Below, piece by piece: positions 1 to 64,000 of a DNA stretch of 64,000 nt. The position numbers and the translations under genes were made by a program. This DNA comes from Teichococcus aestuarii (lineage in GTDB: Bacteria > Pseudomonadota > Alphaproteobacteria > Acetobacterales > Acetobacteraceae), in contig NZ_PDOA01000019.1 in NCBI RefSeq assembly GCF_003116135.1, positions 1-64,000 on the forward strand. The letters run 5' to 3'. Each line of letters begins with the position of its first letter. Position 1 is the first letter of the stretch. The notes under the pieces were generated by a model, which ran no database searches, was not told the DNA's origin, and worked only from the letters and a program-made list of their open reading frames with translations.

Positions 1-87
1 ACCGTGAGGCCTGGCCGCCTCGATCAGCGGCTCCCACACCGCCCAGGTCGCATCCGTGAGAAGCTGCTCGTCCTTGCCCTTCGCCAT
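1..87 (-). CDS. IS5-family transposase, N-terminal fragment cut by the window edge
   Basis: The first 29 codons of a minus-strand gene are visible; it starts with ATG at 87 and runs off the left edge. The peptide begins MAKGKDEQLLTDATW and continues with W-x-PLI and RPHG. This matches the DUF4096-type start of IS5/IS427-group transposases, in which a 'Trp...Pro-Leu-Leu' helix precedes the DDE domain. The catalytic part lies outside the window, so it cannot be judged intact. The terminal inverted repeat of the element should lie roughly between 88 and 130, just beside the AT-rich hairpins at 141-253. Assigned from a short N-terminus only. Confidence 0.6.
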   Translation of the reverse strand, partial: MAKGKDEQLLTDATWAVWEPLIEAARPHG

Positions 88-140
88 ACCCAAAACATGG
101 GAGTAGCATTCAAGCTCTAACAGGCCTTAGAGGAAAGCTT

Positions 141-253
141 CTTCTTTTTCTGAAGAAAAAGAAGCAAAAAGACTTTTCGAGTCTGGCGCTAGACTATCCA
201 GGGCAGGACACCAACTCGAAAAAGTTTTTTGGTTCTTTTTTCCAAAAAAGAAC
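141..253. repeat. Pair of AT-rich perfect hairpins in inverted orientation
   Basis: Two perfect 10-bp hairpins lie here: 141-150 with 155-164 (4-nt loop) and 232-241 with 244-253 (2-nt loop). Each is flanked by an A-rich run and a TTTTCGAG-like tail. The two units are imperfect reverse complements of each other, so the block is a nested inverted repeat. It lies just past the stop of the minus-strand glycosyltransferase and next to the insertion-sequence end. The right-hand unit may act as that gene's terminator. The AT content is conspicuous in this GC-rich genome. Confidence 0.6.
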
Positions 254-261
254 GCTTCTCT

Positions 262-1380
262 TTACTTTCTCGTGTTCCTGCCCTGGAACTCCCGGCTGTT
301 GAACATGATTCTCCGCAACCGGCGCACCGTGGTCTTGCCGACATACTGCTCGTAGATGTTTTCGCCTTCCGGCAGGCGGTCGAGCAGCAGGCGGTAGAGG
401 TCGGCCACGTCCTCGCGCTCCAGCAGGCGGTCGGGGTCCCAGTGTCGGCCCGCGTAGCGTTCCAGGAAGCCTTCGAAGTCGCGCTCGCGGAAGGTGCGGA
501 AATGCGCCTGCTGCTGCGCCAGGATGGCGGCGATGCTGTCGGCCGAGGCGGCGGCGATGGGCAGGTCGCCGCGCTCCACGGGCGTCATCCGGTCGTAGCC
601 CATTTCGCGGAAGCGGCGCTCGTTGAAGGAAGCCCCCTTCTCGCCGATGTAGCGGCCGAAGCAGGTATCGGTCATCACCCGCACGAGGCCGAGCTGCGCG
701 CAGGCCAGCGCCTTCATCGCGTCCTGCGAGGATTTGTCGATCGCCATCTCCTGGCCTTCGAGCCAGCGGTAGACGGCCAGGTGGTTTCGGTTGGGGTAGT
801 CGGTGCGGCGGATGATCTCGAGATAGGGCTTCAGCCAGGCGTTGATCCTGCGCCAGGCACCGCGCCGCAGGCCGAAGCCCCAGTGGTGATCGAGCGGCAC
901 CACGCGCACCCGCTCCGGGTCCGGCGTGGCACGATGGTCGCCATAGGCGGCGAAGTAACCGACCTCCGGAAAGGGGGCGAGCGCCTGGCGCAGCCGCTCC
1001 ATCATCAGCAGGTAGGCAGGGCCGAGCTCGAGGTCGTCCTCGAAGAAATAGGCGGTTTCCGCCTTCAGCGTCTCGAAGGCCAGCTTCTCGCCGCGCTGGA
1101 TGTTGAAGGCGATGCCGAGGTTGTCGGGGCTCTGCAGCACATGGCCTTCGGGGAAGACGCCGCGGAACGCCGCGACGCTGTCGGCGATCGCCTTGTCCTC
1201 CGCATAGCGCACGCCGGAGGCGGCGGAGACGGCGCCGTCCTGCAGCAGGTAGATGCGGCTCTGGTCGAGCGTCACCCCCTCCTGCGCCTTCAGCGAGGCG
1301 CAGAAGCGCTCCAGGTAGGGCGCGCGGTCGAAGGCGAAGATGATGATCGGCGCGCTGATCCCGACCGCGGTTTCGACCAT
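262..1380 (-). CDS. GnT-I-like GT-A glycosyltransferase
   Basis: A 372-residue protein with a nucleotide-sugar-dependent GT-A fold. It opens with PIIIFAFDRAPYLERF, the first beta strand typical of GT-A enzymes. An acidic metal-binding motif, YFFEDDLELG with D115-D116, sits where N-acetylglucosaminyltransferase I (GT13) has EDDLE. No signal peptide or membrane segment is evident, so it is probably cytoplasmic. The acceptor and donor sugars cannot be read from the sequence. It follows rsmI on the same strand with a 92-bp gap and may be transcribed independently. In many relatives yraN follows rsmI, so this gene looks like an accessory insertion. Family call fairly sure, function open. Confidence 0.65.
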   Translation of the reverse strand: MVETAVGISAPIIIFAFDRAPYLERFCASLKAQEGVTLDQSRIYLLQDGAVSAASGVRYAEDKAIADSVAAFRGVFPEGHVLQSPDNLGIAFNIQRGEKLAFETLKAETAYFFEDDLELGPAYLLMMERLRQALAPFPEVGYFAAYGDHRATPDPERVRVVPLDHHWGFGLRRGAWRRINAWLKPYLEIIRRTDYPNRNHLAVYRWLEGQEMAIDKSSQDAMKALACAQLGLVRVMTDTCFGRYIGEKGASFNERRFREMGYDRMTPVERGDLPIAAASADSIAAILAQQQAHFRTFRERDFEGFLERYAGRHWDPDRLLEREDVADLYRLLLDRLPEGENIYEQYVGKTTVRRLRRIMFNSREFQGRNTRK

Positions 1381-1472
1381 GCCCTCAAGGCTCCCATCGG
1401 CCTCGCGACCGACCCTGGTCGCGCTTCGGCACCGGCCTTCCTGCTAGAGCGCCGCGCCGGCGCGGGCAAGAG

Positions 1473-2420
1473 TCACCCCTCGTCACGCAGCGCCAGGGCC
1501 CGCGCATAGACCTGCTTGCGCGGCAGGCCGGTGGCCGCCGCCACCAGCGCGGCGGCGTCGCGCAGGCTCTCGCCGGCCGCCAGCGCGGCGCGCAGCCGCT
1601 CGTCCAGGCTGGCCTCCGCCTCGCCCGCCTCGGCTTCCGCCGCGGGCGGCCCCACCACCAGCACGATCTCGCCCCGCGCCGGGTGCTCGGCGTAGTGCGC
1701 CGCCAGCGCCTCCAGCGTGCCGCGCCGCACCTCCTCGAAGCGCTTGGTCAGCTCCCGCGCCACCGCCGCCGGGCGGGGGCCGAGCTGCTGCGCCATCGTC
1801 GCCAGCGTCTCGGCCAGGCGGTGCGGCGCCTCGTAGAAGATGAGGGTGGCGGAGAGGCCGGCGCGCTCGGCGGCGCGCAGCCGCCCCAGCTCCGCCGCCC
1901 GCGCCGCCTCCCGCGGCGGCAGGAAGCCGTGGAACAGGTAGGGGTGCGGCGGCAGGCCGGAGAGGGTCAGCGCCATCACCGCCGCATTCGCCCCCGGCAC
2001 CGCCGAGACGGTGTGGCCGGCGGCGATGGCGGCGCGCACCAGCCGGTAGCCCGGGTCGCTCATCAGCGGCGTGCCGGCATCCGAAACCAGCGCCAGGTGT
2101 TCCCCTCCCGCCATCCGCGCCAGCAGGCGGGGCGTCGCGGCATCCTCGTTGTGCTCGTGCAGCGGGAGAAGGCTCACCGAAACGCCATGTCGCGCCAGCA
2201 GCGGAGCGGTTACCCTGGTGTCCTCGCACAGCACCGCGTCGGCCGCGCGCAGCACGGCCAGGGCGCGGGGGGCGAGGTCGCCGAGGTTGCCGATCGGCGT
2301 CGCCACCAGGGTCAGCCCGGGCCTGCCGCCCGGTCCCGGAGCGGGCCCACTTGCGGTTCCATTGGGGGAGGTTTCATTTGTCGTTTCCGCGCTCGTCGTC
2401 TCAGGCTCATCCGGCTGCAC
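1473..2420 (-). CDS. rsmI: 16S rRNA (cytidine1402-2'-O)-methyltransferase RsmI
   Basis: RsmI 2'-O-methylates C1402 in the decoding centre of 16S rRNA using SAM. The hallmark VATPIGNLGD lies near residue 40, followed by ALAVLRAADAVLCEDTR and VSDAGTPLMSDPGYRLV, the tetrapyrrole-methylase-type SAM fold. The length of 315 residues is slightly above the usual 280-290 because of a low-complexity N-terminal extension. The start used is GTG at 2420, which makes the gene overlap the divergent lipoprotein gene by some 40 nt. The extension carries no conserved motif, so a later start is possible, but no better in-frame codon is obvious before the core. The divergent lppC neighbour is the usual one in Proteobacteria. 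Confidence 0.93.
   Translation of the reverse strand: MQPDEPETTSAETTNETSPNGTASGPAPGPGGRPGLTLVATPIGNLGDLAPRALAVLRAADAVLCEDTRVTAPLLARHGVSVSLLPLHEHNEDAATPRLLARMAGGEHLALVSDAGTPLMSDPGYRLVRAAIAAGHTVSAVPGANAAVMALTLSGLPPHPYLFHGFLPPREAARAAELGRLRAAERAGLSATLIFYEAPHRLAETLATMAQQLGPRPAAVARELTKRFEEVRRGTLEALAAHYAEHPARGEIVLVVGPPAAEAEAGEAEASLDERLRAALAAGESLRDAAALVAAATGLPRKQVYARALALRDEG
2364..2371 (+). promoter_or_regulatory. Shine-Dalgarno setting a TTG start for the LppC-type lipoprotein
   Basis: GGGGGAGG lies 6 nt before TTG at 2378. No ATG or GTG is available in this frame before the signal peptide, so this ribosome binding site selects TTG 2378 over the upstream TTG at 2351. Confidence 0.6.
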
Positions 2421-3625
2421 TGACTGGAACTCTCCCGAAAACCCGGCGATGGCTGGCCGGCGCTGCGCTGCTCACGGGCCTTGTGGCGCTCTCGGCCTGC
2501 GCCCCGCAAGCCTCCGGCCCTTCCTACGCCCCGGCGCCCACGGCCGGCCTGCCGACTCTGCCGCCGCCGCCCCCCCGCAGCAAGGTGGCGGTGCTGCTGC
2601 CGCTCACCGGGCAGAACGCGGCGCTCGGCCAGTCGCTGCTGAACGCGGCGCAGCTCGCGCTGTTCGAGCAGGGCGAGCCGGGCTTCGAGTTCCTGCCGCG
2701 CGACACGGGCGGCACGGCCGCCGGCGCGGCCGAGGCGGCGCGGGCGGCGATGGCCGAGGGCGCACGCGTCATCGTCGGGCCGCTGACGGCGCAGGAGACG
2801 GCGGCGGTGGCCAGCCCGGCGCGCGCCGCCGGCGTGCCGATGCTGCCCTTCACCAACGATGGCAGCCAGGCGGCGCAGCAGGTCTGGCCGCTCGGCATCA
2901 CGCCGGCGCAGCAGGTGCGGCGCGTGGTGGCGGCCGCCAACGCCCAGGGCGTGCGCCGCTTCGCCCTGGCCGCGCCGAACGGCGCGCTGGGCCGGCAGAT
3001 GGCCGAGGCGCTGCGCGGCGCCGCGAGCGATCTCGGCCTGCCCGCCCCCGTCATCGAGACGTATCCGGCCGCCGCCGCCCCCGGCGTGGTGGCGGTGGAG
3101 GTGGCGCGCCGGATCGGTGCCACGGACCCCGACGCCCCCGCCGAATCGCGCACCGAGATGCTGCTGCTGGGCGAGAGCGGCGCGCGCGCGCGGGACTTCG
3201 CCGCCGGCCTCGCCTCGGCCGGCGCTGCCATGCCGCCGCTGCGCCTGGCCGGCCATGCGCTGTGGGGGCATGACGAGAGCATGGGGCAGCAGCCGGCCCT
3301 GGCGGGCGCCTGGTTCCCCGGCCCCGACCCGGCGGCGCGCGGCCATTTCGACAGCCGCTACGAGGCCGCCTTCGGCGAGCGCCCGGCGCGGGTGGTGGGC
3401 GTGGCCTACGACGCCGCGGCGCTGGCCGCCCGCGCGCTGCGCAACCAGCCGCCCGGGGCGGCGGCGCAGATGCCGCTGGGCGAGGTGGTGCTGGGGGCCG
3501 ATGGCGCGCTGCGGCTGAACCCGGGCGGGCAGGTGCAGCGGGCGCTGGCGGTCTATGCCATCGCGCCCGGCGCGCCGCCCGGCGTGGCGGCGCCGGCCGA
3601 GCTGCCGGGCACCGCCGGCTTCTGA
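2378..3625 (+). CDS. LppC/LpoA-type lipoprotein, penicillin-binding protein activator
   Basis: A periplasmic-binding-protein-fold lipoprotein of about 415 residues. An N-terminal lipoprotein signal (RRWLAGAALLTGLVALSAC) gives a lipidated Cys near residue 40, followed by a Pro-rich linker and a domain starting KVAVLLPLTGQNAALGQS, which is typical of LpoA C-terminal and ABC-type ligand folds. In gammaproteobacteria LpoA activates PBP1A. In alphaproteobacteria the same family sits next to rsmI but its partner is unproven. It lacks the TPR-like N-terminal domain of E. coli LpoA. The TTG start is supported by GGGGGAGG six bases upstream. It is divergent from and slightly overlaps rsmI, so the two promoters must lie inside each other's 5' ends. 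Confidence 0.8.
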   Translation: MSFPRSSSQAHPAALTGTLPKTRRWLAGAALLTGLVALSACAPQASGPSYAPAPTAGLPTLPPPPPRSKVAVLLPLTGQNAALGQSLLNAAQLALFEQGEPGFEFLPRDTGGTAAGAAEAARAAMAEGARVIVGPLTAQETAAVASPARAAGVPMLPFTNDGSQAAQQVWPLGITPAQQVRRVVAAANAQGVRRFALAAPNGALGRQMAEALRGAASDLGLPAPVIETYPAAAAPGVVAVEVARRIGATDPDAPAESRTEMLLLGESGARARDFAAGLASAGAAMPPLRLAGHALWGHDESMGQQPALAGAWFPGPDPAARGHFDSRYEAAFGERPARVVGVAYDAAALAARALRNQPPGAAAQMPLGEVVLGADGALRLNPGGQVQRALAVYAIAPGAPPGVAAPAELPGTAGF

Positions 3626-3645
3626 GCCGGTCCTTGAGGGGAGAC

Positions 3646-3668
3646 GCGGCGGGGCCGGGCCCCGCCGC
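3646..3668 (+). terminator. GC-rich hairpin after the LppC-type gene
   Basis: A perfect 9-bp stem (646-654 with 660-668, +3000) with a 5-nt loop lies 21 bp after the lipoprotein stop. No U-tract follows, so it may be an attenuating stem rather than a full terminator. Confidence 0.4.
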
Positions 3669-3696
3669 CGCGCGCACGCAGCCACCGGAGCTTGGC

Positions 3697-5085
3697 ATGG
3701 ATGAGGAAAGGCCGGCGCTGCACCGCTGGCTGGGTTCGGCGGCGCTGATCGGCGGCGTGCCGCTGGCGCTGCTGGCGCTGCTGGCCGTCACCGGCCGGGC
3801 CGAGGCGGGGCCGGCGCTGTTCGCCATGGCGGGCACCGCCCTGGCGGCGCTGCTGCTGGCGCGGCGCTGGCTCGGCAACCTGTCGCGGCTGGCCGCCGTG
3901 CTGCGCCGCGCCGATGCGGGCGAGGGCGCCTGGCCGGAACCGCCCTCCGCCCCGCCGCTGCTGCCGGCGCTGGCCGAGGTGTCGGAAGGCGTGGCGCGGC
4001 TGGCGCGCAGCCTGGCCGAGCGCGGCGAGCTGCTGGGGCGGATGCGCCGGGCGGATGCCGCCATCCTGGAGAGCCTGCCGGACCCGCTGCTGGTGCTGGG
4101 GGCGGACCGCGCGGCGCTGCGCGCCAACGCCGCCGCCCGCGCGCTGTTCGGCGCCCGCGCCGCCGAGGCCGGGCCGCTGGCCGGCGACGCCGCCGCGCTG
4201 ATGCGCCACCCGGCCCTGGCCGGGGCGGTGGACCGGGCGCTCGCCGAGGGCACGCGGCAGGCGGCGGACATCGTGCTGCCCGTGCCGGTGCCGCGCGAGC
4301 TGGCGGCGCAGGTGATCCCGCTCGACCCGCCCCTGTTCGACGGCGGGCGGCTGGTGGTGCTGCTCGCGGACCGCACGCGGGAGCGCGCGGTGGAGCGGAT
4401 GCGCGCCGATTTCGTGGCCAATGCCAGCCACGAGCTGCGCACGCCGCTGGCCAGCCTGATGGGCTTCATCGAGACGCTGCGCGGCCCGGCGAAGGACGAC
4501 CCGGAGGCGCAGGCACGCTTCCTCGGCATCATGGCCGAGCAGTCCGAGCGGATGCGGCGGCTGATCGAGGACCTGCTCGGCCTCTCCCGCATCGAGCTGG
4601 CCGAGCACCAGGCGCCGACCGAGCGCGTGCCGCTCGCCGCCCTGGCCCGCGCCGAGGCGGAGGCCATGGCGCCGATCCTGGCCAGCCGCCATGTCGAGCT
4701 GTCGCTGGACCTGGACGAGGCGGCCGTCGCCGCGCCCGCCGATGCCGAGCAGCTCGCCCAGGTGCTGCGCAACCTGCTGGAGAACGCGGTGCGGCACGGC
4801 CAGGAGGGCGGCGAGGTGAAGCTCTGCGTGGCGCGCACCGGCAGCCCCCGCCCCGGCGTGACGATGAGCGTGGCCGATGACGGCCCCGGCATCGCGCGCG
4901 AGCACATCCCCCGCCTGACGGAACGCTTCTACCGGGTGGACAAGGCGCGCTCGCGCAACGCGGGCGGCACCGGGCTGGGGCTGGCCATCGTCAAGCACAT
5001 CGTCAACCGCCACCGTGGCCAGCTCCACATCGAGAGCCGCCCCGGCGAGGGCGCCACCTTCAAGGTGTGGCTGCCGGCGGAATGA
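3697..5085 (+). CDS. PhoR-like membrane sensor histidine kinase
   Basis: A 462-residue two-component sensor kinase. Two hydrophobic segments (roughly residues 14-33 and 37-56) anchor it, followed by a PAS-like region (ESLPDPLLVLGADRAALRAN). The HisKA motif DFVANASHELRTPL has phospho-acceptor H245, and the ATPase domain shows N (NLLENAVRHG), G1 (DDGPGIA) and G2 (GGTGLGLAI) boxes. The spacing and the FIETLRGPAKDD stretch are characteristic of PhoR, the phosphate-limitation kinase. Neither phoB nor pst genes are nearby, so the phosphate role is inferred from family only. The start ATG 3697 is preceded by GGAG at a 6-nt spacing; an upstream GTG/ATG-like extension is unlikely. Confidence 0.8.
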   Translation: MDEERPALHRWLGSAALIGGVPLALLALLAVTGRAEAGPALFAMAGTALAALLLARRWLGNLSRLAAVLRRADAGEGAWPEPPSAPPLLPALAEVSEGVARLARSLAERGELLGRMRRADAAILESLPDPLLVLGADRAALRANAAARALFGARAAEAGPLAGDAAALMRHPALAGAVDRALAEGTRQAADIVLPVPVPRELAAQVIPLDPPLFDGGRLVVLLADRTRERAVERMRADFVANASHELRTPLASLMGFIETLRGPAKDDPEAQARFLGIMAEQSERMRRLIEDLLGLSRIELAEHQAPTERVPLAALARAEAEAMAPILASRHVELSLDLDEAAVAAPADAEQLAQVLRNLLENAVRHGQEGGEVKLCVARTGSPRPGVTMSVADDGPGIAREHIPRLTERFYRVDKARSRNAGGTGLGLAIVKHIVNRHRGQLHIESRPGEGATFKVWLPAE

Positions 5086-5102
5086 GGCCGGAGGGGGGGG
5101 GG

Positions 5103-5960
5103 TCAGTCCCCCTCCGCCTTCTGGCGCCGGCGCGGCGCGCGGAATTCCTGCCCCAGCATGACGCGCACCCGCCCCTCGGCACCCTGCATCAACTCGGGGA
5201 TGACCGCCGCCTCCGGCAGGTTCTTCCAGTATTTCTTCGGCATCTCGGCGCGCATGGCGTCCGGCTTCAGCCGGGCGGGGTTGAAGATGCTGGCGAAGTA
5301 GGTGCGCCACAGATCCTCCGCCGCGTCCTCGGCCGGGGCATCGGCGCGGCGGGCGCCGGGGGTGAAGGCCAGCGCCGCGCCATCCCAGTGGGCGCAGCGG
5401 CGCGGCGTCAGGATCGACCAGCGCAGGATGGCGAAGCGCCGCACGAAGAAGCCCGCCTCCGCCTCGACGATGTGGTGCTCCGGCTCGAACCAGGCGACGG
5501 AGCGCGGCCCCTCGGGGGTCCCGATCTCCCGGAAGCGCAGGAAGGCGTGCATCTTGTGCGCGTCGCGCCGCACGGCGCGGGCCATGCCGGCCAGGCGCGC
5601 CATGCGCGGCTCGGTGGGGGTGCGCAGCAGGCCGGGGCGGGTCTGGGAGTCCCACAGCAGGGCATAGAGCAGGGCGAAGCGCTCGCGGTCCGCATGGCGG
5701 ATCGCCAGCTCGGCCATCTCCACGAAGTCGCGCGGCACCGGCAGGGGCGGGCCTTCCGCCTCGGGCGGGGGGCGGCCGCCGAACAGGCCGGGCGGGTCCT
5801 CGGGCGTGCGCCACTCGACCGACTCGGGCGGAATGCCGGCGGCCAGCAGGCGGCGGGCGGCCAGGCGCCAGGCGGCGAAGTCGGCGCAGCCCTCGAGCGC
5901 GACGGAGAACGCCTCCGCCGCGGCGGCGCCCGCCGGCTGCGGGGCTTCGGGGCGGCGCAT
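5103..5960 (-). CDS. DUF4130 (TIGR03915-type) putative DNA-metabolism protein
   Basis: A 285-residue protein of the DUF4130 family, the partner that almost always sits beside the TIGR03916 radical SAM protein. Recognisable blocks are VRRDAHKMHAFLRFRE, VAWFEPEHHIVE, WSILTPRRCAHWDG and MPKKYWKNLPEA. In many bacteria this domain is the N-terminal half of a UdgX-like uracil-DNA glycosylase. Here the protein stops after a short basic tail (APRRRQKAEGD) and has no glycosylase domain. Its ATG overlaps the stop of the upstream radical SAM gene (TGATG), so the two are translationally coupled. The function in DNA repair or modification is presumed from the pair, not shown. Confidence 0.8.
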   Translation of the reverse strand: MRRPEAPQPAGAAAAEAFSVALEGCADFAAWRLAARRLLAAGIPPESVEWRTPEDPPGLFGGRPPPEAEGPPLPVPRDFVEMAELAIRHADRERFALLYALLWDSQTRPGLLRTPTEPRMARLAGMARAVRRDAHKMHAFLRFREIGTPEGPRSVAWFEPEHHIVEAEAGFFVRRFAILRWSILTPRRCAHWDGAALAFTPGARRADAPAEDAAEDLWRTYFASIFNPARLKPDAMRAEMPKKYWKNLPEAAVIPELMQGAEGRVRVMLGQEFRAPRRRQKAEGD

Positions 5961-7219
5961 CAGGAAAACAGCGAAAGCTGGCGGGGCCTGGCCTGCGCAC
6001 CAAAACCCCCGGGCGTGGTCAGCATGGCGCGCAGGCGGGGGCTGTCCAGCAGGCCGGGGGCGGCGCGGTGGTCGGGGGCGAGCAGGAAGGGCGCCACCTT
6101 GCGCAGCGGCACACGCAGCCGGGCGAGGTCGGCCAGCCGCACCCGGCCCTCCTGGCGGGCGGCGACGATGCGCTCCACGTTGCGCGCGCCCAGGCCCGGC
6201 ACGCGCAGCAGCAGCTCGCGCGGGGCGCTGTTGAGGTCCACGGGGAAGTCGGCGCGGTGCTTCAGCGCCCAGGCCAGCTTGGGGTCGATCTCCAGGTCCA
6301 GCATGCCGCCCTCCCCGCCCGCCAGGATCTCCTCCGTGCCGAAGCCGTAGAAGCGCAGCAGCCAGTCCGCCTGGTACAGCCGGTGCTCGCGCAGCAGCGG
6401 CGGCGGCGCCGGCGGCAGCAGGCTGGAGGCCTCCGGGATGGGCGAGTAGCCCGAGTAGTACACCCGGCGCAGCCCGTACTTCTCGTACAGCTCCGCCCCC
6501 TTGCCGAGGATGCGCCGGTCGTCGCTGTCATCGGCGCCGACGATCATCTGCGTCGATTGCCCGGCGGGGGCGAAGCGCGGTGGCGCGGCGCGGCGGGCGG
6601 TGCGGCGCGCCTCCTTCGCCTCGGCGATGCGGCCGGCAAGTTGCTGCATGGCGCCGCCGATGGCCGGCAGGTCCTTCTCCGGCGCCAGCCGCTTCAGGCT
6701 GGCCACCTGCGGCAGCTCCACATTGATCGACAGCCGGTCCGCCCAGCGCCCCGCCTCGGCCAGCAGCTCGGGCGCCGCCTCGGGGATGGTCTTGAGGTGG
6801 ATGTAGCCGAGGAAGCCATGCTCCTCCCGCAGGGTACGGGCCACGCGGATGAGCTGCTCCATCGTGTAGTCCGGGCTGCGGATGATGCCGGAGGAGAGGA
6901 ACAGCCCCTCGATGTAGTTGCGCCGGTAGAAGGCCAGCGTCAGCTTCACCAGCTCCGCCACGGTGAAGCGGGCGCGCGCCACGTTGGAGGTGGCGCGGTT
7001 GATGCAGTAGGCGCAGTCGAACACGCAGGCATTGGTCAGCAGCACCTTCAGCAGCGAGATGCAGCGGCCATCCGGCGCATAGGCGTGGCAGATGCCCATG
7101 CCCTCCGTGCTGCCGAGGCCGCCCTGGCGCGAATCGCGCTTCTCCGTGCCGGAGGAGGCGCAGGAGGCGTCGTACTTGGCGGCATCGGCCAGCAGGGCGA
7201 GCTTGGCGCGGAGATCCAT
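5960..7219 (-). CDS. Putative DNA modification/repair radical SAM protein (TIGR03916-type)
   Basis: A 419-residue radical SAM enzyme. The cluster-binding CxxxCxxC is CVFDCAYC, and it is preceded by a conserved Cys-containing N-terminus (DASCASSGTEK, GICHAYAPDGRC). The C-terminus has a helix-hairpin-helix segment (NSAPRELLLRVPGLGARNVERI), consistent with DNA binding. The family is annotated as a DNA modification/repair radical SAM protein linked to UDG-superfamily partners. The following gene, DUF4130, overlaps by one base. A perfect GTTC-N7-GTTC site lies 23 bp before the ATG, suggesting LexA control, which fits a repair role. The substrate is unknown. HemW and MiaB elsewhere in the window are different radical SAM families. 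Confidence 0.87.
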   Translation of the reverse strand: MDLRAKLALLADAAKYDASCASSGTEKRDSRQGGLGSTEGMGICHAYAPDGRCISLLKVLLTNACVFDCAYCINRATSNVARARFTVAELVKLTLAFYRRNYIEGLFLSSGIIRSPDYTMEQLIRVARTLREEHGFLGYIHLKTIPEAAPELLAEAGRWADRLSINVELPQVASLKRLAPEKDLPAIGGAMQQLAGRIAEAKEARRTARRAAPPRFAPAGQSTQMIVGADDSDDRRILGKGAELYEKYGLRRVYYSGYSPIPEASSLLPPAPPPLLREHRLYQADWLLRFYGFGTEEILAGGEGGMLDLEIDPKLAWALKHRADFPVDLNSAPRELLLRVPGLGARNVERIVAARQEGRVRLADLARLRVPLRKVAPFLLAPDHRAAPGLLDSPRLRAMLTTPGGFGAQARPRQLSLFS

Positions 7220-7241
7220 GGCGGCGGTCCGGAGCGTTTCA

Positions 7242-7256
7242 GTTCTTAATATGTTC
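7242..7256 (-). promoter_or_regulatory. Candidate LexA (SOS) box before the radical SAM/DUF4130 operon
   Basis: GTTC TTAATAT GTTC matches the alphaproteobacterial LexA consensus GTTC-N7-GTTC exactly. It lies in an AT-rich patch 23 bp upstream of the radical SAM start at 7219 and would overlap its promoter. No other copy was noticed in front of a gene in the window. Confidence 0.75.
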
Positions 7257-7301
7257 TGAATTGCCCGGACGCCAAGCCGCGCCGGCCCGGATTTCCGCCG
7301 C

Positions 7302-8471
7302 CTACCGCAGCAGCGCCGGCAGCAGCGCGTCCAGCCGCAGCCGCCCTTCCCAGGTGGCGGCGAGCCGGCCCTCGGGCGTCCAGGTGAGGTAGTCCTCGTC
7401 GAGGCAGGCGGCGAGCATGGCGGGGTCCACCGCCTCGGCCAGCGAGAGCCCGCTGCGGGCCTGGAGCCGCGCCGGGTCCACGCCTTCCGAGAGGCGCAGC
7501 CCCATCAGCAGCGCCTCCCGCGCCCGGTCGGTGGGCGAGAGGATCTCGGTGGCGGTGATGGCGTGGCCCGCGGCCTCGACGCGCGCCAGCCATTCCTCCG
7601 GCCCGCGGTGGCGGCGGGCGGCCACCAGCCCCTCGCGCAGCGTCAGCCGCTGGTGCGCGCCGGCGCCGATGCCGAGATAGTCGCCATAGCGCCAGTAGGC
7701 GAGGTTGTGCCGGCTCTCCGCCCCGGGCTTCGCATAGTTGGAGACCTCGTAGGGCAGCAGGCCGAAGCGCGCCGCCTCCTCGCCGGTGGCGAAGTAGAGG
7801 GCGGCGGCCTCCTCCCCCTCCGGCAGGGCGAAGGCGCCGCGCGCGTATTCGGTGGCGAAGCGCGTGCCCGGCTCGATGGTGAGCTGGTAGAGGGAGAGAT
7901 GGTCGGCGGCCAGGGCCAGGGCGCGGCGCAGCTCGGCGCGCCATTCGGCCACGGCCTGGCCCGGGCGGGCGTAGATCAGGTCGAAGGAGAGGCGCGGGAA
8001 CAGGCCGCGCGCCGCCTCCAGCGCGGCGATGGCCTGCCCGGCATCGTGCTTCCGCCCGAGGAAGCCCAGCGCCGTGTCGTCCAGCGCCTGCACGCCGAGG
8101 CTGGCGCGGTTCACCCCCGCCGCGCGGATCTCGGCCAGGCGCGAGACCTCGACGCTGGTCGGGTTGGCCTCCAGCGTGATCTCGATGTCCGGCAGGGGCG
8201 GGAAGAGGCGCGTGGCGTCGGCGATGATGTCGGCCACCACCTGCGGCGGCATCAGGCTCGGCGTGCCGCCGCCGAAGAAGATGGAGGCGAGCGGCCGCCC
8301 CCCCTGCCCTTCCGCCTCCAGCCGCGCCGCCTCGAAGGCCAGCTCCCGCCGCAGCGCGGCGCCGAAGCGGGCGGCGTCCACCCGCTCCCGCACATGGCTG
8401 TTGAAGTCGCAATAGGGGCACTTGGCCGCGCAGAAGGGCCAGTGGACATAGAGGGCGATCGGCTCGGGCAT
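7302..8471 (-). CDS. hemW: HemW-type radical SAM haem chaperone (coproporphyrinogen oxidase-like)
   Basis: A 389-residue member of the HemN/HemW radical SAM family. The N-terminus IALYVHWPFCAAKCPYCDFNSH carries the CxxxCxxC cluster motif, here followed by Phe-Asn-Ser-His as in HemW. The motifs FFGGGTPSLM and SLGVQALDDTALGFLGRKH are also typical. HemW binds haem and hands it to respiratory enzymes; it lacks the N-terminal extension of true HemN and probably does not oxidise coproporphyrinogen. In many alphaproteobacteria it follows rph-rdgB, but those genes are absent here. The neighbours on the same strand are a TauE-type permease upstream and the repair operon's upstream region downstream. 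Confidence 0.9.
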   Translation of the reverse strand: MPEPIALYVHWPFCAAKCPYCDFNSHVRERVDAARFGAALRRELAFEAARLEAEGQGGRPLASIFFGGGTPSLMPPQVVADIIADATRLFPPLPDIEITLEANPTSVEVSRLAEIRAAGVNRASLGVQALDDTALGFLGRKHDAGQAIAALEAARGLFPRLSFDLIYARPGQAVAEWRAELRRALALAADHLSLYQLTIEPGTRFATEYARGAFALPEGEEAAALYFATGEEAARFGLLPYEVSNYAKPGAESRHNLAYWRYGDYLGIGAGAHQRLTLREGLVAARRHRGPEEWLARVEAAGHAITATEILSPTDRAREALLMGLRLSEGVDPARLQARSGLSLAEAVDPAMLAACLDEDYLTWTPEGRLAATWEGRLRLDALLPALLR

Positions 8472-8528
8472 GGGGGCGGATATGGGCGCGGCGGGAGGCC
8501 GGTGTCGAGAGCGGGCGCCGGGACGCGG

Positions 8529-9260
8529 CTATGCCAGGGCGCGCCAGACCATCTCCGCCCCCAGCAGGCCGAGGCCCGCGAAGAAGCCGCGCCGGAAGGT
8601 CTCCGCCCGCACCCGGCCGCGCAGCCAGCCGCCCAGCGCCATGCCCAGCAGCGCCGGCCCGATCGCCAGCAGGGATTGCCCGAGCAGCAGCCCCGGCAGC
8701 GCCCCGTGCCAGGCCAGCCCCGCCGCCAGCGCCAGGGTGGAGACGGTGAAGGACAGGCCCAGCGCCTGCACCAGATCGTCCCGCCCCAGCCCGAGCGCGC
8801 CGAGGAAGGGCACGGCGGGGATGACGAACACCCCCGTGGCGCCGGTGACGGCGCCGGTGGCCAGCCCGACCAGCGGCGCGGCCCAGGGCTCGGCGCGCGG
8901 CGGCACGCGCAGCGCGGGGCGGGCCAGGCCGAGGACGGCATAGGCCAGCAGGGTGAGGCCCAGCGCCGCCACCGGCCAGGGCGATTCCTCCCGCGCGATC
9001 AGCCCGGCGCCCAGCAGCGTGCCGGCCAGGATGCCCAGCATCATGCCCCACAGCCGCCGCAGCAGCGCGCCGAAGCGCGGGCCGGCGAAGAGCTGCCAGA
9101 GATTCGTCACCAGCGAAGGCAGCACCAGCAGCGCGGCGGCCTGGGCGGGGGGCATGACGGCCCCCAGCAGGCCCATCGCCACCGTCGGCAGGCCGAGGCC
9201 GAGTACGCCCTTCACCATCCCGGCGAGGAGGAAGACCAGCAGCAGGAACAGGATGTCCAT
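8529..9260 (-). CDS. TauE/SafE-family membrane permease
   Basis: A 243-residue polytopic membrane protein with about eight hydrophobic segments. It begins MDILFLLLVFLLAGMVKGVLGLGLPT. The 'xxxAGxxKGxxGxGxP' N-terminus and the internal repeat TGAVTGATGVFVIPAVPF are the two half-repeats typical of the TauE/SafE family (DUF81), which exports sulfite, sulfoacetate or other organic anions. ATG 9260 has GGGAG six bases upstream. It is divergent from a LysR-type gene, which commonly regulates such transporters, and the 163-bp space between them holds a dispersed repeat. The substrate cannot be deduced. Confidence 0.85.
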   Translation of the reverse strand: MDILFLLLVFLLAGMVKGVLGLGLPTVAMGLLGAVMPPAQAAALLVLPSLVTNLWQLFAGPRFGALLRRLWGMMLGILAGTLLGAGLIAREESPWPVAALGLTLLAYAVLGLARPALRVPPRAEPWAAPLVGLATGAVTGATGVFVIPAVPFLGALGLGRDDLVQALGLSFTVSTLALAAGLAWHGALPGLLLGQSLLAIGPALLGMALGGWLRGRVRAETFRRGFFAGLGLLGAEMVWRALA

Positions 9261-9277
9261 GATGTCTCCCGGAAGCG

Positions 9278-9347
9278 CCGGGGGAATGAATTCCCCCGGA
9301 CCTCCTTCCTTTTTCTGTCCGTTCGCGGGTGCGCCTGCGGCGACACC
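9278..9347 (+). repeat. Two-hairpin dispersed element, copy A
   Basis: The first hairpin is a perfect 10-bp stem (9278-9287 with 9290-9299) around GAATGAATTC. A pyrimidine-rich stretch (CCTCCTTCCTTTTTCTG) follows, then a second hairpin at 9328-9347 (GGTGCGCC-TGC-GGCGACACC). Closely related copies lie at 21527-21595 and, more diverged, at 45106-45170. This copy sits between divergent genes, 18 bp before the permease start. Confidence 0.75.
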
Positions 9348-9423
9348 CTCCGGCGAAGCCTGGGCCGGCACAATGCGGATGTGGCAGAGTGAGGCTTCGG
9401 CAGGGACGAAGGCTCGAACCTCC

Positions 9424-10305
9424 ATGCATCTCGACCTGACCGACCTGCGGCTGTTCCGCCATGTGGCGGAGGCGGGCAGCATCACCGCCGGAGGCGCGCG
9501 GGCGGGGCTGGCCCTGGCTTCGGCCAGCGCCCGGCTGCGGGCGATGGAGGCGCAGGCCGGCGTGGCGCTGCTGCTGCGCGGGCGGCGCGGTGTCAGCCTG
9601 ACCCCGGCGGGAGAGGCGCTGCTGCACCATGCCCGGCTGGTGGGGCAGCAGGTGGAGCGGATGCGCGGCGAGCTGGGCGAATATGCGCGCGGGCTGCAGG
9701 GGCATGTGCGGCTGCTGGCCAACACCGCCGCCACCGTCGAATTCCTGCCCGAGCCGCTGGCCCGCTTCCTGGCCGCACATCCGCAGGTGGAGATCGCGCT
9801 GGAGGAGCGCACCAGCACCGCCATCGCCGCCGCCGTGGCGGAAGGGCGGGCCGAGCTGGGCATCGCCGCCGATCATGCCGACCTCGCCGGGCTGGAGGCG
9901 CTTCCCTTCCGGACGGACCGGCTGGTGCTCGTGGCGGCGCCGGATCATCCCCTGGCCGGGCGCGGCGGCGTGCGGCTGGAGGAGGCGCTGGGCTGGCCCT
10001 TCATCGGCCTCGGTGCCGGGAGCGCCCTGCAGCGGCACCTGGCCGGCCATGCGGCGCGCGCGTCCGGGCGGCTGCGGCTGCGCCTCCAGGCGCCGGGGCC
10101 GGAGGCCGCCTGCCGCATGGCCGCCCTCGGCGCCGGGCTGGCGCTGGTGCCGGAGGCCGCCGCGCGCCGCGCCGGCGCCGCCGCGCCGCTGGCGCTAATT
10201 CCGTTGGCCGAAGCCTGGGCCGAGCGGCGCCTCCTCCTCCTGCACCGCCGGGGCGCGGCGCTGCCGGCCCATGCGGCGCGGCTGCTGGTGCATCTGGCGG
10301 GCTGA
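9424..10305 (+). CDS. LysR-family transcriptional regulator
   Basis: A 293-residue LysR-type regulator. The N-terminal winged helix-turn-helix (LTDLRLFRHVAEAGSITAGGARAGLALASASARLRAME) occupies residues 1-60. A linker helix and a periplasmic-binding-protein-like effector domain (from about residue 90, VRLLANTAATVEFLPEPLARF) follow. The length fits the family. It is divergent from the TauE/SafE permease, so a permease promoter under its control is the simplest reading. The start is ATG 9424; longer versions would run through the dispersed repeat and are not credible. The effector is unknown. Confidence 0.88.
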   Translation: MHLDLTDLRLFRHVAEAGSITAGGARAGLALASASARLRAMEAQAGVALLLRGRRGVSLTPAGEALLHHARLVGQQVERMRGELGEYARGLQGHVRLLANTAATVEFLPEPLARFLAAHPQVEIALEERTSTAIAAAVAEGRAELGIAADHADLAGLEALPFRTDRLVLVAAPDHPLAGRGGVRLEEALGWPFIGLGAGSALQRHLAGHAARASGRLRLRLQAPGPEAACRMAALGAGLALVPEAAARRAGAAAPLALIPLAEAWAERRLLLLHRRGAALPAHAARLLVHLAG

Positions 10306-10314
10306 GGGCCGGGC

Positions 10315-10342
10315 CGGAGCATGGCGCCGATGCCACGCTCCG
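10315..10342 (+). terminator. Hairpin after the LysR gene
   Basis: CGGAGC pairs with GCTCCG, and inside them TGGC pairs with GCCA around a 6-nt loop, starting 10 bp after the stop. No U-run follows. The rest of 10343-10578, up to miaB, holds no gene I can support. Confidence 0.4.
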
Positions 10343-10578
10343 CGGGAATGTCATGCCGGCCCCGGGCGGTTTGCCTTGACCCGGCCCGCCCGCATCCCCA
10401 ACCATGCAAGCCGAGATGAGCAGCCCAGGCGCGACCGCAGAATCGCGGAGCACGCAGGGCCCGGTCGCTTGACCCGAGGCCCCGCGCCCCGCACATCCGC
10501 CCGGAACGCCGCCCCGCACCGGGGTGGCCCCGGCGGATGCACATGGCCGGGTGTCGCTGCCCCAGGGTTCCTGCCGTC

Positions 10579-12021
10579 ATGACCACCGCCCCCCGCCCCC
10601 AGACCTTGCCCACCGAGACTCTGTTGCCCGAGATTTCCGAGACCGAGGCGATGCCCTCTGCCGGCGTGCGGAAGAAGCTGTTCATCCGCACCTGGGGCTG
10701 CCAGATGAACGTCTATGACAGCACCCGCATGGCGGATGTGCTGGCGCCCCTCGGCTACGGCCCCGCCGAGACGCCGGAGGAGGCCGACATGGTCATCCTC
10801 AACACCTGCCACATCCGCGAGAAGGCCTCGGAGAAGGTGTTCTCCGATCTCGGCCGGCTGCGGCTGCTGAAGACCGAGAAGGAGCAGGCGGGGCAGAAGA
10901 TGGTGCTGGCCGTCGCCGGCTGCGTCGCCCAGGCGGAGGGCGCCGAGATCACCGCCCGCGCCCCCTGGGTGGACATCGTGCTCGGCCCGCAGACCTATCA
11001 CCGCCTGCCGGAGATGGTGGCCCGCGCCAGCCGCGCCGCCGGCGCCCAGATCGACACCGACTTCCCCGTGGAGCAGAAATTCGACCTGCTGCCGGAGGTC
11101 AACGCCAAGCAGGGGCCGGTCGCCTTCCTCACCATCCAGGAGGGCTGCGACAAGTTCTGCTCCTTCTGCGTGGTGCCCTACACGCGCGGCGCCGAGTTCT
11201 CCCGTCCCGTCGCCGCCATCCTGGCCGAGGCGAAGCGGCTGGTGGCCGGCGGCGCGCGGGAGATCGCGCTGCTCGGGCAGAACGTGAATGCCTGGCATGG
11301 CGAGGCGCCGGACGGCTCCACCTGGAGCCTCTCCCGCCTGCTCCACGCGCTCGCCGAGATCGATGGGCTGGCCCGGCTGCGCTACACCACCAGCCACCCG
11401 CGCGACATGGACGAGGCGCTGATCCGGGCGCACGGCACCATCCCGCAGCTCATGCCCTTCCTGCACCTGCCGGTGCAGAGCGGCTCGGACAAGGTGCTGG
11501 CCGCCATGAACCGCGGCCACACGGCCGATCTGTTCCACCGGATCGCCGACCAGTTGCGCGAGGCGCGGCCGGACATGGCGCTCTCCTCCGACTTCATTGT
11601 GGGCCACCCCGGCGAGACGGCGGCGGACCACGCGGCGACGATGGCGCTGGTGGAGAAGGTGGGCTTCGCCCTGGCCTATTCCTTCAAGTATTCGCCGCGC
11701 CCCGGCACGCCCGCCGCCGGCCAGCCCTTCCAGGTGCCGGAGGCGGAGAAGGATGCCCGGCTGCAGGAGCTGCAGGCGCTGCTGCGCCGGCAGCAGGACC
11801 AGTTCAACCGCGACTGCGTGGGCCGCGAATGCGACATCCTGCTCACCGGCCCGGGGCGCCACCCCGGCCAGGTGGCGGGCCGCACGCCGTGGCTGCAGCC
11901 GGTGCACATGATGGGCCCGGCCGGCCTGGCCGGGCGCATGGCGCGGGTGCGCATCGACGCCGCCCTGCCCAATTCCCTCTCCGCCACCCTGCTGGATGCG
12001 AAGGAGCTCGCCCCCGCTTGA
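10579..12021 (+). CDS. miaB: tRNA-2-methylthio-N6-dimethylallyladenosine synthase MiaB
   Basis: MiaB adds the 2-methylthio group to i6A37 in tRNAs that read UNN codons. The 480-residue protein has the three-domain layout of the family. The N-terminal methylthiotransferase domain includes C41 in [11 protein letters not shown] and C77 in NTCHIREKA. The radical SAM domain has [16 protein letters not shown], and a C-terminal TRAM domain follows. The ATG at 10579 is chosen; an upstream in-frame ATG at 10537 would add 14 unlikely residues. It heads the alphaproteobacterial run miaB-phoH-ybeY-corC-lnt, probably one operon since the following starts overlap or abut. Confidence 0.95.
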
Positions 12022-12062
12022 GCAACACCACCCCCATCGCGCTGCGGGCCGACCCCCGCGCC

Positions 12063-13172
12063 ATGAGCCGCCCCATGATGGCCGACACCGTCTCTGCCGC
12101 CCGCACCGTCACGCTGCAGTTCGACGACAACGCGCTGCTGCCGCTGCTCTATGGCGAGCATGACCGGCATCTGGCCCAGATCGAGCAGCGCCTGGGGGTC
12201 CGGCTGGCCAGCCGCGGCAACCGCCTCTCCATCACCGGCTCGGCCGAGGGAACCAGCGTGGCGGAAGCGGCGTTGCGCAGCCTGTGGCGACAGCTCGAAC
12301 GCGGGGAGAAGTTGGCGATGCCGGAAGTGGAAGCAGCGATGCGGCTGGCGCAGCGCCGGGCCGATGCGCCGAAGGACCCGACCGAGGCGCCGGAGCCGCG
12401 CCTGCCGCTCTCCGACCTGCCGGCGATCCGCACCAAGAAGGGTGCGATCGCGCCCCGCAGCCACGCCCAGGCCGACTACATGGACCAGCTGGCGCGGGCC
12501 GACATGGTGTTCGGCATCGGCCCCGCCGGCACCGGCAAGACCTACCTCGCCGTGGCGCAGGGCGTGGCGATGCTGATGGCGGGCCGGGTGGACCGCATCG
12601 TGCTCTCCCGCCCGGCGGTGGAGGCGGGCGAGCGCCTCGGCTTCCTACCCGGCGACATGAAGGAGAAGGTCGACCCCTATCTCCGCCCGCTCTACGACGC
12701 GCTGCACGACATGATGCCGGCCGACCAGGTGCAGCGCCGCATCCTGTCGGGCGAGATCGAGATCGCCCCTCTCGCCTTCATGCGCGGCCGTACCCTGGCG
12801 CATTGCTACGCCATCCTCGACGAGGCGCAGAACACCACCCCCGCCCAGATCAAGATGTTCTTGACCCGGATGGGCGAAGGTACGCGCATGGTGATCACCG
12901 GCGACCCTTCCCAGGTGGACCTCCCCTCCGGCCAGAAATCCGGTCTGGTGGAGGCGCTCTCCGTGCTGGACGGGGTGCAGGGGATCGGCGTCTCGCGCTT
13001 CGGCGAGCAGGACGTGGTGCGGCATCCGCTGGTGGCGCGCATCGTCGCCGCGTATAACCGCGCCGATCAGTTGGCCCACGGCCACGCCAGGACAGGCGGG
13101 CCGGGCGCGGCCGGCGCCGCGGCGGAGACGGTCCGCCGTGGCAGGAAGGAGAATGATGGAACCGGGAAGTAG
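12063..13172 (+). CDS. phoH: PhoH-family ATPase (PhoL type)
   Basis: A P-loop ATPase of about 369 residues implicated in RNA metabolism with YbeY. A KH-like N-terminal part (VTLQFDDNALLPLLYGEHDRHL) precedes the PhoH domain with Walker A GIGPAGTGKTYLA and Walker B YAILDEAQNTTPAQ. The C-terminus carries a low-complexity basic tail. Two starts compete: ATG 12063, used here, gives the usual short leader; TTG 12018 overlaps the miaB stop (TTGA) and has AAGGAG 11 nt upstream, which would signal translational coupling. It is in the standard position between miaB and ybeY. Confidence 0.9.
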   Translation: MSRPMMADTVSAARTVTLQFDDNALLPLLYGEHDRHLAQIEQRLGVRLASRGNRLSITGSAEGTSVAEAALRSLWRQLERGEKLAMPEVEAAMRLAQRRADAPKDPTEAPEPRLPLSDLPAIRTKKGAIAPRSHAQADYMDQLARADMVFGIGPAGTGKTYLAVAQGVAMLMAGRVDRIVLSRPAVEAGERLGFLPGDMKEKVDPYLRPLYDALHDMMPADQVQRRILSGEIEIAPLAFMRGRTLAHCYAILDEAQNTTPAQIKMFLTRMGEGTRMVITGDPSQVDLPSGQKSGLVEALSVLDGVQGIGVSRFGEQDVVRHPLVARIVAAYNRADQLAHGHARTGGPGAAGAAAETVRRGRKENDGTGK

Positions 13173-13695
13173 CTCGCCCGGCCGCAATGTCGCGGCCGGG
13201 CCTTCGCAGCCGGAGGTGATGGTTATCATCGAAGCCCCGGCATGGCGCGCGGCCGTGCCGCGGGTCGAGGATCTGGCGCGCCGCGCCGCCGCCGCCGCCT
13301 GGGCCGAGATGGTCCTCGACGGCGCCGTGCCGGAGGCCGCGCCGCCCGGGGCTCCCGCCGGGGCCATGACCGTGCTGCTGACGGATGACCGGGCGGTCAA
13401 GCGCCTGAACAGCCAGCATCGCGGCAAGGTCAAGCCCACCAACGTGCTGTCCTTCCCCGGGGAGGGCTTCGGCCATCTCGGCGACATCGCCCTCGCCCTC
13501 GGCGTGGTGCGGCGGGAGGCGCGCGCGGCGCGCCGCCGGGTGGGCGCGCATCTGGCGCATCTGGTGGCCCATGGCACGCTGCATCTCGGCGGGCACGACC
13601 ACATCCAGGCCGGGGAGGCCCGCCGGATGGAACGGGCCGAGGCGCGCATCATGCGGCGCCTGAACATGCCCAATCCGTGGCGAGGGGTGACATGA
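13156..13695 (+). CDS. ybeY: Endoribonuclease YbeY (rRNA maturation factor)
   Basis: A single-strand-specific metallo-endoribonuclease needed for 16S rRNA 3'-end processing and 70S quality control. The zinc-binding signature H-x3-H-x5-H appears as HLVAHGTLHLGGHDH, and the upstream core VKPTNVLSFPGEGFGHLGDIAL is typical. AGGAG lies just before two adjacent ATGs at 13153 and 13156; the second is used for spacing. The gene overlaps the end of phoH by 17 nt and its stop overlaps the next start (ATGA). At about 179 residues it is slightly long for the family. Confidence 0.93.
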   Translation: MEPGSSSPGRNVAAGPSQPEVMVIIEAPAWRAAVPRVEDLARRAAAAAWAEMVLDGAVPEAAPPGAPAGAMTVLLTDDRAVKRLNSQHRGKVKPTNVLSFPGEGFGHLGDIALALGVVRREARAARRRVGAHLAHLVAHGTLHLGGHDHIQAGEARRMERAEARIMRRLNMPNPWRGVT

Positions 13696-14600
13696 GCGGC
13701 AGCGAATCGCGTGACGGCCTCCTCTGGCGCATCCAGGGGCTGCTGCGGCGGCGCTCCGCCGAAAGCGTGCGCGACCAGGTGGAGGCCCTGGTCGAGGGCC
13801 GCGAGCACCACGAGCACCACGAGCATGACGGCCCGCCGCGCCCCGAGCTGGACGCGCAGGAGCGCGCCCTGCTGGCCAACGTGCTGAAGCTGCGCGGCAA
13901 GACCGCCAGCGACGTGATGGTGCCGCGCGCCGACATCGTCGCCATGCCGGAGGACCTGACGCTGGAGCAGGCCATCCGCCTGATCCAGCGCGAGGGCCAC
14001 AGCCGCTTCCCCGTCTACCGGGAGCAGCTCGACGAGATCGTCGGCATGGTCCACATCAAGGACGTGTTCGCCAGCGTCGGGCGCGAGGCGCCCTTCAGCA
14101 TGGCGGCGGTGCTGCGCAAGCCGCTCTTCGTCGTCCCCTCCATGCCGGTGCTCGACCTGCTGCTGCAGATGCGCCAGGCCCGCATGCACCTGGCGCTGGT
14201 GGTGGACGAGTATGGCGGCATCGACGGCCTCGTCACCATCGAGGACCTGGTCGAGACCATCACCGGCGACATCTCCGACGAGCACGACGAGGACATGCCG
14301 GCGCAGATCGTCGAGCGGACGGACGGGCTGATCGACCTCGATGCCCGCACCCCCATCGAGCTGTTCGAGCAGCGCCTCGGCACCATCCTCACCGAGGATG
14401 AGCGGGAGCAGGACATCGACACGGTGGGCGGGCTGGTCTTCACCCTCGCAGGCCGCGTGCCGGCCAAGGGGGAGCTGATCTCGCACTCCTCCGGCCTGGA
14501 GTTCCGCGTGCTGGACGCCGACCCGCGCCGCATCCGCCGCCTGCGCGTGCGCCGGCCCGGCAGCGGGAACGGCAGCGGCACGACGCAGGCGGCCGCCTGA
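13692..14600 (+). CDS. CorC/HlyC-family CBS-domain protein
   Basis: A 302-residue cytoplasmic protein with two CBS domains (residues about 70-190: VPRADIVAMPEDLTLEQAI, then VPSMPVLDLLLQMR...VDEYGGIDGLVTIEDLVE) and a C-terminal CorC_HlyC (transporter-associated) domain. Relatives are tied to Mg2+/Co2+ efflux or acid resistance; the lnt-linked form is often annotated as hemolysin-like or CorC. No N-terminal DUF21 membrane domain is present, so it is the short, soluble type. Its ATG overlaps the ybeY stop (ATGA). A His-rich patch (EHHEHHEHD) near residue 38 could bind metal, which is inference. Confidence 0.88.
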   Translation: MSGSESRDGLLWRIQGLLRRRSAESVRDQVEALVEGREHHEHHEHDGPPRPELDAQERALLANVLKLRGKTASDVMVPRADIVAMPEDLTLEQAIRLIQREGHSRFPVYREQLDEIVGMVHIKDVFASVGREAPFSMAAVLRKPLFVVPSMPVLDLLLQMRQARMHLALVVDEYGGIDGLVTIEDLVETITGDISDEHDEDMPAQIVERTDGLIDLDARTPIELFEQRLGTILTEDEREQDIDTVGGLVFTLAGRVPAKGELISHSSGLEFRVLDADPRRIRRLRVRRPGSGNGSGTTQAAA

Positions 14601-14608
14601 CCGGAACC

Positions 14609-14637
14609 GGGGGCGGCGTCTCTGGACCGCCGCCCCC
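14609..14637 (+). terminator. GC-rich hairpin between corC and lnt
   Basis: A perfect 10-bp stem (14609-14618 with 14628-14637) has a 9-nt loop. It lacks a U-tract, so it may only partly separate corC from lnt, whose start is 108 bp further on. Confidence 0.4.
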
Positions 14638-14744
14638 CCTCGCAGCCTGCCCCTTTGCGGCCGGTGCCTTGCCGTGGCGGCGCGCCGGGGTGAAACCCCG
14701 CGGGCCGCGGCCCCGCCGCCTCCTCTCCTGAGGTTCTCCCGCCC

Positions 14745-16283
14745 GTGCTGACACGCCTCTCCCGACTGAGCGGCCGGAAGGCCCTGTTCGCGGCCTTCGG
14801 CCTGGGCGCCCTGGGCGCCCTGGCCATGCCGCCGCTGCATCTGGTGCCGGTTCTGCTGCTGGCCGTGCCGGGGCTGCTCGCCCTGCTGGAGGGTGCCGGC
14901 TCGGCCCGGCGGGCGGCGCTGATAGGCTTCGCCTGGGGCTGGGGCCACCATGTCGTCGGCCTCTACTGGATCAGCCACGCCCTGCTGACCGACCCCTGGC
15001 GCTGGGGCTGGCTGGTGCCCATCGCCGTGCCGGGGCTGGCGCTGCCGCTGGCGCTCTACATCGCCCTGGCCGCGCTGGCCGCCTGGATGGCGCGGCCCGG
15101 CTGGCCCCGCTGGCTGGCCCTGGCCGGCGCCTGGACGCTGCTGGAGATGCTGCGCGGCGTGCTGTTCACCGGCTTCCCCTGGAACGCCATGGGCTCGGTC
15201 TGGGCCTTCCATCCCCTGCCGCTGCAGGCGGCCGCCTGGGTGGGGGTCTATGGCCTCTCGCTGCTGACGCTGCTGCTGGCCGGGCTGCCCTGGCCGGGCC
15301 GGCAGGCGCCCCGCCGGGCGCTGGCCGGGGGCGCGCTGGCGCTGCTGGCGCTGGGCGGACTCGGCGCCGCGCGCCTGGCCCGGCCCGCTCCGCCGGCGCA
15401 GGACGTGACCCTGATGCTGGTGCAGGGCAACATCCAGCAGGAGGCGAAGTGGCGCGAGGACCAGCGCTGGCCGATCTTCCGCCGCTACCTGGAGCTGACC
15501 CGCGAGGGCGCCGCCGCCCCGCCCCCGGCCGGGACGCCGGAAGGCCGCCCGCTGGCCGTCATCTGGCCGGAGACCGCCAGCCCCTTCCTGCTGCCGCAGG
15601 ACGAGGCGGCGCGCGGATACGTGGCGCAGGTGCTGCCGCCGGGCGGCGTGCTGCTGGCCGGCTCGGTGCGCGCCGAATGGCAGGGGGACGGCGCGCTGGG
15701 GCGGGTGTTCAACAGCCTCTCGGCCATCGACGCCAGCGGCACGCTGCGCGGCGTCTACGACAAGGTGCATCTGGTGCCCTTCGGCGAGTACATGCCCCTG
15801 CGCGGCCTGATCCCGATCCGCGTGGTGCAGGGCGGGCTGGACTTCTCGGCCGGGCCCGGGCCGGTCGCCCTGGCGCCCGCCGGCCTGCCGGCCTTCAGCC
15901 CCCTCATCTGCTACGAGGTGATCTTCCCCGGCGCCGTCACCCCGGCCGAGCGGCCGGCCTGGCTGCTCAACATCACCAACGACGCCTGGTTCGGATTCTC
16001 GGCCGGACCCTACCAGCACCTCGCCGCCGCGCGGCTGCGCGCGGTGGAGGAGGGGCTGCCCCTGGCACGGGCGGCGCAGACCGGAATCTCGGCTGTCTTC
16101 GGTGCGCGCGGAGAGGTGATCGCCTGGATCGGGCTGGGCCGGATGGGAACGCAGCAGGTTGCGCTGCCCGGCGCGCTACCGCCGACAATCTATGCGCGGC
16201 TTGGCAATTCCGGCGCGATCCTGATGGCGATCCTGGTTCTGGCGGTTGCAGCCGTTAGAAGCTCGTCTACAATCAGGCGATAA
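14745..16283 (+). CDS. lnt: Apolipoprotein N-acyltransferase Lnt
   Basis: Lnt transfers the third acyl chain to the N-terminal Cys of lipoproteins in the inner membrane. The 512-residue protein has six or so N-terminal membrane helices, a nitrilase-fold periplasmic domain and a C-terminal helix. The catalytic triad is complete: E276 (WPETASPFLL), K340 (DKVHLVPFGEY) and C389 (LICYEVIFPG), each within about nine residues of the E. coli positions. GTG 14745 is the start. It closes the conserved miaB-to-lnt operon. Confidence 0.95.
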   Translation: MLTRLSRLSGRKALFAAFGLGALGALAMPPLHLVPVLLLAVPGLLALLEGAGSARRAALIGFAWGWGHHVVGLYWISHALLTDPWRWGWLVPIAVPGLALPLALYIALAALAAWMARPGWPRWLALAGAWTLLEMLRGVLFTGFPWNAMGSVWAFHPLPLQAAAWVGVYGLSLLTLLLAGLPWPGRQAPRRALAGGALALLALGGLGAARLARPAPPAQDVTLMLVQGNIQQEAKWREDQRWPIFRRYLELTREGAAAPPPAGTPEGRPLAVIWPETASPFLLPQDEAARGYVAQVLPPGGVLLAGSVRAEWQGDGALGRVFNSLSAIDASGTLRGVYDKVHLVPFGEYMPLRGLIPIRVVQGGLDFSAGPGPVALAPAGLPAFSPLICYEVIFPGAVTPAERPAWLLNITNDAWFGFSAGPYQHLAAARLRAVEEGLPLARAAQTGISAVFGARGEVIAWIGLGRMGTQQVALPGALPPTIYARLGNSGAILMAILVLAVAAVRSSSTIRR

Positions 16284-16299
16284 TGCGTAGGCAGATTGT

Positions 16300-16357
16300 T
16301 TATTTTTTGAGAATTCTCGAAAGAGTTGACAATTTCCTAACTCAGCCTTAGTTAAAT
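16300..16357 (+). promoter_or_regulatory. AT-rich promoter/operator region of the XRE regulator
   Basis: This patch stands out by low GC. It contains a perfect 10-bp palindrome GAGAATTCTC (16309-16318) and a consensus -35 TTGACA at 16326-16331. A plausible -10 (TTAAAT, 16352-16357) is 20 bp away, a loose spacing. The palindrome is a reasonable autoregulatory operator for the downstream helix-turn-helix protein. Confidence 0.45.
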
Positions 16358-16464
16358 TGCACACACACAAGCGGGGGGTCGCCCGAGTGGCACGCCACAG
16401 CGAGAGCATAGGCGGAACCGCGGCCAGCGAACGCGGTCCTGCAATTGGTGGCGGAGGGTCAAGC

Positions 16465-16914
16465 ATGCCCGTGGATGATGTCGTGGAAAAAGGCGAGCGC
16501 GAGCACCGCCCCAGCCCCATCGACGTCCATGTCGGAACCCGTGTCCGGCTGCGCCGGACACTTCTGGGCATGAGTCAGGAAAAGCTGGGCGAGGCGCTCG
16601 GCCTGACCTTCCAGCAGGTTCAGAAATACGAGCGGGGCGTCAACCGCATCGGGGCCAGTCGCCTGTTCGACCTGGCCCGGGTGCTGGACGTGCCGATCGG
16701 CTTCTTCTTCGACGACATGCCGGATGCCATGGGTGGCAACGGCGCCCTGCGGGCACGGCTGGGCGGCTTCGCCGAGCACCAGGAAGGCTTCGAGGACGAC
16801 ACGCTGCACAAGCGGGAGACGCTGGAGCTGGTGCGCGCCTACTACCGCATCACCGAGCCTGCGGTCCGCAAGCGCGTCTTCGACCTGATCAAGAGCCTGG
16901 CGCCGACCGAGTAG
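16465..16914 (+). CDS. XRE-family helix-turn-helix regulator (PraR-like)
   Basis: A 149-residue DNA-binding protein. The HTH_3 domain (IDVHVGTRVRLRRTLLGMSQEKLGEALGLTFQQVQKYE, residues about 17-55) is nearly identical to the lnt-linked alphaproteobacterial family that includes PraR of Rhizobium, involved in quorum-sensing and biofilm control. The C-terminal half (YYRITEPAVRKRVFDLIKSL) is the usual dimerisation tail. ATG 16465 has GGAGGG about seven bases upstream; earlier in-frame starts lie in the leader. In relatives metK and trmB follow, but here a terminator and convergent acyltransferase follow instead, so synteny breaks at this point. Confidence 0.88.
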   Translation: MPVDDVVEKGEREHRPSPIDVHVGTRVRLRRTLLGMSQEKLGEALGLTFQQVQKYERGVNRIGASRLFDLARVLDVPIGFFFDDMPDAMGGNGALRARLGGFAEHQEGFEDDTLHKRETLELVRAYYRITEPAVRKRVFDLIKSLAPTE

Positions 16915-16929
16915 CGGCGGCAGGCCCGA

Positions 16930-16974
16930 ACAGAGAAAAGGCCGGGGAGCTCCGCTCCCCGGCCTTTTCTCTGT
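16930..16974. terminator. Strong bidirectional terminator
   Basis: A perfect 21-bp stem (16930-16950 with 16954-16974) has a 3-nt loop and an A-run on one arm, T-run on the other. It lies between the convergent XRE gene and the olsA-like acyltransferase and can serve both strands. Confidence 0.88.
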
Positions 16975-16992
16975 CAGGCGTCCTGGCGAGGA

Positions 16993-17901
16993 TCAGCGCG
17001 GATGCAGCGGCACCGGCGTGCGGTTCTGGCGCAGGTCGGCGGCTCCCTCGGCCACCGCCCGCTCCACCGCCTGGGTCAGGGCCTTGCGGTCGCGGAAGGC
17101 GCGCGGGTCGGCCGGCTGGTGCAGCAGCACCGTCACCCGCCCGCCCGGCTGCCGTGCCAGCCGCCAGAAATGGCTGCCCAGGTCCATATCGCCATACCAG
17201 GCGAAATGCGGTCGGTCCCGCCGGCAGGCCGGCAGCCCGCCCAGGCGGTCATAGACCACCGAGATCGGCTGCACCGCCGCCGCCGCGTCGGCCACGCCGA
17301 GGAAGGCGGAGCGGAAGGGCAGCACCCGCGCGCCATCGTTGCTGGTGCCCTCGGGGAACAGGATCAGGCTGTCGCCCTGCTGCAGGCGGCCGCGCATGGC
17401 GGTGGCCTCCTCCCCCGTGCGGCCGCGGCTGCGGCTGACGAAGACGGTGCGGCCAAGCCGCGCCACCGTGCGCACCACCGGCCAGTCCCCCACCTCCGCC
17501 TTGGAGACGAAGGCGGCTTCCAGCACGCCGCCCAGCACCAGAATGTCCAGCCAGGAGGAATGGTTGGACAGGAACAGGGTGGGCCGCGCCGCCGAGATCT
17601 CGCCCACCACCTGCACCCGCAGCCCGATCAGCCGGCAGAGCACGGAATGGTAGAAACGCGGGAAGGCCGCCTTGCCGCGTCCCGGCAGCGCCAGCAGCAG
17701 CGCCTGCACGGGGATGCAGAGCAGGGTCCACAGCAGGGCGGAGACGAGGCGCCGCACCGCCCGCAGGCGGCCGGCGACGGGCCGGGGCTCCTGCCCCAGC
17801 ACCTCGCCGAACTGCCCTGGCGCACGGCGCAGGGGCGGCGGCCGGTTCTTGCGCCGCCGGGTTTGCGGAAGGTCGTCGGGGATGCGGGCGATGGCCACCA
17901 T
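16993..17901 (-). CDS. 1-acylglycerol-phosphate/lyso-ornithine-lipid acyltransferase (PlsC family, OlsA-like)
   Basis: A 302-residue membrane-associated acyltransferase. The catalytic NHx4D is NHSSWLD. Block II/III follow as SRSRGRTGEEA and FPEGTSNDG, the standard PlsC pattern. A hydrophobic segment (residues about 55-75, VSALLWTLLCIPVQALLLAL) anchors it. Directly upstream on the same strand is an OlsB-type N-acyltransferase, the order found in olsBA operons, so O-acylation of lyso-ornithine lipid is the likely role. A general PlsC role in phosphatidic acid synthesis is the alternative. ATG 17901 is used; a TTG two codons upstream is also open. Confidence 0.8.
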   Translation of the reverse strand: MVAIARIPDDLPQTRRRKNRPPPLRRAPGQFGEVLGQEPRPVAGRLRAVRRLVSALLWTLLCIPVQALLLALPGRGKAAFPRFYHSVLCRLIGLRVQVVGEISAARPTLFLSNHSSWLDILVLGGVLEAAFVSKAEVGDWPVVRTVARLGRTVFVSRSRGRTGEEATAMRGRLQQGDSLILFPEGTSNDGARVLPFRSAFLGVADAAAAVQPISVVYDRLGGLPACRRDRPHFAWYGDMDLGSHFWRLARQPGGRVTVLLHQPADPRAFRDRKALTQAVERAVAEGAADLRQNRTPVPLHPR

Positions 17902-17984
17902 GGCCAAGCCGGATAGCGGAGCAGCAGCGGCAGGACAATGACCGCTTCATTTCGCGGCCATGACATCTGGCGCCGCCGCGGCGC

Positions 17985-18794
17985 CTATTCCTGCGCGCCG
18001 CGGTGCCGCTCGTAGTGGCGGGAATACTTCTCGGTGACGAGCTCCGTCTTCACCACCACGCAGACATCGGTGGTGTTGAACTGGGTGTCGATCACCGCGC
18101 CGTCGCCGACGAAGCCGCCGAGGCGCAGATAGCCCTTCACCAGCGGCGGCAGGTCGGCCAGGGCGGCGCGGGCGTCGATCTGCGCGGGGTCGAGCCGGTC
18201 CATCGGCACGAAGCGCTCCGGCACGGCGCGCGGGCGGATCTCGGCCGGCGCGAGGTGCTGGGCGTGCAGGTAGGAGAGCGGCAGGGCCAGCGCGTCGAGA
18301 TCGGTGCCGGGCAGGCTGGCGCAGCCGAACATCAGCGCGATCTGGTGGCGCGACACATAGGCGGCGATGCCGGACCACAGCAGCTGCATCGCCGCGCGGT
18401 TGCGGTAATGGGCATCGACGCAGGAGCGCCCCAGCTCCAGCACCTGGCCGGGCTGCGCCAGCAGCGGCCCGATGTCGTATTCCGAGGCGGAGTAGAAGCC
18501 CCCCACCTTCTCCGCCGCCGCGCGGCGGATCAGCCGGTAGGTGCCGACCACCGAGGCGGCGCCCTCGCCCAGATTGTGGTCGACCACCAGCAGGTGGTCG
18601 GCCACGGCGTCGAAGGCGTCGCGGTCGCGCGCCGTGGCGGCGGTCTCGGCGTCCGGATGGGCGCCCATCTCCTCGTAGAAGACGCGGTAGCGCAGCGCCT
18701 GCGCCGCGTCGACCTCCTCCTGCGCGGTGGCGACGCGGACACCGAGGTTGCCGCTGCGCAGCTCGCCGAAGCCGGCCCCGGACATCGCGGTCAT
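17985..18794 (-). CDS. olsB: OlsB-like ornithine N-acyltransferase (GNAT/hemolysin family)
   Basis: A 269-residue acyl-ACP-dependent N-acyltransferase of the OlsB family. It shows VATAQEEVDAAQALRYRVFYEEMGA near the start, DHLLVVDH, VVGTYRLIRR and ELGRSCVDAHYRNRAAMQLLW, all typical of OlsB/GNAT_acetyltransf_5. OlsB makes lyso-ornithine lipid from ornithine and 3-hydroxyacyl-ACP. The ATG overlaps the stop of the upstream fur gene (ATGA), and the PlsC-type gene follows after 83 bp. Together they would make phosphorus-free ornithine lipids. Coupling to a Fur-family gene is unusual. Confidence 0.87.
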   Translation of the reverse strand: MTAMSGAGFGELRSGNLGVRVATAQEEVDAAQALRYRVFYEEMGAHPDAETAATARDRDAFDAVADHLLVVDHNLGEGAASVVGTYRLIRRAAAEKVGGFYSASEYDIGPLLAQPGQVLELGRSCVDAHYRNRAAMQLLWSGIAAYVSRHQIALMFGCASLPGTDLDALALPLSYLHAQHLAPAEIRPRAVPERFVPMDRLDPAQIDARAALADLPPLVKGYLRLGGFVGDGAVIDTQFNTTDVCVVVKTELVTEKYSRHYERHRGAQE

Positions 18795-19303
18795 GCCTCG
18801 TCCCCCCCGCGCCGGCGGGTGGAGCGGCGGGGCGGCAGGGGAGTGCCCTCGGGGGCGCGGCGGGCGAACAGCTCCAGCCGGAAATCGACCAGGCGGAAGC
18901 CGAGCCGGGCGGCGATCCCCTGCGCCAGGGCATCGCACTCCGCGTCGGAGAACTCGATCACCTTGCCGGAATCGACGTCGATCAGATGGTGGTGGTGGCC
19001 ATGCTCGGTGGCCTCGTAGCGGGCGCGGCCGCCGCCGAAATCGTGCCGCTCCAGGATGCCCTTCTCCTCCAGCAGCCGGACGGTGCGGTAGACCGTGGCG
19101 ATGGAGACGCGGGAATCGAGGGCGAGGGCGCGGCGGTAGAGCTCCTCCACATCCGGGTGGTCCACCGCCTCGGAAAGCACGCGCGCGATCAGCCGGCGCT
19201 GCCCGGTCATCTTCAGGCCACGCTCGATGCACAGGCGCTCGATCCGCAGGGGGTCGGGCTGGCTCTCGGCGGCGTGGCGGGGCGTGTCGGTGCGCGTGTC
19301 CAT
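18791..19303 (-). CDS. fur: Fur-family metal-responsive regulator
   Basis: A 170-residue Fur/Mur/Irr-family repressor. The winged helix (CIERGLKMTGQRRLIARVLSEAVDHPDVEELY...SRVSIATVYRTVRLLEEKGIL) is followed by the metal-binding core ARYEATEHGHHHHLIDVDSGKVIEF. The CxxC structural zinc motifs of E. coli Fur are absent, as in many alphaproteobacterial Fur proteins. The run of four His could equally be read as Irr-like. ATG 19303 is chosen over an upstream start that would add an unconserved Gly/Pro-rich leader. Its stop overlaps olsB, so regulator and ornithine-lipid genes are likely co-transcribed. Confidence 0.88.
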   Translation of the reverse strand: MDTRTDTPRHAAESQPDPLRIERLCIERGLKMTGQRRLIARVLSEAVDHPDVEELYRRALALDSRVSIATVYRTVRLLEEKGILERHDFGGGRARYEATEHGHHHHLIDVDSGKVIEFSDAECDALAQGIAARLGFRLVDFRLELFARRAPEGTPLPPRRSTRRRGGDEA

Positions 19304-19539
19304 GGGAGTGGTCGGAAGCTCTCCTGTGCCGGCGGGACGCGGGACCTTCCCGCCGCCGGCCGGCACGCATTATGGCACGAGGGCCGGGTGCGCCATACGG
19401 GAATGGCGCCGCGCGCCCCGGCAGCCACGCCACTGGCTTGCCATTATCGGCCGCCCAAGGCAAGGCGGCCGCGTCGGTTCGTCGCCGGCGGCGCTCCGGC
19501 CACGGGGGCGGAGCGCGGCGCCGGGCCGCGACGAGGCCC

Positions 19540-19986
19540 TCAGGCGGAGGCCGCGACGCGCCGCTGCCGGGTGCCGCGCGGCTTGGTGCCGAGGCCGATC
19601 TTCTTCGCGAGCGACGAACGGTGGCGCGCATAGTTCGGGGCGACCATCGGATAGTCGGCCGGCAGCCCCCAGCGTTCACGATACTGTTCCGGGGTCATGT
19701 CATAGGCGGTCTTGAGATGCCGCTTCAGCATCTTCAACTTCTTGCCGTCTTCAAGGCACACCAGATAATCGTCGGTGACCGACTTCTTGACGGCGACGGC
19801 GGGCTGCGGGCGTTCCACAGGCGCGGCCGTGACAATCGGCGCCGTACCAAGACCAGACAAAGTCCGGTGAACCTGCTCGATCAGGTTCGGCACGTCCGAC
19901 AATGGAACCGAGTTGTTTGAGACATGTGCGGCGACAATCTGCGCTGTCAGCCCCAGCAGTTCACGTCCGCCCTGTTCTTCCGACAT
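19540..19986 (-). CDS. Ros/MucR-family zinc-finger regulator
   Basis: A 148-residue alphaproteobacterial regulator. The N-terminal half (LLGLTAQIVAAHVSNNSVPLSDVPNLIEQVH) is the oligomerisation region. The zinc-finger region is VCLEDGKKLKMLKRHLKTAYDMTPEQYRERWGLP. Ros/MucR proteins control exopolysaccharide, motility and cell-cycle genes by binding AT-rich DNA. The C...D...H part of the finger is present, but the last ligand His (normally RHL-x-T-H) is Ala here, a variation known among Ros homologues that use other ligands. ATG 19986 is the sensible start. The AT-rich intergenic DNA upstream is a natural autoregulatory target. Confidence 0.9.
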   Translation of the reverse strand: MSEEQGGRELLGLTAQIVAAHVSNNSVPLSDVPNLIEQVHRTLSGLGTAPIVTAAPVERPQPAVAVKKSVTDDYLVCLEDGKKLKMLKRHLKTAYDMTPEQYRERWGLPADYPMVAPNYARHRSSLAKKIGLGTKPRGTRQRRVAASA

Positions 19987-20008
19987 TCCCACGCCTCGCG
20001 AAAAATTC

Positions 20009-20082
20009 CTGTTGCAGTCTGGACGCATCTTACGACCTTGACTTTGCCGAACATATAGCTGCGCATCAAGCTTCTGCAACAG
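20009..20082. promoter_or_regulatory. Inverted repeat in the AT-rich mucR/tusA intergenic region
   Basis: CTGTTGCAG (20009-20017) and CTGCAACAG (20074-20082) are perfect 9-bp inverted arms 56 bp apart, flanking the AT-rich gap between the divergent mucR and tusA-like genes. They are candidate operators for looping or for MucR-type oligomers. No clean promoter pair was found. Confidence 0.35.
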
Positions 20083-20099
20083 CAATCGGAGTTAAAATC

Positions 20100-20378
20100 G
20101 TGATTGATCAATCCTCCCAAAAAATTACTGTGCCGCAAGAAGAACTTTTTGACCAATCTCTTGATATCACAACCGAGACTTGCCCGATGACATTCGTCCG
20201 CACGCGGCTGGCCCTGGATCGGCTGCCGGCGGGTGGAATTCTGCTGGTTCGGTTGCGGGGAGAAGAGCCGCTTCGCAATGTTCCGCGCACCGCCATCGAG
20301 CAGGGGCACGAGGTTCTCGACGAAAGCGCGGCAGAAGATGGCAGCGTGCTGCTCAGGATCCGCAAAGGCGGCGGCTGA
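20100..20378 (+). CDS. TusA-family sulfurtransferase-like protein
   Basis: A 92-residue SirA/TusA/YedF-fold protein. The core LDITTETCPMTFVRTRLALDRLPAG has the conserved Cys-Pro motif, with the persulfide-carrying Cys. LLVRLRGEEPLRNVPRTAIEQGHEVL and a final beta strand follow. GTG 20100 is preferred because GGAG sits eight bases upstream and the length is right; GTG 20130 is an alternative. It could shuttle sulfur for tRNA or cofactor thiolation, but no partner gene is adjacent. Its first 25 codons are AT-rich unlike the rest. It is divergent from mucR and its 3' end overlaps the convergent rimI by 26 nt. Confidence 0.82.
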   Translation: MIDQSSQKITVPQEELFDQSLDITTETCPMTFVRTRLALDRLPAGGILLVRLRGEEPLRNVPRTAIEQGHEVLDESAAEDGSVLLRIRKGGG

Positions 20379-20802
20379 GCACCAGCGCGTCGCTGCCATC
20401 CGCGTAGTAGCGCCGGCGCCGGCCGCTCCCGGTGAAGCCCGCCGCCGCGTAGAGCGCGCGCGCGGCCGTGTTGGCCTCCGAGACCTCCAGGAACATCGTG
20501 GCCGCGCCAGCGGCCAGGGCGCGGCCCAGCGCGGCCGCCAGCAGCGTGCCGCCCACACCCTGCCGCCGTGCCGGCGGCGCCACCGCCAGGGTGAGGATCT
20601 CCGCCTCGTCCGCCGCCACGCGGGCCATCACGAAGCCCTTCTCCGGCACCAGCAGGGCGTAGGCCCCCGGCATCTCCAGCAGCAGCCGCAGCGCGTCGTC
20701 GCCCCAGCGCTCCCCGGGCGGGAAGGCCTGGGCGTGCAGCGCCGCCAGCGCCGGCGAATCCGCCGCGCCCGCGGACCGCGGTCCGGCCTCCCGCTCAGGC
20801 AC
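20353..20802 (-). CDS. rimI: RimI-type ribosomal-protein N-acetyltransferase
   Basis: A 149-residue GNAT acetyltransferase. The acetyl-CoA-binding motif VAPPARRQGVGGTLLAAAL, the preceding strand EAEILTLAV and the end motif EANTAARALYAAAGFTGSGRRRRYY are classic RimI, which acetylates the N-terminus of ribosomal protein S18. The GTG at 20802 overlaps the tsaB stop (GTGCCTGA) and gives the family length; an ATG at 20832 is the alternative. It follows tsaB directly, the standard tsaB-rimI arrangement. Confidence 0.9.
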   Translation of the reverse strand: MPEREAGPRSAGAADSPALAALHAQAFPPGERWGDDALRLLLEMPGAYALLVPEKGFVMARVAADEAEILTLAVAPPARRQGVGGTLLAAALGRALAAGAATMFLEVSEANTAARALYAAAGFTGSGRRRRYYADGSDALVLSRRLCGS

Positions 20803-21460
20803 CGGGCAGGCGCACCGCGGGAGGCTCGACATAGAGCGGCAGCGCGGCGCGTGGCGGCAGCCGCCCGGCAAGCCGCAGCGCCGCCACCGCGGCCACGGCG
20901 CCGGCTTCCGGCAGCAGGCTCCCGGTCAGCCGGGCCGCGATGCCGCGCGCCGCCAGCGCCTCCGCCACGGCGCCGGCCATGTCGCCCACCAGCGCCACCG
21001 GGCCGGCGGGGTCGGGCAGCTCCTCCGGCGCCAGGGATTGCGGCGGGGCGGCGGCGGCATCCTCGCCGGGGGCGAAGCGCTCCAGCAGCACACGGCCTCG
21101 CCGGGTGTCGATCACCGACCAGACGGCCACCCCATCCCGCAGCGCCGGCGGCAGGGCCGCCCGCAGCGCCTCGCCGGTGGTGACGCCGATGGCCGGGCAG
21201 CCGGCCGCCAGCGCCACGCCCTGCGCCAGCGCCAGCGCGGCCCGCAGCCCGGTGAAGCCGCCTGGGCCGATTACCGCCGCCACCGCGTCCAGCTCGGTCG
21301 CGGCGAGGCCCGCCTCGGCCAGCACGCGCGCCACCATCGGCGGCAGCGCCACCGCCTGGCCACGCGCACCCTCCGCCAGGGCCGAGGCACGCACCGCGCC
21401 ATCCACCCACACCGCCGCCGAGGCCCGCGCCAGCGCGCCATCCATCGCCAGAATCCGCAT
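20795..21460 (-). CDS. tsaB: tRNA threonylcarbamoyladenosine biosynthesis protein TsaB
   Basis: TsaB is the non-catalytic scaffold that pairs with TsaD and TsaE to make t6A37 in tRNA. The 221-residue protein starts MRILAMDGALARASAAVW (ASKHA nucleotide-binding strand) and has VIGPGGFTGLRAALALAQGVALA, the signature of the family. ATG 21460 is the usual start; ATG 21472 would add four residues. The gene precedes rimI with overlap. A copy of the two-hairpin repeat lies 67 bp upstream. Confidence 0.92.
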   Translation of the reverse strand: MRILAMDGALARASAAVWVDGAVRASALAEGARGQAVALPPMVARVLAEAGLAATELDAVAAVIGPGGFTGLRAALALAQGVALAAGCPAIGVTTGEALRAALPPALRDGVAVWSVIDTRRGRVLLERFAPGEDAAAAPPQSLAPEELPDPAGPVALVGDMAGAVAEALAARGIAARLTGSLLPEAGAVAAVAALRLAGRLPPRAALPLYVEPPAVRLPGA

Positions 21461-21526
21461 GGTGGGTTCCATAGGGCAGGCGAGGCCTGGAAGGAATGCG
21501 CGCGGTGCGGGGAAGGAAGTAAAGGC

Positions 21527-21595
21527 AGGGAGAATGAATTCCCCCTGGCCCCCTTCTTTTTTCGGTCTGCTTACGGGTGCGCCTGCGGCGACACC
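21527..21595 (+). repeat. Two-hairpin dispersed element, copy B
   Basis: It has the same layout as the copy at 9278-9347. The first hairpin (21527-21546) lies around GAATGAATTC with one mismatch, followed by CCCCCTTCTTTTTTCGG. The second hairpin (21576-21595) is identical to copy A over 20 bp. It lies between divergent tsaB and the dipeptidase gene. Confidence 0.75.
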
Positions 21596-21622
21596 GGGCG
21601 GGCGGGGTGACAGAATACGGCC

Positions 21623-22171
21623 ATGCTCCTGCCCGTAAACGAAGCCGACGGCTTCCTGCTCGATCTCCGCTACGCCACGCCGGACAACCTGACCGGGCGG
21701 CCGATCTACCGGCGGCCCGTGGCGCTGCTGCTGCCGCTGGCGCGGGAGCGGCTGTTCCGCGCGCGCGACCAGGCGGCGCGGCTGGGGCTGAAGCTCCGCG
21801 TGTTCGACGCCTTCCGGCCGCTGGAGGCGCAATGGGCGCTGTGGCACGCGGTGGAGGACAAGCGCTTCGTCTCCGACCCGCGCGCCGGCGGCGTGCATCC
21901 GCGGGGCGCCGCGGTGGACCTCACCCTGGCCGATGCCGCCAGCGGCGCCTCCCTGCCCATGGGCACCGGATTCGATGCCGTGGAGGCCGAATCGGCGCAC
22001 GGCCATCCCGGCGTGCCGGTGGAGGACCAGCGCAACCGCGCCCTGCTGCTGGGGCTGATGACCGCCGCCGGGTGGGACCATTACGGGCTGGAATGGTGGC
22101 ACTACCAGCTGCCGGAGGCGCGCGCCTTCCCGCCGCTCAGCGCCACCGCGGTGCCGGGCGGGCCGATGTGA
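21623..22171 (+). CDS. D-alanyl-D-alanine dipeptidase (VanX/DdpX family)
   Basis: A 182-residue zinc dipeptidase that cleaves D-Ala-D-Ala, used in peptidoglycan recycling or to salvage D-Ala. Zinc ligands and the catalytic acid are visible: GGVHPRGAAVDLTL (SxHxxGxAxD-type) and GLEWWHYQ (E-x-x-H). The preceding LRVFDAFRPLEAQ holds the conserved Arg. No signal peptide is seen, so it is cytoplasmic like DdpX. There are no van resistance genes nearby, so a metabolic role is likelier than vancomycin resistance. It is followed 44 bp later by lolA. Confidence 0.88.
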   Translation: MLLPVNEADGFLLDLRYATPDNLTGRPIYRRPVALLLPLARERLFRARDQAARLGLKLRVFDAFRPLEAQWALWHAVEDKRFVSDPRAGGVHPRGAAVDLTLADAASGASLPMGTGFDAVEAESAHGHPGVPVEDQRNRALLLGLMTAAGWDHYGLEWWHYQLPEARAFPPLSATAVPGGPM

Positions 22172-22215
22172 GCGGGGGTCTTCTCCCGCGCGCGGCGGCG
22201 CGCCAAGTAGGGGGC

Positions 22216-22860
22216 ATGGACCGCCGCACGCTGCTCGCCGCCACCCTCGCCCTGCCCCTCCTGCCGCGCCCCTTCCTGGCGGCGCCGGCCGCCGCCCAGG
22301 CGGTGCCGGCCAACCAGGCCGCCGCCGTCCTGGCGCGGGTCGAGGCCTACATGAACGGCCTCACCACGCTCCGCGCCCGCTTCCTGCAGATCGCGCACCA
22401 GGGCGGCTCGGCCGAGGGCACCGCCTACATCGCCCGCCCCGGCCGTATGCGCTTCGACTACGACCCGCCGGAGCCGCTGCTGCTCATCGCCTCCGACGGC
22501 CAGTTCCTCTACTACGACCGGGAACTGAAGCAGCCGAGCATCGTGCCGGTCTCCTCCACCCCGCTGGGCTTCCTGCTGAGGCCGCAGCTGCGCTTCGGCG
22601 GCGACATCGAGGTGCTGGGGGTGGAGCGCGGCAACGGCTTCGTCGGCGTCACGCTGCGGCGGCGGGACAACCCGGCCGAGGGGCGCCTGACCCTGGTTCT
22701 GGCCGAGGACCCGATGGAGCTGCGCCAGTGGCTGGTGGTCGATGGCCAGGGCCGCCAGACGCGGGTGACGCTGAGCCAGATCGAGACCGGCGTGAACCTG
22801 CCCCGCCGCCTCTTCACCTTCAACGATCCGACCTTCTTCGAGAGCGAGGGCCGACGCTGA
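22216..22860 (+). CDS. lolA: LolA-family outer-membrane lipoprotein carrier
   Basis: A periplasmic chaperone of 214 residues that carries lipoproteins from LolCDE to the outer membrane. A Tat/Sec-like signal (MDRRTLLAATLALPLLPRPFLAAPAAAQA) leads the mature part. The LolA core shows LRARFLQIAHQGGSAEGTAYIARPGRMRFDYDPPEP and DGQFLYYDRELKQ. Weak sequence conservation is normal for the family. ATG 22216 lies close behind the dipeptidase gene (44 bp), so co-transcription is possible. Confidence 0.9.
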   Translation: MDRRTLLAATLALPLLPRPFLAAPAAAQAVPANQAAAVLARVEAYMNGLTTLRARFLQIAHQGGSAEGTAYIARPGRMRFDYDPPEPLLLIASDGQFLYYDRELKQPSIVPVSSTPLGFLLRPQLRFGGDIEVLGVERGNGFVGVTLRRRDNPAEGRLTLVLAEDPMELRQWLVVDGQGRQTRVTLSQIETGVNLPRRLFTFNDPTFFESEGRR

Positions 22861-22932
22861 GGCAGGGCTGACGCCACCGTTATGCACGATTAATGCCTTG
22901 ATCGCGCCGCCTTGCGGCGCAACCTTTGCCTC

Positions 22933-23739
22933 ATGCGCCCTTTGATCGGCATCCCCTGCTGCATGAAGGCCTTCGGCGCCTTCGCCATGCCCAACCACGC
23001 CGTGTCCGACCATTACATCAAGGTCGTAATGGGCCCGGTCGGCGGCACGCCGATCCTGGTGCCGGCCGCGGGCGACACGGTGGTGCAGGACATCCTGCCG
23101 CGCCTGGACGGGCTGCTGCTCACCGGCAGCCGCTCCAACGTGGCGCCCGGCCTCTACGCCGGCCCGCCGCACCTGGAAGGCACGCCGGAGGATCCGGCAC
23201 GGGATTCCACCACCCTGCCGCTGATCCGCGCGGCGCTGGAGGCGGGGCTGCCCCTCTTCGCCATCTGCCGCGGCTTCCAGGAGCTGAACGTGGCGCTGGG
23301 CGGCACGCTGGACCAGCGGGTGCAGGACCTGCCGGGCCGGCTGGACCACTCCACCCCGGTCGACCAGGTGCTGCCAAGGGTGCGCACGGGCAAGGCGCAC
23401 AATGTGCGCGTGCTGGAAGGCGGGATGCTGGCGCGGGTCTGGCAGGGGCTGGACTGGTCGCCGGAGGGCGTGCCGGTGAACTCGCTGCACAACCAGGCGG
23501 TGTCCCGGGCCGCCCCCCGGCTGTTGCCGGAGGCCTGGGCGCCGGATGGCACCATCGAGGGTGGCCGCGTGGAAGGCGCCCGGGGCTTCGCCCTCGGCGT
23601 GCAGTGGCACCCGGAATATGACTGGGCGGAGGATATCCTCTCCCGCCGCCTGTTCGAGGCCTTCGGGACAGCCGCGACGCGCTGGGCCCTGGAACGGGTT
23701 GGCAACGCCGCCTCCGCGGCGGCGCTTGCGGCGGAATAG
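22933..23739 (+). CDS. PuuD-like gamma-glutamyl-gamma-aminobutyrate hydrolase (class I glutamine amidotransferase)
   Basis: A 268-residue class I amidotransferase-like hydrolase. The nucleophile elbow is FAICRGFQELNVALGG and the His-Glu pair is in GVQWHPEY, completing the Cys-His-Glu triad. The N-terminus RPLIGIPCCMKAF fits the peptidase C26 family. PuuD frees GABA from gamma-glutamyl-GABA in putrescine degradation, but no puu genes are nearby, so the true substrate is unknown. ATG 22933 begins the conserved core; an upstream start would add seven residues. Confidence 0.85.
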   Translation: MRPLIGIPCCMKAFGAFAMPNHAVSDHYIKVVMGPVGGTPILVPAAGDTVVQDILPRLDGLLLTGSRSNVAPGLYAGPPHLEGTPEDPARDSTTLPLIRAALEAGLPLFAICRGFQELNVALGGTLDQRVQDLPGRLDHSTPVDQVLPRVRTGKAHNVRVLEGGMLARVWQGLDWSPEGVPVNSLHNQAVSRAAPRLLPEAWAPDGTIEGGRVEGARGFALGVQWHPEYDWAEDILSRRLFEAFGTAATRWALERVGNAASAAALAAE

Positions 23740-23809
23740 CCACAGGCCGAATCGAAGTTTTCGCGTCAAACGTTTTTGAGTTGCGGCAAAAAACCCTTAT
23801 CTTCCCGTC

Positions 23810-23922
23810 GGGAGGTGCCATTTTGGCACTGGTTGGCCGGCTCCCCTCCGGCTCACCCGACCATTCCCCCAAGGAATGATACCCCCCAAAGGCGCCCGGT
23901 CCCCCCCGACCGGGCGCCACCT
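23810..23922 (+). ncRNA. Candidate terminator-ended small RNA (about 110 nt)
   Basis: Upstream, TTGAGT (23776-23781) and TATCTT (23798-23803) form a promoter-like pair with 16-bp spacing. From about 23810 the transcript would contain a small hairpin (GTGCCATTTTGGCAC), C-rich single-stranded loops (CCCCTCC, ATTCCCCC) that could pair with ribosome binding sites, and end at the 11-bp stem. No long ORF fills it. The alternative is that it is simply the 3' tail and terminator of the PuuD-like mRNA. Confidence 0.4.
23891..23922 (+). terminator. Intrinsic terminator
   Basis: A perfect 11-bp GC stem (23891-23901 with 23908-23918) with a 6-C loop is followed by a short T-run (CTTTT). It is the best single-strand terminator in this part of the window. 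Confidence 0.8.
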
Positions 23923-24087
23923 TTTCCGTCATCCTGCCTTCGCGCCCGGGGCGCTGGCCCCGACAGCCTGCCGAAGCACGATATCGCCTGAAAACAGCGC
24001 GTTGGCGGCGTGGTGAAGACAGGGGTGGACGGCAGGAGAGACGGAAGCGCCCTAGCCCTGCCCCGCCATCCAGATTATCGAGCGCGC

Positions 24088-24894
24088 ATGCCGACCCTCC
24101 GCATCGTCACCTGGAACATCAATTCCGTCCGCCTGCGTCTGCCCCTGCTGGCCGATCTGGTGCGCGACCTCGCGCCCGACGTGATCTGCCTGCAGGAAAC
24201 GAAATGCCCCGACGATCTGTTTCCACACGCAGGCGTCGAGGCGCTGGGCTTCCCGCATCGGGCGGTGAGGGGCATGAAGGGCTATAACGGGACCGCCATC
24301 CTCTCGCGCATTCCCTTCGCGCTCCGGCCGGGCGACCCGGACTGGTGCGCCAAGGGCGATTGCCGGCATCTCGGCGTCGATCTGGCGGTGCCGGGCGGGC
24401 TGGAGGTGCACAACTTCTACGTTCCTGCCGGCGGCGACATTCCCGACCGCGGGGCCAACCCGAAATTCGCCCACAAGCTGGACTTCATTGCCGAGGCCAC
24501 GGCCTGGGACGCGGCGCGCGGACCGGCGCGGCGCGCGGTGATGATGGGCGATCTCAACATCGCCCCCCTCGAGAGCGATGTCTGGAGCCACAGGCAGCTT
24601 CTCGACGTCGTCTCCCACACCCCTGTCGAGGTGGCGGCGCTGGAGGGGTGGCAGCGTGCCGGCGGCTGGCACGATGCCATCCGGCACTTCGTGCCGCCGC
24701 CGGAGAAGCTCTACACCTGGTGGTCCTACCGGGCGCGGGACTGGGAGGCTTCGGACCGGGGCCGGAGGCTGGATCACATCTGGGTCAGCCAGGATCTGGC
24801 CAGCCATCTGCGCGACTGGCGGATCCACCGCACAGCGCGGGGTTGGACCCAGGCCAGCGACCATGTGCCGGTGCTTGTTGAACTGGATGTTTAA
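24088..24894 (+). CDS. xthA: Exodeoxyribonuclease III
   Basis: An AP endonuclease/3'-5' exonuclease of base-excision repair, 268 residues. EEP-fold motifs are in order: TWNINSVRLRLP, CLQETKCPDD (metal-binding Glu), GYNGTAILSR, MMGDLNIAP (Asp/Asn) and RLDHIWVS with the final SDHVPV His. These are all the catalytic residues of ExoIII. ATG 24088 is the start; longer frames upstream cover the intergenic region and lack conservation. It appears to be a single-gene unit. Confidence 0.93.
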   Translation: MPTLRIVTWNINSVRLRLPLLADLVRDLAPDVICLQETKCPDDLFPHAGVEALGFPHRAVRGMKGYNGTAILSRIPFALRPGDPDWCAKGDCRHLGVDLAVPGGLEVHNFYVPAGGDIPDRGANPKFAHKLDFIAEATAWDAARGPARRAVMMGDLNIAPLESDVWSHRQLLDVVSHTPVEVAALEGWQRAGGWHDAIRHFVPPPEKLYTWWSYRARDWEASDRGRRLDHIWVSQDLASHLRDWRIHRTARGWTQASDHVPVLVELDV

Positions 24895-24962
24895 TGCACG
24901 GGCCCGCGTTGACGAGATAAGGTCCGGCGCATCATTTTTGCTCCAGAGTAAAGGATCTTGGG

Positions 24963-25973
24963 ATGGCACGCTTCCTTGTTACGGGCGGGGCCGGCTATGT
25001 CGGCAGCCATGTGGTCCTCGCCCTTAAGGAGCGTGGTGATGACGTCGTCGTCATCGACGACCTGCGGCAGGGCCACCGCGCCGCCATTCCGGAAGGGGTG
25101 GAGCTGGTGGTGGCCGACCTCGCGGATCGCGCCCGGGTGGCCGATGTCCTCGCCGGCTGGAAGTTCGACGGTGTGCTGCACTTCGCGGCCCTCTCCCTGG
25201 TGGGAGAGAGCATGCGTGAGCCGCTGCGCTACATCACCGAGAACCTTTCCAACACGCTCGGCCTGGCCGATGCCGCCATCAAGGCGGGCTGCCAGCGCTT
25301 CGTGCTCTCCTCCACCGCCGCGCTGTTCGGCTTCCCCGAGCGGCTGCCGATCGACGAGGGCTGCCGCCTCGGCCCCGTCTCCGCCTATGGCGAGTCGAAG
25401 CTGATGGCGGAGCGCGGGCTGGAATGGGCGGAGCGGGTGCATGGCCTGCGCTCGGCCAGCCTGCGCTACTTCAATGCCGCCGGCGCCGACCCGCAGGGCC
25501 GGCTGGGCGAGGACCACAACCCCGAGACCCACCTCATCCCGCTGGCCATCAACGCCGCGCTGGGGCTCGGGCCGGAGCTGACCCTGTTCGGCACCGACTA
25601 CGACACCCCGGATGGCACCTGCATCCGCGACTATGTGCACGTGACCGACCTGGCGGACGCGCATCTGCGCGTGCTGGGCGTGCTGGAGCAGGGCCGCAGC
25701 GTCCGCTACAATGTCGGCAACGGCAGCGGCTACTCGGTGCGCGAGGTGATCGACACCGTGCAGCGCGTCACCGGCCGGCCGGTGCCCTACCGCACCGGCC
25801 CGCGGCGCCTGGGCGACCCGGCGGTGCTGGTAGCCTCCAACACCCTGCTGCGCGAGGAAACCGGCTGGACCCCGCAATACGCCGCGCTGGAGGACATCGT
25901 CCGCACCGCCTATGCCTGGCGCGCCGCCCATCCGCACGGCTTCGACGACAGCGCCCGCCCGGTGGCGGCCTGA
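24963..25973 (+). CDS. galE: UDP-glucose 4-epimerase
   Basis: An extended SDR enzyme of 336 residues interconverting UDP-glucose and UDP-galactose for surface polysaccharides. It has NAD-binding VTGGAGYVGSH, catalytic LSST and Y-x3-K in AYGESK, plus substrate-binding RYFNAAGADP and DYDTPDGTCIRDYVHV, the last a GalE hallmark. A promoter-like TTGACG lies at 24909-24914. It stands alone between xthA and the carotenoid operon and could provide sugar nucleotides, but a link to the carotenoid glycosyltransferase is speculative. Confidence 0.93.
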   Translation: MARFLVTGGAGYVGSHVVLALKERGDDVVVIDDLRQGHRAAIPEGVELVVADLADRARVADVLAGWKFDGVLHFAALSLVGESMREPLRYITENLSNTLGLADAAIKAGCQRFVLSSTAALFGFPERLPIDEGCRLGPVSAYGESKLMAERGLEWAERVHGLRSASLRYFNAAGADPQGRLGEDHNPETHLIPLAINAALGLGPELTLFGTDYDTPDGTCIRDYVHVTDLADAHLRVLGVLEQGRSVRYNVGNGSGYSVREVIDTVQRVTGRPVPYRTGPRRLGDPAVLVASNTLLREETGWTPQYAALEDIVRTAYAWRAAHPHGFDDSARPVAA

Positions 25974-26104
25974 CGCCGACCACCCGGCGCCGGAACCGCA
26001 GCGTTCGGCAGGATGAAGGACGGCTCTCATCGATGTAACCCTTGGCAAGGGACGAACACGCCGCAACTCTGCAGATGAACCAGACAGGTGATCGCAAAGT
26101 CGGC

Positions 26105-27694
26105 ATGAACGCTTCCTTGCCCCTACCCACCTCGCCCGGTCCTGGACGCCCGGGCGGGCGCCCTCATGTCATCGTCATCGGCGCGGGGCCGGGCGGGCTG
26201 GCCGCGGCCATGCTGCTCGCGGCCCGCGGCGCCCGTGTCACATTGCTGGAGAAGGACGGGGTGGTGGGCGGCCGCAGCCGCACCCTGACGACGCCCGAGG
26301 GCTACCGATTCGACCTCGGCCCCACCTTCTTCCTCTACCCGCGCATCCTCGAGGAGATCTTCGCGAGCTGCGGCGCCGAGCTGCGGCGCGAGGTGGCGCT
26401 CACGCGGCTGGACCCGCAATACCGCCTGATCTTCGGCGGCGGCGCCGGCCCGGTGATCGACGCCACGCCCGACCTCGACCGCATGGCCGCCGAGATCGCC
26501 AAGATCGACCCGCTGGACGCCACCCGCCTGCGCGACTTCATGGTGCAGAACCGCAGCAAGCTGGAGGCCTTCCGCCCGGTGCTGGAGCGCGGCTTCTCCT
26601 CCGCCGCCGACCTGTTCGGCCTCGACATGCTGAAGGCGCTGCCGCACCTGCGGCCGCACCTCTCGGTGGACACGGAGCTGAAGCGCTACTTCCGCGACCC
26701 GCGCACCCGGCTGCTGTTCTCGTTCCAGAGCAAGTATCTGGGGATGAGCCCGTTCCGCTGCCCCAGCCTGTTCACCATCCTCTCCTTCCTGGAATACGAG
26801 CACGGCGTGTTCCACCCCGAGGGCGGCTGCGGCGCCGTGGCCACGGCCATGGCGCGGGTGGCCGAGCGGATGGGCGCCGAGATCCGCCTCGGCGCCCCGG
26901 TCGAGCGCGTGCTGTTCGAGGGCAGGCGCGCCACCGGCGTCGAGGTCGGCGGCGAGCGGCTGATGGCCGACGCGGTGGTGATGAACGCCGACTTCGCCCA
27001 TGCCGCGCCGAAGCTGATCCCGGATGCCCTGCGCCCGCGCTGGTCGGACGCGCATCTGGCGCGCGCGCGCTATTCCTGCTCCACCTTCATGCTCTATCTC
27101 GGCGTGGAGGGGCGCTTCCCCGAGATCGCGCACCACACCGTGCTGCTGGCCGAGGATTACCGGCGCAACCTGCAGGAGATCGAGACCGGACTGCTGCCGG
27201 GCGAGCCCTCCCTCTATCTGCACAACCCGGTGGCCACCGACCCTTCCATGGCGCCGCCGGGGCACAGCAGCCTCTATGTCTTGGTGCCGGTGGCCAACCT
27301 GCGCGGCACCATCGACTGGGCGACGCGCGCGCCGGAATTCCGCCGCATGGCGCTGCGGCGGCTGGCCACGCTCGGCCTGCCGGACATCGAATCCCGCATC
27401 CGCTATGAACGGATGGTGACGCCGCTGGAATGGCGCGACGAGTTCGCGGTGGGCTATGGCGCCACCTTCAACCTGGCGCATGATCTGGGCCAGATGCTCT
27501 GTTTCCGCCCCGGCAACCGCTTCGGCAGCACGGAGCGGCTCTATCTGGTGGGTGGCGGCACGCATCCGGGCAGCGGCCTGCCGGTGATCTACGAGGGCGC
27601 GCGCATCAGCGCCGACCTGTTGTCGCGCGACCTGGGGCTCGGCGGCATCGAGACGCGCCTGCCCATGGCGCAGGGAGAGGAGACGGTCGCATGA
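26105..27694 (+). CDS. CrtI/CrtN-type carotenoid (squalene/dehydrosqualene) desaturase
   Basis: A 529-residue FAD-dependent desaturase of the phytoene-desaturase family. The dinucleotide fold VIVIGAGPGGLAAAMLLAARG is followed by EKDGVVGGRSRT. The C-terminal FAD motif YLVGGGTHPGSGLPVIYEGARIS is complete. It opens a seven-gene operon with hpnCD and hpnE, so the likely substrate is squalene or another C30 polyene rather than phytoene; this is inference. ATG 26105 is used; ATG 26075 and TTG 26042 are also open. Neither has a strong ribosome site. The next gene overlaps by 4 nt. Confidence 0.85.
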   Translation: MNASLPLPTSPGPGRPGGRPHVIVIGAGPGGLAAAMLLAARGARVTLLEKDGVVGGRSRTLTTPEGYRFDLGPTFFLYPRILEEIFASCGAELRREVALTRLDPQYRLIFGGGAGPVIDATPDLDRMAAEIAKIDPLDATRLRDFMVQNRSKLEAFRPVLERGFSSAADLFGLDMLKALPHLRPHLSVDTELKRYFRDPRTRLLFSFQSKYLGMSPFRCPSLFTILSFLEYEHGVFHPEGGCGAVATAMARVAERMGAEIRLGAPVERVLFEGRRATGVEVGGERLMADAVVMNADFAHAAPKLIPDALRPRWSDAHLARARYSCSTFMLYLGVEGRFPEIAHHTVLLAEDYRRNLQEIETGLLPGEPSLYLHNPVATDPSMAPPGHSSLYVLVPVANLRGTIDWATRAPEFRRMALRRLATLGLPDIESRIRYERMVTPLEWRDEFAVGYGATFNLAHDLGQMLCFRPGNRFGSTERLYLVGGGTHPGSGLPVIYEGARISADLLSRDLGLGGIETRLPMAQGEETVA

Positions 27695-29274
27695 CGACGT
27701 CGCATGTTGTGGTGATCGGCTCCGGCCTGGGCGGGCTGTCGGCGGCGGCGGTGGCCGCGGCGCGTGGCCACCGGGTCACGCTGTTCGACAAGAACCCCTG
27801 GCTCGGCGGCAAGGCGGCGGTGCTGAACCTGCCCGGCGGCCCCGTGGGGTCCAACAGCGGCTTCCGCTTCGACATGGGCCCCACCATCCTGACCATGCCG
27901 CGCGTGCTGCGCCGCATCTTCGCCGAGGCCGGGCGGGACCAGGCGCAGGACCTGCCGCTGATCCGGCTCGACCCGCAATGGCGCTGCTTCTTCGAGGATG
28001 GCACGGCCATTGACCTGATGCAGGACGTGCCGGCCATGGCGGAGAGCATGAACCGCTTCGCCCCCGGCAATGGCGACGGCTACCGCCGCTTCCAGGACGT
28101 GGCCACCCACCTGCACGACGTCTCGGAGAAGTTCTTCTTCTGGAAATCGGTGGAAGGGATTGGCGACACGCTGGACTTCAAGGCCAACTTCCAGCCCGAC
28201 ACGCTGCGCGACGTGCTGGCGCTGCGCATGGGGCAGAGCGTGGCCAAGGTGATCCGCGGCCATGTGCCGGATGCGCGGCTGGCGCAGATGCTGGACCATT
28301 ACTGCCAGTATGTCGGCTCCTCCCCCTACCTCGCCCCCGCCGTGCTCTGCGGCATCGGCGACATGCAGGCGAGCGAGGGGGTGTGGTACCCGAAGGGCGG
28401 CACCCGTGCCGTGGCCGAGGGGCTGGCGAAGCTCGCCGCCGATCTCGGCGCCGACCTCCGCCCCGGCGTCGAGGTGACGGGGATGGACACGGAGGGCGGC
28501 CGGGTGCGCGCCGTCTTCGCGGGCGGCGAGCGGATCGCCTGCGACGCCGTCATCTCCAACATGGATGCCATCCGCACCTATGGGGAGCTGGTGGGCGGGG
28601 CGCCGGCCGCGAAGTACAGCCGGAAGAAGTACGAGCCGGCCTGCTCCGGCGTGGTGCTCTATCTGGGCCTCAACAGGCGCTACGAGCACCTGGCGCATCA
28701 CGACTTCATCTTCTCCCGCGACGCGGAGGAGGAGTTCGACGCCATCTACAAGAAGGGCATCCCCGCGCCGGACCCGACCGCCTACCTCGCCGCCCCCTCC
28801 GCCACCGACCCCTCCGTGGCGCCCGAGGGCGGCGAGGCGCTCTACGTGCTGGTGCACACCCCGCACCTGCGCCCGGGCCAGGACTGGAAGGCGATGCTGC
28901 CCGGCTACCGCCGCACCATCCTCGACAAGCTGAAGCGCACGGCGGGGATGGAGGATATCGAGGAGCGCATCGTGGTGGAGCAGGCGCTGACGCCGCAGGA
29001 CATCCACGAGCGCTACAAGGTGCTGGACGGCGCCATCTACGGCCTGGCCAGCCACGGGGTGTGGACCGGCGCCTTCAAGCCGGGCAACCGCTCCCGCGCG
29101 GTGAAGGGGCTCTACCTCGCCGGCGGCGCCGCGCATCCGGGGCCGGGGATGCCCATGGTGATGATGTCCGGCTGGATCGCCGCCGACGCGCTGGACCAGG
29201 ACCTCGGCGGGCGCGGCATGAGCGAGGCGGCACGCGCGGCGGGGCAGCGCGGGGTGCCGCTGGCGGCGGAATGA
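27691..29274 (+). CDS. CrtP/CrtN2-like carotenoid desaturase/terminal oxygenase
   Basis: A 527-residue second CrtI-family flavoprotein. It has the N-terminal VVVIGSGLGGLSAAAVAAARGH, FDKNPWLGGKA and the C-terminal GLYLAGGAAHPGPGMPMVMMSG. C30 carotenoid clusters typically pair a desaturase (CrtN) with a paralogue (CrtP/CrtNb) that oxidises the terminal methyl to an aldehyde. The aldehyde dehydrogenase at the end of this operon fits that role. Which of the two paralogues does which step cannot be settled by eye. ATG overlaps the previous stop (ATGA), and the next gene overlaps likewise. Confidence 0.83.
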   Translation: MTTSHVVVIGSGLGGLSAAAVAAARGHRVTLFDKNPWLGGKAAVLNLPGGPVGSNSGFRFDMGPTILTMPRVLRRIFAEAGRDQAQDLPLIRLDPQWRCFFEDGTAIDLMQDVPAMAESMNRFAPGNGDGYRRFQDVATHLHDVSEKFFFWKSVEGIGDTLDFKANFQPDTLRDVLALRMGQSVAKVIRGHVPDARLAQMLDHYCQYVGSSPYLAPAVLCGIGDMQASEGVWYPKGGTRAVAEGLAKLAADLGADLRPGVEVTGMDTEGGRVRAVFAGGERIACDAVISNMDAIRTYGELVGGAPAAKYSRKKYEPACSGVVLYLGLNRRYEHLAHHDFIFSRDAEEEFDAIYKKGIPAPDPTAYLAAPSATDPSVAPEGGEALYVLVHTPHLRPGQDWKAMLPGYRRTILDKLKRTAGMEDIEERIVVEQALTPQDIHERYKVLDGAIYGLASHGVWTGAFKPGNRSRAVKGLYLAGGAAHPGPGMPMVMMSGWIAADALDQDLGGRGMSEAARAAGQRGVPLAAE

Positions 29275-30095
29275 GCAGTTCCAGGCCGGGGCCGGAAGGG
29301 GCGCCGCCCCCTCCGGGCTCCCCCGCCGACCTGTATTCGGCGCCCCATATGCGGTTCTACCATTTCATGTTCGGCCGCTTCGCACGGCGCCACATGCGGG
29401 CGCTGCGGGTGGCGGAATGGGGGGTGCCGCAGCTTCCGCCGGGGCCGCTGGTGGTGTTCGCCAACCACCCCTCCTGGTGGGACGGGGTGGCCTTCATGCT
29501 GCTCTCCCGCAGTCTCTTCCCCGGCCGGCGCATGTTCATCCCGATGGAGGCGCAGGCCCTCGCCCGCTACGGCTTCATGCGCCGCCTCGGCGTGTTCGGG
29601 GTGGAGCAGGAGAGCGCGCGCGGCGCCGTGGCCTTCCTCCGCACCGCCACCCACGTGCTGGAACCAGGGCGGGACGACATGCTCTGGATGAACGCCCCCG
29701 GCCGCTTCGCCGATGCGCGGGAGCGGCCGGTGCCCATAGCACCCGGGCTGGTGCGGCTGCCGGAGCTGGCGCCGCACGCCACCTTCATCCCCCTGGCGCT
29801 GGAATACCCCTTCTGGAGCGAGCGCAAGGCGGAGATGCTGGCTGCCTTCGGCCCGCCCTTGTCAGGGGCGGAATTGCAGGCCATGCCTCGGGAGCAACGA
29901 CAGGCGGCGCTGGCCGGGGCGCTGGCCGGCACGATGGACCGCCTCGCCGGGGATGCCATCGCCCGCCGGCCGGAGGCGTTCCGCGTGGTGGCGCAGGGAG
30001 GGGAAGGCATGGGCGGCATCTACGATCTCTGGCGGCGCGGCCGCGCCCTGTTGCGCGGCCAGCGCTTCGACGCGCGGCACGACCGCCGCGCATGA
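29271..30095 (+). CDS. PlsC-type acyltransferase of the carotenoid operon (CrtO-like role)
   Basis: A 274-residue lysophospholipid-acyltransferase-fold enzyme. The catalytic block NHPSWWD is intact and FGVEQESARGA corresponds to block II. Block III is atypical: WMNAPGRFADARER stands where FPEGxR is usual, suggesting a non-phospholipid acceptor. Its position after two carotenoid desaturases and before a glycosyltransferase suggests that it acylates the sugar on a glycosylated carotenoic acid, the role CrtO plays in staphyloxanthin synthesis, though it is not homologous to CrtO. It overlaps both neighbours by 4 nt. Confidence 0.75.
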   Translation: MSSSRPGPEGAPPPPGSPADLYSAPHMRFYHFMFGRFARRHMRALRVAEWGVPQLPPGPLVVFANHPSWWDGVAFMLLSRSLFPGRRMFIPMEAQALARYGFMRRLGVFGVEQESARGAVAFLRTATHVLEPGRDDMLWMNAPGRFADARERPVPIAPGLVRLPELAPHATFIPLALEYPFWSERKAEMLAAFGPPLSGAELQAMPREQRQAALAGALAGTMDRLAGDAIARRPEAFRVVAQGGEGMGGIYDLWRRGRALLRGQRFDARHDRRA

Positions 30096-31210
30096 GCGCC
30101 GTGGCGAACGGGCTCGGCTGGGCCGCGCTGGGCCTGGCCGCCTTCCCTGCCCTGCTCGGCACGTTGAACCTGCGCCGGCTGCGCCGCCCGCGCGGCACCC
30201 CGCCCGGTCCCAGCCTCGTCTCCATCCTCATCCCGGCGCGGGACGAGGCGGCGCATATCGAGACCTGCGTCCGCGCCGCCCTGGCCAGCGAGGATGTGGC
30301 GGTCGAGGTGCTGGTGATGGACGATGGCAGCCAGGACGACACCGCCGCCATCGTCCGCGGCCTGATGAAGCGGGACCGCCGGCTGCGCCTGCTGCAGGCG
30401 CCGCCCCTGCCGCCGGGCTGGACCGGCAAGGTGCATGCCTGCGCCCGGCTCTCCGAGGCGGCGCGCGGCACCCACCTGCTGTTCATCGACGCCGATGTCC
30501 GCCTAGCCCCGCATGCCGCCGCCGCCCTGGCCGCCCATGCGGAGGATCACGAGATCGCCCTCGTCACCGGCGTGCCGCGGCAGGAGATCGGCTCCCTGGG
30601 CGAGGCGCTGACGGTGCCGGCCATCAACCTGATGATGCTGGGCTACCTGCCCGGCGGCGGCCGCGCCGGCAGCAGCCGCGCCTCGCTTGCCGCCGCCTGC
30701 GGCCAGCTCATCCTGGTGCAGGCGCCGGCCTATGCGGCGGTGGGCGGCCACGCCGCCGGCCCGAGCGTGCTGCATGACGGGCTGGCGCTGGCCCGCCGCC
30801 TGCGCGCGGGCGGCTTCCGCACCGAGGTGGTGGACGGCGCCCCGCTGGCGCGCTGCCGCATGTACCGGAGCTTCCGCGAGGGGTGGGAGGGCTTCCTGAA
30901 GAACGCGCGGGAGGGCATGGCCACGCCGCTCGGCCTGCCGGTCTGGACCGTGCTGCTGGGCGGCGCCCACCTGCTGCCCTGGCTGCTGCTGCCCTTCACC
31001 GCGCTGGCGCTGCCGGCGCTGCTGCTCTCGCTCGGCCTGCGCGCCGCCATCACCTGGCGGACGCGGGAGCCGTGGTGGACGGTGCCGCTGCATCCCGCCA
31101 CCGTGGCCGTGGCGCTGGGCATCCAGTGGTCGGCGCTGCTGGGCGGCTGGCTCGGCCGCCGCCCCGCCTGGAAGGGCCGCGCCTATGGCCCCGCCGGCCC
31201 CGCCACGTGA
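30092..31210 (+). CDS. GT2 family glycosyltransferase (CrtQ-like)
   Basis: A 372-residue membrane-bound GT2 enzyme. An N-terminal hydrophobic helix leads into VSILIPARDEAAHIE, EVLVMDDGSQDDTA and LLFIDADVRL (DxD). C-terminal hydrophobic segments (about residues 285-365) complete the CrtQ-like topology. In staphyloxanthin-type pathways CrtQ adds glucose to the C30 carotenoic acid. Context makes the same role likely. The acceptor-specificity motif QxxRW is absent; RSFREGWEGFLKNAREG occupies the equivalent position, as in CrtQ relatives. ATG overlaps the previous stop. Confidence 0.82.
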   Translation: MSAVANGLGWAALGLAAFPALLGTLNLRRLRRPRGTPPGPSLVSILIPARDEAAHIETCVRAALASEDVAVEVLVMDDGSQDDTAAIVRGLMKRDRRLRLLQAPPLPPGWTGKVHACARLSEAARGTHLLFIDADVRLAPHAAAALAAHAEDHEIALVTGVPRQEIGSLGEALTVPAINLMMLGYLPGGGRAGSSRASLAAACGQLILVQAPAYAAVGGHAAGPSVLHDGLALARRLRAGGFRTEVVDGAPLARCRMYRSFREGWEGFLKNAREGMATPLGLPVWTVLLGGAHLLPWLLLPFTALALPALLLSLGLRAAITWRTREPWWTVPLHPATVAVALGIQWSALLGGWLGRRPAWKGRAYGPAGPAT

Positions 31211-31235
31211 AGCCTCATCGCGTGACGTGCCCGGC

Positions 31236-32900
31236 ATGAGTGCCGCCCCCGCCGCCGAGGTGCTGGCCGGCCCGCCGACGCGCGGCCCGGGCTCGGAGAA
31301 CTTTCCCGTCGCCTCCTGGCTGCTGGCGTCGGCGCTGCGCCGCCCGGTGCTGGCCTTCTACCATTTCGTCCGCGCCGCCGACGACATTGCCGACCACCCG
31401 GAGCTGCCGCCGGAGGAGAAGCTCGCCCGCCTCGCCCGGCTGGAGGCGGCGCTGGACGACCCGGCCGCGTCCCTGCCCCTGGCCCGCGCCCTGCACGAGA
31501 GCGGCGCCGGCACGGCCGAGGCGCGGCGGATGCTCTCCGCCTTCCGCCAGGACGCCACACAGCGCCGCTATGCCAGCTGGGCGGCGCTGGAGGATTACTG
31601 CGCCCGCTCCGCCGCCCCCGTGGGCCGGCTGCTGCTGCGGCTGCATGGCGAGACGGACCCGGAGGCGCTGGCCGGCGCCGAGTCGCTCGCCGCCGCATTG
31701 CAGATCCTGAACCACCTGCAGGATCTGGGCCCCGACCGCGCGGCGCTGGACCGCGTCTACCTGCCGCAGGACTGGATGGCCCTGGCCGGCGGCGAGGACG
31801 CCTTCTTCACCGACGCCGCCGCCCGTGCCCCCGTGCTGCTCACCGCGCTGGACCGGGTGGAGGCGATGCTGGACCGCGCCGCCCGCCTGCCGCGCCGCCT
31901 GGAAAGCCGCCGCCTGGCGCTGGAATCGGCGGTGACGCTGCACCTCGCCCGCCGCCTGCTGGCGCGGCTGCGCGCGGCGGACCCGCTGGCGGGGCGCGTG
32001 GCGCTCTCCCGCGCCGACATGGCCGCCGCCCTGCTCGCCGCCCTCCGCCTCGGCGCCCCCCGCCTTGGCGCCCCCCGGCTCGGCACCGACGACGCGGCGC
32101 TGGTGCGGGCGCGGGTGAAGCGCGCCCGCTCCTCCTTCGCGCGCGGCATGGCGGCCACGCACGGCCCGGCGCGGCGCGCGCTCTACGCCGTCTATGCCTT
32201 CTGCCGCGCGGTGGACGACATCGCCGACGGCACCATGCCCGAGGCCGACAAGCGCGCTGGCCTGGCCGAATGGCGCGGCAAGCTGGAGCGGCCGGACTGC
32301 CCGCTCTCGCGCGAGCTGGCCTGGGCACGGGACGCCTTCGCCCTGCCGCTGGCCGAGTGCCACGCCATGATCGACGGCATGGAGGCCGATGCCGGCCCCA
32401 GCCGCCGCATCGCCGACCGCGCGGCGCTCGACCTCTACTGCCGGCAGGTGGCGGGCAGCGTCGGCGCGCTCGCGGTGCGGATCTTCGGCGCGCCGGAGGC
32501 CGAGGCCTACGGGCTGGCGCTGGGCCATGCCTTCCAGCTCGTCAACGTGCTGCGGGACATCGACGAGGACGCGCTGCGCGAGCGTGTCTACCTGCCGCTC
32601 TCCGACCTCGCCGTCGCCGGCATCCCGCCCGATGCCACCGCCGCCGCGCTGGTGGCCGATCCGCGCCTGCCGGGGGTGGCGGCGGCGCTGGCCGAGCGCG
32701 CCGAGGCCGCCTTCGCCGAAGCCGATGCGCGGATGCCCCCCGGCCGGGCACGCGAACTGAAGCCGGCGCGGCTGATGCTGCTGGGCTATCACGCGTTGCT
32801 GCGGCGGATGCGCGCCCAGGGCTTCGCCCCGCCGCGCCGCCGCCCGCGCCTGGGCCGGGCGGAGAAGCTGGCGGTGGCGCTGCAGGCGCTGCGGCCGTGA
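31236..32900 (+). CDS. HpnC-HpnD fusion protein (squalene synthesis from farnesyl diphosphate)
   Basis: A 554-residue fusion of two trans-isoprenyl-diphosphate-synthase-fold domains normally encoded by adjacent genes. Residues 20-270 are HpnC-like: SENFPVASWLL, first Asp motif D49-D50-x-x-D53, then NHLQDLGPD. Residues 285-554 are HpnD-like: AFCRAVDDIADG (D327/D328) and LVNVLRDIDED (441-445). HpnD condenses FPP to presqualene diphosphate and HpnC converts that to hydroxysqualene. A threefold RLGAP repeat (residues 271-283) joins the halves. The start ATG 31236 lies 25 bp past the glycosyltransferase stop. HpnE follows with a GTGA overlap, so the squalene route is complete. Confidence 0.85.
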   Translation: MSAAPAAEVLAGPPTRGPGSENFPVASWLLASALRRPVLAFYHFVRAADDIADHPELPPEEKLARLARLEAALDDPAASLPLARALHESGAGTAEARRMLSAFRQDATQRRYASWAALEDYCARSAAPVGRLLLRLHGETDPEALAGAESLAAALQILNHLQDLGPDRAALDRVYLPQDWMALAGGEDAFFTDAAARAPVLLTALDRVEAMLDRAARLPRRLESRRLALESAVTLHLARRLLARLRAADPLAGRVALSRADMAAALLAALRLGAPRLGAPRLGTDDAALVRARVKRARSSFARGMAATHGPARRALYAVYAFCRAVDDIADGTMPEADKRAGLAEWRGKLERPDCPLSRELAWARDAFALPLAECHAMIDGMEADAGPSRRIADRAALDLYCRQVAGSVGALAVRIFGAPEAEAYGLALGHAFQLVNVLRDIDEDALRERVYLPLSDLAVAGIPPDATAAALVADPRLPGVAAALAERAEAAFAEADARMPPGRARELKPARLMLLGYHALLRRMRAQGFAPPRRRPRLGRAEKLAVALQALRP

Positions 32901-34141
32901 GCGGTGCCCCCGCCACCCATGTGGTGGGCGCGGGCGTGGCGGGGCTGGCTGCGGCCTGGGCGCTTTCAAGCCAGGGCCGCCGCGTGGTGCTGCACGAGGC
33001 CACGCCCGCCGCCGGCGGCCGCGCCCGCGCCCTGCCGGACGGCACCGACAACGGCACCCACGCACTGCTCGGCGCCAACCCGGCGGCGCTGCGCTTCCTG
33101 GCGGAGATCGGCGCCCGCACCGGCTGGGTGGAGCCGGAGCCGGACCGGCTGCCGGTGCTGGACCTGGAGAGCGGCGCCCTGTGGCGCGTCTCGCTCTCGC
33201 CGCTCGGCTGGTGGCGGAAGGCGGCCCGTCCGCCGGGGCTGGACGCCGCCGGGCTGCTGGCGCTGCTGGGGGCCGCCCGGCCGGGCCGCCGCGTCACGGT
33301 GTCGGAGGCCTTCGCCCGCCATCCGGTGCTGCTGCGCGGCTTCGTCGAGCCGCTGACCCTGGCGGCGCTGAACACCGTGCCGGCGGAGGCCGGGCTGCGC
33401 CGCCTCGGCGCCGTGCTGCGCCGCATGGGCCGCCCAGGTGCCTGCCGGCTCTATGTGGCGCGCGAGGGGCTGGGGCCCGACCTCGTGCAGCCCGCGCTGG
33501 CGGCGCTGGCGGCGCGCGGCGTGGAGATCCGCCCGGGCGACCGCCTGCGCGCGCTGACGGTGGAGGGCGGCCGCGCCACGGCCCTGCACTTCTCTAGCGG
33601 CACGCGGCCGGTGGAGGCGGGGGTGGTGCTGGCCACCCCGCCCTGGGAGAGCGCCCGGCTGCTGCCCGGGCTGCGCGTGCCGGATCGCCACGCGCCGATC
33701 CTGAACCTGCACTACGCCCATGCCAGCGGGGCGGGGCCGCGCTTCCTCGGCCTGCTGGGCGGCGTCGGCCAATGGGTGCTGGTGCGCCCCGGCGCCGTGG
33801 CGGTGACGGTGAGCGCCGCCGCCGCCGTGCTGGAGACGCCGCTTGAGGTGCTGGCGGAACGCGTCTGGCGGGAGGTGCGCCGCGCCGCCCTGGCCGCCCG
33901 TTTGCCCGGCGCCTGGCCCGAGGCCCCCCCCGCTTGGCGCGCGGTGAAGGAGCAGCGCGCGACGCCCCTGCACACGCCGGACCAGCCCGCCCCGCCGCCC
34001 CTGCTGCCCCTGCCCAACCTGGCCCTGGCCGGGGACTGGATGGAGCCGCTCCTGCCCGCCACCATCGAGGCCGCCACCCGCTCCGGCCTGCGCGCCGCGG
34101 CCGCCCTGGCGCGCGCCCTCCCGAAAGCCGCCGCCCGATGA
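32897..34141 (+). CDS. hpnE: Hydroxysqualene dehydroxylase HpnE
   Basis: A 414-residue FAD-dependent amine-oxidase-fold enzyme that reduces hydroxysqualene to squalene. It begins THVVGAGVAGLAAAWALSSQGRRVVLHEATPAAGGRAR with the dinucleotide-binding motif. NGTHALLGANPAALRFLAEIG and EPLTLAALNTVPAEAG are characteristic HpnE stretches. LALAGDWMEPLLPATIEAATRSG closes the FAD site. GTG 32897 overlaps the hpnCD stop by 4 nt, and its own stop overlaps the next ATG. Normally hpnCDE sits with shc and hopanoid genes; here it is embedded in a carotenoid operon. Confidence 0.88.
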   Translation: MSGAPATHVVGAGVAGLAAAWALSSQGRRVVLHEATPAAGGRARALPDGTDNGTHALLGANPAALRFLAEIGARTGWVEPEPDRLPVLDLESGALWRVSLSPLGWWRKAARPPGLDAAGLLALLGAARPGRRVTVSEAFARHPVLLRGFVEPLTLAALNTVPAEAGLRRLGAVLRRMGRPGACRLYVAREGLGPDLVQPALAALAARGVEIRPGDRLRALTVEGGRATALHFSSGTRPVEAGVVLATPPWESARLLPGLRVPDRHAPILNLHYAHASGAGPRFLGLLGGVGQWVLVRPGAVAVTVSAAAAVLETPLEVLAERVWREVRRAALAARLPGAWPEAPPAWRAVKEQRATPLHTPDQPAPPPLLPLPNLALAGDWMEPLLPATIEAATRSGLRAAAALARALPKAAAR

Positions 34142-35427
34142 CCGACACACCCGCCGCCGCCCTCGCCGCCCTGCGCGCCGAGACGCAGCGCCCCACCCTC
34201 CGCGAGCGCCGCGCCCTGCTGGCCGCGCTGGCGCGGGAGGTGCTGCGCCGCGCCGAGGATTTCGCCGCCGCCGCCGATGCCGATTATGGCGGCCGCTCCA
34301 CGGTGGAGACGCTGGTGGCCGATGTGCTGCTGGTGGCGCAGGCGGCGCGGCGGGCGCGGCGCTGGCTGTGGTGGTGGGCGATGCCGCGCCCGGTGCTGGC
34401 GCCCTTCCCGTTCCAGCCGGCGCTGGCCTGGGTGGAGCCGGTGCCGAAGGGCGTGGTGGGGGTGATGGCGCCCTGGAACTACCCCATCCAGCTCGGGCTG
34501 TGGCCGCTGGCCGAGGCCATCGCCGCCGGCAACCGCGTGGTGCTGAAGCCGAGCGAGCACACCCCCCGCACCGCCGCACTGCTGGCCGAGGTGGTGGCGG
34601 CAGCCCTCGGCCCGCGCATGGCGCGCGTGGTGCAGGGCGATGCCGCGGTGGCCGCCGACTTCGCCGCGCAGCCCTGGGACCACCTGGTGTTCACCGGCGG
34701 CACCGGCATCGGCCGCGCGGTGATGCGCGCGGCGGCGGAGAACCTGACGCCGCTGACGCTGGAACTCGGCGGCAAGTGCCCCGTGCTGGTGCTGCCGGGC
34801 GCCGACCTGCCCCGCGCCGCCCGCGCCATCCTGGCCGGCAAGGCGGTGAATGCCGGGCAGACCTGCGTGGCGCCCGACACGGTGCTGCTGGTCGGCCACA
34901 CGGCCGAGGCCTTCGCCGCCGCCTGCCGCGCCGCCGCCGTGCCGGTGGAGACCGCCGTGGCCCCCGCGCAGCGCATCCGGCAGGCGGCGCTGGCCAAGGA
35001 GGGCGAGGCATTGCCCGGCGGAATCGTGCTGGTGGCCGATGACAGCGCCGAGGAGCTGTTCGGCCCGGCGCTGGCGCTGCGCGCGGTGCCGGATCTCGCG
35101 GCGGCGATTGGCTGGGTCCGGGCGCGGCCGGCGCCGCTGGCGCTCTACCTGTTCGGCGCCAGCCGGGCGGAGGCCGCCGCCGTGGCCGCCGGCACCCGCG
35201 CCGGCGCGCTGGTGGAGGAGCGCTGCGTGGAGCACGCCGCCTTCACCGCCCTGCCCTTCGGCGGCGTCGGCGCCTCGGGCTTCGGGCGCTACCATGGCCG
35301 GGCGGGGTTCGAGAGCTTCAGCGACCTGCGCGGGCGGGTGCGGCACGGCCCCTTCGCGCTCGCACGGATGTTCGACCCGCCGCGCAGCGCGCGGGTGCGG
35401 AAGCTGGCGCGGCAGTTGCTCCGCTGA
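34138..35427 (+). CDS. Aldehyde dehydrogenase of the carotenoid operon (carotenal to carotenoic acid)
   Basis: A 429-residue NAD(P)-dependent aldehyde dehydrogenase of the coniferyl-aldehyde-dehydrogenase subgroup. It shows MAPWNYPIQLGL, the catalytic Glu in LTLELGGKCPV and the catalytic Cys in NAGQTCVAPD, with PFGGVGASGFGRYHG near the C-terminus. At about 430 residues it is shorter than the usual 470-500, losing part of the N-terminal and mid region. In C30 pathways an equivalent enzyme (AldH, Ald of Methylomonas) oxidises the terminal aldehyde made by CrtP. It closes the operon and overlaps hpnE by 4 nt. Confidence 0.85.
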   Translation: MTDTPAAALAALRAETQRPTLRERRALLAALAREVLRRAEDFAAAADADYGGRSTVETLVADVLLVAQAARRARRWLWWWAMPRPVLAPFPFQPALAWVEPVPKGVVGVMAPWNYPIQLGLWPLAEAIAAGNRVVLKPSEHTPRTAALLAEVVAAALGPRMARVVQGDAAVAADFAAQPWDHLVFTGGTGIGRAVMRAAAENLTPLTLELGGKCPVLVLPGADLPRAARAILAGKAVNAGQTCVAPDTVLLVGHTAEAFAAACRAAAVPVETAVAPAQRIRQAALAKEGEALPGGIVLVADDSAEELFGPALALRAVPDLAAAIGWVRARPAPLALYLFGASRAEAAAVAAGTRAGALVEERCVEHAAFTALPFGGVGASGFGRYHGRAGFESFSDLRGRVRHGPFALARMFDPPRSARVRKLARQLLR

Positions 35428-35454
35428 GGCGGCGGGGCGCTCCAGCCCGCCGCC
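35428..35454 (+). terminator. Hairpin ending the carotenoid operon
   Basis: A perfect 9-bp stem GGCGGCGGG/CCCGCCGCC (35428-35436 with 35446-35454) starts one base after the aldehyde dehydrogenase stop and is followed by a pyrimidine-rich CTCTTCCCT. A plausible operon terminator. Confidence 0.55.
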
Positions 35455-35581
35455 CTCTTCCCTGCTTCCGCGCGGCCCGGTGCAAGGCAAGAGCCCCGCG
35501 TGTCTCACATGACAGAAAAGCCATGCATGGCCCGATGCTGCACCCGCGAAATACGCAGTGCTGAAGCCTGGGGGGTGTCCC

Positions 35582-35587
35582 TATATT
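35582..35587 (+). promoter_or_regulatory. -10 element candidate for the small membrane-peptide gene
   Basis: TATATT matches the consensus -10 at five of six positions and lies 53 bp before the 39-codon ORF. The -35 region (near 35559) is weak. The surrounding 35540-35640 DNA is less GC-rich than its neighbours. Confidence 0.35.
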
Positions 35588-35639
35588 CCTTTTCGCAGCC
35601 GCAGCATCGCGGCCGTTTCAAAGGAACAGGGGTCTACCC

Positions 35640-35759
35640 ATGTCCGAATTCCTCTTTGTCACTGTCGTTGCCGCCCTGGTCGGGGGTGGACTGTATGCCC
35701 GGTCCCTGATGGACCTGAACTGGCCCGCGGGCCTGCCGCGCATCAGCTCGGCGGAGTAA
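35640..35759 (+). CDS. Predicted 39-residue membrane peptide
   Basis: A short ORF of 39 residues starts with ATG 35640, preceded by AGGGG at a 7-nt spacing. It encodes a single hydrophobic helix (FLFVTVVAALVGGGLYA, residues 4-20) with a short polar C-terminal tail (DLNWPAGLPRISSAE). I recognise no family. A TATATT promoter element and a separate leader upstream suggest an independent transcript. The next feature, a tRNA gene, is on the other strand. It may be a real small membrane protein or chance; codon bias in the second half is consistent with coding. Confidence 0.5.
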   Translation: MSEFLFVTVVAALVGGGLYARSLMDLNWPAGLPRISSAE

Positions 35760-35903
35760 CCGGCCGACACACGCGGCGCCTGCCTTCTGCGGCGGGCGCT
35801 GGTCCGGACGGCGCGGCGACGAGCCGCGCCTCCCGCACTTTCCAGGGATCGCGGCCCGGAGATCGTGCCGAGATCGCGCCGCCCAGGCTGCGGAAGAGGC
35901 GGA

Positions 35904-35986
35904 TGCGGGCGACGGGACTCGAACCCGTACATCCCTGAGGACGGGGGCTTTTAAGGCCCATGCGTCTACCATTCCGCCACGCCCGC
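35904..35986 (-). tRNA. tRNA-Leu(UAA)
   Basis: The minus strand folds as a class II tRNA of 83 nt. It has a 7-bp acceptor stem GCGGGCG/CGCCCGC, D-arm GCGGAATGGTAGACGC, anticodon loop CTTAAAA with anticodon TAA, a variable arm of a dozen bases and T-arm GGGTTCGAGTCCC. The discriminator is A, as expected for tRNA-Leu, and CCA is not encoded. The flanking convergent genes leave it as a single-gene unit. Confidence 0.95.
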
Positions 35987-36037
35987 ACCGCCGGGGCTTC
36001 CTGCCACAGCGGCGCAGGCGGCGAAAGACCTCCCCCC

Positions 36038-36952
36038 TCAGCCCGCCGCGATGCGGCGGCAGTGGTTCAGCGAGGCCTCGATGAGGTTGTCGCTCGCTTC
36101 CGGCGTGCGGAAGGCCGAGTGGGCGGAAAGCGTCACGTTCGGCAGCGTCGTCAGCGGGTGGCCCGCCGGCAGCGGCTCGATGTTGAACACGTCCAGCGCC
36201 GCATGCGCCAGCCGCCCCTCGCGCAGCGCCGCGATCATGGCGTCCTCATCCACCACCGCGCCGCGCGCCGTGTTCACCAGCATGGCGGTGGGCTTCAGCT
36301 GCGCCAGCTTCTCGGCGGAGAGGAAGCCGCGCGTCTCGTCGTTCAGCAGCAGGTGCACCGAGAGCAGGTCGCTCTCCGCCAGCAGCCGGTCCAGGCTGAC
36401 GAACTCGATGCCCTCGGCGGTCTTCGGGCTGCGGTTCCAGGCCAGCACCTTCATGCCGGCGCCGCGGCAGAGCCGCGCCATCTCGGCGGCGATGCCGCCA
36501 TAGCCCAGCAGCCCCACCGTCTTGCCGGTCAGCTCCACGCCATCGGTGCGCACCCAGTTGCCGGCGCGCATCTCGCGGTCCATGCGGGCGATGCCCTTGG
36601 CGGCGATCCACATCAGGGTGAAGGCCATCTCGGCCACCGCCGTGTCGCCATAGCCCTTGATGATGTGGACCTCGATGCCGCACTCGGCCTGGAGCTCCTC
36701 CGGGTTCATGTAGCTGCGTGCGCCGGTGCCGAGGAACACCACATGCTTCAGCGAGGGGATCTGCTTGGCGATCGCCGTCGGCAGGGCGGTGTGGTCGATG
36801 ATGACGATGTCATGCCCGGCCACCAGGGCGGGCAGCTCCTCCGGCGTCACGTCGGGCTGGACGTTGACCGTCACCGGCATGTCGCTGTCGCGGCGCAGGC
36901 GCCGCATCACCTGGCCCAGAGCCTCGCCGGCATCCACGAAAATGGCGCGCAC
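36038..36952 (-). CDS. D-isomer-specific 2-hydroxyacid dehydrogenase
   Basis: A 304-residue NAD-dependent dehydrogenase of the D-2-hydroxyacid family (phosphoglycerate/hydroxypyruvate-type). The Rossmann motif is VGLLGYGGIAAEMARLCRGAGMKVLAWNRS. The catalytic residues appear as NTARGAVVDEDAM (Arg), a Glu in LDVFNIEPLP and a His in VTLSAHSAFRT. GTG 36952 is chosen because AAGGAG lies seven bases upstream; longer frames would run into the divergent regulator's promoter. It is divergent from a GntR regulator, which may control it. The natural substrate is undetermined. Confidence 0.85.
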   Translation of the reverse strand: MRAIFVDAGEALGQVMRRLRRDSDMPVTVNVQPDVTPEELPALVAGHDIVIIDHTALPTAIAKQIPSLKHVVFLGTGARSYMNPEELQAECGIEVHIIKGYGDTAVAEMAFTLMWIAAKGIARMDREMRAGNWVRTDGVELTGKTVGLLGYGGIAAEMARLCRGAGMKVLAWNRSPKTAEGIEFVSLDRLLAESDLLSVHLLLNDETRGFLSAEKLAQLKPTAMLVNTARGAVVDEDAMIAALREGRLAHAALDVFNIEPLPAGHPLTTLPNVTLSAHSAFRTPEASDNLIEASLNHCRRIAAG

Positions 36953-37137
36953 AGACACTCTCCTTTGATTCCGCGCGCATGGTAGCGGCCTCCGGCAGCG
37001 CGTCCAGGGTGGCGGGCGGGCAGGGCTCCATGCCCTTCCAGGCGGCGTGCCGTATTCCGCCGGCCGGCCCGGGCCACTATGCCGGTGCGGCAAGGCCCGG
37101 AACCCAGGGCCTGCCATCCGCGAGGAATTTCACCGCC

Positions 37138-37815
37138 GTGCCGAGCCCTGCCGCCCCCGCCACCCGCGCCGAAGCCCTGGCCGAGACGCTGGCGGAGCGG
37201 ATCGTCTCCGGTGCGCTGAAGCCGGGCCAGCGGCTGGACGAGCAGGCCCTGGCCGCCGAGGCCGGCATGTCCCGCACCCCGGTGCGGGAGGCCCTGCGGC
37301 GCCTGACCGCCACGGGGCTGGTGGAGTTGCGGCCGCACCGGGGCGCCGTGGTCGCCTCTCCGGCGCCGGACGGGCTGCGCGCCGCCTTCGAGCTGCTGGC
37401 CGAGATGGAGGCGCTCTGCGCCCGCTGGTCGGCGCTGCGCATGGCGCCGCAGGAGCGCGCGGCGCTGGAGGAGCTGCACCACGCCATGGCCGCCCTGGTC
37501 CGTGCCGGCGACCGCACGGGCTACCGCGCGGCCAACCGCCGGCTGCACGGGCTGATCTATGCCGGGGCGCACAACCCGCCCTTGGCCGAGGTGGCGCAAT
37601 CCACCCATCAGCGCCTAGCGCCGTTCCGCGGCGCCCAGTTCGAGGCGCCGGAGCGGCTGGCACGCTCCCACGCCGAGCATGGCCAGGTGGTGGCCTGCCT
37701 GATGCGCGCGGACGCCGAAGGCGCGGCCGAAGCCATGCGGCGGCATATCTTCTCCAGCGGCGCCTCCTGGGAGAGCATTTCCGGACGGCCGGAGCGCAGC
37801 GAGCGCCGCATTTGA
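37138..37815 (+). CDS. GntR-family (FCD) transcriptional regulator
   Basis: A 225-residue FadR-subfamily regulator. The winged helix LAETLAERIVSGALKPGQRLDEQALAAEAGMSRTPVREALRRL (residues 11-55) has the SRTPVREALR signature. The all-helical FCD ligand domain follows (EMEALCARWSALRM, HxxxH metal residues in NRRLHGLIYAG and AEHGQVV). GTG 37138 is preceded by GAGGA. It lies between a divergent dehydrogenase and the amidase-ABC operon, so either or both could be targets. A palindrome-like ATTGCATACAAT at 37841 sits in the operon's upstream region. Confidence 0.88.
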   Translation: MPSPAAPATRAEALAETLAERIVSGALKPGQRLDEQALAAEAGMSRTPVREALRRLTATGLVELRPHRGAVVASPAPDGLRAAFELLAEMEALCARWSALRMAPQERAALEELHHAMAALVRAGDRTGYRAANRRLHGLIYAGAHNPPLAEVAQSTHQRLAPFRGAQFEAPERLARSHAEHGQVVACLMRADAEGAAEAMRRHIFSSGASWESISGRPERSERRI

Positions 37816-37840
37816 TTAATAAAAAGGCTCCTAAGCCGGC

Positions 37841-37852
37841 ATTGCATACAAT
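37841..37852. promoter_or_regulatory. Candidate GntR operator
   Basis: ATTGCATACAAT is a 12-bp dyad (five of six positions symmetric). It lies in the AT-rich stretch just after gntR and 194 bp before the amidase operon start. GntR/FCD proteins commonly bind TTGTATACAA-like sites. No second copy is evident at the dehydrogenase promoter. Confidence 0.4.
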
Positions 37853-38045
37853 TTCTGCGGCAGGAGGAATCTGGTCGTCTTTTTCCTCCGGCCGTCTCCT
37901 TCCGGCGGCGCGATCATGTCCGGGCAAGCCCGGCGCCTTCCACCTATCCGGTGCGCCCGCGCAGGACTGGCACGCCGTTTGCTGACCCTTCCCCGGTGAA
38001 CCCACCCGCCACTTCCGGCGCGGCGGGGCCGAGCAGGGCAGGCGC

Positions 38046-39401
38046 ATGGACCTCACCCTTTCCGCCGGCATGGCGGACATCGACGGCTTCCGCCGCCGCT
38101 ATGCCGCGGGCGAAAGCCCGGCCGATCTGCTGCCCGCCCTGCGCGGCCGCATCGCCGCCTGCGACGACCCGGGCATCTTCCTCCATCTCGCCAGCGCCGG
38201 GGCCATCGAGGCCGCCGCCGCCGCGCTGGACCCGGCCGACCGGGAGCGCCTGCCGCTCTGGGGCATCCCCTTCGCGGTGAAGGACAATATCGACGTGGCA
38301 GGCATGCCCACCACCGCCGCCTGCCCGGCCTTCGCCTACACCCCGGCGCGCCATGCCGGCGTGGTGGAACGGCTGGTGGCGGCGGGCGCCATCCCCATCG
38401 GCAAGACCAATCTGGACCAGTTCGCCACCGGCCTCGTCGGCGTCCGCACGCCGCACCCGGTGCCCCGCAACCCGCGCGCGCCGGGGCGGGTGCCGGGCGG
38501 CTCCTCCTCCGGCTCGGCCGTCGCCGTGGCGCGAGGGCTGGTGCCCTTCGCGCTGGGGACGGATACGGCGGGCTCCGGCCGCATCCCCGCCGGGCTGTGT
38601 GGGCTGGTGGGGCTGAAGCCCACCCCCGGCGCCGCCTCCACGCGCGGCGTGGTGCCGGCCTGCCGCTCGCTCGACTGCGTTTCCATCTTTGCCCACAGCG
38701 TGGCGGAGGCCTGGACGGCCTATGCGGCGATGGCCGGCGCGGATGCGGAGGACCCTTTCTCGCGCGACATCCCCCTGGGCCTGCCCGCCGCCGCCCCGCC
38801 GGTGCGAGTGCTCGGCATCCCCGCCGAGGCGGACCGGCCGCGCTTCGAGCCGGAGGCCGAGGCCGCCTGGGACGCCGCGCTGGAGCGCCTGCGCGCCCTC
38901 GGCCTGGAGCTTCGCCCGGTGCCGATGGCCGCCTTCCGCGAGACCGCCGCGCTGCTCTACGAGGGCGCCTGGGTGGCCGAGCGGCTGGCCTCGCTGGAAA
39001 GCTTCTTTCACGCCGCCCCGCCCGGTGCGGTGCTGCCGGTGACGCGCGGCATCATCGAGGCGAATGGCCGCCGCCACAGCGCGGCAGACGCCTTCCGCGC
39101 CTTCCATCGCCTGGCCGAACTGCGCCACGCCACCGCCCCGCTCTGGGGCGAGATCGACGCGCTGGCCGTGCCGACCGCGCCCCTCTTCCCCACCCGGGAG
39201 GATCTGGCCGCCGATCCGGTCGGGCCGAATGCCCGCCTCGGCACCTTCACCAACTTCGTCAACCTGCTGGGCCTCGCGGCGCTGGCCGTGCCGGGGCCGG
39301 ACCGGCCGGACGGGCTGCCGGCGGGCGCCACCTTCATCGGGCCGGGCGGCAGCGATGCGCGCCTCGCGGCGCTCGGCCTGCGCTTCGAGGCCGCGGCATG
39401 A
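38046..39401 (+). CDS. Allophanate hydrolase amidase domain (AtzF-like)
   Basis: A 451-residue amidase-signature enzyme with the Ser-cisSer-Lys triad: K79 in PFAVKDNID, S153 in PGGSSSGSAVA and S177 in GTDTAGSGRIPAG. The GSGRIPA form, rather than GGSIRIPA, and GLVGLKPTPG are marks of allophanate hydrolase. It hydrolyses allophanate to ammonia and CO2. Its companion C-terminal domain is a separate gene that overlaps by 4 nt (ATGA). AtzF and most DUR1,2-type hydrolases have both domains in one chain, so the enzyme is split here. It heads the operon with the ABC transporter and AtzEG. Confidence 0.85.
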   Translation: MDLTLSAGMADIDGFRRRYAAGESPADLLPALRGRIAACDDPGIFLHLASAGAIEAAAAALDPADRERLPLWGIPFAVKDNIDVAGMPTTAACPAFAYTPARHAGVVERLVAAGAIPIGKTNLDQFATGLVGVRTPHPVPRNPRAPGRVPGGSSSGSAVAVARGLVPFALGTDTAGSGRIPAGLCGLVGLKPTPGAASTRGVVPACRSLDCVSIFAHSVAEAWTAYAAMAGADAEDPFSRDIPLGLPAAAPPVRVLGIPAEADRPRFEPEAEAAWDAALERLRALGLELRPVPMAAFRETAALLYEGAWVAERLASLESFFHAAPPGAVLPVTRGIIEANGRRHSAADAFRAFHRLAELRHATAPLWGEIDALAVPTAPLFPTREDLAADPVGPNARLGTFTNFVNLLGLAALAVPGPDRPDGLPAGATFIGPGGSDARLAALGLRFEAAA

Positions 39402-39805
39402 GCGAGATGGAGATCGGCGTCGTCGGCGCGCACATGTCCGGCCTGCCGCTGAATGGCGAGCTGCTGGCGCTGGAGGGCCGCCTGCTGCGCGCCACCCGCA
39501 CCCGCCCCTGCTACCGGCTGTTCCGCCTGCCCGGCGGCCCACCCTTCCGCCCCGGCCTGCTGCGCGTGGCGGAGGGCGAGGGCCATGCCATCGCGCTGGA
39601 GGTGTGGGCGCTGCCCCGCGCGAGCATCGGCGCGCTGCTCGCGGCCATCCCTTCCCCGCTCGGCCTCGGCACGCTGCGGCTGGAGGATGGCACCGCGCCC
39701 AAGGGCTTCCTGGTGGAGGCCGAAGGCGCGCGGCAGGCCGAGGATATCTCTGACAGTGGCGGCTGGCGGGCCTGGCTCGCCAGCCGCGCCACGGCGCCCG
39801 CCTGA
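39398..39805 (+). CDS. Allophanate hydrolase C-terminal domain as a separate protein
   Basis: A 135-residue protein matching the C-terminal domain of allophanate hydrolase. It begins MEIGVVGAHMSGLPLNGELLALEGRLLRATRT, shows YRLFRLPGGPPFRPGLLRV and ends with GTLRLEDGTAPKGFLVEAEG. In AtzF-type enzymes this gamma-glutamylcyclotransferase-like domain helps remove the second group and catalyse the full reaction to ammonia. It is normally fused. The ATG overlaps the amidase stop and the reading frame is clean, so the split is genetic, not a frameshift error of one base; the ATGA junction supports this. Confidence 0.8.
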   Translation: MSEMEIGVVGAHMSGLPLNGELLALEGRLLRATRTRPCYRLFRLPGGPPFRPGLLRVAEGEGHAIALEVWALPRASIGALLAAIPSPLGLGTLRLEDGTAPKGFLVEAEGARQAEDISDSGGWRAWLASRATAPA

Positions 39806-39840
39806 TGCGCCGCCCCACCCAACCCGAAGGAAGATTGCCC

Positions 39841-41439
39841 ATGCAACGCCGCGCCTTCCTGGCCGCCACCGCCGGCGCCCTCGCCGCCCCCGCGCTGCGC
39901 CCCGCGCCCGCCGAGGCGCAATCGGCCAGCCGCGCCGAGACCCTGCTGCTGGTGCAGGAATACGGCCCCAACAGCATGGACATGCAGGGCATCGGCGCCT
40001 CGCAGCCGGTGAACGGCGTGGCGCTGAACTGCTACGACCGGCTGCTGAGCTACAAGAAGGTGCCGCTGCCCGATGGCGGCGGCCACAGCTTCACCCTGCA
40101 CGCGCTGGAGCCGGAGCTGGCCGAGAGCTGGCAGGAGGCCAGCGACGGCATGAGCGTCACCTTCAAGCTGCGCGAGGCGAAGTTCCATTCCGGCCGCCCG
40201 GTGCGCGCGCAGGACGTGAAGTGGTCGCTCGACCGCGCCGTCTCCATCGGCGGCTTCGCCACCACGCAGATGGCGGCGGGCAGCATGGAGAAGCCCGAGC
40301 AGTTCGTGGCGCTCGACGACCGCACCTTCCGGATCGACTTCATCCGGAAGGACAAGCTGCTGATGCCCAATCTCGGCGTCACCATCCCCTATGTCATCGA
40401 CAGCGAGACGGCCAAGGCGAATTCGGGCGGCGACCCCTGGGCGAAGGAGTGGCTGAAGAACAACGTCGCCGGCTCCGGCGCCTTCAAGGTCGAGAGCTGG
40501 AAGCCCGGCGTCGAGACCATCTATGCCCGCAACGACGACTGGTGGAATGCCAGCAAGCCGAAGCTGCGCCGCATCATCACCCGCGACATCCCCTCGCCCT
40601 CCACCCGCCGCGCGCTGCTGGAGCGGGGCGATGCCGATGTCTCGGCCCTGCTGCCGCCCAAGGACTTCGCCGACCTCGCCGCGGCGGGCAAGGTGAAGGT
40701 GGTGGGCGTGCCGGTGCCGAACGGCATCTGGTACTGCGCCATGAACAGCGCCACCGGCCCCTTCACCGATGTGCGGCTGCGCCAGGCCGTGGCCTGGGCG
40801 ATGCCCTACGAGAAGATCATGCAGGCGGCGCTCTACGGGCGCGGCGTCATCATGTCCGGCGCCGAGGGGGGGCCGACCACCGCCTGGCCGCAGCCCTTCC
40901 CCTACAACACCAACATCGAGAAGGCGCGCGCCCTGGTGCAGCAGGCGGCACCGGGCGGCATCACCACCTCCGTGCTGTTCGACGCCGGCCAGGCCACGGT
41001 GGCCGAGCCGATCGCGCTGCTGGTGAAGGAGGCGCTGGCGCCGCTCGGCATCACCGTCGAGCTGAACAAGGTGCCTGGCAGCAACTTCCGCGGCGAGCTG
41101 GCGAAGAAAAACTCGCCCATGGTCATCAACCGCTTCGCCGGCTGGCTGGACTGGCCGGACTACTACTTCTTCTGGAACTTCCACGGCAGCAACTCGATCT
41201 TCAACGTCGCCTCCTACCAGAACCCGGAGATGGACAGGCTGATCGATACCGCCCGCTTCACCTCGGACGCGGCGGCCTATGAGGCGGCGGTGAAGGGCTT
41301 CATCGGCATGGCCCAGCGCGAGGCGCCGGTCGTGCCGCTGGCGCAGCCGCTGCACGACATGGCGATGCAGAAGAATATCGGCGGCTACCAGTTCTGGCCC
41401 TGCCGCGAGCCGGATTTCCGCGCCTTCACCAAGGGCTGA
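39841..41439 (+). CDS. ABC transporter substrate-binding protein (family 5, Dpp/Opp type)
   Basis: A 532-residue periplasmic binding protein. A Tat-like signal ([26 protein letters not shown]) leads a family-5 SBP: LAESWQEASDGMSVTFKLREAKFHSG (the family signature), VKWSLDRAV and GSGAFKVESWKPG. The permease pair and dual ATPase follow at once. The operon context of allophanate and carboxybiuret hydrolases suggests an oligo-urea compound or related amide as ligand. ATG 39841 is favoured by AAGGAAG about seven bases upstream; an ATG at 39805 would add 12 residues that spoil the signal. Confidence 0.88.
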   Translation: MQRRAFLAATAGALAAPALRPAPAEAQSASRAETLLLVQEYGPNSMDMQGIGASQPVNGVALNCYDRLLSYKKVPLPDGGGHSFTLHALEPELAESWQEASDGMSVTFKLREAKFHSGRPVRAQDVKWSLDRAVSIGGFATTQMAAGSMEKPEQFVALDDRTFRIDFIRKDKLLMPNLGVTIPYVIDSETAKANSGGDPWAKEWLKNNVAGSGAFKVESWKPGVETIYARNDDWWNASKPKLRRIITRDIPSPSTRRALLERGDADVSALLPPKDFADLAAAGKVKVVGVPVPNGIWYCAMNSATGPFTDVRLRQAVAWAMPYEKIMQAALYGRGVIMSGAEGGPTTAWPQPFPYNTNIEKARALVQQAAPGGITTSVLFDAGQATVAEPIALLVKEALAPLGITVELNKVPGSNFRGELAKKNSPMVINRFAGWLDWPDYYFFWNFHGSNSIFNVASYQNPEMDRLIDTARFTSDAAAYEAAVKGFIGMAQREAPVVPLAQPLHDMAMQKNIGGYQFWPCREPDFRAFTKG

Positions 41440-41454
41440 GGAGGAGCGGGGCCG

Positions 41455-42468
41455 ATGTTGCGCACCGTGCTGTCGCGGCTGGGGACGGCGTTGCCCAGCC
41501 TGGCGGGGGTGGTGGTCATCACCTTCCTGCTCACCCGCGTGCTGCCCGGCGACCCGGCGCTTTACTTCGCCGGGCCGGTGGCCTCGCCAGAGGCGATCGC
41601 CGCCATCCGGGCGCAGCTCGGCCTCGACCAGCCGCTCTGGACCCAGTTCGCCGGCTATGTGGCGGCGCTGTTCCGGGGCGATCTCGGCACCTCCCTCACC
41701 ACCGGCCGCCCGGTGGTGGAGGATATCGCGGCGCGGCTGCCGGCCTCGGCGGAGCTGACCCTGCTCGGCCTGTTCATCGCCGTGGGCATCGCCGTGCCGC
41801 TCGGCATCCTCGCCGCGCTGCGGCAGGGCTCGTGGATCGACCATCTCTGCCGGCTCGTCACCACGGCGGGCGTCTCGCTGCCGGTGTTCTTCACCGGGCT
41901 GCTGGCGGTCTATGTGTTCTACTACCTGCTCGGCTGGTCCCCCGCCCCGCTCGGAAGGCTGGACAGTTTCCTCAGCGAGCCGCCCGCGCGCACGGGCTTC
42001 CTGCTGATCGACAGCCTGCTGGCGGGCGATACGGAAGTCTTCCGCGCGGCACTCGGACAAATCCTGCTGCCGGCGCTGACGCTCGGAATCTTCGCCCTCG
42101 CCCCGCTGGCGCGCATGACGCGGGCCGCCATGCTCGCCGCCCTCTCCGCCGAGTTCATCCGCACCGCGCGGGCCAATGGCCTCGGCGGGCGCACCATCGT
42201 CTTCGCCTATGCCTTCCGCAACGCCATGCTGCCGGTGCTCACCACGCTGGGTATGGTGTTCTCCTTCCTGCTCGGCGCGAATGTGCTGGTGGAGAAGGTC
42301 TTCGCCTGGCCCGGCATCGGCTCCTACGCGGTGGAGGCGCTGATCGCCTCGGACTTCGCGCCCGTGCAGGGCTTCGTCCTCACCATGGCGATCCTCTACA
42401 TCCTGCTCAACCTGGCGATCGACCTGCTCTACGGGCTGATCGACCCCCGCATGCGGAAGGTGGCGTGA
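41455..42468 (+). CDS. ABC transporter permease (DppB type)
   Basis: A 337-residue inner-membrane permease with about six helices. The N-terminal LSRLGTALPSLAGVVVITFLLTRVLPGDPA is the standard DppB start. The coupling-loop EAA motif appears as EFIRTARANGLGGRTIVFAYAFRNAMLPV. ATG 41455 follows a GGAGGAGCGGGG-type ribosome site. It lies 15 bp after the binding-protein gene and its stop overlaps the next start (TGATG). Its partner is the DppC-type permease. Confidence 0.92.
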   Translation: MLRTVLSRLGTALPSLAGVVVITFLLTRVLPGDPALYFAGPVASPEAIAAIRAQLGLDQPLWTQFAGYVAALFRGDLGTSLTTGRPVVEDIAARLPASAELTLLGLFIAVGIAVPLGILAALRQGSWIDHLCRLVTTAGVSLPVFFTGLLAVYVFYYLLGWSPAPLGRLDSFLSEPPARTGFLLIDSLLAGDTEVFRAALGQILLPALTLGIFALAPLARMTRAAMLAALSAEFIRTARANGLGGRTIVFAYAFRNAMLPVLTTLGMVFSFLLGANVLVEKVFAWPGIGSYAVEALIASDFAPVQGFVLTMAILYILLNLAIDLLYGLIDPRMRKVA

Positions 42469-43358
42469 TGGCCGAGAACCCGGCTCTTCCGGCCGCCAGG
42501 GCGCCCTCCCCGCTCGCCGCCCTGCTGCGCCACGCGCGGCACGTGGTGGGGGAGAACCCGGTCACCGCCATGGCCTTCGGGCTGTTCTTCCTGCTGCTGC
42601 TCTGCGCCCTCCTTGGCCCCTGGATCGCACCGCACGACCCGCTGGCGAGCGACACGGCCCGCGCCCTGGCGCCGCCCTCCCTGAGCAATCCCTTCGGCAC
42701 GGACCATCTGGGGCGGGACATCCTCTCCCGCGTCATCGTGGCGACCCGGCTCGACCTCGGCATCGCCATCTGCTCGGTGGCGCTGGTGTTTGTCCTCGGC
42801 GGCCTCGCGGGTGTCGCCGCCGGCTTCTTCGGCGGCTGGACGGACCGCATCGTCGGCCGCATCGCCGACACCATCATGGCCTTCCCGCTCTTCGTGCTGG
42901 CCATGGGCATCGTCGCCGCCCTCGGCAACACGGTGACGAACATCGTCATCGCCACCGCCATCGTGAACTTCCCGCTCTATGCGCGCATCGCCCGCGCCGA
43001 GGCGGCGGTGCGGCGGGAGGCCGGCTACGTGCAGGCCGCGCGCCTCACGGGAAACGGCGAGTGGCGCGTGCTGCTCGGCACCATCCTGCCCAACATCCTG
43101 CCGATCATGGCGGTGCAGATGTCGCTGACCATGGGCTACGCCATCCTCAACGCGGCGGGGCTCTCCTTCATCGGCCTCGGCATCCGGCCGCCCATGCCGG
43201 AATGGGGCATCATGGTGGCCGAGGGCGCCGCCTACATCGTCTCCGGCGAGTGGTGGGTGGCGCTGTTCCCGGGCCTCGCGCTGATGCTCGCCGTCTTCAC
43301 CTTCAACCTGCTCGGCGACGGTCTGCGCGACATCGTCGACCCGCAGCGCCGGAGCTGA
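42468..43358 (+). CDS. ABC transporter permease (DppC type)
   Basis: A 296-residue permease. It has the N-terminal helix and OppC-type periplasmic segment (APHDPLASDTARALAPPSLSNPFGTDHLGRDILSRVI), typical of this subfamily, plus about five further helices. The coupling-loop EAA motif is GYVQAARLTGNGEWRVLLGTILPNILP. The start overlaps the DppB stop by one base. It works with the DppB-type permease and the fused ATPase. Confidence 0.92.
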   Translation: MAENPALPAARAPSPLAALLRHARHVVGENPVTAMAFGLFFLLLLCALLGPWIAPHDPLASDTARALAPPSLSNPFGTDHLGRDILSRVIVATRLDLGIAICSVALVFVLGGLAGVAAGFFGGWTDRIVGRIADTIMAFPLFVLAMGIVAALGNTVTNIVIATAIVNFPLYARIARAEAAVRREAGYVQAARLTGNGEWRVLLGTILPNILPIMAVQMSLTMGYAILNAAGLSFIGLGIRPPMPEWGIMVAEGAAYIVSGEWWVALFPGLALMLAVFTFNLLGDGLRDIVDPQRRS

Positions 43359-43362
43359 GCCG

Positions 43363-45048
43363 ATGGACAGCAACACGGTCCCGCTGCTCGATGTCCGCGA
43401 CCTGACGGTGGAGTTCGCCACGCGGCGCGGCACGGTGCGCGCGGTGAAGCGCGTCAACCTCTCCATCGCCCGCGGCGAGACGCTGGGCGTGGTGGGGGAG
43501 AGCGGCTCGGGCAAGTCCGTCACCTCCTACGCGGTGATGCGCATCCTGGAGCGCACCGGGCGCATCGCCGAGGGCAGCATCGCCTTCTCCGGCGTGCCGC
43601 TGCGCGAGCTGCCGGAGCGCGAGATGCGCGACCTGCGCGGGCGCGAGATCTCGATGATCTTCCAGAACCCGCGCGCCGCGCTGAACCCGATCCGCCCCGT
43701 GGGCCAGCAGATCGCCGATGTGCTGCGCCGCCACGGCCAGGCGACGCGCGCCAATGCGCGGGCGAAGGCCATCGCCGCGCTGGAGCAGGTGCGCATCGCC
43801 CGCGCCGCCGAGCGGCACGATGCCTATCCCTTCGAGCTGTCGGGCGGCATGTGCCAGCGCGTGGTCATCGCGCTCGCCCTCGCCTGCCGCCCGCGCCTGC
43901 TGATCGCCGACGAACCCACCACCGGCCTCGACGTCACCACCCAGAAGGCGGTGATGGACCTCGTCACCGAGCTGACGCGCGAGCGCGGCATGTCCACCCT
44001 GCTCATCACGCACGATCTCGGCCTCGCCAGCGCCTATTGCGACCGCGTGGCGGTGATGCAGCAGGGCGAGGTGGTGGAGAACGCGGATGCCATAGCCATC
44101 TTCCGCGCCCCCACCCACGCCTACACCCGCCGGCTGATGCGCGCCACGCCCCGCCCCGGTGCCGGATTGCGCGACCTGCTGCCCGAGGGCGCCGCCCCCG
44201 CCCCCCTCCCGGCGCCCGACCCGCGCGCCGGCGAGCCGCTGCTGGAGGTGGAGGGGCTGGTGAAGGAATATCCCCGCACCGGCCTCGGCGGCTGGCTGGC
44301 CAGGCTCGCCGGCCGCGCGCCGGAAGCGCCCTTCCGCGCGGTGGACGGCATCTCCTTCCGCGTGAACCGGGGCGAGAGCGTCGGGCTGGTGGGCGAATCC
44401 GGCTGCGGCAAGTCCACCACCTCGATGATGCTGATGCGCCTGCTCGACCCCACCGCCGGGCGCATCCGCTTCGCCGGGCAGGAGATCGGCGCCATGCCGA
44501 CCCGGGGTTTCGCCGCCTCGCCGCTGCGGCCGCGCATCCAGATGGTGTTCCAGGACCCGACCGACAGCCTCAACCCCCGCCTCACCGCATCCCGTGCCAT
44601 CGCCGACCCCATCCTGCGCATGGGGCGCGAGCGCGGCGCGGCACTCCAGGCGCGCGTCGAGGAACTGGCCGATCTCGTCGGCCTGCCGCGCATCCTGCTG
44701 CACCGCTTCCCGCACCAGCTCTCCGGCGGGCAGAAGGCGCGGATCGGCATCGCCCGCGCCATCGCGCTCAACCCCGACCTCGTCATCCTCGATGAACCCA
44801 CCGCGGCGCTCGACGTCTCCGTCCAGGCGGTGGTGCTGAACCTGTTGCAGGACCTCAAGCTCAGGCTCGGCATGAGCTACCTCTTCGTCAGCCACGATTT
44901 GCACGTGGTCCGCCTGCTCTGCGACCGCGTCATCGTCATGCGGCAGGGCAAGGTGGTGGAGGAAGGCTCCTCCCAGCAGGTGCTGGAGAACCCGCGCGCC
45001 GACTACACGCGCGAACTCATCGCGGCGATCCCGCACCCGCCGGTTTAG
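43363..45048 (+). CDS. ABC transporter, fused double ATPase (DppD-DppF type)
   Basis: A 561-residue protein with two complete nucleotide-binding domains, each usually a separate DppD or DppF. The N-domain has [23 protein letters not shown] and [12 protein letters not shown]. The C-domain has [26 protein letters not shown] and [11 protein letters not shown]. Signature Q in the first domain is MCQ rather than MRQ, a small change. It energises the two permeases. A 137-bp gap with a dispersed hairpin repeat separates it from atzG, which probably belongs to the same transcript or a second one. Confidence 0.92.
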
Positions 45049-45105
45049 CGCGCGATCGTCGGAGGCCGCAGGCCGGAGACGTGAATCGCACGCGCGAAGA
45101 AAGCG

Positions 45106-45170
45106 CTGGGGAAGCACAGCTTCCCCAGGCCCCTTCAGTTTCTGCAAGTTCTCGGGCGCCGCTGGCGCCC
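45106..45170 (+). repeat. Two-hairpin dispersed element, copy C (diverged)
   Basis: A perfect 10-bp stem CTGGGGAAGC/GCTTCCCCAG (45106-45115 with 45119-45128) is followed by GCCCCTTCAGTTTCTG. A second perfect 7-bp hairpin GGGCGCC-GCT-GGCGCCC follows (45154-45170). The architecture matches the copies at 9278 and 21527, though the sequences have drifted. It lies 15 bp before atzG. Confidence 0.6.
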
Positions 45171-45185
45171 TCCGGGAGAGACACC

Positions 45186-45368
45186 ATGGCCAAAGACCCG
45201 ATCGAACAGGCGGTGGAGACAGCAGCGGAGCTGCACGGACTCACACTGCAAGCCGAATGGCTCGAAGCCGCCACCACCGCCCTGCGCACCGTGGCGGCGG
45301 CGGCGCGGCTGGTGGAGGAGTTTCCGCTGGAGGACGAAGCCGAATACGCACCGGTGTTCCACGCATGA
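45186..45368 (+). CDS. atzG: AtzG-like small subunit (DUF4089)
   Basis: A 60-residue protein, MAKDPIEQAVETAAELHG...PLEDEAEYAPVFHA, matching the DUF4089/AtzG family. AtzG is the small partner of AtzE, forming an AtzE2-AtzG2 heterotetramer that resembles the GatCA pair; it shields the active site and helps fold AtzE. The end motif EDEAEYAPVF is conserved in AtzG. ATG 45186 is used; upstream start codons would run through the hairpin repeat. Its stop overlaps atzE (ATGA). This small gene strongly fixes the identity of its neighbour. Confidence 0.85.
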   Translation: MAKDPIEQAVETAAELHGLTLQAEWLEAATTALRTVAAAARLVEEFPLEDEAEYAPVFHA

Positions 45369-46732
45369 GCAACACCGCCAGCGACATCGCCGCCGCCATC
45401 CGCAGCCGCCGCGCCACCGCCTGCGCTACCACGGAAGCCGCGCTCGCCCGCATCGCGGCGGAGAACCCCGCGGTCAATGCCTTCACCGATGTCACCGCCG
45501 CCCGCGCCCTCGCCCGCGCGGACGCCATCGACGCGCAACTGGCCGAAGGGCGCGACCCTGGCCCGCTCGCCGGCGTGCCCTTCGCGGTGAAGAACCTGTT
45601 CGATATCGCCGGGCTGCCCACCCGCGCCGGCTCCCGGATCAACCGCGAGCGCGCCCCCGCCCCGCGCGACGCCTTCCTCGCCCGCAAGATGGAAGAGGCC
45701 GGCGCCATCCTGCTCGGCGCGCTGAATATGGGCGAATACGCCTACGACTTCACCGGCGAGAACGCGCATGACGGCCCCTCCCGCAATCCGCGCGACCTCG
45801 CGCGCATGACGGGCGGCTCCTCCGGCGGCTCCGGCGCGGCGGTGGCCGCCGGCATGGTGCCGGTGGCGCTGGGGTCCGACACCAACGGCTCCATCCGCGT
45901 GCCCGCTTCGCTCTGCGGCGTGTTCGGCCTCAAGCCCACCTATGGGCGCCTCAGCCGCGCCGGCACCTTCCCCTTCGTCTCCTCCTTCGACCATCTCGGC
46001 CCTCTCGCCGCCGGTGTCACCGACCTCGCCCTCGCCCACGACGCCATGCAGGGCACAGACCCGGAGGACCCGATGCAGGCGCAGCGCCCCGTGGAGCCGG
46101 TACTGCCCTCGCTGGAGGATGGGATCGGTGGTCTCCGCATCGCCATCGCCGGCGGGCATTTCGCGCAGGGTGGCCACCGGGCGGCGCATGACGCCGTGGC
46201 GCTGGCGGCCAAGGCGCTCGGCGCCAGCCGCGTGGTGGAGTTCCCCGAGGCCACCCGCGCCCGCGCCGCCGCCTATGTCATCACCGCCGCCGAGGGCGCC
46301 GCCCTGCACGCGGAGCGCCTGTGCGCCCGCGCCGCCGATTTCGACCCCGAGGTGCGGGACCGGCTGATCGGCGGCCTCGCCATCCCCGCCGCCTGGGTGG
46401 CGCGGGCGCAGCGCTTCCGCCGCTGGTACCAGGCGCGGGTGCTGGAGCTGTTCGCCGAGGTGGACCTGATCCTCGCCCCCGCTACCCCCGTCCGCGCCCC
46501 GCGCCTCGGGCAGAAGACGCTGGAATGGGACGGGCAGAGCCTGCCGCTGCGACCCAATCTCGGCCTCTACACCCAGCCCGTCTCCTTCATCGGCCTGCCG
46601 GTGGCCGCGGTGCCACTCTGGCCCGATGACGGATTACCGATCGGCGTGCAGATCATCGCCGCGCCCTGGCGGGAGGATCTGGCGCTGCGCGCGGCGCGGG
46701 TGCTGGAGCGGCAGGGGGTGGCGCGGCTCTGA
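45365..46732 (+). CDS. atzE: 1-carboxybiuret hydrolase AtzE (amidase family)
   Basis: A 455-residue amidase-signature enzyme with K76 (PFAVKNLFD), S152 (TGGSSGGSGAAVA) and nucleophile S176 (GSDTNGSIRVPASL). AtzE hydrolyses 1-carboxybiuret, made from cyanuric acid by AtzD, into urea dicarboxylate, which feeds allophanate hydrolase. Its coupling to atzG (4-nt overlap) and the presence of a split allophanate hydrolase upstream support this identity over a generic Glu-tRNA amidotransferase GatA. No atzD or biuret hydrolase gene is in view, so the source of its substrate is unknown. Confidence 0.87.
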   Translation: MSNTASDIAAAIRSRRATACATTEAALARIAAENPAVNAFTDVTAARALARADAIDAQLAEGRDPGPLAGVPFAVKNLFDIAGLPTRAGSRINRERAPAPRDAFLARKMEEAGAILLGALNMGEYAYDFTGENAHDGPSRNPRDLARMTGGSSGGSGAAVAAGMVPVALGSDTNGSIRVPASLCGVFGLKPTYGRLSRAGTFPFVSSFDHLGPLAAGVTDLALAHDAMQGTDPEDPMQAQRPVEPVLPSLEDGIGGLRIAIAGGHFAQGGHRAAHDAVALAAKALGASRVVEFPEATRARAAAYVITAAEGAALHAERLCARAADFDPEVRDRLIGGLAIPAAWVARAQRFRRWYQARVLELFAEVDLILAPATPVRAPRLGQKTLEWDGQSLPLRPNLGLYTQPVSFIGLPVAAVPLWPDDGLPIGVQIIAAPWREDLALRAARVLERQGVARL

Positions 46733-46805
46733 AGGACGGGGGGCGGGTTCACCCCGCCAGCCCCACGTGCCAGCATCCGCCCCCGGATCACCAGGGAGCA
46801 GAGCC

Positions 46806-47669
46806 ATGCGCGCACGGATTCGGGGCACCGAGATCTATTTCGACGTGGAGGGGATGGGCCTGGTACCCGACGGCGCGGAGATGCGCGAGCGGCCGGCAGC
46901 CTTCATCCTGCACGGCGGCCCGGGCGGCGACCACAGCGGCTTCAAGCCCGGCTTCTCGCCCCTCGCCGAGCGGATGCAGCTTGTCTATGTCGACCATCGC
47001 GGCCAGGGCCGCTCCGCCAAGGGCGACCCCGAGACCTACACGCTGGACGAGAATGTGGAGGACCTGGAGGCGCTGCGGCAGCATCTCGGCCTGGGCCCCA
47101 TCGTCTCCATCGGCACCTCCTATGGCGGCATGGTGTCCATGGCGCATGCGGCGAGATATCCGGAGGCGGTCTCGCACCTGGTGCTGGTCGTCACCGCCGC
47201 GCATTCGGGTTTCGTGCAGCGCGCGCAGGAGATCGTGGCCGAGCGCGGCACGCCGGAGCAGCAGGCCATGTGCCAGCGCCTGTGGGACGGCACGCTGACC
47301 ACGGTGGAGGACCTGAAGCAGTACTACGCGGTGATGGGCCCGCTCTACGCCGTGCGCCACGACGAGGCCGCCGCCGCCCCCGGCCGCGCCCGCACCCGGC
47401 ACGAGCCGGCGGCGCTGAACCGCGCCTTCCGCCCCGGCGGCTTCCTGCGCGAGGGCTTCGACCTGCGCCCCGAGCTTTCGCGCATCACCGCGAAGACGCT
47501 GATCCTGGCCGGGCGGCACGACTGGATCTGCGCCCCGGAATTCTCCGAGGAGATCCATGCCCTGATCCCCGGCTCGGACCTACGCGTCTTCGAGCGCAGC
47601 AGCCACTCCATCCGGGTGGACGAGCCGCAGGCGATGATGGACGCCATCAAGGGCTTCATCGTCTACTGA
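46806..47669 (+). CDS. Proline-iminopeptidase-like alpha/beta hydrolase
   Basis: A 287-residue alpha/beta hydrolase. The oxyanion motif HGGPGGDHSG is followed by YVDHRGQGRS, the nucleophile elbow GTSYGGMVS (Ser), an Asp in LAGRHDWICAP and a His in RSSHSIRVDEP. HGGPGG and this layout are proline iminopeptidase/amino-acid amidase hallmarks. In the operon it may hydrolyse an amide or ester of the imported compound, but this is inference. It lies 73 bp after atzE and ends in a hairpin shared with the convergent kdpC. Confidence 0.83.
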   Translation: MRARIRGTEIYFDVEGMGLVPDGAEMRERPAAFILHGGPGGDHSGFKPGFSPLAERMQLVYVDHRGQGRSAKGDPETYTLDENVEDLEALRQHLGLGPIVSIGTSYGGMVSMAHAARYPEAVSHLVLVVTAAHSGFVQRAQEIVAERGTPEQQAMCQRLWDGTLTTVEDLKQYYAVMGPLYAVRHDEAAAAPGRARTRHEPAALNRAFRPGGFLREGFDLRPELSRITAKTLILAGRHDWICAPEFSEEIHALIPGSDLRVFERSSHSIRVDEPQAMMDAIKGFIVY

Positions 47670-47678
47670 CGGCGTTCC

Positions 47679-47699
47679 GGGAGGGGCGGCGCCCCTCCC
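47679..47699. terminator. Hairpin between the hydrolase gene and kdpC
   Basis: A perfect 9-bp stem GGGAGGGGC/GCCCCTCCC (47679-47687 with 47691-47699) with a 3-nt loop lies between convergent genes, without a T-run. It may serve either strand. Confidence 0.5.
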
Positions 47700-47704
47700 G
47701 CCGC

Positions 47705-48250
47705 TCACTCCCCGGCATCCAGCGCCAGGTTGAGCGCCAGCACGTTGACGCGCGGCTCGCCCAGCAACCCGAGTTGCGGCCCCTCGACATGCCGCGCCAG
47801 GATCTCCCGCAGCCGCGCCTCCTCCATGCCGCGCGCCGCCGCCACGCGCGCCACCTGGCGCCGCGCATTCTCCGGCGAGATGTGCGGGTCGAGCCCCGAG
47901 CCGGAGGCGGTGGCGGCATCCGCCGGCACCGGCGCAGGCCCGGCCCCGGCCACGCGCGCCCGCACCGCCTCCAGCAGCCTGGCGCTGCTCGGCCCGAGCT
48001 GAGAGGCGGCGCCGGCGCTGGCGTCGTAGCCCGCGGCGGAGGGGCGCGGGTGGAAGTAGCGTGCTTCGGAAAAGCCCTGCCCGACCAGGGCGGAGCCGAT
48101 GACCCGGCCTTCCCGCGCGATCAGGCTGCCGCCCGCCTGGGCGGGGAACAGGGCGTTGGCCAGGCCCGTCATCGCCAGCGGCGCGGCGAGGCCCAGCAGC
48201 AGGGTGAACAGCCCGACCGTGGTGACGGCGGGGCGGAGGATGCTTCGCAT
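47705..48250 (-). CDS. kdpC: Potassium-transporting ATPase C subunit KdpC
   Basis: A 181-residue subunit of the high-affinity K+ pump KdpFABC. One N-terminal membrane helix (TVGLFTLLLGLAAPLAMTGLANALFP) is followed by a periplasmic domain with the family blocks GSALVGQGFSEARYFHPRPSAAGYDA, ASGSGLDPHISPENARRQVARVAAARG and EPRVNVLALNLALD. It helps ATP binding by KdpB. It lies at the end of the minus-strand kdp operon, 3 bp after kdpB. Confidence 0.95.
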   Translation of the reverse strand: MRSILRPAVTTVGLFTLLLGLAAPLAMTGLANALFPAQAGGSLIAREGRVIGSALVGQGFSEARYFHPRPSAAGYDASAGAASQLGPSSARLLEAVRARVAGAGPAPVPADAATASGSGLDPHISPENARRQVARVAAARGMEEARLREILARHVEGPQLGLLGEPRVNVLALNLALDAGE

Positions 48251-48253
48251 GGT

Positions 48254-50335
<2,082 letters not shown>

Positions 50336-50347
50336 GATGCGTGTGCC

Positions 50348-52045
50348 TCAGAAGGTCTTGCCGGCCAGCAGGGAGAAGTGCTCGGCGAGCGGGCCGAGGG
50401 CGAGGGAGGGCAGGAATTGCAGCCCGCCGAGGATCAGGATCACCCCCGCCAGCAGGCCGGCGAAAAGGGGCCCGTGCGTCGGCAGGGTGCCGGCGCCCTC
50501 GGGGGCGCGCGGCTTGGCCGCCAGGCTCCCGGCGATCGCCATCACCGGCACGAGGTAGGCGTAGCGGCCGAGCAGCATGGCCAGGCCCAGCGTGGTGTTG
50601 AACCAGGGCGTGTCCGCCGTCAGCCCGCCGAAGGCCGAGCCGTTGTTGCCAGCGGCCGAGCTGTAGGCATAGAGCATCTCCGAGAGGCCGTGCGGCCCGG
50701 CATTGGCGAGGGATGCGGTGGCCGAGGGCAGCACCAGCGAGACGGCGGTGAGGCCCAGGATGGCGGCCGGCAGCACCAGCACCGCCAGCATGGCCAGCTT
50801 GATCTCGCGCGCCTGCACCTTCTTGCCGAGATATTCCGGGGTGCGCCCGACCATCAGCCCGGCGATGAACACGGCGAGCAGCGCGAAGACCAGCATGCCG
50901 TAGAGGCCGGAGCCGACGCCGCCCGGCAGCACCTCGCCGAGCTGGATCAGGAACAGCGGCACCATGCCGCCGAGCGGCGTGAAGCTGTCATGCATGGCGT
51001 TGACGCTGCCGCTCGAGGCGCCGGTGGTGGCCGCCGCCCAGAGCGCGGAGAGCGCGGTGCCGAAGCGCACCTCCTTGCCCTCCATGTTGCCCGGCGCCGG
51101 GTCCAGCCCGGCGGCCAGGTGCAGCGGGTTGCCCGCGGCCTCGGCGGCGTAGATGGCGGCGGTGCCGGCCAGCACGAAGCCCAGCATCACCGCCAGCAGG
51201 GCGCGCCCCTGCCGCGCATCGCCCACCAGCCGGCCGAAGGTGACGCAGAGCGCGAAGGGGATGACCAGGATGGCCCAGCATTGCAGCAGGTTGGAGAGCG
51301 CGTTCGGGTTCTCCAGCGGGTGTGCCGAGTTGACGCCGAAGAAGCCGCCGCCATTGGTGCCGAGTTGCTTGATGGCCACCTGGAACGCCGCCGGCCCGAG
51401 CGCGATGAGCTGCGTGCCGCCCTCCAGCGTGCGCGCCTCGGCATAGTCGGCCAGGGTCTGCGGCACGCCGCAGGCCACCAGCGCCAGGCCGAGCAGCAGC
51501 GCGAGCGGCAGCAGCAGGTAGAGGGTGACGCGGGTGAGGTCGGCCCAGAAATTGCCGAGCCGCGCGACGCCGCCCGCCGCCAGCGCGCGGCAGAAGGCGA
51601 GGGCCAGCGCGATGCCGGTGGCGGCGGAGAGGAAGTTCTGCACCGTGAGCCCGGCCATCTGCGTGAGGTAGGACATCGCCGCCTCGCCGGAATAGGCCTG
51701 CCAGTTGGTGTTGGTGACGAAGCTGACGGCGGTGTTGAAGGCCAGCCAGGGCGAGAGGCCGGGCAAGCCGCGCGGGTTGAGCGGCAGCGCGCCCTGCAGC
51801 CGCAGGAGGGCGTAGAGCAGCAGGAAACCGGCGAGGTTCACCGCCAGCATGGCCAGCACATAGCCGCGCCAGCCCTGCCCGGCCGTGGGGTCGATGCCGC
51901 CGGCGCGGTAGAGCAGCGCCTCCAGCGGGCGCAGCCAGCGCACCCGCCCCTCGGCGATGGCGGCGGCGTAGTGGCCGAGCGGCACGGCGGCGAGCGCCGC
52001 CAGCGCCAGGGTCAGGGCGATCTGCGCCCATCCGAGGAGGGTCAT
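50348..52045 (-). CDS. kdpA: Potassium-transporting ATPase A subunit KdpA
   Basis: The 565-residue channel-like subunit of KdpFABC, with ten or so membrane helices. The four selectivity-filter regions are recognisable: [25 protein letters not shown], a third around [15 protein letters not shown] and a fourth around [14 protein letters not shown]. Pump loading takes place here. ATG 52045 follows kdpF with a 4-bp gap. The length and motifs are normal for the family. Confidence 0.96.
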
Positions 52046-52049
52046 GGCG

Positions 52050-52145
52050 TCACAGATCCTCGGGGCGCAGCAGCGCCCACAGCAGGTAGCCGAGCAGGCC
52101 GAGGCTGACGGCGCCGCCCAGCATCAGGTCCAGCAGGCCGGGCAT
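52050..52145 (-). CDS. kdpF: KdpF small membrane subunit
   Basis: A 31-residue peptide with one hydrophobic helix, [31 protein letters not shown]. The length and the end LL(R/K)PE-x are those of KdpF, which stabilises the KdpFABC complex. ATG 52145 lies just upstream of kdpA, in the order expected for kdpFABC. A second small peptide gene precedes it. Confidence 0.88.
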
Positions 52146-52150
52146 GGCGG

Positions 52151-52234
52151 TCAGATCCGGTCGCAGGCGGCGGCGTAGGCCGCCATCAGGCCGAAGAAGC
52201 CGAGGCCCAGCGCCAGCAGCAGGAGGTCGGTCAT
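52151..52234 (-). CDS. 27-residue membrane peptide upstream of kdpF
   Basis: The first gene of the kdp operon encodes MTDLLLLALGLGFFGLMAAYAAACDRI, a single hydrophobic helix ending in a short Ala-Cys-Asp-Arg tail. Peptides with a closing C-D-R-(L/I) are common just before kdpF in diverse bacteria, but they are rarely annotated and have no name that I know. ATG 52234 lies 5 bp upstream of kdpF's start region, so both are co-translated. A role in Kdp assembly or regulation is plausible, not shown. Confidence 0.65.
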   Translation of the reverse strand: MTDLLLLALGLGFFGLMAAYAAACDRI

Positions 52235-52338
52235 GGGGGTGTTCCGCGAAAGGAAGGCGGCGGGCGAAGGCCGCCGCCGGCACCACCCCCGATAGGCCCG
52301 GCCGCCGCAAAGAGGCGATGTGGAATTCCCGGCCCGCG

Positions 52339-52359
52339 CATAAAAAATCCATAAAAATC
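52339..52359. promoter_or_regulatory. Tandem AT-rich repeats, candidate KdpE operator
   Basis: CATAAAAAATC and CATAAAAATC lie head to tail at 52339-52349 and 52350-52359, in an otherwise GC-rich gap between the divergent kdp structural genes and kdpDE. KdpE of E. coli binds a T-rich site upstream of kdpFABC. The 10-11-bp period fits a response-regulator dimer on one face of the helix. Confidence 0.5.
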
Positions 52360-52408
52360 AACATCTCCGCTCGCTGCGGGCAGGATGGGCGCGCTAGTCT
52401 CGGCCGGC

Positions 52409-55093
52409 ATGGCCGAAGCCTCCTCCCGCCCCGACCCCGATGCGCTGCTGGCGCTCGCCGCGCGCGCGGAGCGCGGCCGGCTGAAGGTGTTCCTCGGCGC
52501 CGCCCCCGGCGTCGGCAAGACCTACGCGATGCTGGCCGCGGCGCGCCGGCTGCACGCGGCGGGCGGCGCGGTGCTGGTGGGGCTGGTCGAGACGCATGGC
52601 CGGGCCGAGACGGCGGCGCAGATCGGCCCGCTGGAACTGCTGCCGCGCCGGCGCATCGCCTACCGGGGCCAGGCGCTGGAGGAGTTCGACCTCGACGCCG
52701 CCCTCGCCCACCCCTCCGCCCGCCCGCCCGGCGTGCTGCTGCTGGACGAGCTGGCGCACGGCAACGCCCCCGGCAGCCGCCACCCCCGGCGCTGGCAGGA
52801 TGTGGAGGAGCTGCGCGACGCCGGCATCGAGGTCTGGACGACGATGAACGTCCAGCACCTGGAGGGCCTCGCGGACGACGTGGCGCGCATCACCGGCATC
52901 CGCGTGCAGGAGACGGTGCCCGACCACGTGCTGGCCGGCGCCGACGCGGTGGAGCTGATCGACCTGCCCCCCGCCGAGCTGCTGGAGCGGCTGCGCCAGG
53001 GCAAGGTCTATGCCCCCGAGCAGGCGGCGCGGGCGCTGCGCGGCTTCTTCCGCGAAGGCAATCTGGCGGCGCTGCGGCAGATGGCGCTGCGCCGCACCGC
53101 CGAGCGCGTCGATGCCGATGTGACCGGCTACATGCGCGCCAACTCCATCGCCGGCCCCTGGCCGGCGGGCGAGCGGGTGCTGGCGCTGGTGGGGGGCGAC
53201 GGCGCGGCGGAGGCGGTGGTGCGGCACGCCCGCCGCCTGGCCGACGCGCTGCGCGCGCCGCTGCTGGCGCTGCATGTGGAGGCGCCCTCCGGCGCCGGCC
53301 TCTCAGGCGCCGATCTGGACCCCGACCCGGCGCTGCGCCTCGCCGCACGCCTCGGCGCCGGGGTGGAGAGCACGGTGGCGCGTGACCTGCCCGCCGCCGT
53401 GCTGGCCCATGCCCGCGCCCGCAACGTGACGCATCTGGTGATGGGCCGCGGCCGCCCCGCCCTCTGGCGGCGGCTGACCGGCCGCAACCTGGCGGCGGCG
53501 CTGGCCCGCCGGGGCGGGGATTTCGCGCTGCACCTGGTGCCCGCCCCCGCCCTGGCCCTGGCCCCGGCCGCCGCCCCGCCGCCCCGCGCCCTGCCCGGCC
53601 TGCCGCGCGGCGCCGCCTGGGTGGCGGTGCCGGGGCTGGTGGGGCTCGCCACGCTGCTCGGCCTCTGGGCCGATGCCAGCGTGCCGGAGGGCGGCACCGG
53701 CATGATCTACCTCGCCGCCGTGGTGGCGCTGGCGGCGGGCTTCGGGCCGCTGCCGGCGGCGGCGGGCGCGCTGCTGGCCTTCCTGGCCTGGGATTTCCTG
53801 TTCCTGGAGCCGCGCCTCACCCTCTCCCTCTCCGGCGTGCAGGAGGTGACGGGGGCGGCGATCTTCGTCTGCGTGGCGCTGCTGCTGGCCGGCACCACGG
53901 GCGGGCTGGGCCGCTCGGCGGCGCGGGCGCGGGCGCGCCTGTTCGGCATGCGGCGGCTGGTGGAGCTCTCCCGCCGGCTGGCCGCCGCCGCCACCCCCGC
54001 CGATCTGCTGGCGGTGGTGGCGCAGGAGGCGGAGCGGCTGGCCGGCCGCCCCGCCTGCGTGCTGCTGGGGCTGGAGGGCGAGCCGGTGCCCCGCGCCGCC
54101 CGCCCGCTGGACGCCGAGCCGGACGCGGATTCGATGGCCGCCGCGCGCTGGGCGCTGGCGCATGACCGCCGCGCCGGCGCCGGCACCGACGCGCTGCCCG
54201 CCGCCGCCTGGCAGTTCCGCCCGCTGCGCACGCGGGAGGGCGCGCTCGGGCTGATCGGGCTGCGGATGGACCTGCCCGGCCTGCCGCCCCTCGAGGACGA
54301 GCGCGACCGCGCGCTGGACTCGCTGGCCGACCAGGCCGCCATCGCCCTGGAGCGCGACCGGCTGACACAGGACCAGGCGCGCCTCGCCGCGCAGGCCGAG
54401 ACGGAGGCGCTGCGCTCCGCCCTGCTGGCCTCGATCGGGCACGACCTGCGCACGCCGCTCACCGCCATACGCGGCGCGCTGGAGACGCTGCGCCTCTCCG
54501 GCGCCGCCCTCTCCACCGCGGTGCGGGCGGACCTGCTGGAGACGGCGGAGGCGGAGACGGTGCGGCTCAACCGCTACCTCACCAACATCATCGACCTGGT
54601 GCGGCTGGAAAGCGGCCAGCTCCAGCCCCGGCGCGCGCCGGTGGACCTCGACGACGCGCTGCGCACCGCCACCGCCCGCGCCGCCCGCGCCAGCGGGCGG
54701 GAGATCGCGCTCAGCGTGCCGCCGGGCCTGCCCGAGCCGCGGCTGGATGCCGTGCTGCTCGACCAGGTGCTGGCCAACCTGCTGGACAACGCCCTGAAGT
54801 TCTCGCCCCCCGGCAGCCCGGTGCGGGTGGCGGCGCGGCGCGCGGGGCCCGAGCTGGTGCTCAGCGTGGAGGATGCGGGAAGCGGCATTCCGCCCGACCA
54901 GCTCGGGCAGGTCTTCGACCCCTTCTTCCGCATCCGCCGTGGCGATTCGGCGCCGGCCGGCACCGGGCTGGGCCTCGCCATCTGCCGCGGGCTGGTGCAT
55001 GCCATGGGCGGGCGCATCACCGCGCAGAGCCCGGCGCGGGAGGCGCCAGGAGAGAACCCGGGAACCCGCATGTCGGTCCACCTGCCGCTATGA
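52409..55093 (+). CDS. kdpD: Osmosensitive K+ channel histidine kinase KdpD
   Basis: A sensor kinase of 894 residues. The N-terminal KdpD domain (GRLKVFLGAAPGVGKTYAMLAAARRL, Walker A) precedes a UspA-like domain (GERVLALVGGDGAAEAVVRHARRLADAL). Four membrane helices of DUF4118 follow, then a GAF-like region, HisKA (SIGHDLRTPLTAIRG) and HATPase. ATG 52409 (MAEASSRPDPDALLALA) aligns with the E. coli start; ATG 52385 is less likely. It reads divergently from kdpFABC and overlaps kdpE by 4 nt. Confidence 0.94.
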   Translation: MAEASSRPDPDALLALAARAERGRLKVFLGAAPGVGKTYAMLAAARRLHAAGGAVLVGLVETHGRAETAAQIGPLELLPRRRIAYRGQALEEFDLDAALAHPSARPPGVLLLDELAHGNAPGSRHPRRWQDVEELRDAGIEVWTTMNVQHLEGLADDVARITGIRVQETVPDHVLAGADAVELIDLPPAELLERLRQGKVYAPEQAARALRGFFREGNLAALRQMALRRTAERVDADVTGYMRANSIAGPWPAGERVLALVGGDGAAEAVVRHARRLADALRAPLLALHVEAPSGAGLSGADLDPDPALRLAARLGAGVESTVARDLPAAVLAHARARNVTHLVMGRGRPALWRRLTGRNLAAALARRGGDFALHLVPAPALALAPAAAPPPRALPGLPRGAAWVAVPGLVGLATLLGLWADASVPEGGTGMIYLAAVVALAAGFGPLPAAAGALLAFLAWDFLFLEPRLTLSLSGVQEVTGAAIFVCVALLLAGTTGGLGRSAARARARLFGMRRLVELSRRLAAAATPADLLAVVAQEAERLAGRPACVLLGLEGEPVPRAARPLDAEPDADSMAAARWALAHDRRAGAGTDALPAAAWQFRPLRTREGALGLIGLRMDLPGLPPLEDERDRALDSLADQAAIALERDRLTQDQARLAAQAETEALRSALLASIGHDLRTPLTAIRGALETLRLSGAALSTAVRADLLETAEAETVRLNRYLTNIIDLVRLESGQLQPRRAPVDLDDALRTATARAARASGREIALSVPPGLPEPRLDAVLLDQVLANLLDNALKFSPPGSPVRVAARRAGPELVLSVEDAGSGIPPDQLGQVFDPFFRIRRGDSAPAGTGLGLAICRGLVHAMGGRITAQSPAREAPGENPGTRMSVHLPL

Positions 55094-55785
55094 GCCAGCC
55101 GACGCGCATCCTGGTGGTGGATGACGAGCCGCAGATCCACCGCTTCCTCGGCCCCGCGCTGGGCGCCGCCGGCTATGCGCCGCTGCGGGCGGAGACGGCG
55201 CAGGAGGCGCTGCGCCTGGCCGCCACCGCCGCCCCCGCCCTGCTGCTGCTCGACCTCGGCCTGCCGGACATGGACGGGCAGGCGCTGATCCCGCGCCTGC
55301 GCGCCTTCTGCCCCGCCCCCATTCTGGTGGTCTCGGCGCGCGGGCAGGAGACGGAGAAGGTGGCGGCGCTCGACGCCGGCGCCGAGGACTATGTGGAGAA
55401 GCCCTTCTCCCTGGCCGAGCTGCTGGCGCGCATCCGCGTGGCGCTGCGGCGGGCCGAGGCGGCGGGCGCGGCGCAGGCCCCGGCGGCGGCGCGCATCGAG
55501 ATCGGCCCGCTGGCCATCGACCTGGAGCGCCGCGTCGCCCGGCTGGGCGAGGACCCGCCGCTGCACCTGACGCCGCGCGAATGGGAGCTGCTCGTGGCCC
55601 TGGCGCGGGCGCGCGGGCGGGTGATGACGCAGCGCCAGCTGCTCGACGCCGTCTGGGGCCCGGCCCATGCCGAGGACGCGCAGTATCTGCGCGTCTATGT
55701 CGGGCACCTGCGGCAGAAGCTCGGCGCGGCGGCGGGGCTGCTGCGCACCGAGCCGGGGGTGGGCTACCGGCTGGAGGAGGGCTGA
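55090..55785 (+). CDS. kdpE: Response regulator KdpE
   Basis: A 231-residue OmpR-family response regulator. The receiver has VVDDEPQIHRF and the phospho-acceptor Asp in LLLDLGLPDMDG; SARGQETEKVAALDAGAEDYVEKPF includes the conserved Lys. A winged-helix effector domain (HLTPREWELLVALARARGRVMTQRQLLDAVWG) follows. ATG 55090 overlaps kdpD (ATGA). Its target is expected to be the kdpFABC promoter, possibly the repeats at 52339. Confidence 0.94.
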   Translation: MSQPTRILVVDDEPQIHRFLGPALGAAGYAPLRAETAQEALRLAATAAPALLLLDLGLPDMDGQALIPRLRAFCPAPILVVSARGQETEKVAALDAGAEDYVEKPFSLAELLARIRVALRRAEAAGAAQAPAAARIEIGPLAIDLERRVARLGEDPPLHLTPREWELLVALARARGRVMTQRQLLDAVWGPAHAEDAQYLRVYVGHLRQKLGAAAGLLRTEPGVGYRLEEG

Positions 55786-55788
55786 GCC

Positions 55789-56271
55789 TCAGCCGGCCCG
55801 CAGCGGCGCCGCCTTCGCCCCCAGCGCCGCGATCAGCGCCGCCGGCGCGCAGGCCAGCTGCAGGCCGCGCCGACCGCCATTCACCACGATCTCGGCCTGG
55901 TCCAGCGCGCTGGCGTCGAACACCGTGCGCAGCCGCTTCTTCTGGCCGAGCGGGCTGATACCGCCCACCACATAGCCGGTGGCGCGCTCGGCCCGGGCCG
56001 GCTCGGCCATCTCGGCGCGCTTGGCGCCGAGCGCCGTGGCCAGCGCCTTCAGGCTGAGGCGCGCATCGGAGGGGATGGCGGCACAGACCAGCTCGCCCGT
56101 GTCCAGCACCGCCACCAGCGTCTTGAACACGGCCGCCGGCGAAAGGCCGAGCGCGGCCGCCGCATGCAGCCCGATCGCCTCGGCGGCGGGGTCGTATTCG
56201 TATTCCAGCAGGCGGGCGCGCAGCCCGGCGGCCTCGGCGGCGCGGGTGGCGGGCGTGGCCTTCACGCTCAT
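55789..56271 (-). CDS. ybaK: YbaK/EbsC-type Cys-tRNA(Pro) deacylase
   Basis: A 160-residue trans-editing protein that hydrolyses Cys-tRNA(Pro) mischarged by ProRS. The YbaK core shows AVFKTLVAVLDTGELVCAAIPSDARLSLKALA, including the catalytic Lys-Thr, and TGYVVGGISPLGQKKRLRTVFDASA, with GGISPLGQKK as the family signature. The length is typical. Convergent with kdpE, with 3 bp between the stops. Divergent from the flavoprotein gene. Confidence 0.93.
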   Translation of the reverse strand: MSVKATPATRAAEAAGLRARLLEYEYDPAAEAIGLHAAAALGLSPAAVFKTLVAVLDTGELVCAAIPSDARLSLKALATALGAKRAEMAEPARAERATGYVVGGISPLGQKKRLRTVFDASALDQAEIVVNGGRRGLQLACAPAALIAALGAKAAPLRAG

Positions 56272-56425
56272 GGGTGCGTCTCCTTCCCCCGCCGCCGCGC
56301 GGCGGCGGGCGCTCCTGTCTCCGCGCGCGCCGCAAAGGCGTCAAGGCCGGGCGCGGGGCGTCGGGCTGGCGCGAAGCCGGCACCGGTGCCAAGAGCATCA
56401 GGGGATCACGAGCGGCGGCGGGGCG

Positions 56426-58063
56426 ATGGCGGCGTATTCGACGGATGTGCTGGTGCTGGGCTCGGGCTCTGCGGGGCTGACGGCGGCCCTTACCGCGGCG
56501 CGGCGGGGGCTTTCCGTCACCGTGCTGGAGAAGACCGGCCGGCTGGGCGGAACCACGGCGATGTCGGGCGCCGGCACCTGGATTCCCGCCAGCCACCACG
56601 CCGCCGCCGCCGGCATCGAGGACAGCGCCGAGGAAGCTCTGGCCTATATCCGCGCCGCCGCGCCGGAAGGCTGGGCAGAGACGGAGGAGCCGCTGTGGCG
56701 CGCCTTCGTCGATGCCGCGCCGGAGATGCTGCGCTTCGTCGAGGCGCACACGCCGCTGCGCTTCGCCCTGACGCCGGAGCCGGACCCGCTGCGCACCCTG
56801 CCGGGCGCGAAGGCGCGGGGACGGATGATGTCCCCCCTGCCGCTCAGCCGCTGGCGGGCGGGGCGCTTCGCCTTCCGGATCCGCCGCTCCACCATCCCGG
56901 AGATCTTCACCTACCACGAGGCGGTGACGACCGACCTCTACCACAAGCCCTACCGCACCGCGCTGGAGCTGTGGCCGCGGCTGCTGTGGCGGCTGCTGAC
57001 CAACACGCGCGGCAAGGGCACGGCGCTGGTGACGGGGCTGCTGCGCGGCTGCCTGGATGCCGGGGTGCGGGTGGCGCTGAACGCCCGCGCGGTGGAGCTG
57101 ACGCTGGACGAGATGGGCGCCGTGACCGGCGCGGTGGTGGAGCGCGGCGGCCGGCGGGAGCCGTGGACGGCGCGGGCCGGCGTGGTGATCGCCACCGGCG
57201 GCTTCGAGTGGGATGCGGGGCTGATGGCGCGCCACTTCCCCGGCCCGCTCGACTATCGCGGCAGCCCCGGCGCGCATGACGGAGACGGGCAGCGCCTGGC
57301 CGAGGCCGCCGGGGCGGCGCTGGCGCATATGGACCAGGCGACCATCACCCCCTCCGTGCCGGTGCGCTACGAGGGCCGGCTGCTGGCCCAGCCGGTGCCC
57401 TTCCACACCGAGCCCTACGCCATGCTGGTCAACCGCCACGGCGTGCGCTTCGTCAACGAGCTGACCTTCAACATCGGCGAGGTGCTGGACCGGCGCGACC
57501 CGGCGACCGGCGAGCCCGTCCACCTGCCCGCCTGGGTGATCACCGATGCGCGGATGCCGGAGGAGGTGCCGCCGGTGCGCTGGGCGGCGAAGGCGGACCC
57601 CTCCTGGCTGCGGCAGGCGGAGAGCATCGGCGCCCTGGCCGGGCTGATCGGCGTGCCGCCGGAGGCGCTGGAGGCCAGCGTGGCACGCTTCAACGCCGCC
57701 GCCGAGGCGGGCGAGGACCAGGATTTCGGCCGCCCGGCGCGGGCCGATGCCGCCTCGGCCGGTGACAAGAGGCGGCGGGCGGGCATCAAGCCCATCCTGC
57801 GCGCGCCCTTCCTGGCCATGCCCTTCAGCCGCTCGATCCTCGGCACCAAGGGCGGCGCCCGCACCAATGCCCATGCCGAGGTGCTGCGACCGGATGGCAG
57901 CGTCATCCCCGGCCTCTTCGCCGCGGGGGTGGCGATGGCCAACCCGATCGGCACGCGCAATGTCGGCACCGGCACGACGATCGGCCCGAACATGGCCTGG
58001 GGCTACATCGCCGGGCAGCGCCTCGCCCGGCGCAACCAGCCGCCCGCGCCCCGCCTGTCCTGA
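56426..58063 (+). CDS. FAD-dependent oxidoreductase (fumarate reductase/KstD-like flavoprotein)
   Basis: A 545-residue flavoprotein. The N-terminal FAD motif DVLVLGSGSAGLTAALTAARRGLSVTVLEK is followed by GGTTAMSGAGTWIPA. The C-terminal FAD stretch is GLFAAGVAMANPIGTRNVGTGTTIGPNMAWGYIAG. This arrangement is found in fumarate reductase, 3-ketosteroid 1-dehydrogenase and tricarballylate dehydrogenase families. No steroid genes are nearby, so the substrate remains open. ATG 56426 is the start of the conserved part; longer frames overlap the divergent ybaK. It is a single gene. Confidence 0.82.
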   Translation: MAAYSTDVLVLGSGSAGLTAALTAARRGLSVTVLEKTGRLGGTTAMSGAGTWIPASHHAAAAGIEDSAEEALAYIRAAAPEGWAETEEPLWRAFVDAAPEMLRFVEAHTPLRFALTPEPDPLRTLPGAKARGRMMSPLPLSRWRAGRFAFRIRRSTIPEIFTYHEAVTTDLYHKPYRTALELWPRLLWRLLTNTRGKGTALVTGLLRGCLDAGVRVALNARAVELTLDEMGAVTGAVVERGGRREPWTARAGVVIATGGFEWDAGLMARHFPGPLDYRGSPGAHDGDGQRLAEAAGAALAHMDQATITPSVPVRYEGRLLAQPVPFHTEPYAMLVNRHGVRFVNELTFNIGEVLDRRDPATGEPVHLPAWVITDARMPEEVPPVRWAAKADPSWLRQAESIGALAGLIGVPPEALEASVARFNAAAEAGEDQDFGRPARADAASAGDKRRRAGIKPILRAPFLAMPFSRSILGTKGGARTNAHAEVLRPDGSVIPGLFAAGVAMANPIGTRNVGTGTTIGPNMAWGYIAGQRLARRNQPPAPRLS

Positions 58064-58379
58064 CGCGGCGGCTGGGGATGGTCCCCGCCGGACGGGCCGC
58101 CCCCGGATTCCCGGGATTGTGATGCCGCCGCCCCGGCTTCTTCCCGGTTGTTGAAGCTTGGCCGCTGGAAAGCCCCCCTGCCCCGTGCCGTCATGGCCGG
58201 GTGCGGCGGGCGCTGCCACGGCGGCCGGGCTGCCCCTCGGCGCCCGGCCTGGTTTCCCGGCAGGAAGGGCGCGGCCGGTGCCGCCGCGGCCCTTTCCCCA
58301 TCGAGCGGAGTGTCCTCTTGCGAACCGAATGCCGCGTCCGGCCGTCCCTTCCCTCCCCGCGCCCGCAGGAGACACCGTG
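58064..58379. other. 316-bp intergenic region, nothing clear
   Basis: This GC-rich stretch before the zinc-type dehydrogenase contains no ORF with supportable coding features and no clear promoter. Several short GC dyads are present but none is followed by a T-run. It may be the 5' leader of the downstream pair. Confidence 0.4.
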
Positions 58380-59378
58380 ATGAGGGAAGCGCCCGCCGCC
58401 CCGACCATGCGGGCCGCCGTGCAGACCGGCCCCGGCCGGATGGAGATCCGCGCGGTGCCCCGCCCCGAGCCGGGCCCCGGCCAGGTGCGGCTGCGGCTGG
58501 AGGGTTGCGGCGTCTGCGCCTCCAACCTGACGCCCTGGTCCGGCCCCGAATGGATGCAGTTCCCTGGCGAGCCGGGCGGCCTGGGCCATGAGGGCTGGGG
58601 CGTGATCGACGCGGTGGGAGAGGGGGTGGGCGGCCTCGCCCCCGGCCAGCGCGTCGCCGCCCTGTCCTTCCGCAGCTACGCCGAGTACGACCTGGCCGAG
58701 GCGCGCCACGTGCTGCCGCTGCCGGAGGCCCTGGCGGGCCAGCCCTTCCTCGGCGAGCCGCTGGGCTGCGCCATGAACATCTTCCGCCGCGCCGGCATCG
58801 AGGCGGGGCAGACCGTCGCCATCATCGGCATCGGCTTCCTGGGCGCCATCCTGACACGGCTGGCGACGCAGGCGGGGGCACGGGTCATCGCCATCTCGCG
58901 CCGCGCCTACTCGCTGGACCTGGCGCGGCGCATGGGCGCGGCCGAGACCATCCCGCTGGAGGACCACCACGGCATCATCGCGCAGGTGAAGGCGCTGACG
59001 GAGGGCCGCTTCTGCGAGCGGGTGATCGAGGCCGTCGGCAAGCAGTGGCCGCTGGACCTGGCCGGCGAGCTGACGGCCGAGCGCGGCCGGCTGGTCGTCG
59101 CCGGCTACCACCAGGACGGGCCGCGGCAGGTCAACATGTGGCTGTGGAACTGGCGCGGCATCGACGTGATCAACGCGCATGAGCGGGACCCCGAGATCTA
59201 CATGGCGGGCATGCGGGAGGCGCTGGAGGCGGTGGCATCGGGCCGGCTGGACCCGGCGCCGCTCTACACCCACCGCTTCCCGCTCGACCGCCTGGCCGAG
59301 GCGCTGGACGCCACGCGGGACAGGCCGGACGGCTTCCTCAAGGCCGTGGTGACCATGCCGGAGGGAACGGCGCCATGA
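58380..59378 (+). CDS. Zinc-type medium-chain alcohol/sugar dehydrogenase
   Basis: A 332-residue MDR-superfamily enzyme. The catalytic-zinc Cys is in LEGCGVCASNL, the GHE motif in GGLGHEGWGVI and the Rossmann motif in VAIIGIGFLGAILTRLA. The four-Cys structural zinc lobe of classical ADHs is missing. Substrates of related enzymes are polyols and sugars, consistent with the neighbouring inositol-type genes. ATG 58380 has AGGAG nine bases upstream. The next gene overlaps by 4 nt, so the two oxidoreductases are coupled. Confidence 0.83.
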   Translation: MREAPAAPTMRAAVQTGPGRMEIRAVPRPEPGPGQVRLRLEGCGVCASNLTPWSGPEWMQFPGEPGGLGHEGWGVIDAVGEGVGGLAPGQRVAALSFRSYAEYDLAEARHVLPLPEALAGQPFLGEPLGCAMNIFRRAGIEAGQTVAIIGIGFLGAILTRLATQAGARVIAISRRAYSLDLARRMGAAETIPLEDHHGIIAQVKALTEGRFCERVIEAVGKQWPLDLAGELTAERGRLVVAGYHQDGPRQVNMWLWNWRGIDVINAHERDPEIYMAGMREALEAVASGRLDPAPLYTHRFPLDRLAEALDATRDRPDGFLKAVVTMPEGTAP

Positions 59379-60361
59379 GCCGCCCGCGCATCGGCTTCCT
59401 CGGCATCGGCTGGATCGGCCGGCACCGCATGCAGGCCATCGCGGAGACCGGCCTGGCCGAGATCGCCGCCATCGCCGACCCCAGCCCCGCCATGCTGGAG
59501 GAGGCCACGCGGCTGGCCCCCGGCGCCCGCCGCGCCGACGGGCTGGAGGAACTCCTGGCGCAGGAGCTCGACGGGCTGGTGATCGCCACCCCCAGCGCCC
59601 TGCACGCCGAGCAATCGGCCCAGGCCCTGCGGCGCGGCGTGGCGGTGTTCTGCCAGAAGCCGCTCGGCCGCACCGCGCCCGAGGTGCAGGCGGTGGTGGA
59701 CGCCGCCAGGGCCGCCGACCGTCTGCTGGCGGTGGACCTGTCCTACCGCTTCACCGAAGGGATGCGGCGCATCCGCGAACTGGTGCAATCCGGCGAGCTC
59801 GGCCGCATCCACGCCGTCGATCTGGTGTTCCACAACGCCTATGGCCCGGACAAGCCCTGGTTCTACGACCCCGCCCAGTCGGGCGGCGGCTGCGTCATGG
59901 ACCTGGGCGTGCATCTGGTGGACCTGGCGCTGTGGACGCTGGACTTCCCGGCGGTCGGGGCGGTGTCGGGCACGCTGTTCGCGGGCGGCGAGCGGCTCGG
60001 CGCGCGGCCCGGCCGGGTCGAGGACTACGCCACGGCGCAGATCGACCTGCGGGACGGCACGGCGCTGCGCCTGGCCTGCTCCTGGCGGCTGCAGGCCGGC
60101 TGCGACGCGATGATCTCGGCGGCCTTCTACGGCACCGAGGGCGGCGCGGCGCTGCGCAACGTCAATGGCTCCTTCTACGACTTCACCGCCGAGCGCTACC
60201 GCGGCACGGCGCGCGAGGTGCTGGCCGCGCCGCCCGACGCATGGGGCGGCCGCGCGGCGGCGGACTGGGCGCGCCGCCTGGCCGGGGGGGAGCGCTACGA
60301 CCCGGCGGTGGAGCAGATCACCGACGTTGCGCGGGTGCTGGACGGCATCTACGGGCGGTAG
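59375..60361 (+). CDS. Gfo/Idh/MocA-family oxidoreductase
   Basis: A 328-residue NAD(P)-dependent sugar/cyclitol dehydrogenase. The N-terminal Rossmann motif is IGFLGIGWIGRHRMQAI. The catalytic Lys lies in VFCQKPLGRT (EKP-type motif), and GGGCVMDLGVHLVDLALW supplies the conserved Asp/His. The family includes myo- and scyllo-inositol dehydrogenases. Together with the convergent inositol-phosphate synthase it suggests oxidation of an inositol or glycoside. It overlaps the previous gene (ATGA) and ends in a convergent terminator. Confidence 0.88.
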   Translation: MSRPRIGFLGIGWIGRHRMQAIAETGLAEIAAIADPSPAMLEEATRLAPGARRADGLEELLAQELDGLVIATPSALHAEQSAQALRRGVAVFCQKPLGRTAPEVQAVVDAARAADRLLAVDLSYRFTEGMRRIRELVQSGELGRIHAVDLVFHNAYGPDKPWFYDPAQSGGGCVMDLGVHLVDLALWTLDFPAVGAVSGTLFAGGERLGARPGRVEDYATAQIDLRDGTALRLACSWRLQAGCDAMISAAFYGTEGGAALRNVNGSFYDFTAERYRGTAREVLAAPPDAWGGRAAADWARRLAGGERYDPAVEQITDVARVLDGIYGR

Positions 60362-60371
60362 GGGAGGAAGA

Positions 60372-60392
60372 CCGGGGGCAGCCAGCCCCCGG
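60372..60392. terminator. Hairpin between convergent cyclitol-locus arms
   Basis: A perfect 8-bp stem CCGGGGGC/GCCCCCGG (60372-60379 with 60385-60392) with a 5-nt loop lies between the plus-strand oxidoreductase and the minus-strand glycoside hydrolase stop codons. Confidence 0.55.
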
Positions 60393-60406
60393 CCCCGGGC
60401 CGGCGC

Positions 60407-61294
60407 TCAGCCGGCGTAGCGCCGCACCATGCTGGCGCAGAACTCGGCGAACTCCTCCTTCACCTGCGGCGGGCTGGTGTGGTGCGGCGCGATGCCGCGA
60501 TGCTCCGGCGTGAAGCAGAAGGTGGCGGTCACCTGGAAGTCGCGCAGCGCCTCCATCTGCTGGTCGAACCAGGCCAGCGCGTCGGGGCGGAAGCTGTCGG
60601 CCCAGGACAGTCCGGTGCGCAGATGCGTCACGCCCAGGCGCTTCAGCCAGGTGACCGCATCGTCCAGCCGGTGATCCTGGTAGTGGAACCACTGGCAGAT
60701 GCCGAGATGCGGCGTGTGCTTCTCGAACTCCTCCATCGCCAGCTTCGGCGTGCCGTCCTCGCGCAGCAGGCCCATGTGGAAGTGCCGGTAGTAGGAGGAG
60801 CCCTCGGCCTCGCGGTGGCGCGTGGTGGCCTCCCAATGGGTCGGCAGGTCGTACAGGCTGTACCAGTGGATGCGCGGCGCCTGCCCGATCAGCAGCTCCG
60901 CCGTGCGCTGCAGGCCCCAGAGCTGCACCTCCTCCGCGCCGAAGGTGGAGACGCCGACCTCCGACACCCAGACCGGCAGGTGCGTGACCGCCTGGATCTC
61001 CTTCAGCTTCGCCGGCCACTCATGGATCAGCCAGTTGTTCCAGTCGAGCGGGAAGCCGTGCACCGCGACCGCCTCCACCTCGTCCAGCACGCCGCGCTGC
61101 TGCATCTTCATGATGAACACCGGGTCGATCGGCGACATGCCGCCCAGCACGCGCGGCAGCGAGGAATGCTCGGCGCGGATGGCCTGACCGGCGAGCCGCG
61201 CCGTCTCGGCGAACATCACCCAATCCGGGTCGAGCTCCGGGTCCCAGTGGGACTTGTTGTTGGGCTCGTTCCAGATCATCACGGATTCAAGCAT
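60407..61294 (-). CDS. Glycoside-hydrolase-like protein, apparent circular permutation of a TIM barrel
   Basis: A 295-residue beta-xylosidase-like (GH39/GH5-type) protein. It starts almost at once with the acid/base motif IWNEPNN (E10), normally at strand 4. Strands 5 to 8 follow: RVLGGMSP, EAVAVHGFP, PVWVSEVG (nucleophile E112) and RIHWYSLYD. The C-terminal third then holds what looks like strands 1-3: GICQWFHYQD, GVTHLRTGLSWAD and VTATFCFTP, and ends with the helix EEFAEFCASMVRRYAG that would normally precede WNEPNN. The order is thus 4-8 then 1-3. It follows the methyltransferase with a one-base overlap (TGATG). It could hydrolyse or transfer a glycoside. Confidence 0.75.
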   Translation of the reverse strand: MLESVMIWNEPNNKSHWDPELDPDWVMFAETARLAGQAIRAEHSSLPRVLGGMSPIDPVFIMKMQQRGVLDEVEAVAVHGFPLDWNNWLIHEWPAKLKEIQAVTHLPVWVSEVGVSTFGAEEVQLWGLQRTAELLIGQAPRIHWYSLYDLPTHWEATTRHREAEGSSYYRHFHMGLLREDGTPKLAMEEFEKHTPHLGICQWFHYQDHRLDDAVTWLKRLGVTHLRTGLSWADSFRPDALAWFDQQMEALRDFQVTATFCFTPEHRGIAPHHTSPPQVKEEFAEFCASMVRRYAG

Positions 61295-62043
61295 CAGCGC
61301 ACGCCTCTTGCGGGGTAGACGGCGGCCGAGCCGTAAGGAAGCGCGGCGGGCCGACAGAGATAGATCTCACGGTCCGGATTCTGCAGGATCTCGAACCCGG
61401 CGTTGCGCAGCATGGCCTCGGCGCCGGCGCGGTTGGGGATCCACCAGTTGGTGACATCGCCGGCGTAGCGGTGCTCGATGAAGTGCAGCCTGGGCCAGCC
61501 GGGGCGGGCGAACTGCTCCTCCGCCGCGAAGGGATAGTCCTCCTGCGCCGGCTCCACCTCGCGCGGGCCGCGCTGCATGCTCTGGAACACCAGCAGGTTG
61601 CCCACCACGTGCTCGCGCAGCAGGTCCAGCGCCAGCAGCGGGTGCCGCAGGTGGTAGAGCACGCCCATGAACAGCACCACGTCGAAACGCTCGCCCAGCG
61701 CGCCGACATCGTAGACCGACAACTCTCGGTATTCGATGTCGAGGCCGAGCACGCGTGCCGCGAAGCGCGCCTGGTCCAGGTAGCGCGGATCGGAATCGAC
61801 GCCGAGCACGCACGCGGCGCCGCGCCGTTTCATCTCGATGGAGAAGAAGCCGGCGTTGCAGCCGATGTCGAGCACCGACTTGCCGCTGAGATCCTGCGGC
61901 AGGGCGTGGCCGAAATACTGCCAGACGGATGCGGGATAGTCGCCGAGGGCATGCTCCGGCGCGGTCTGCACGCCGTGCAGGTTGAGGTTGTGGAACCAGG
62001 GGCCGAGCTTCGCGGCCTCTTCGCGGATCCTGTCAGGGGTCAT
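61294..62043 (-). CDS. SAM-dependent methyltransferase (TIGR04290/Rta_06860-like)
   Basis: A 249-residue class I methyltransferase. The SAM-binding motif I is VLDIGCNAGFFSIEMKRRG, with acidic GVDSDPRYLDQAR at strand 2. The opening WFHNLNLHGVQTAPEHALGDYPASVWQ and the segment YLCRPA near the end resemble the TIGR04290 (Rta_06860) family, found in small sugar-type clusters; I am moderately sure of that name. Motif FMGVLYHLRHPLLALDLL also resembles CmoB-type enzymes. Its start overlaps the phosphatase stop and its stop overlaps the glycosidase start. Confidence 0.8.
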   Translation of the reverse strand: MTPDRIREEAAKLGPWFHNLNLHGVQTAPEHALGDYPASVWQYFGHALPQDLSGKSVLDIGCNAGFFSIEMKRRGAACVLGVDSDPRYLDQARFAARVLGLDIEYRELSVYDVGALGERFDVVLFMGVLYHLRHPLLALDLLREHVVGNLLVFQSMQRGPREVEPAQEDYPFAAEEQFARPGWPRLHFIEHRYAGDVTNWWIPNRAGAEAMLRNAGFEILQNPDREIYLCRPAALPYGSAAVYPARGVR

Positions 62044-62654
62044 GCCGCCTCCGTTCGGGGAAAGGGCTGCTCGTTCAGGCCCAGCACCTTGCCGCCACCC
62101 TCCCAGACAGCCAGCGTGCTGACCGAGGCGGGCGCGATGTCGAAGCGCTCATAGCCCTGCAACGGCAGCCCGAGGAAATGGCACAGCGCCGCCTTGATGA
62201 CGTCGCCATGGCTGACGAGGGCGATGCGGCCCTCCGGGTGGCGCTGCCGCGCGGCGCCGATCCAGCCCAGCATGCGGCGCTGCACCGCCTGCATGGACTC
62301 GCCGCCCGGCGCCGCCGCCGCGTCGCGCGCGCTGTTCCAGTGATGCCAGCGCGGGTCGTCCTGCAACGTGTCGAAGCGGCGGCCCGTCCAGTCGCCGAAA
62401 TCGATCTCGGCCAGCGCCTCCTCGGCCTGCGCGCACAGGCCCAGCGCCGCGCCGACCGGCGCGGCGGTCTCGCGGCAGCGCTGGACGGGGCTGGTGTGCA
62501 GCGCCACGATCGCCTCGCCGCGCAGCCGCGCCGCCAAGGCCGCGGCCTGCGCCCGCCCGGTGGCGCCCAGCGCGACCCCCGGCATGCGCCCGCACAACGT
62601 GTCCGCCACGCGGTCATGCGCGGCGTGGCGCAGCAGGAACAGCGTCAGCGCCAT
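62040..62654 (-). CDS. Histidine phosphatase (phosphoglycerate-mutase-like)
   Basis: A 204-residue enzyme of the histidine phosphatase superfamily. The phospho-acceptor motif is LFLLRHAAHD (H10), in which the usual RHG is RHA. The second catalytic His is in ALVSHGDVIKA, and TSPVQRCRETA carries the conserved Arg. The enzyme may remove phosphate from the inositol phosphate formed by the preceding gene, as an inferred role. It lies 9 bp after ino1 and overlaps the methyltransferase by 4 nt. Its specificity is not deducible. Confidence 0.83.
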   Translation of the reverse strand: MALTLFLLRHAAHDRVADTLCGRMPGVALGATGRAQAAALAARLRGEAIVALHTSPVQRCRETAAPVGAALGLCAQAEEALAEIDFGDWTGRRFDTLQDDPRWHHWNSARDAAAAPGGESMQAVQRRMLGWIGAARQRHPEGRIALVSHGDVIKAALCHFLGLPLQGYERFDIAPASVSTLAVWEGGGKVLGLNEQPFPRTEAA

Positions 62655-62663
62655 GCCGCGCGG

Positions 62664-63746
62664 TCAGTCCAGCCCCTGGATGAAGCGCAGCGTGCGCTCG
62701 CGCGCCTCATGGTCGGTGTACTGCTTGGGCGGCGACTTCATGAAGTAGCTGGAAGGCGCCGTCAGCGCGCCGGACAGGCCGCGGTCCAGCGCGATGCGCG
62801 CGCAACGCACCGCGTCGATCACGATGCCGGCGGAGTTGGGCGAATCCCACACCTCCAGCTTCAACTCCAGGCTCAGCGGCACGCCGCCGAAGGCGGTGCC
62901 CTCGAGCCGGATATGCGCCCATTTGCGGTCCTCCAGCCATGGCACGTAGTCGCTGGGGCCGACATGCACGTCATTGGCCGGCAGCGGCACGTCGAACTGG
63001 CTGGTGACGGCCTGGGTCTTGGAGATCTTCTTCGATTCCAGCCGCTCCCGCTCCAGCATGTTCTGGAAGTCGGAATTGCCGCCGAAATTCAACTGGTAGG
63101 TGCGGTCGAGCCGCACGCCGCGCTCGCGGAACAGGTTGGCGAGCACGCGGTGCACGATGGTGGCGCCGACCTGGCTCTTGATGTCGTCGCCGATGATCGG
63201 CAGGCCGCGCTCCTCGAAGCGCTTCTGCCAGCGCGCATCCGAGGCGATGAAGACGGGGATGCAGTTGACGAAGGCGCAGCCCGCCTCCAGCGCGCGCTCC
63301 GCGTACCATTCGCTGGCCTGCTGCGAGCCGACCGGCAGGTAGGACACGAGAACTTGCGTGCCGCTGCGGCGGATGATGTCGGTGACATCGGCGGCCGGCG
63401 CCTGCGATTCCTCGAAGGAGCCGCGCACGTAGCGGCCGAGGCCGTCCAGGGTCGGGCCGCGCTCCACCTTCACCCCGGTGGGGGCGGGCCTGGAAAAGAG
63501 GCGCGTGTTGTTGGGGGCGGCCAGCACCGCATCGGCGACATCGCGGCCCACCTTGGCGGCGTTGACGTCGAAGGCGCAGCTCACCTCCACGTCGCGCACA
63601 TGGTAGCCGCCCAGATCGGCATGCATCAGCCCGGGGATCGGCTCGTTCACATCGGCGTCGCGGTAGTAGGAGAGCCCCTGCACGAAAGAGGAGGCGCAGT
63701 TGCCGACACCGACGATGCCGACACGAAGAGACCTGGATGCCGACAC
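62664..63746 (-). CDS. ino1: myo-Inositol-1-phosphate synthase (actinobacterial type)
   Basis: A 360-residue enzyme converting glucose 6-phosphate to inositol 1-phosphate using NAD. The Rossmann start is [18 protein letters not shown]. The core [33 protein letters not shown] and [15 protein letters not shown] are hallmarks of the short bacterial form known from actinomycetes. GTG 63746 is chosen because AAGGAGGA lies three to five bases upstream; a TTG six codons earlier is part of that ribosome site. The family is uncommon in Proteobacteria, which hints at transfer. It heads the minus-strand operon with the phosphatase, methyltransferase and glycosidase. Confidence 0.9.
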
Positions 63747-63749
63747 GAA

Positions 63750-63757
63750 TCCTCCTT
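63750..63757 (-). promoter_or_regulatory. Strong Shine-Dalgarno setting the ino1 GTG start
   Basis: AAGGAGGA is a near-perfect anti-SD match just before GTG 63746, and makes the upstream in-frame TTG at 63764 unlikely. The DNA from 63765 to the right edge contains the ino1 promoter region but no gene that I can support. Confidence 0.65.
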
Positions 63758-64000
63758 GCTTCAACGATGCCGCCCGCTTCCGGAGATGCTCCGGGCAGGC
63801 GTCCGGCCACGCCGCTCAGGCTAGAACGTCACAGCGCATGGTGGCCACAACTCCGCACCAGCTTCTTTGTTCCTTCGGCTGCATGACATCTTTGTGATCC
63901 TGCGGCGCAGGACGGAGGCGCGCTGCAACCCTTGTGGATAGAAGGGTTTGGGCCTCCAGTCAGGGCATTCCAAGCCTCATCATGGCGGCGACGGAATCGG

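Follow-up and report, generated by a model that had tools for sequence, protein, structure and literature searches.

The locus studied here raises the question of whether a single run of genes might lead all the way from farnesyl diphosphate to a decorated C30 carotenoid, with the synthesis of squalene built into it. Seven intact ORFs, all on the + strand, lie at 26105-35427 of the window (the whole 64,000-nucleotide stretch analysed) and encode CrtN, CrtP, a PF01553 acyltransferase, a GT2 glycosyltransferase, a fused HpnC-HpnD protein, HpnE and an aldehyde dehydrogenase. The locus belongs to a pathway type already known, in a compact and conserved form that includes a fused synthase, and on the strength of its gene content and context we regard it as very probably constituting a complete squalene-route C30 carotenoid operon.

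Layout and conservation of the operon

The run opens with two genes of the CrtI family, crtN of the C30 desaturase type (26105..27694; TIGR02734, 502.5 bits) and crtP of the C30 terminal oxidase type (27691..29274; TIGR02734, 408 bits). These are followed by genes for a proposed carotenoid-glycoside acyltransferase (29271..30095; PF01553, 25.3 bits against a cut-off of 23) and a proposed carotenoid GT2 glycosyltransferase (30092..31210; PF00535, 63.2 bits). The remaining three are the fused hpnCD, combining hydroxysqualene synthase and presqualene diphosphate synthase (31236..32900; NCBIfam HpnC and HpnD), hpnE for hydroxysqualene dehydroxylase (32897..34141; GTG start; TIGR03467, 251.8 bits) and aldH for an aldehyde dehydrogenase (34138..35427; PF00171, 211.9 bits). 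A sequence-only reading had placed two CrtI/CrtN-type enzymes, an acyltransferase, a GT2 glycosyltransferase, HpnCD, HpnE and an aldehyde dehydrogenase in one run with mostly 4-nt overlaps; the family scans recovered all of these, and such overlaps occur at five of the six junctions. Its HpnCD holds insofar as the domains of both activities score above their cut-offs, with the amendment that the two are fused into a single protein.

The sixth junction is a 25-nt gap preceding hpnCD, which a start at the in-frame upstream ATG at 31185 would turn into a 26-nt overlap; judged by the N-termini of its closest relatives, 31236 is the likelier start. Starts were set from the junctions and from relatives for the GT2 gene (30092), hpnCD (31236) and hpnE (GTG at 32897); the GT2 protein was scanned from 30095, its start at 30092 being chosen from the ATGA overlap, and the NCBIfam domain scan of hpnCD ran from 31185. 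The overlaps and the synteny suggest that all seven genes would be carried on one transcript. Promoter-like sites (none, against a shuffled mean of 0.2) and terminator-like sites (two, against a shuffled mean of 2.0) do not exceed background. The UDP-glucose 4-epimerase gene at 24963-25973, considered as a further member, was left out: it ends 131 nt ahead of crtN and was matched (E<=1e-30) in six loci, all from close kin.

An hpnCD at least 60% identical to that of the window is present in 31 of 80 named loci of relatives, and in 19 of the 31 all seven genes recur in the same order and on the same strand, which argues against a chance assemblage; the gene order is thus conserved in many Roseomonas-type relatives. 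Of the other 12 loci, six are truncated where the contig or the locus stops (L040, L044, L045, L049, L053, L063) and six are variants: two lack hpnE in the operon (L036, L037), three have no aldH match (L038, L054, L062) and one consists of hpnCD-hpnE alone (L048). In the remaining 49 of the 80 loci the identity of hpnCD is at most 53%, and many of these adjoin a squalene-hopene cyclase (SHC) gene. Locus L097, from Rubellimicrobium, carries separate hpnC, hpnD and hpnE genes beside a divergent crtN-crtP-acyltransferase-GT cluster.

Known systems and the predicted pathway

The chemistry of the pathway is already known, having been shown experimentally in Azospirillum brasilense and Methylobacterium extorquens AM1, and these two genera hold the nearest experimentally known systems. 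In A. brasilense Sp7, deletion of either hpnCDE or crtNPOQ is reported to abolish the carotenoid, with squalene building up upon loss of crtNPOQ, and the hpnCDE and crtNPOQ/aldH genes of this organism comprise the same enzyme set as the window (PMC13274349, in excerpt). An A. brasilense plasmid carries a divergent aldH followed by two crtI-family genes, an acyltransferase, a GT and a DUF2141 gene, with the four core genes in the order of the window; it differs in the divergence of its aldH and in having hpnCDE at a separate locus. The AM1 product is given as 4-[2-O-11Z-octadecenoyl-glucopyranosyl]-4,4'-diapolycopenedioic acid, with the roles of its glycosyltransferase and acyltransferase shown by deletion (PMC10448405, in excerpt). 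By the description in the same excerpt, AM1 resembles the window in its HpnCDE, CrtN, CrtP, glycosyltransferase and lysophospholipid-type acyltransferase, but its genes are spread over more than one locus, its hpnCDE cluster with SHC and its AldH has not been pinned down.

A similar layout is found on the Microvirga ossetica plasmid NZ_CP016619.1, where crtN, crtP, acyltransferase, GT2, fused HpnCD (about 50% identity), HpnE and aldH occur together, though with aldH divergent and with methyltransferase and ispH genes added. Staphyloxanthin, encoded by crtOPQMN plus aldH, follows the same logic of a C30 backbone that is desaturated, terminally oxidized, glycosylated and acylated, but employs CrtM where the window has HpnCDE (PMC10448405, in excerpt). 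The likeness to staphyloxanthin drawn in the sequence-only reading stands as an analogy of pathways and no further, since the acyltransferase here is of the PF01553 family (lysophospholipid type in relatives); for AM1, the excerpt records an acyltransferase of that same lysophospholipid type and no homologue of CrtO (PMC10448405). Methylomonas, too, has C30 carotenoid genes, lacks crtM and is proposed to start from squalene, but it has a single squalene synthase beside SHC in place of hpnCDE (PMC10745290, in excerpt). Our literature search found no publication joining 'Acetobacteraceae' with 'C30 carotenoid'.

The two CrtI-family genes can be told apart by comparison with these clusters. Of the two crtI-family genes in the A. 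brasilense plasmid cluster, the first shares 60% identity with gene 1 of the window and 32% with gene 2, and the second shares 36% with gene 1 and 65% with gene 2. Since they match in this order, we name gene 1 crtN and gene 2 crtP; the names follow the order of genes in the published cluster name crtNPOQ, and the plasmid strain compared is one other than Sp7. The same assignment is obtained from the Microvirga and Gluconobacter clusters (in M. ossetica, 64% for gene 1 to the first and 70% for gene 2 to the second). In the Gram-positive reference Cytobacillus, on the stretch with one of the record's two matches, the figures are merely 36% versus 29%. The acyltransferase and glycosyltransferase genes that follow crtP are also reported to group with it in AM1 (PMC10448405, in excerpt).

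Among the decorating enzymes, the acyltransferase has PF01553 as its sole Pfam match at E<=0.001, with a score barely above threshold, and is 45% and 47% identical to its respective counterparts in the A. brasilense and M. ossetica clusters, both annotated as lysophospholipid acyltransferase. The GT2 protein is 52% and 56% identical to the respective counterparts from A. brasilense and M. ossetica; its top NCBIfam matches, CruG and HpnB, both fall far below cut-off. AldH is 49% identical to that of the M. ossetica carotenoid cluster and about 33% to that of the A. brasilense plasmid cluster, and is present in 22 of the 31 named loci. Five records of the plasmid collection match it at E<=1e-40, with Methylobacterium absent from these five. 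We know of no experimentally characterized orthologue for the AldH step. In AM1, deletion of two AldH candidates is said to have had no effect (PMC10448405, in excerpt), and this co-conserved aldH family is hence a candidate for the step left unfilled there.

Taken together, we propose the following pathway. The C-terminal HpnD half of the fusion would convert two farnesyl diphosphates to presqualene diphosphate, the N-terminal HpnC half would convert the latter to hydroxysqualene, and HpnE would reduce this to squalene. The assignment of these three steps is reportedly due to Pan et al. 2015. CrtN would then desaturate squalene to a coloured C30 polyene, CrtP would oxidize one or both terminal methyls to aldehydes and AldH would take the terminal aldehyde(s) to carboxylic acid(s), upon which the GT2 enzyme would join a sugar through an ester bond, and acylation of that sugar would fall to the PF01553 enzyme. 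Each of these catalytic steps is projected from work on relatives. By the same analogy, 4,4'-diapolycopenoic or dioic acid in acyl-glycosyl form is the most likely product, which would serve as a membrane pigment and antioxidant; as for its sugar, its acyl chain and its mono- or diacid state, we can only infer them. The earlier proposal of a squalene-route C30 path is supported by the enzyme families, by the conserved operon and by the related A. brasilense locus (PMC13274349, in excerpt). What this analysis adds is the presence of the steps in one conserved operon, with a fused synthase that shares a clade with a copy on a Microvirga plasmid. As one stretch of DNA predicted to lead from farnesyl diphosphate to a decorated C30 pigment, the operon would also be useful for heterologous production.

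Source and fate of squalene in the host genome

The names attached to these families might instead suggest that the desaturases serve a C40 pathway of the lycopene or spirilloxanthin type, with HpnCDE making squalene for other uses: the CrtI-family models that match crtN and crtP carry phytoene desaturase names, plasmid relatives of the two genes are annotated crtI, and crtB, crtI and crtX were reported by antiSMASH in the Roseomonas relative Muricoccus roseus (PMC12798031, in excerpt). Against this, the host genome (5.2 Mb in 106 contigs, 99.95% complete, so that absences could in principle reflect gaps) yielded no working CrtB or CrtM by PF00494 search, NCBIfam cut-offs and motif alignment. 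Apart from both halves of the fusion, PF00494 matches a single SQS_PSY protein, on contig 106, which reaches only 80 bits for HpnD (cut-off 278.6), 26 for HpnC (250.45) and 22 for CrtB (480) and in which, by alignment, both aspartate-rich motifs are absent. We read it as a putative relative of NDUFAF6, a mitochondrial assembly factor, without catalytic activity. Nor does this genome hold any CrtI-family gene above the TIGR02734 cut-off besides the two in the window, or a photosynthetic reaction centre (PF00124).

A staphyloxanthin-type CrtM was likewise discarded, the synthase halves being HpnC and HpnD by NCBIfam cut-off with no other motif-bearing synthase, and the earlier claim that HpnCDE stands in place of CrtM is supported by the same search, which found no separate working crtB or crtM. 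No alternative sink for squalene was found either. No SHC was matched in the host genome by PF13249, a model that finds SHC in 259 of 299 genomes of the family (258 above cut-off), or by TIGR01507, whose cut-off none of 14 controls reached either; a hopanoid operon for this genome was set aside on these grounds. Thus, as far as this genome shows, the carotenoid would be the only outlet for squalene. As the related A. brasilense genes, moreover, act on squalene (PMC13274349, in excerpt), we consider the C40 reading highly improbable. A practical caution follows: CrtI-family and SQS_PSY matches in Roseomonas-type bacteria should not be equated with C40 genes unless checked.

The HpnE of the favoured squalene route is diverged. 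The window protein matches TIGR03467 along its length at a score below the cut-off of 283.05 (scanned from 32891), and the genome gave no other full-length HpnE-like match; the second-best, at 38.7 bits, covers an N-terminal part. The operon-encoded HpnEs of three genomes of one genus (G000, G293 and G016) score about 250 bits, as against 392-401 for the HpnEs of hopanoid loci in the same genus. This divergence, along with the absence of hpnE from the operon in two of the 31 named relatives, could indicate that the desaturase takes hydroxysqualene directly and that HpnE does another job, e.g., an extra desaturation. However, both of the relatives without an operon hpnE hold a canonical hpnE beside SHC, and G016, which has SHC, has the operon-type HpnE (249 bits) as the only full-length HpnE found there. 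G016 thus suggests that the diverged operon HpnE does make squalene and, together with the two hpnE-less operons, that both HpnE types are interchangeable; a direct use of hydroxysqualene appears very unlikely to us.

The fused synthase and the hopanoid connection

The HpnC half of the fusion scores 331.6 bits (cut-off 250.45; model positions 6-266 of 267) and the HpnD half 331.2 bits (cut-off 278.6; positions 2-264 of 267), and by alignment the aspartate motifs are kept in both halves as in the reference sequences. An AlphaFold2 model built with 24 relatives (mean pLDDT 89.2, pTM 0.88) retrieved dehydrosqualene synthases, squalene synthases and HpnC in a fold search, each spanning about half of the model; model and search only confirmed the squalene/dehydrosqualene-synthase folds. 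The nearest named hpnCD is from Pseudoroseomonas rhizosphaerae (86% identity in one comparison, 90% in two others). That the fusion is an assembly artefact was ruled out: over the aligned stretch, hpnC and hpnD are joined in frame in every one of the 31 named loci that reach 60% identity. One match (G231) lists a TAA inside it; in its locus, L143, the aligned fusion is open and is directly followed by a stop.

Both domains (at least 200 aa each, on one strand) were recovered from 90 loci, 43 of which encode in-frame fusions. In a quick tree, which leaves out one duplicate and takes in the window, a single clade (SH-aLRT 100) is formed by 38 fused rows that have carotenoid genes and four that have none within the stretch covered; it includes the Microvirga plasmid copy and contains no separate HpnC or HpnD. 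One further fused row, which adjoins SHC (G001), places outside it. In a wider tree, with 13 loci added from other families and 17 rows removed (13 near-identical fused, four separate), the Acetobacteraceae-plus-Microvirga clade persists (29 rows, support 99), nested in a broader group that is fused throughout (35 rows, 87). On this tree the fused/separate label must change five times, with four of the changes forced by well-supported branches. At the level of the class, 15 of 385 genomes (the host included) match the fusion at E<=1e-80; of the 13 matches fetched, 11 are in-frame fusions, two of which adjoin a CrtP-like gene. From the five changes and these class-level cases it follows that the fusion recurs. 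It is no unique novelty either, fused hpnC and hpnD having been reported in Acidobacteria SD2, some Actinobacteria and Rhodospirillum centenum, where the same gene fusion is met in the context of a study of hopanoid genes (PMC5462960, in excerpt).

Within the family, a fused-type match (at least 59% identity) occurs in 65 of 299 genomes, with two of the matches partial at contig ends and four further spanning matches at 39-45% left out of the count. As to the co-occurrence with crtP that the sequence-only reading had proposed to examine across Acetobacteraceae, CrtP (E<=1e-100) is found in 62 of the 65, three having none at that threshold, and 37 of the 299 have CrtP without a fused-type match. 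SHC is present in 46 of the 65 and missing in 19, as compared to 21 of the other 234 genomes; it is thus missing more often in fused-type genomes, in a count that ignores kinship among related lineages.

These data also bear on the notion that HpnCDE is a displaced hopanoid module that lies in the carotenoid operon by chance. In its favour, some HpnC-HpnD fusions adjoin SHC, and in 23 SHC-bearing genomes of the family the fused copy is the sole HpnC/HpnD among the matches listed (best four per genome), where it probably also feeds hopanoids. In contrast, SHC was found neither in the window's genome nor in its nearest relative G293, and the fused copy accompanies CrtP in nearly all the genomes that have it. 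Hence, we deem a chance placement highly unlikely.

A comparison of eight genomes within one genus places the two pathways side by side. Two (G162 and G205, by place P. coralli and Roseomonas sp. E05) have the fused hpnCD in the pigment operon and their sole full-length hpnE beside SHC. Conversely, the operon of G016 runs crtN-crtP-acyltransferase-GT-hpnE-aldH with hpnCD missing from it, and two HpnC/HpnD-type matches lie outside (best E 3.3e-53) in a genome that has SHC. In G107 and G269, SHC is accompanied by an hpnE of the hopanoid type, and CrtP is not matched at the threshold used; in G239, nothing passes the thresholds set for CrtP, SHC or HpnC/HpnD; and G000 and G293 have the full operon with no match for SHC. 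Thus, hpnCD and hpnE are split in a complementary way between pigment and hopanoid loci in one genus, which this analysis also adds, and the pattern suggests that two overlapping gene sets were once present together and then lost complementary parts. A more far-reaching scenario, in which the pigment operon captured the hpn set, hopanoids were lost, the carotenoid came to order the membrane and presqualene diphosphate is handed from HpnD to HpnC within the chain, is one that we put forward tentatively and think rather doubtful as a whole; of its parts, HpnD to HpnC channelling inside the fused chain is something we only infer. The genus nonetheless offers natural variants with both pathways, split sets, the pigment alone or neither, which make a replacement of hopanoids by carotenoids in membranes testable. 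In another genus (G102, G159, G236), a crtN-crtP-acyltransferase-GT-aldH cluster stands by itself, without hpn genes.

Pigment and hopanoid gene sets within the genus

Across the eight genomes of the window's genus that were examined (G162, G205, G016, G107, G269, G239, the window's own G000 and its nearest relative, G293), the pigment and hopanoid gene sets show a complementary spread. The pigment operon is found without hpnE or hpnCD where the hopanoid set supplies the gene in question, and no squalene-hopene cyclase (SHC) was found in any of the eight where the pigment operon is complete. Three other genomes of the family (G047, G127 and G177) possess both an operon-type fused HpnCD and SHC, with no match to the C30 terminal oxidase CrtP at E<=1e-100; in these, the fused synthase has possibly been retained for hopanoids alone.

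Related clusters and plasmid-borne copies

In another alphaproteobacterial family, two loci (L178 in G312 and L179 in G444) present a single CrtP-like gene (44-48%) followed by fused hpnCD-hpnE, along with a divergent aldehyde dehydrogenase gene. This pigment operon is smaller, and its product may differ. The Microvirga ossetica plasmid NZ_CP016619.1 carries a C30 carotenoid cluster (L165), which includes a fused HpnCD as well as ispH and a methyltransferase gene. In Roseomonas marmotae, hpnC and hpnD lie on a 431-kb plasmid (NZ_CP061094.1, 13769-15444), a location that could allow the easy loss of such genes in this group.

Neighboring and family-related genes

In both the Azospirillum (L163) and Gluconobacter (L164) carotenoid clusters, a DUF2141 gene lies directly 3' of the glycosyltransferase. 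Separately, contig 106 of G000 encodes, at 5430-6410 on the reverse strand, an SQS_PSY-family protein (PF00494) lacking the catalytic aspartate motifs, which may give rise to false crtB annotations in the group.
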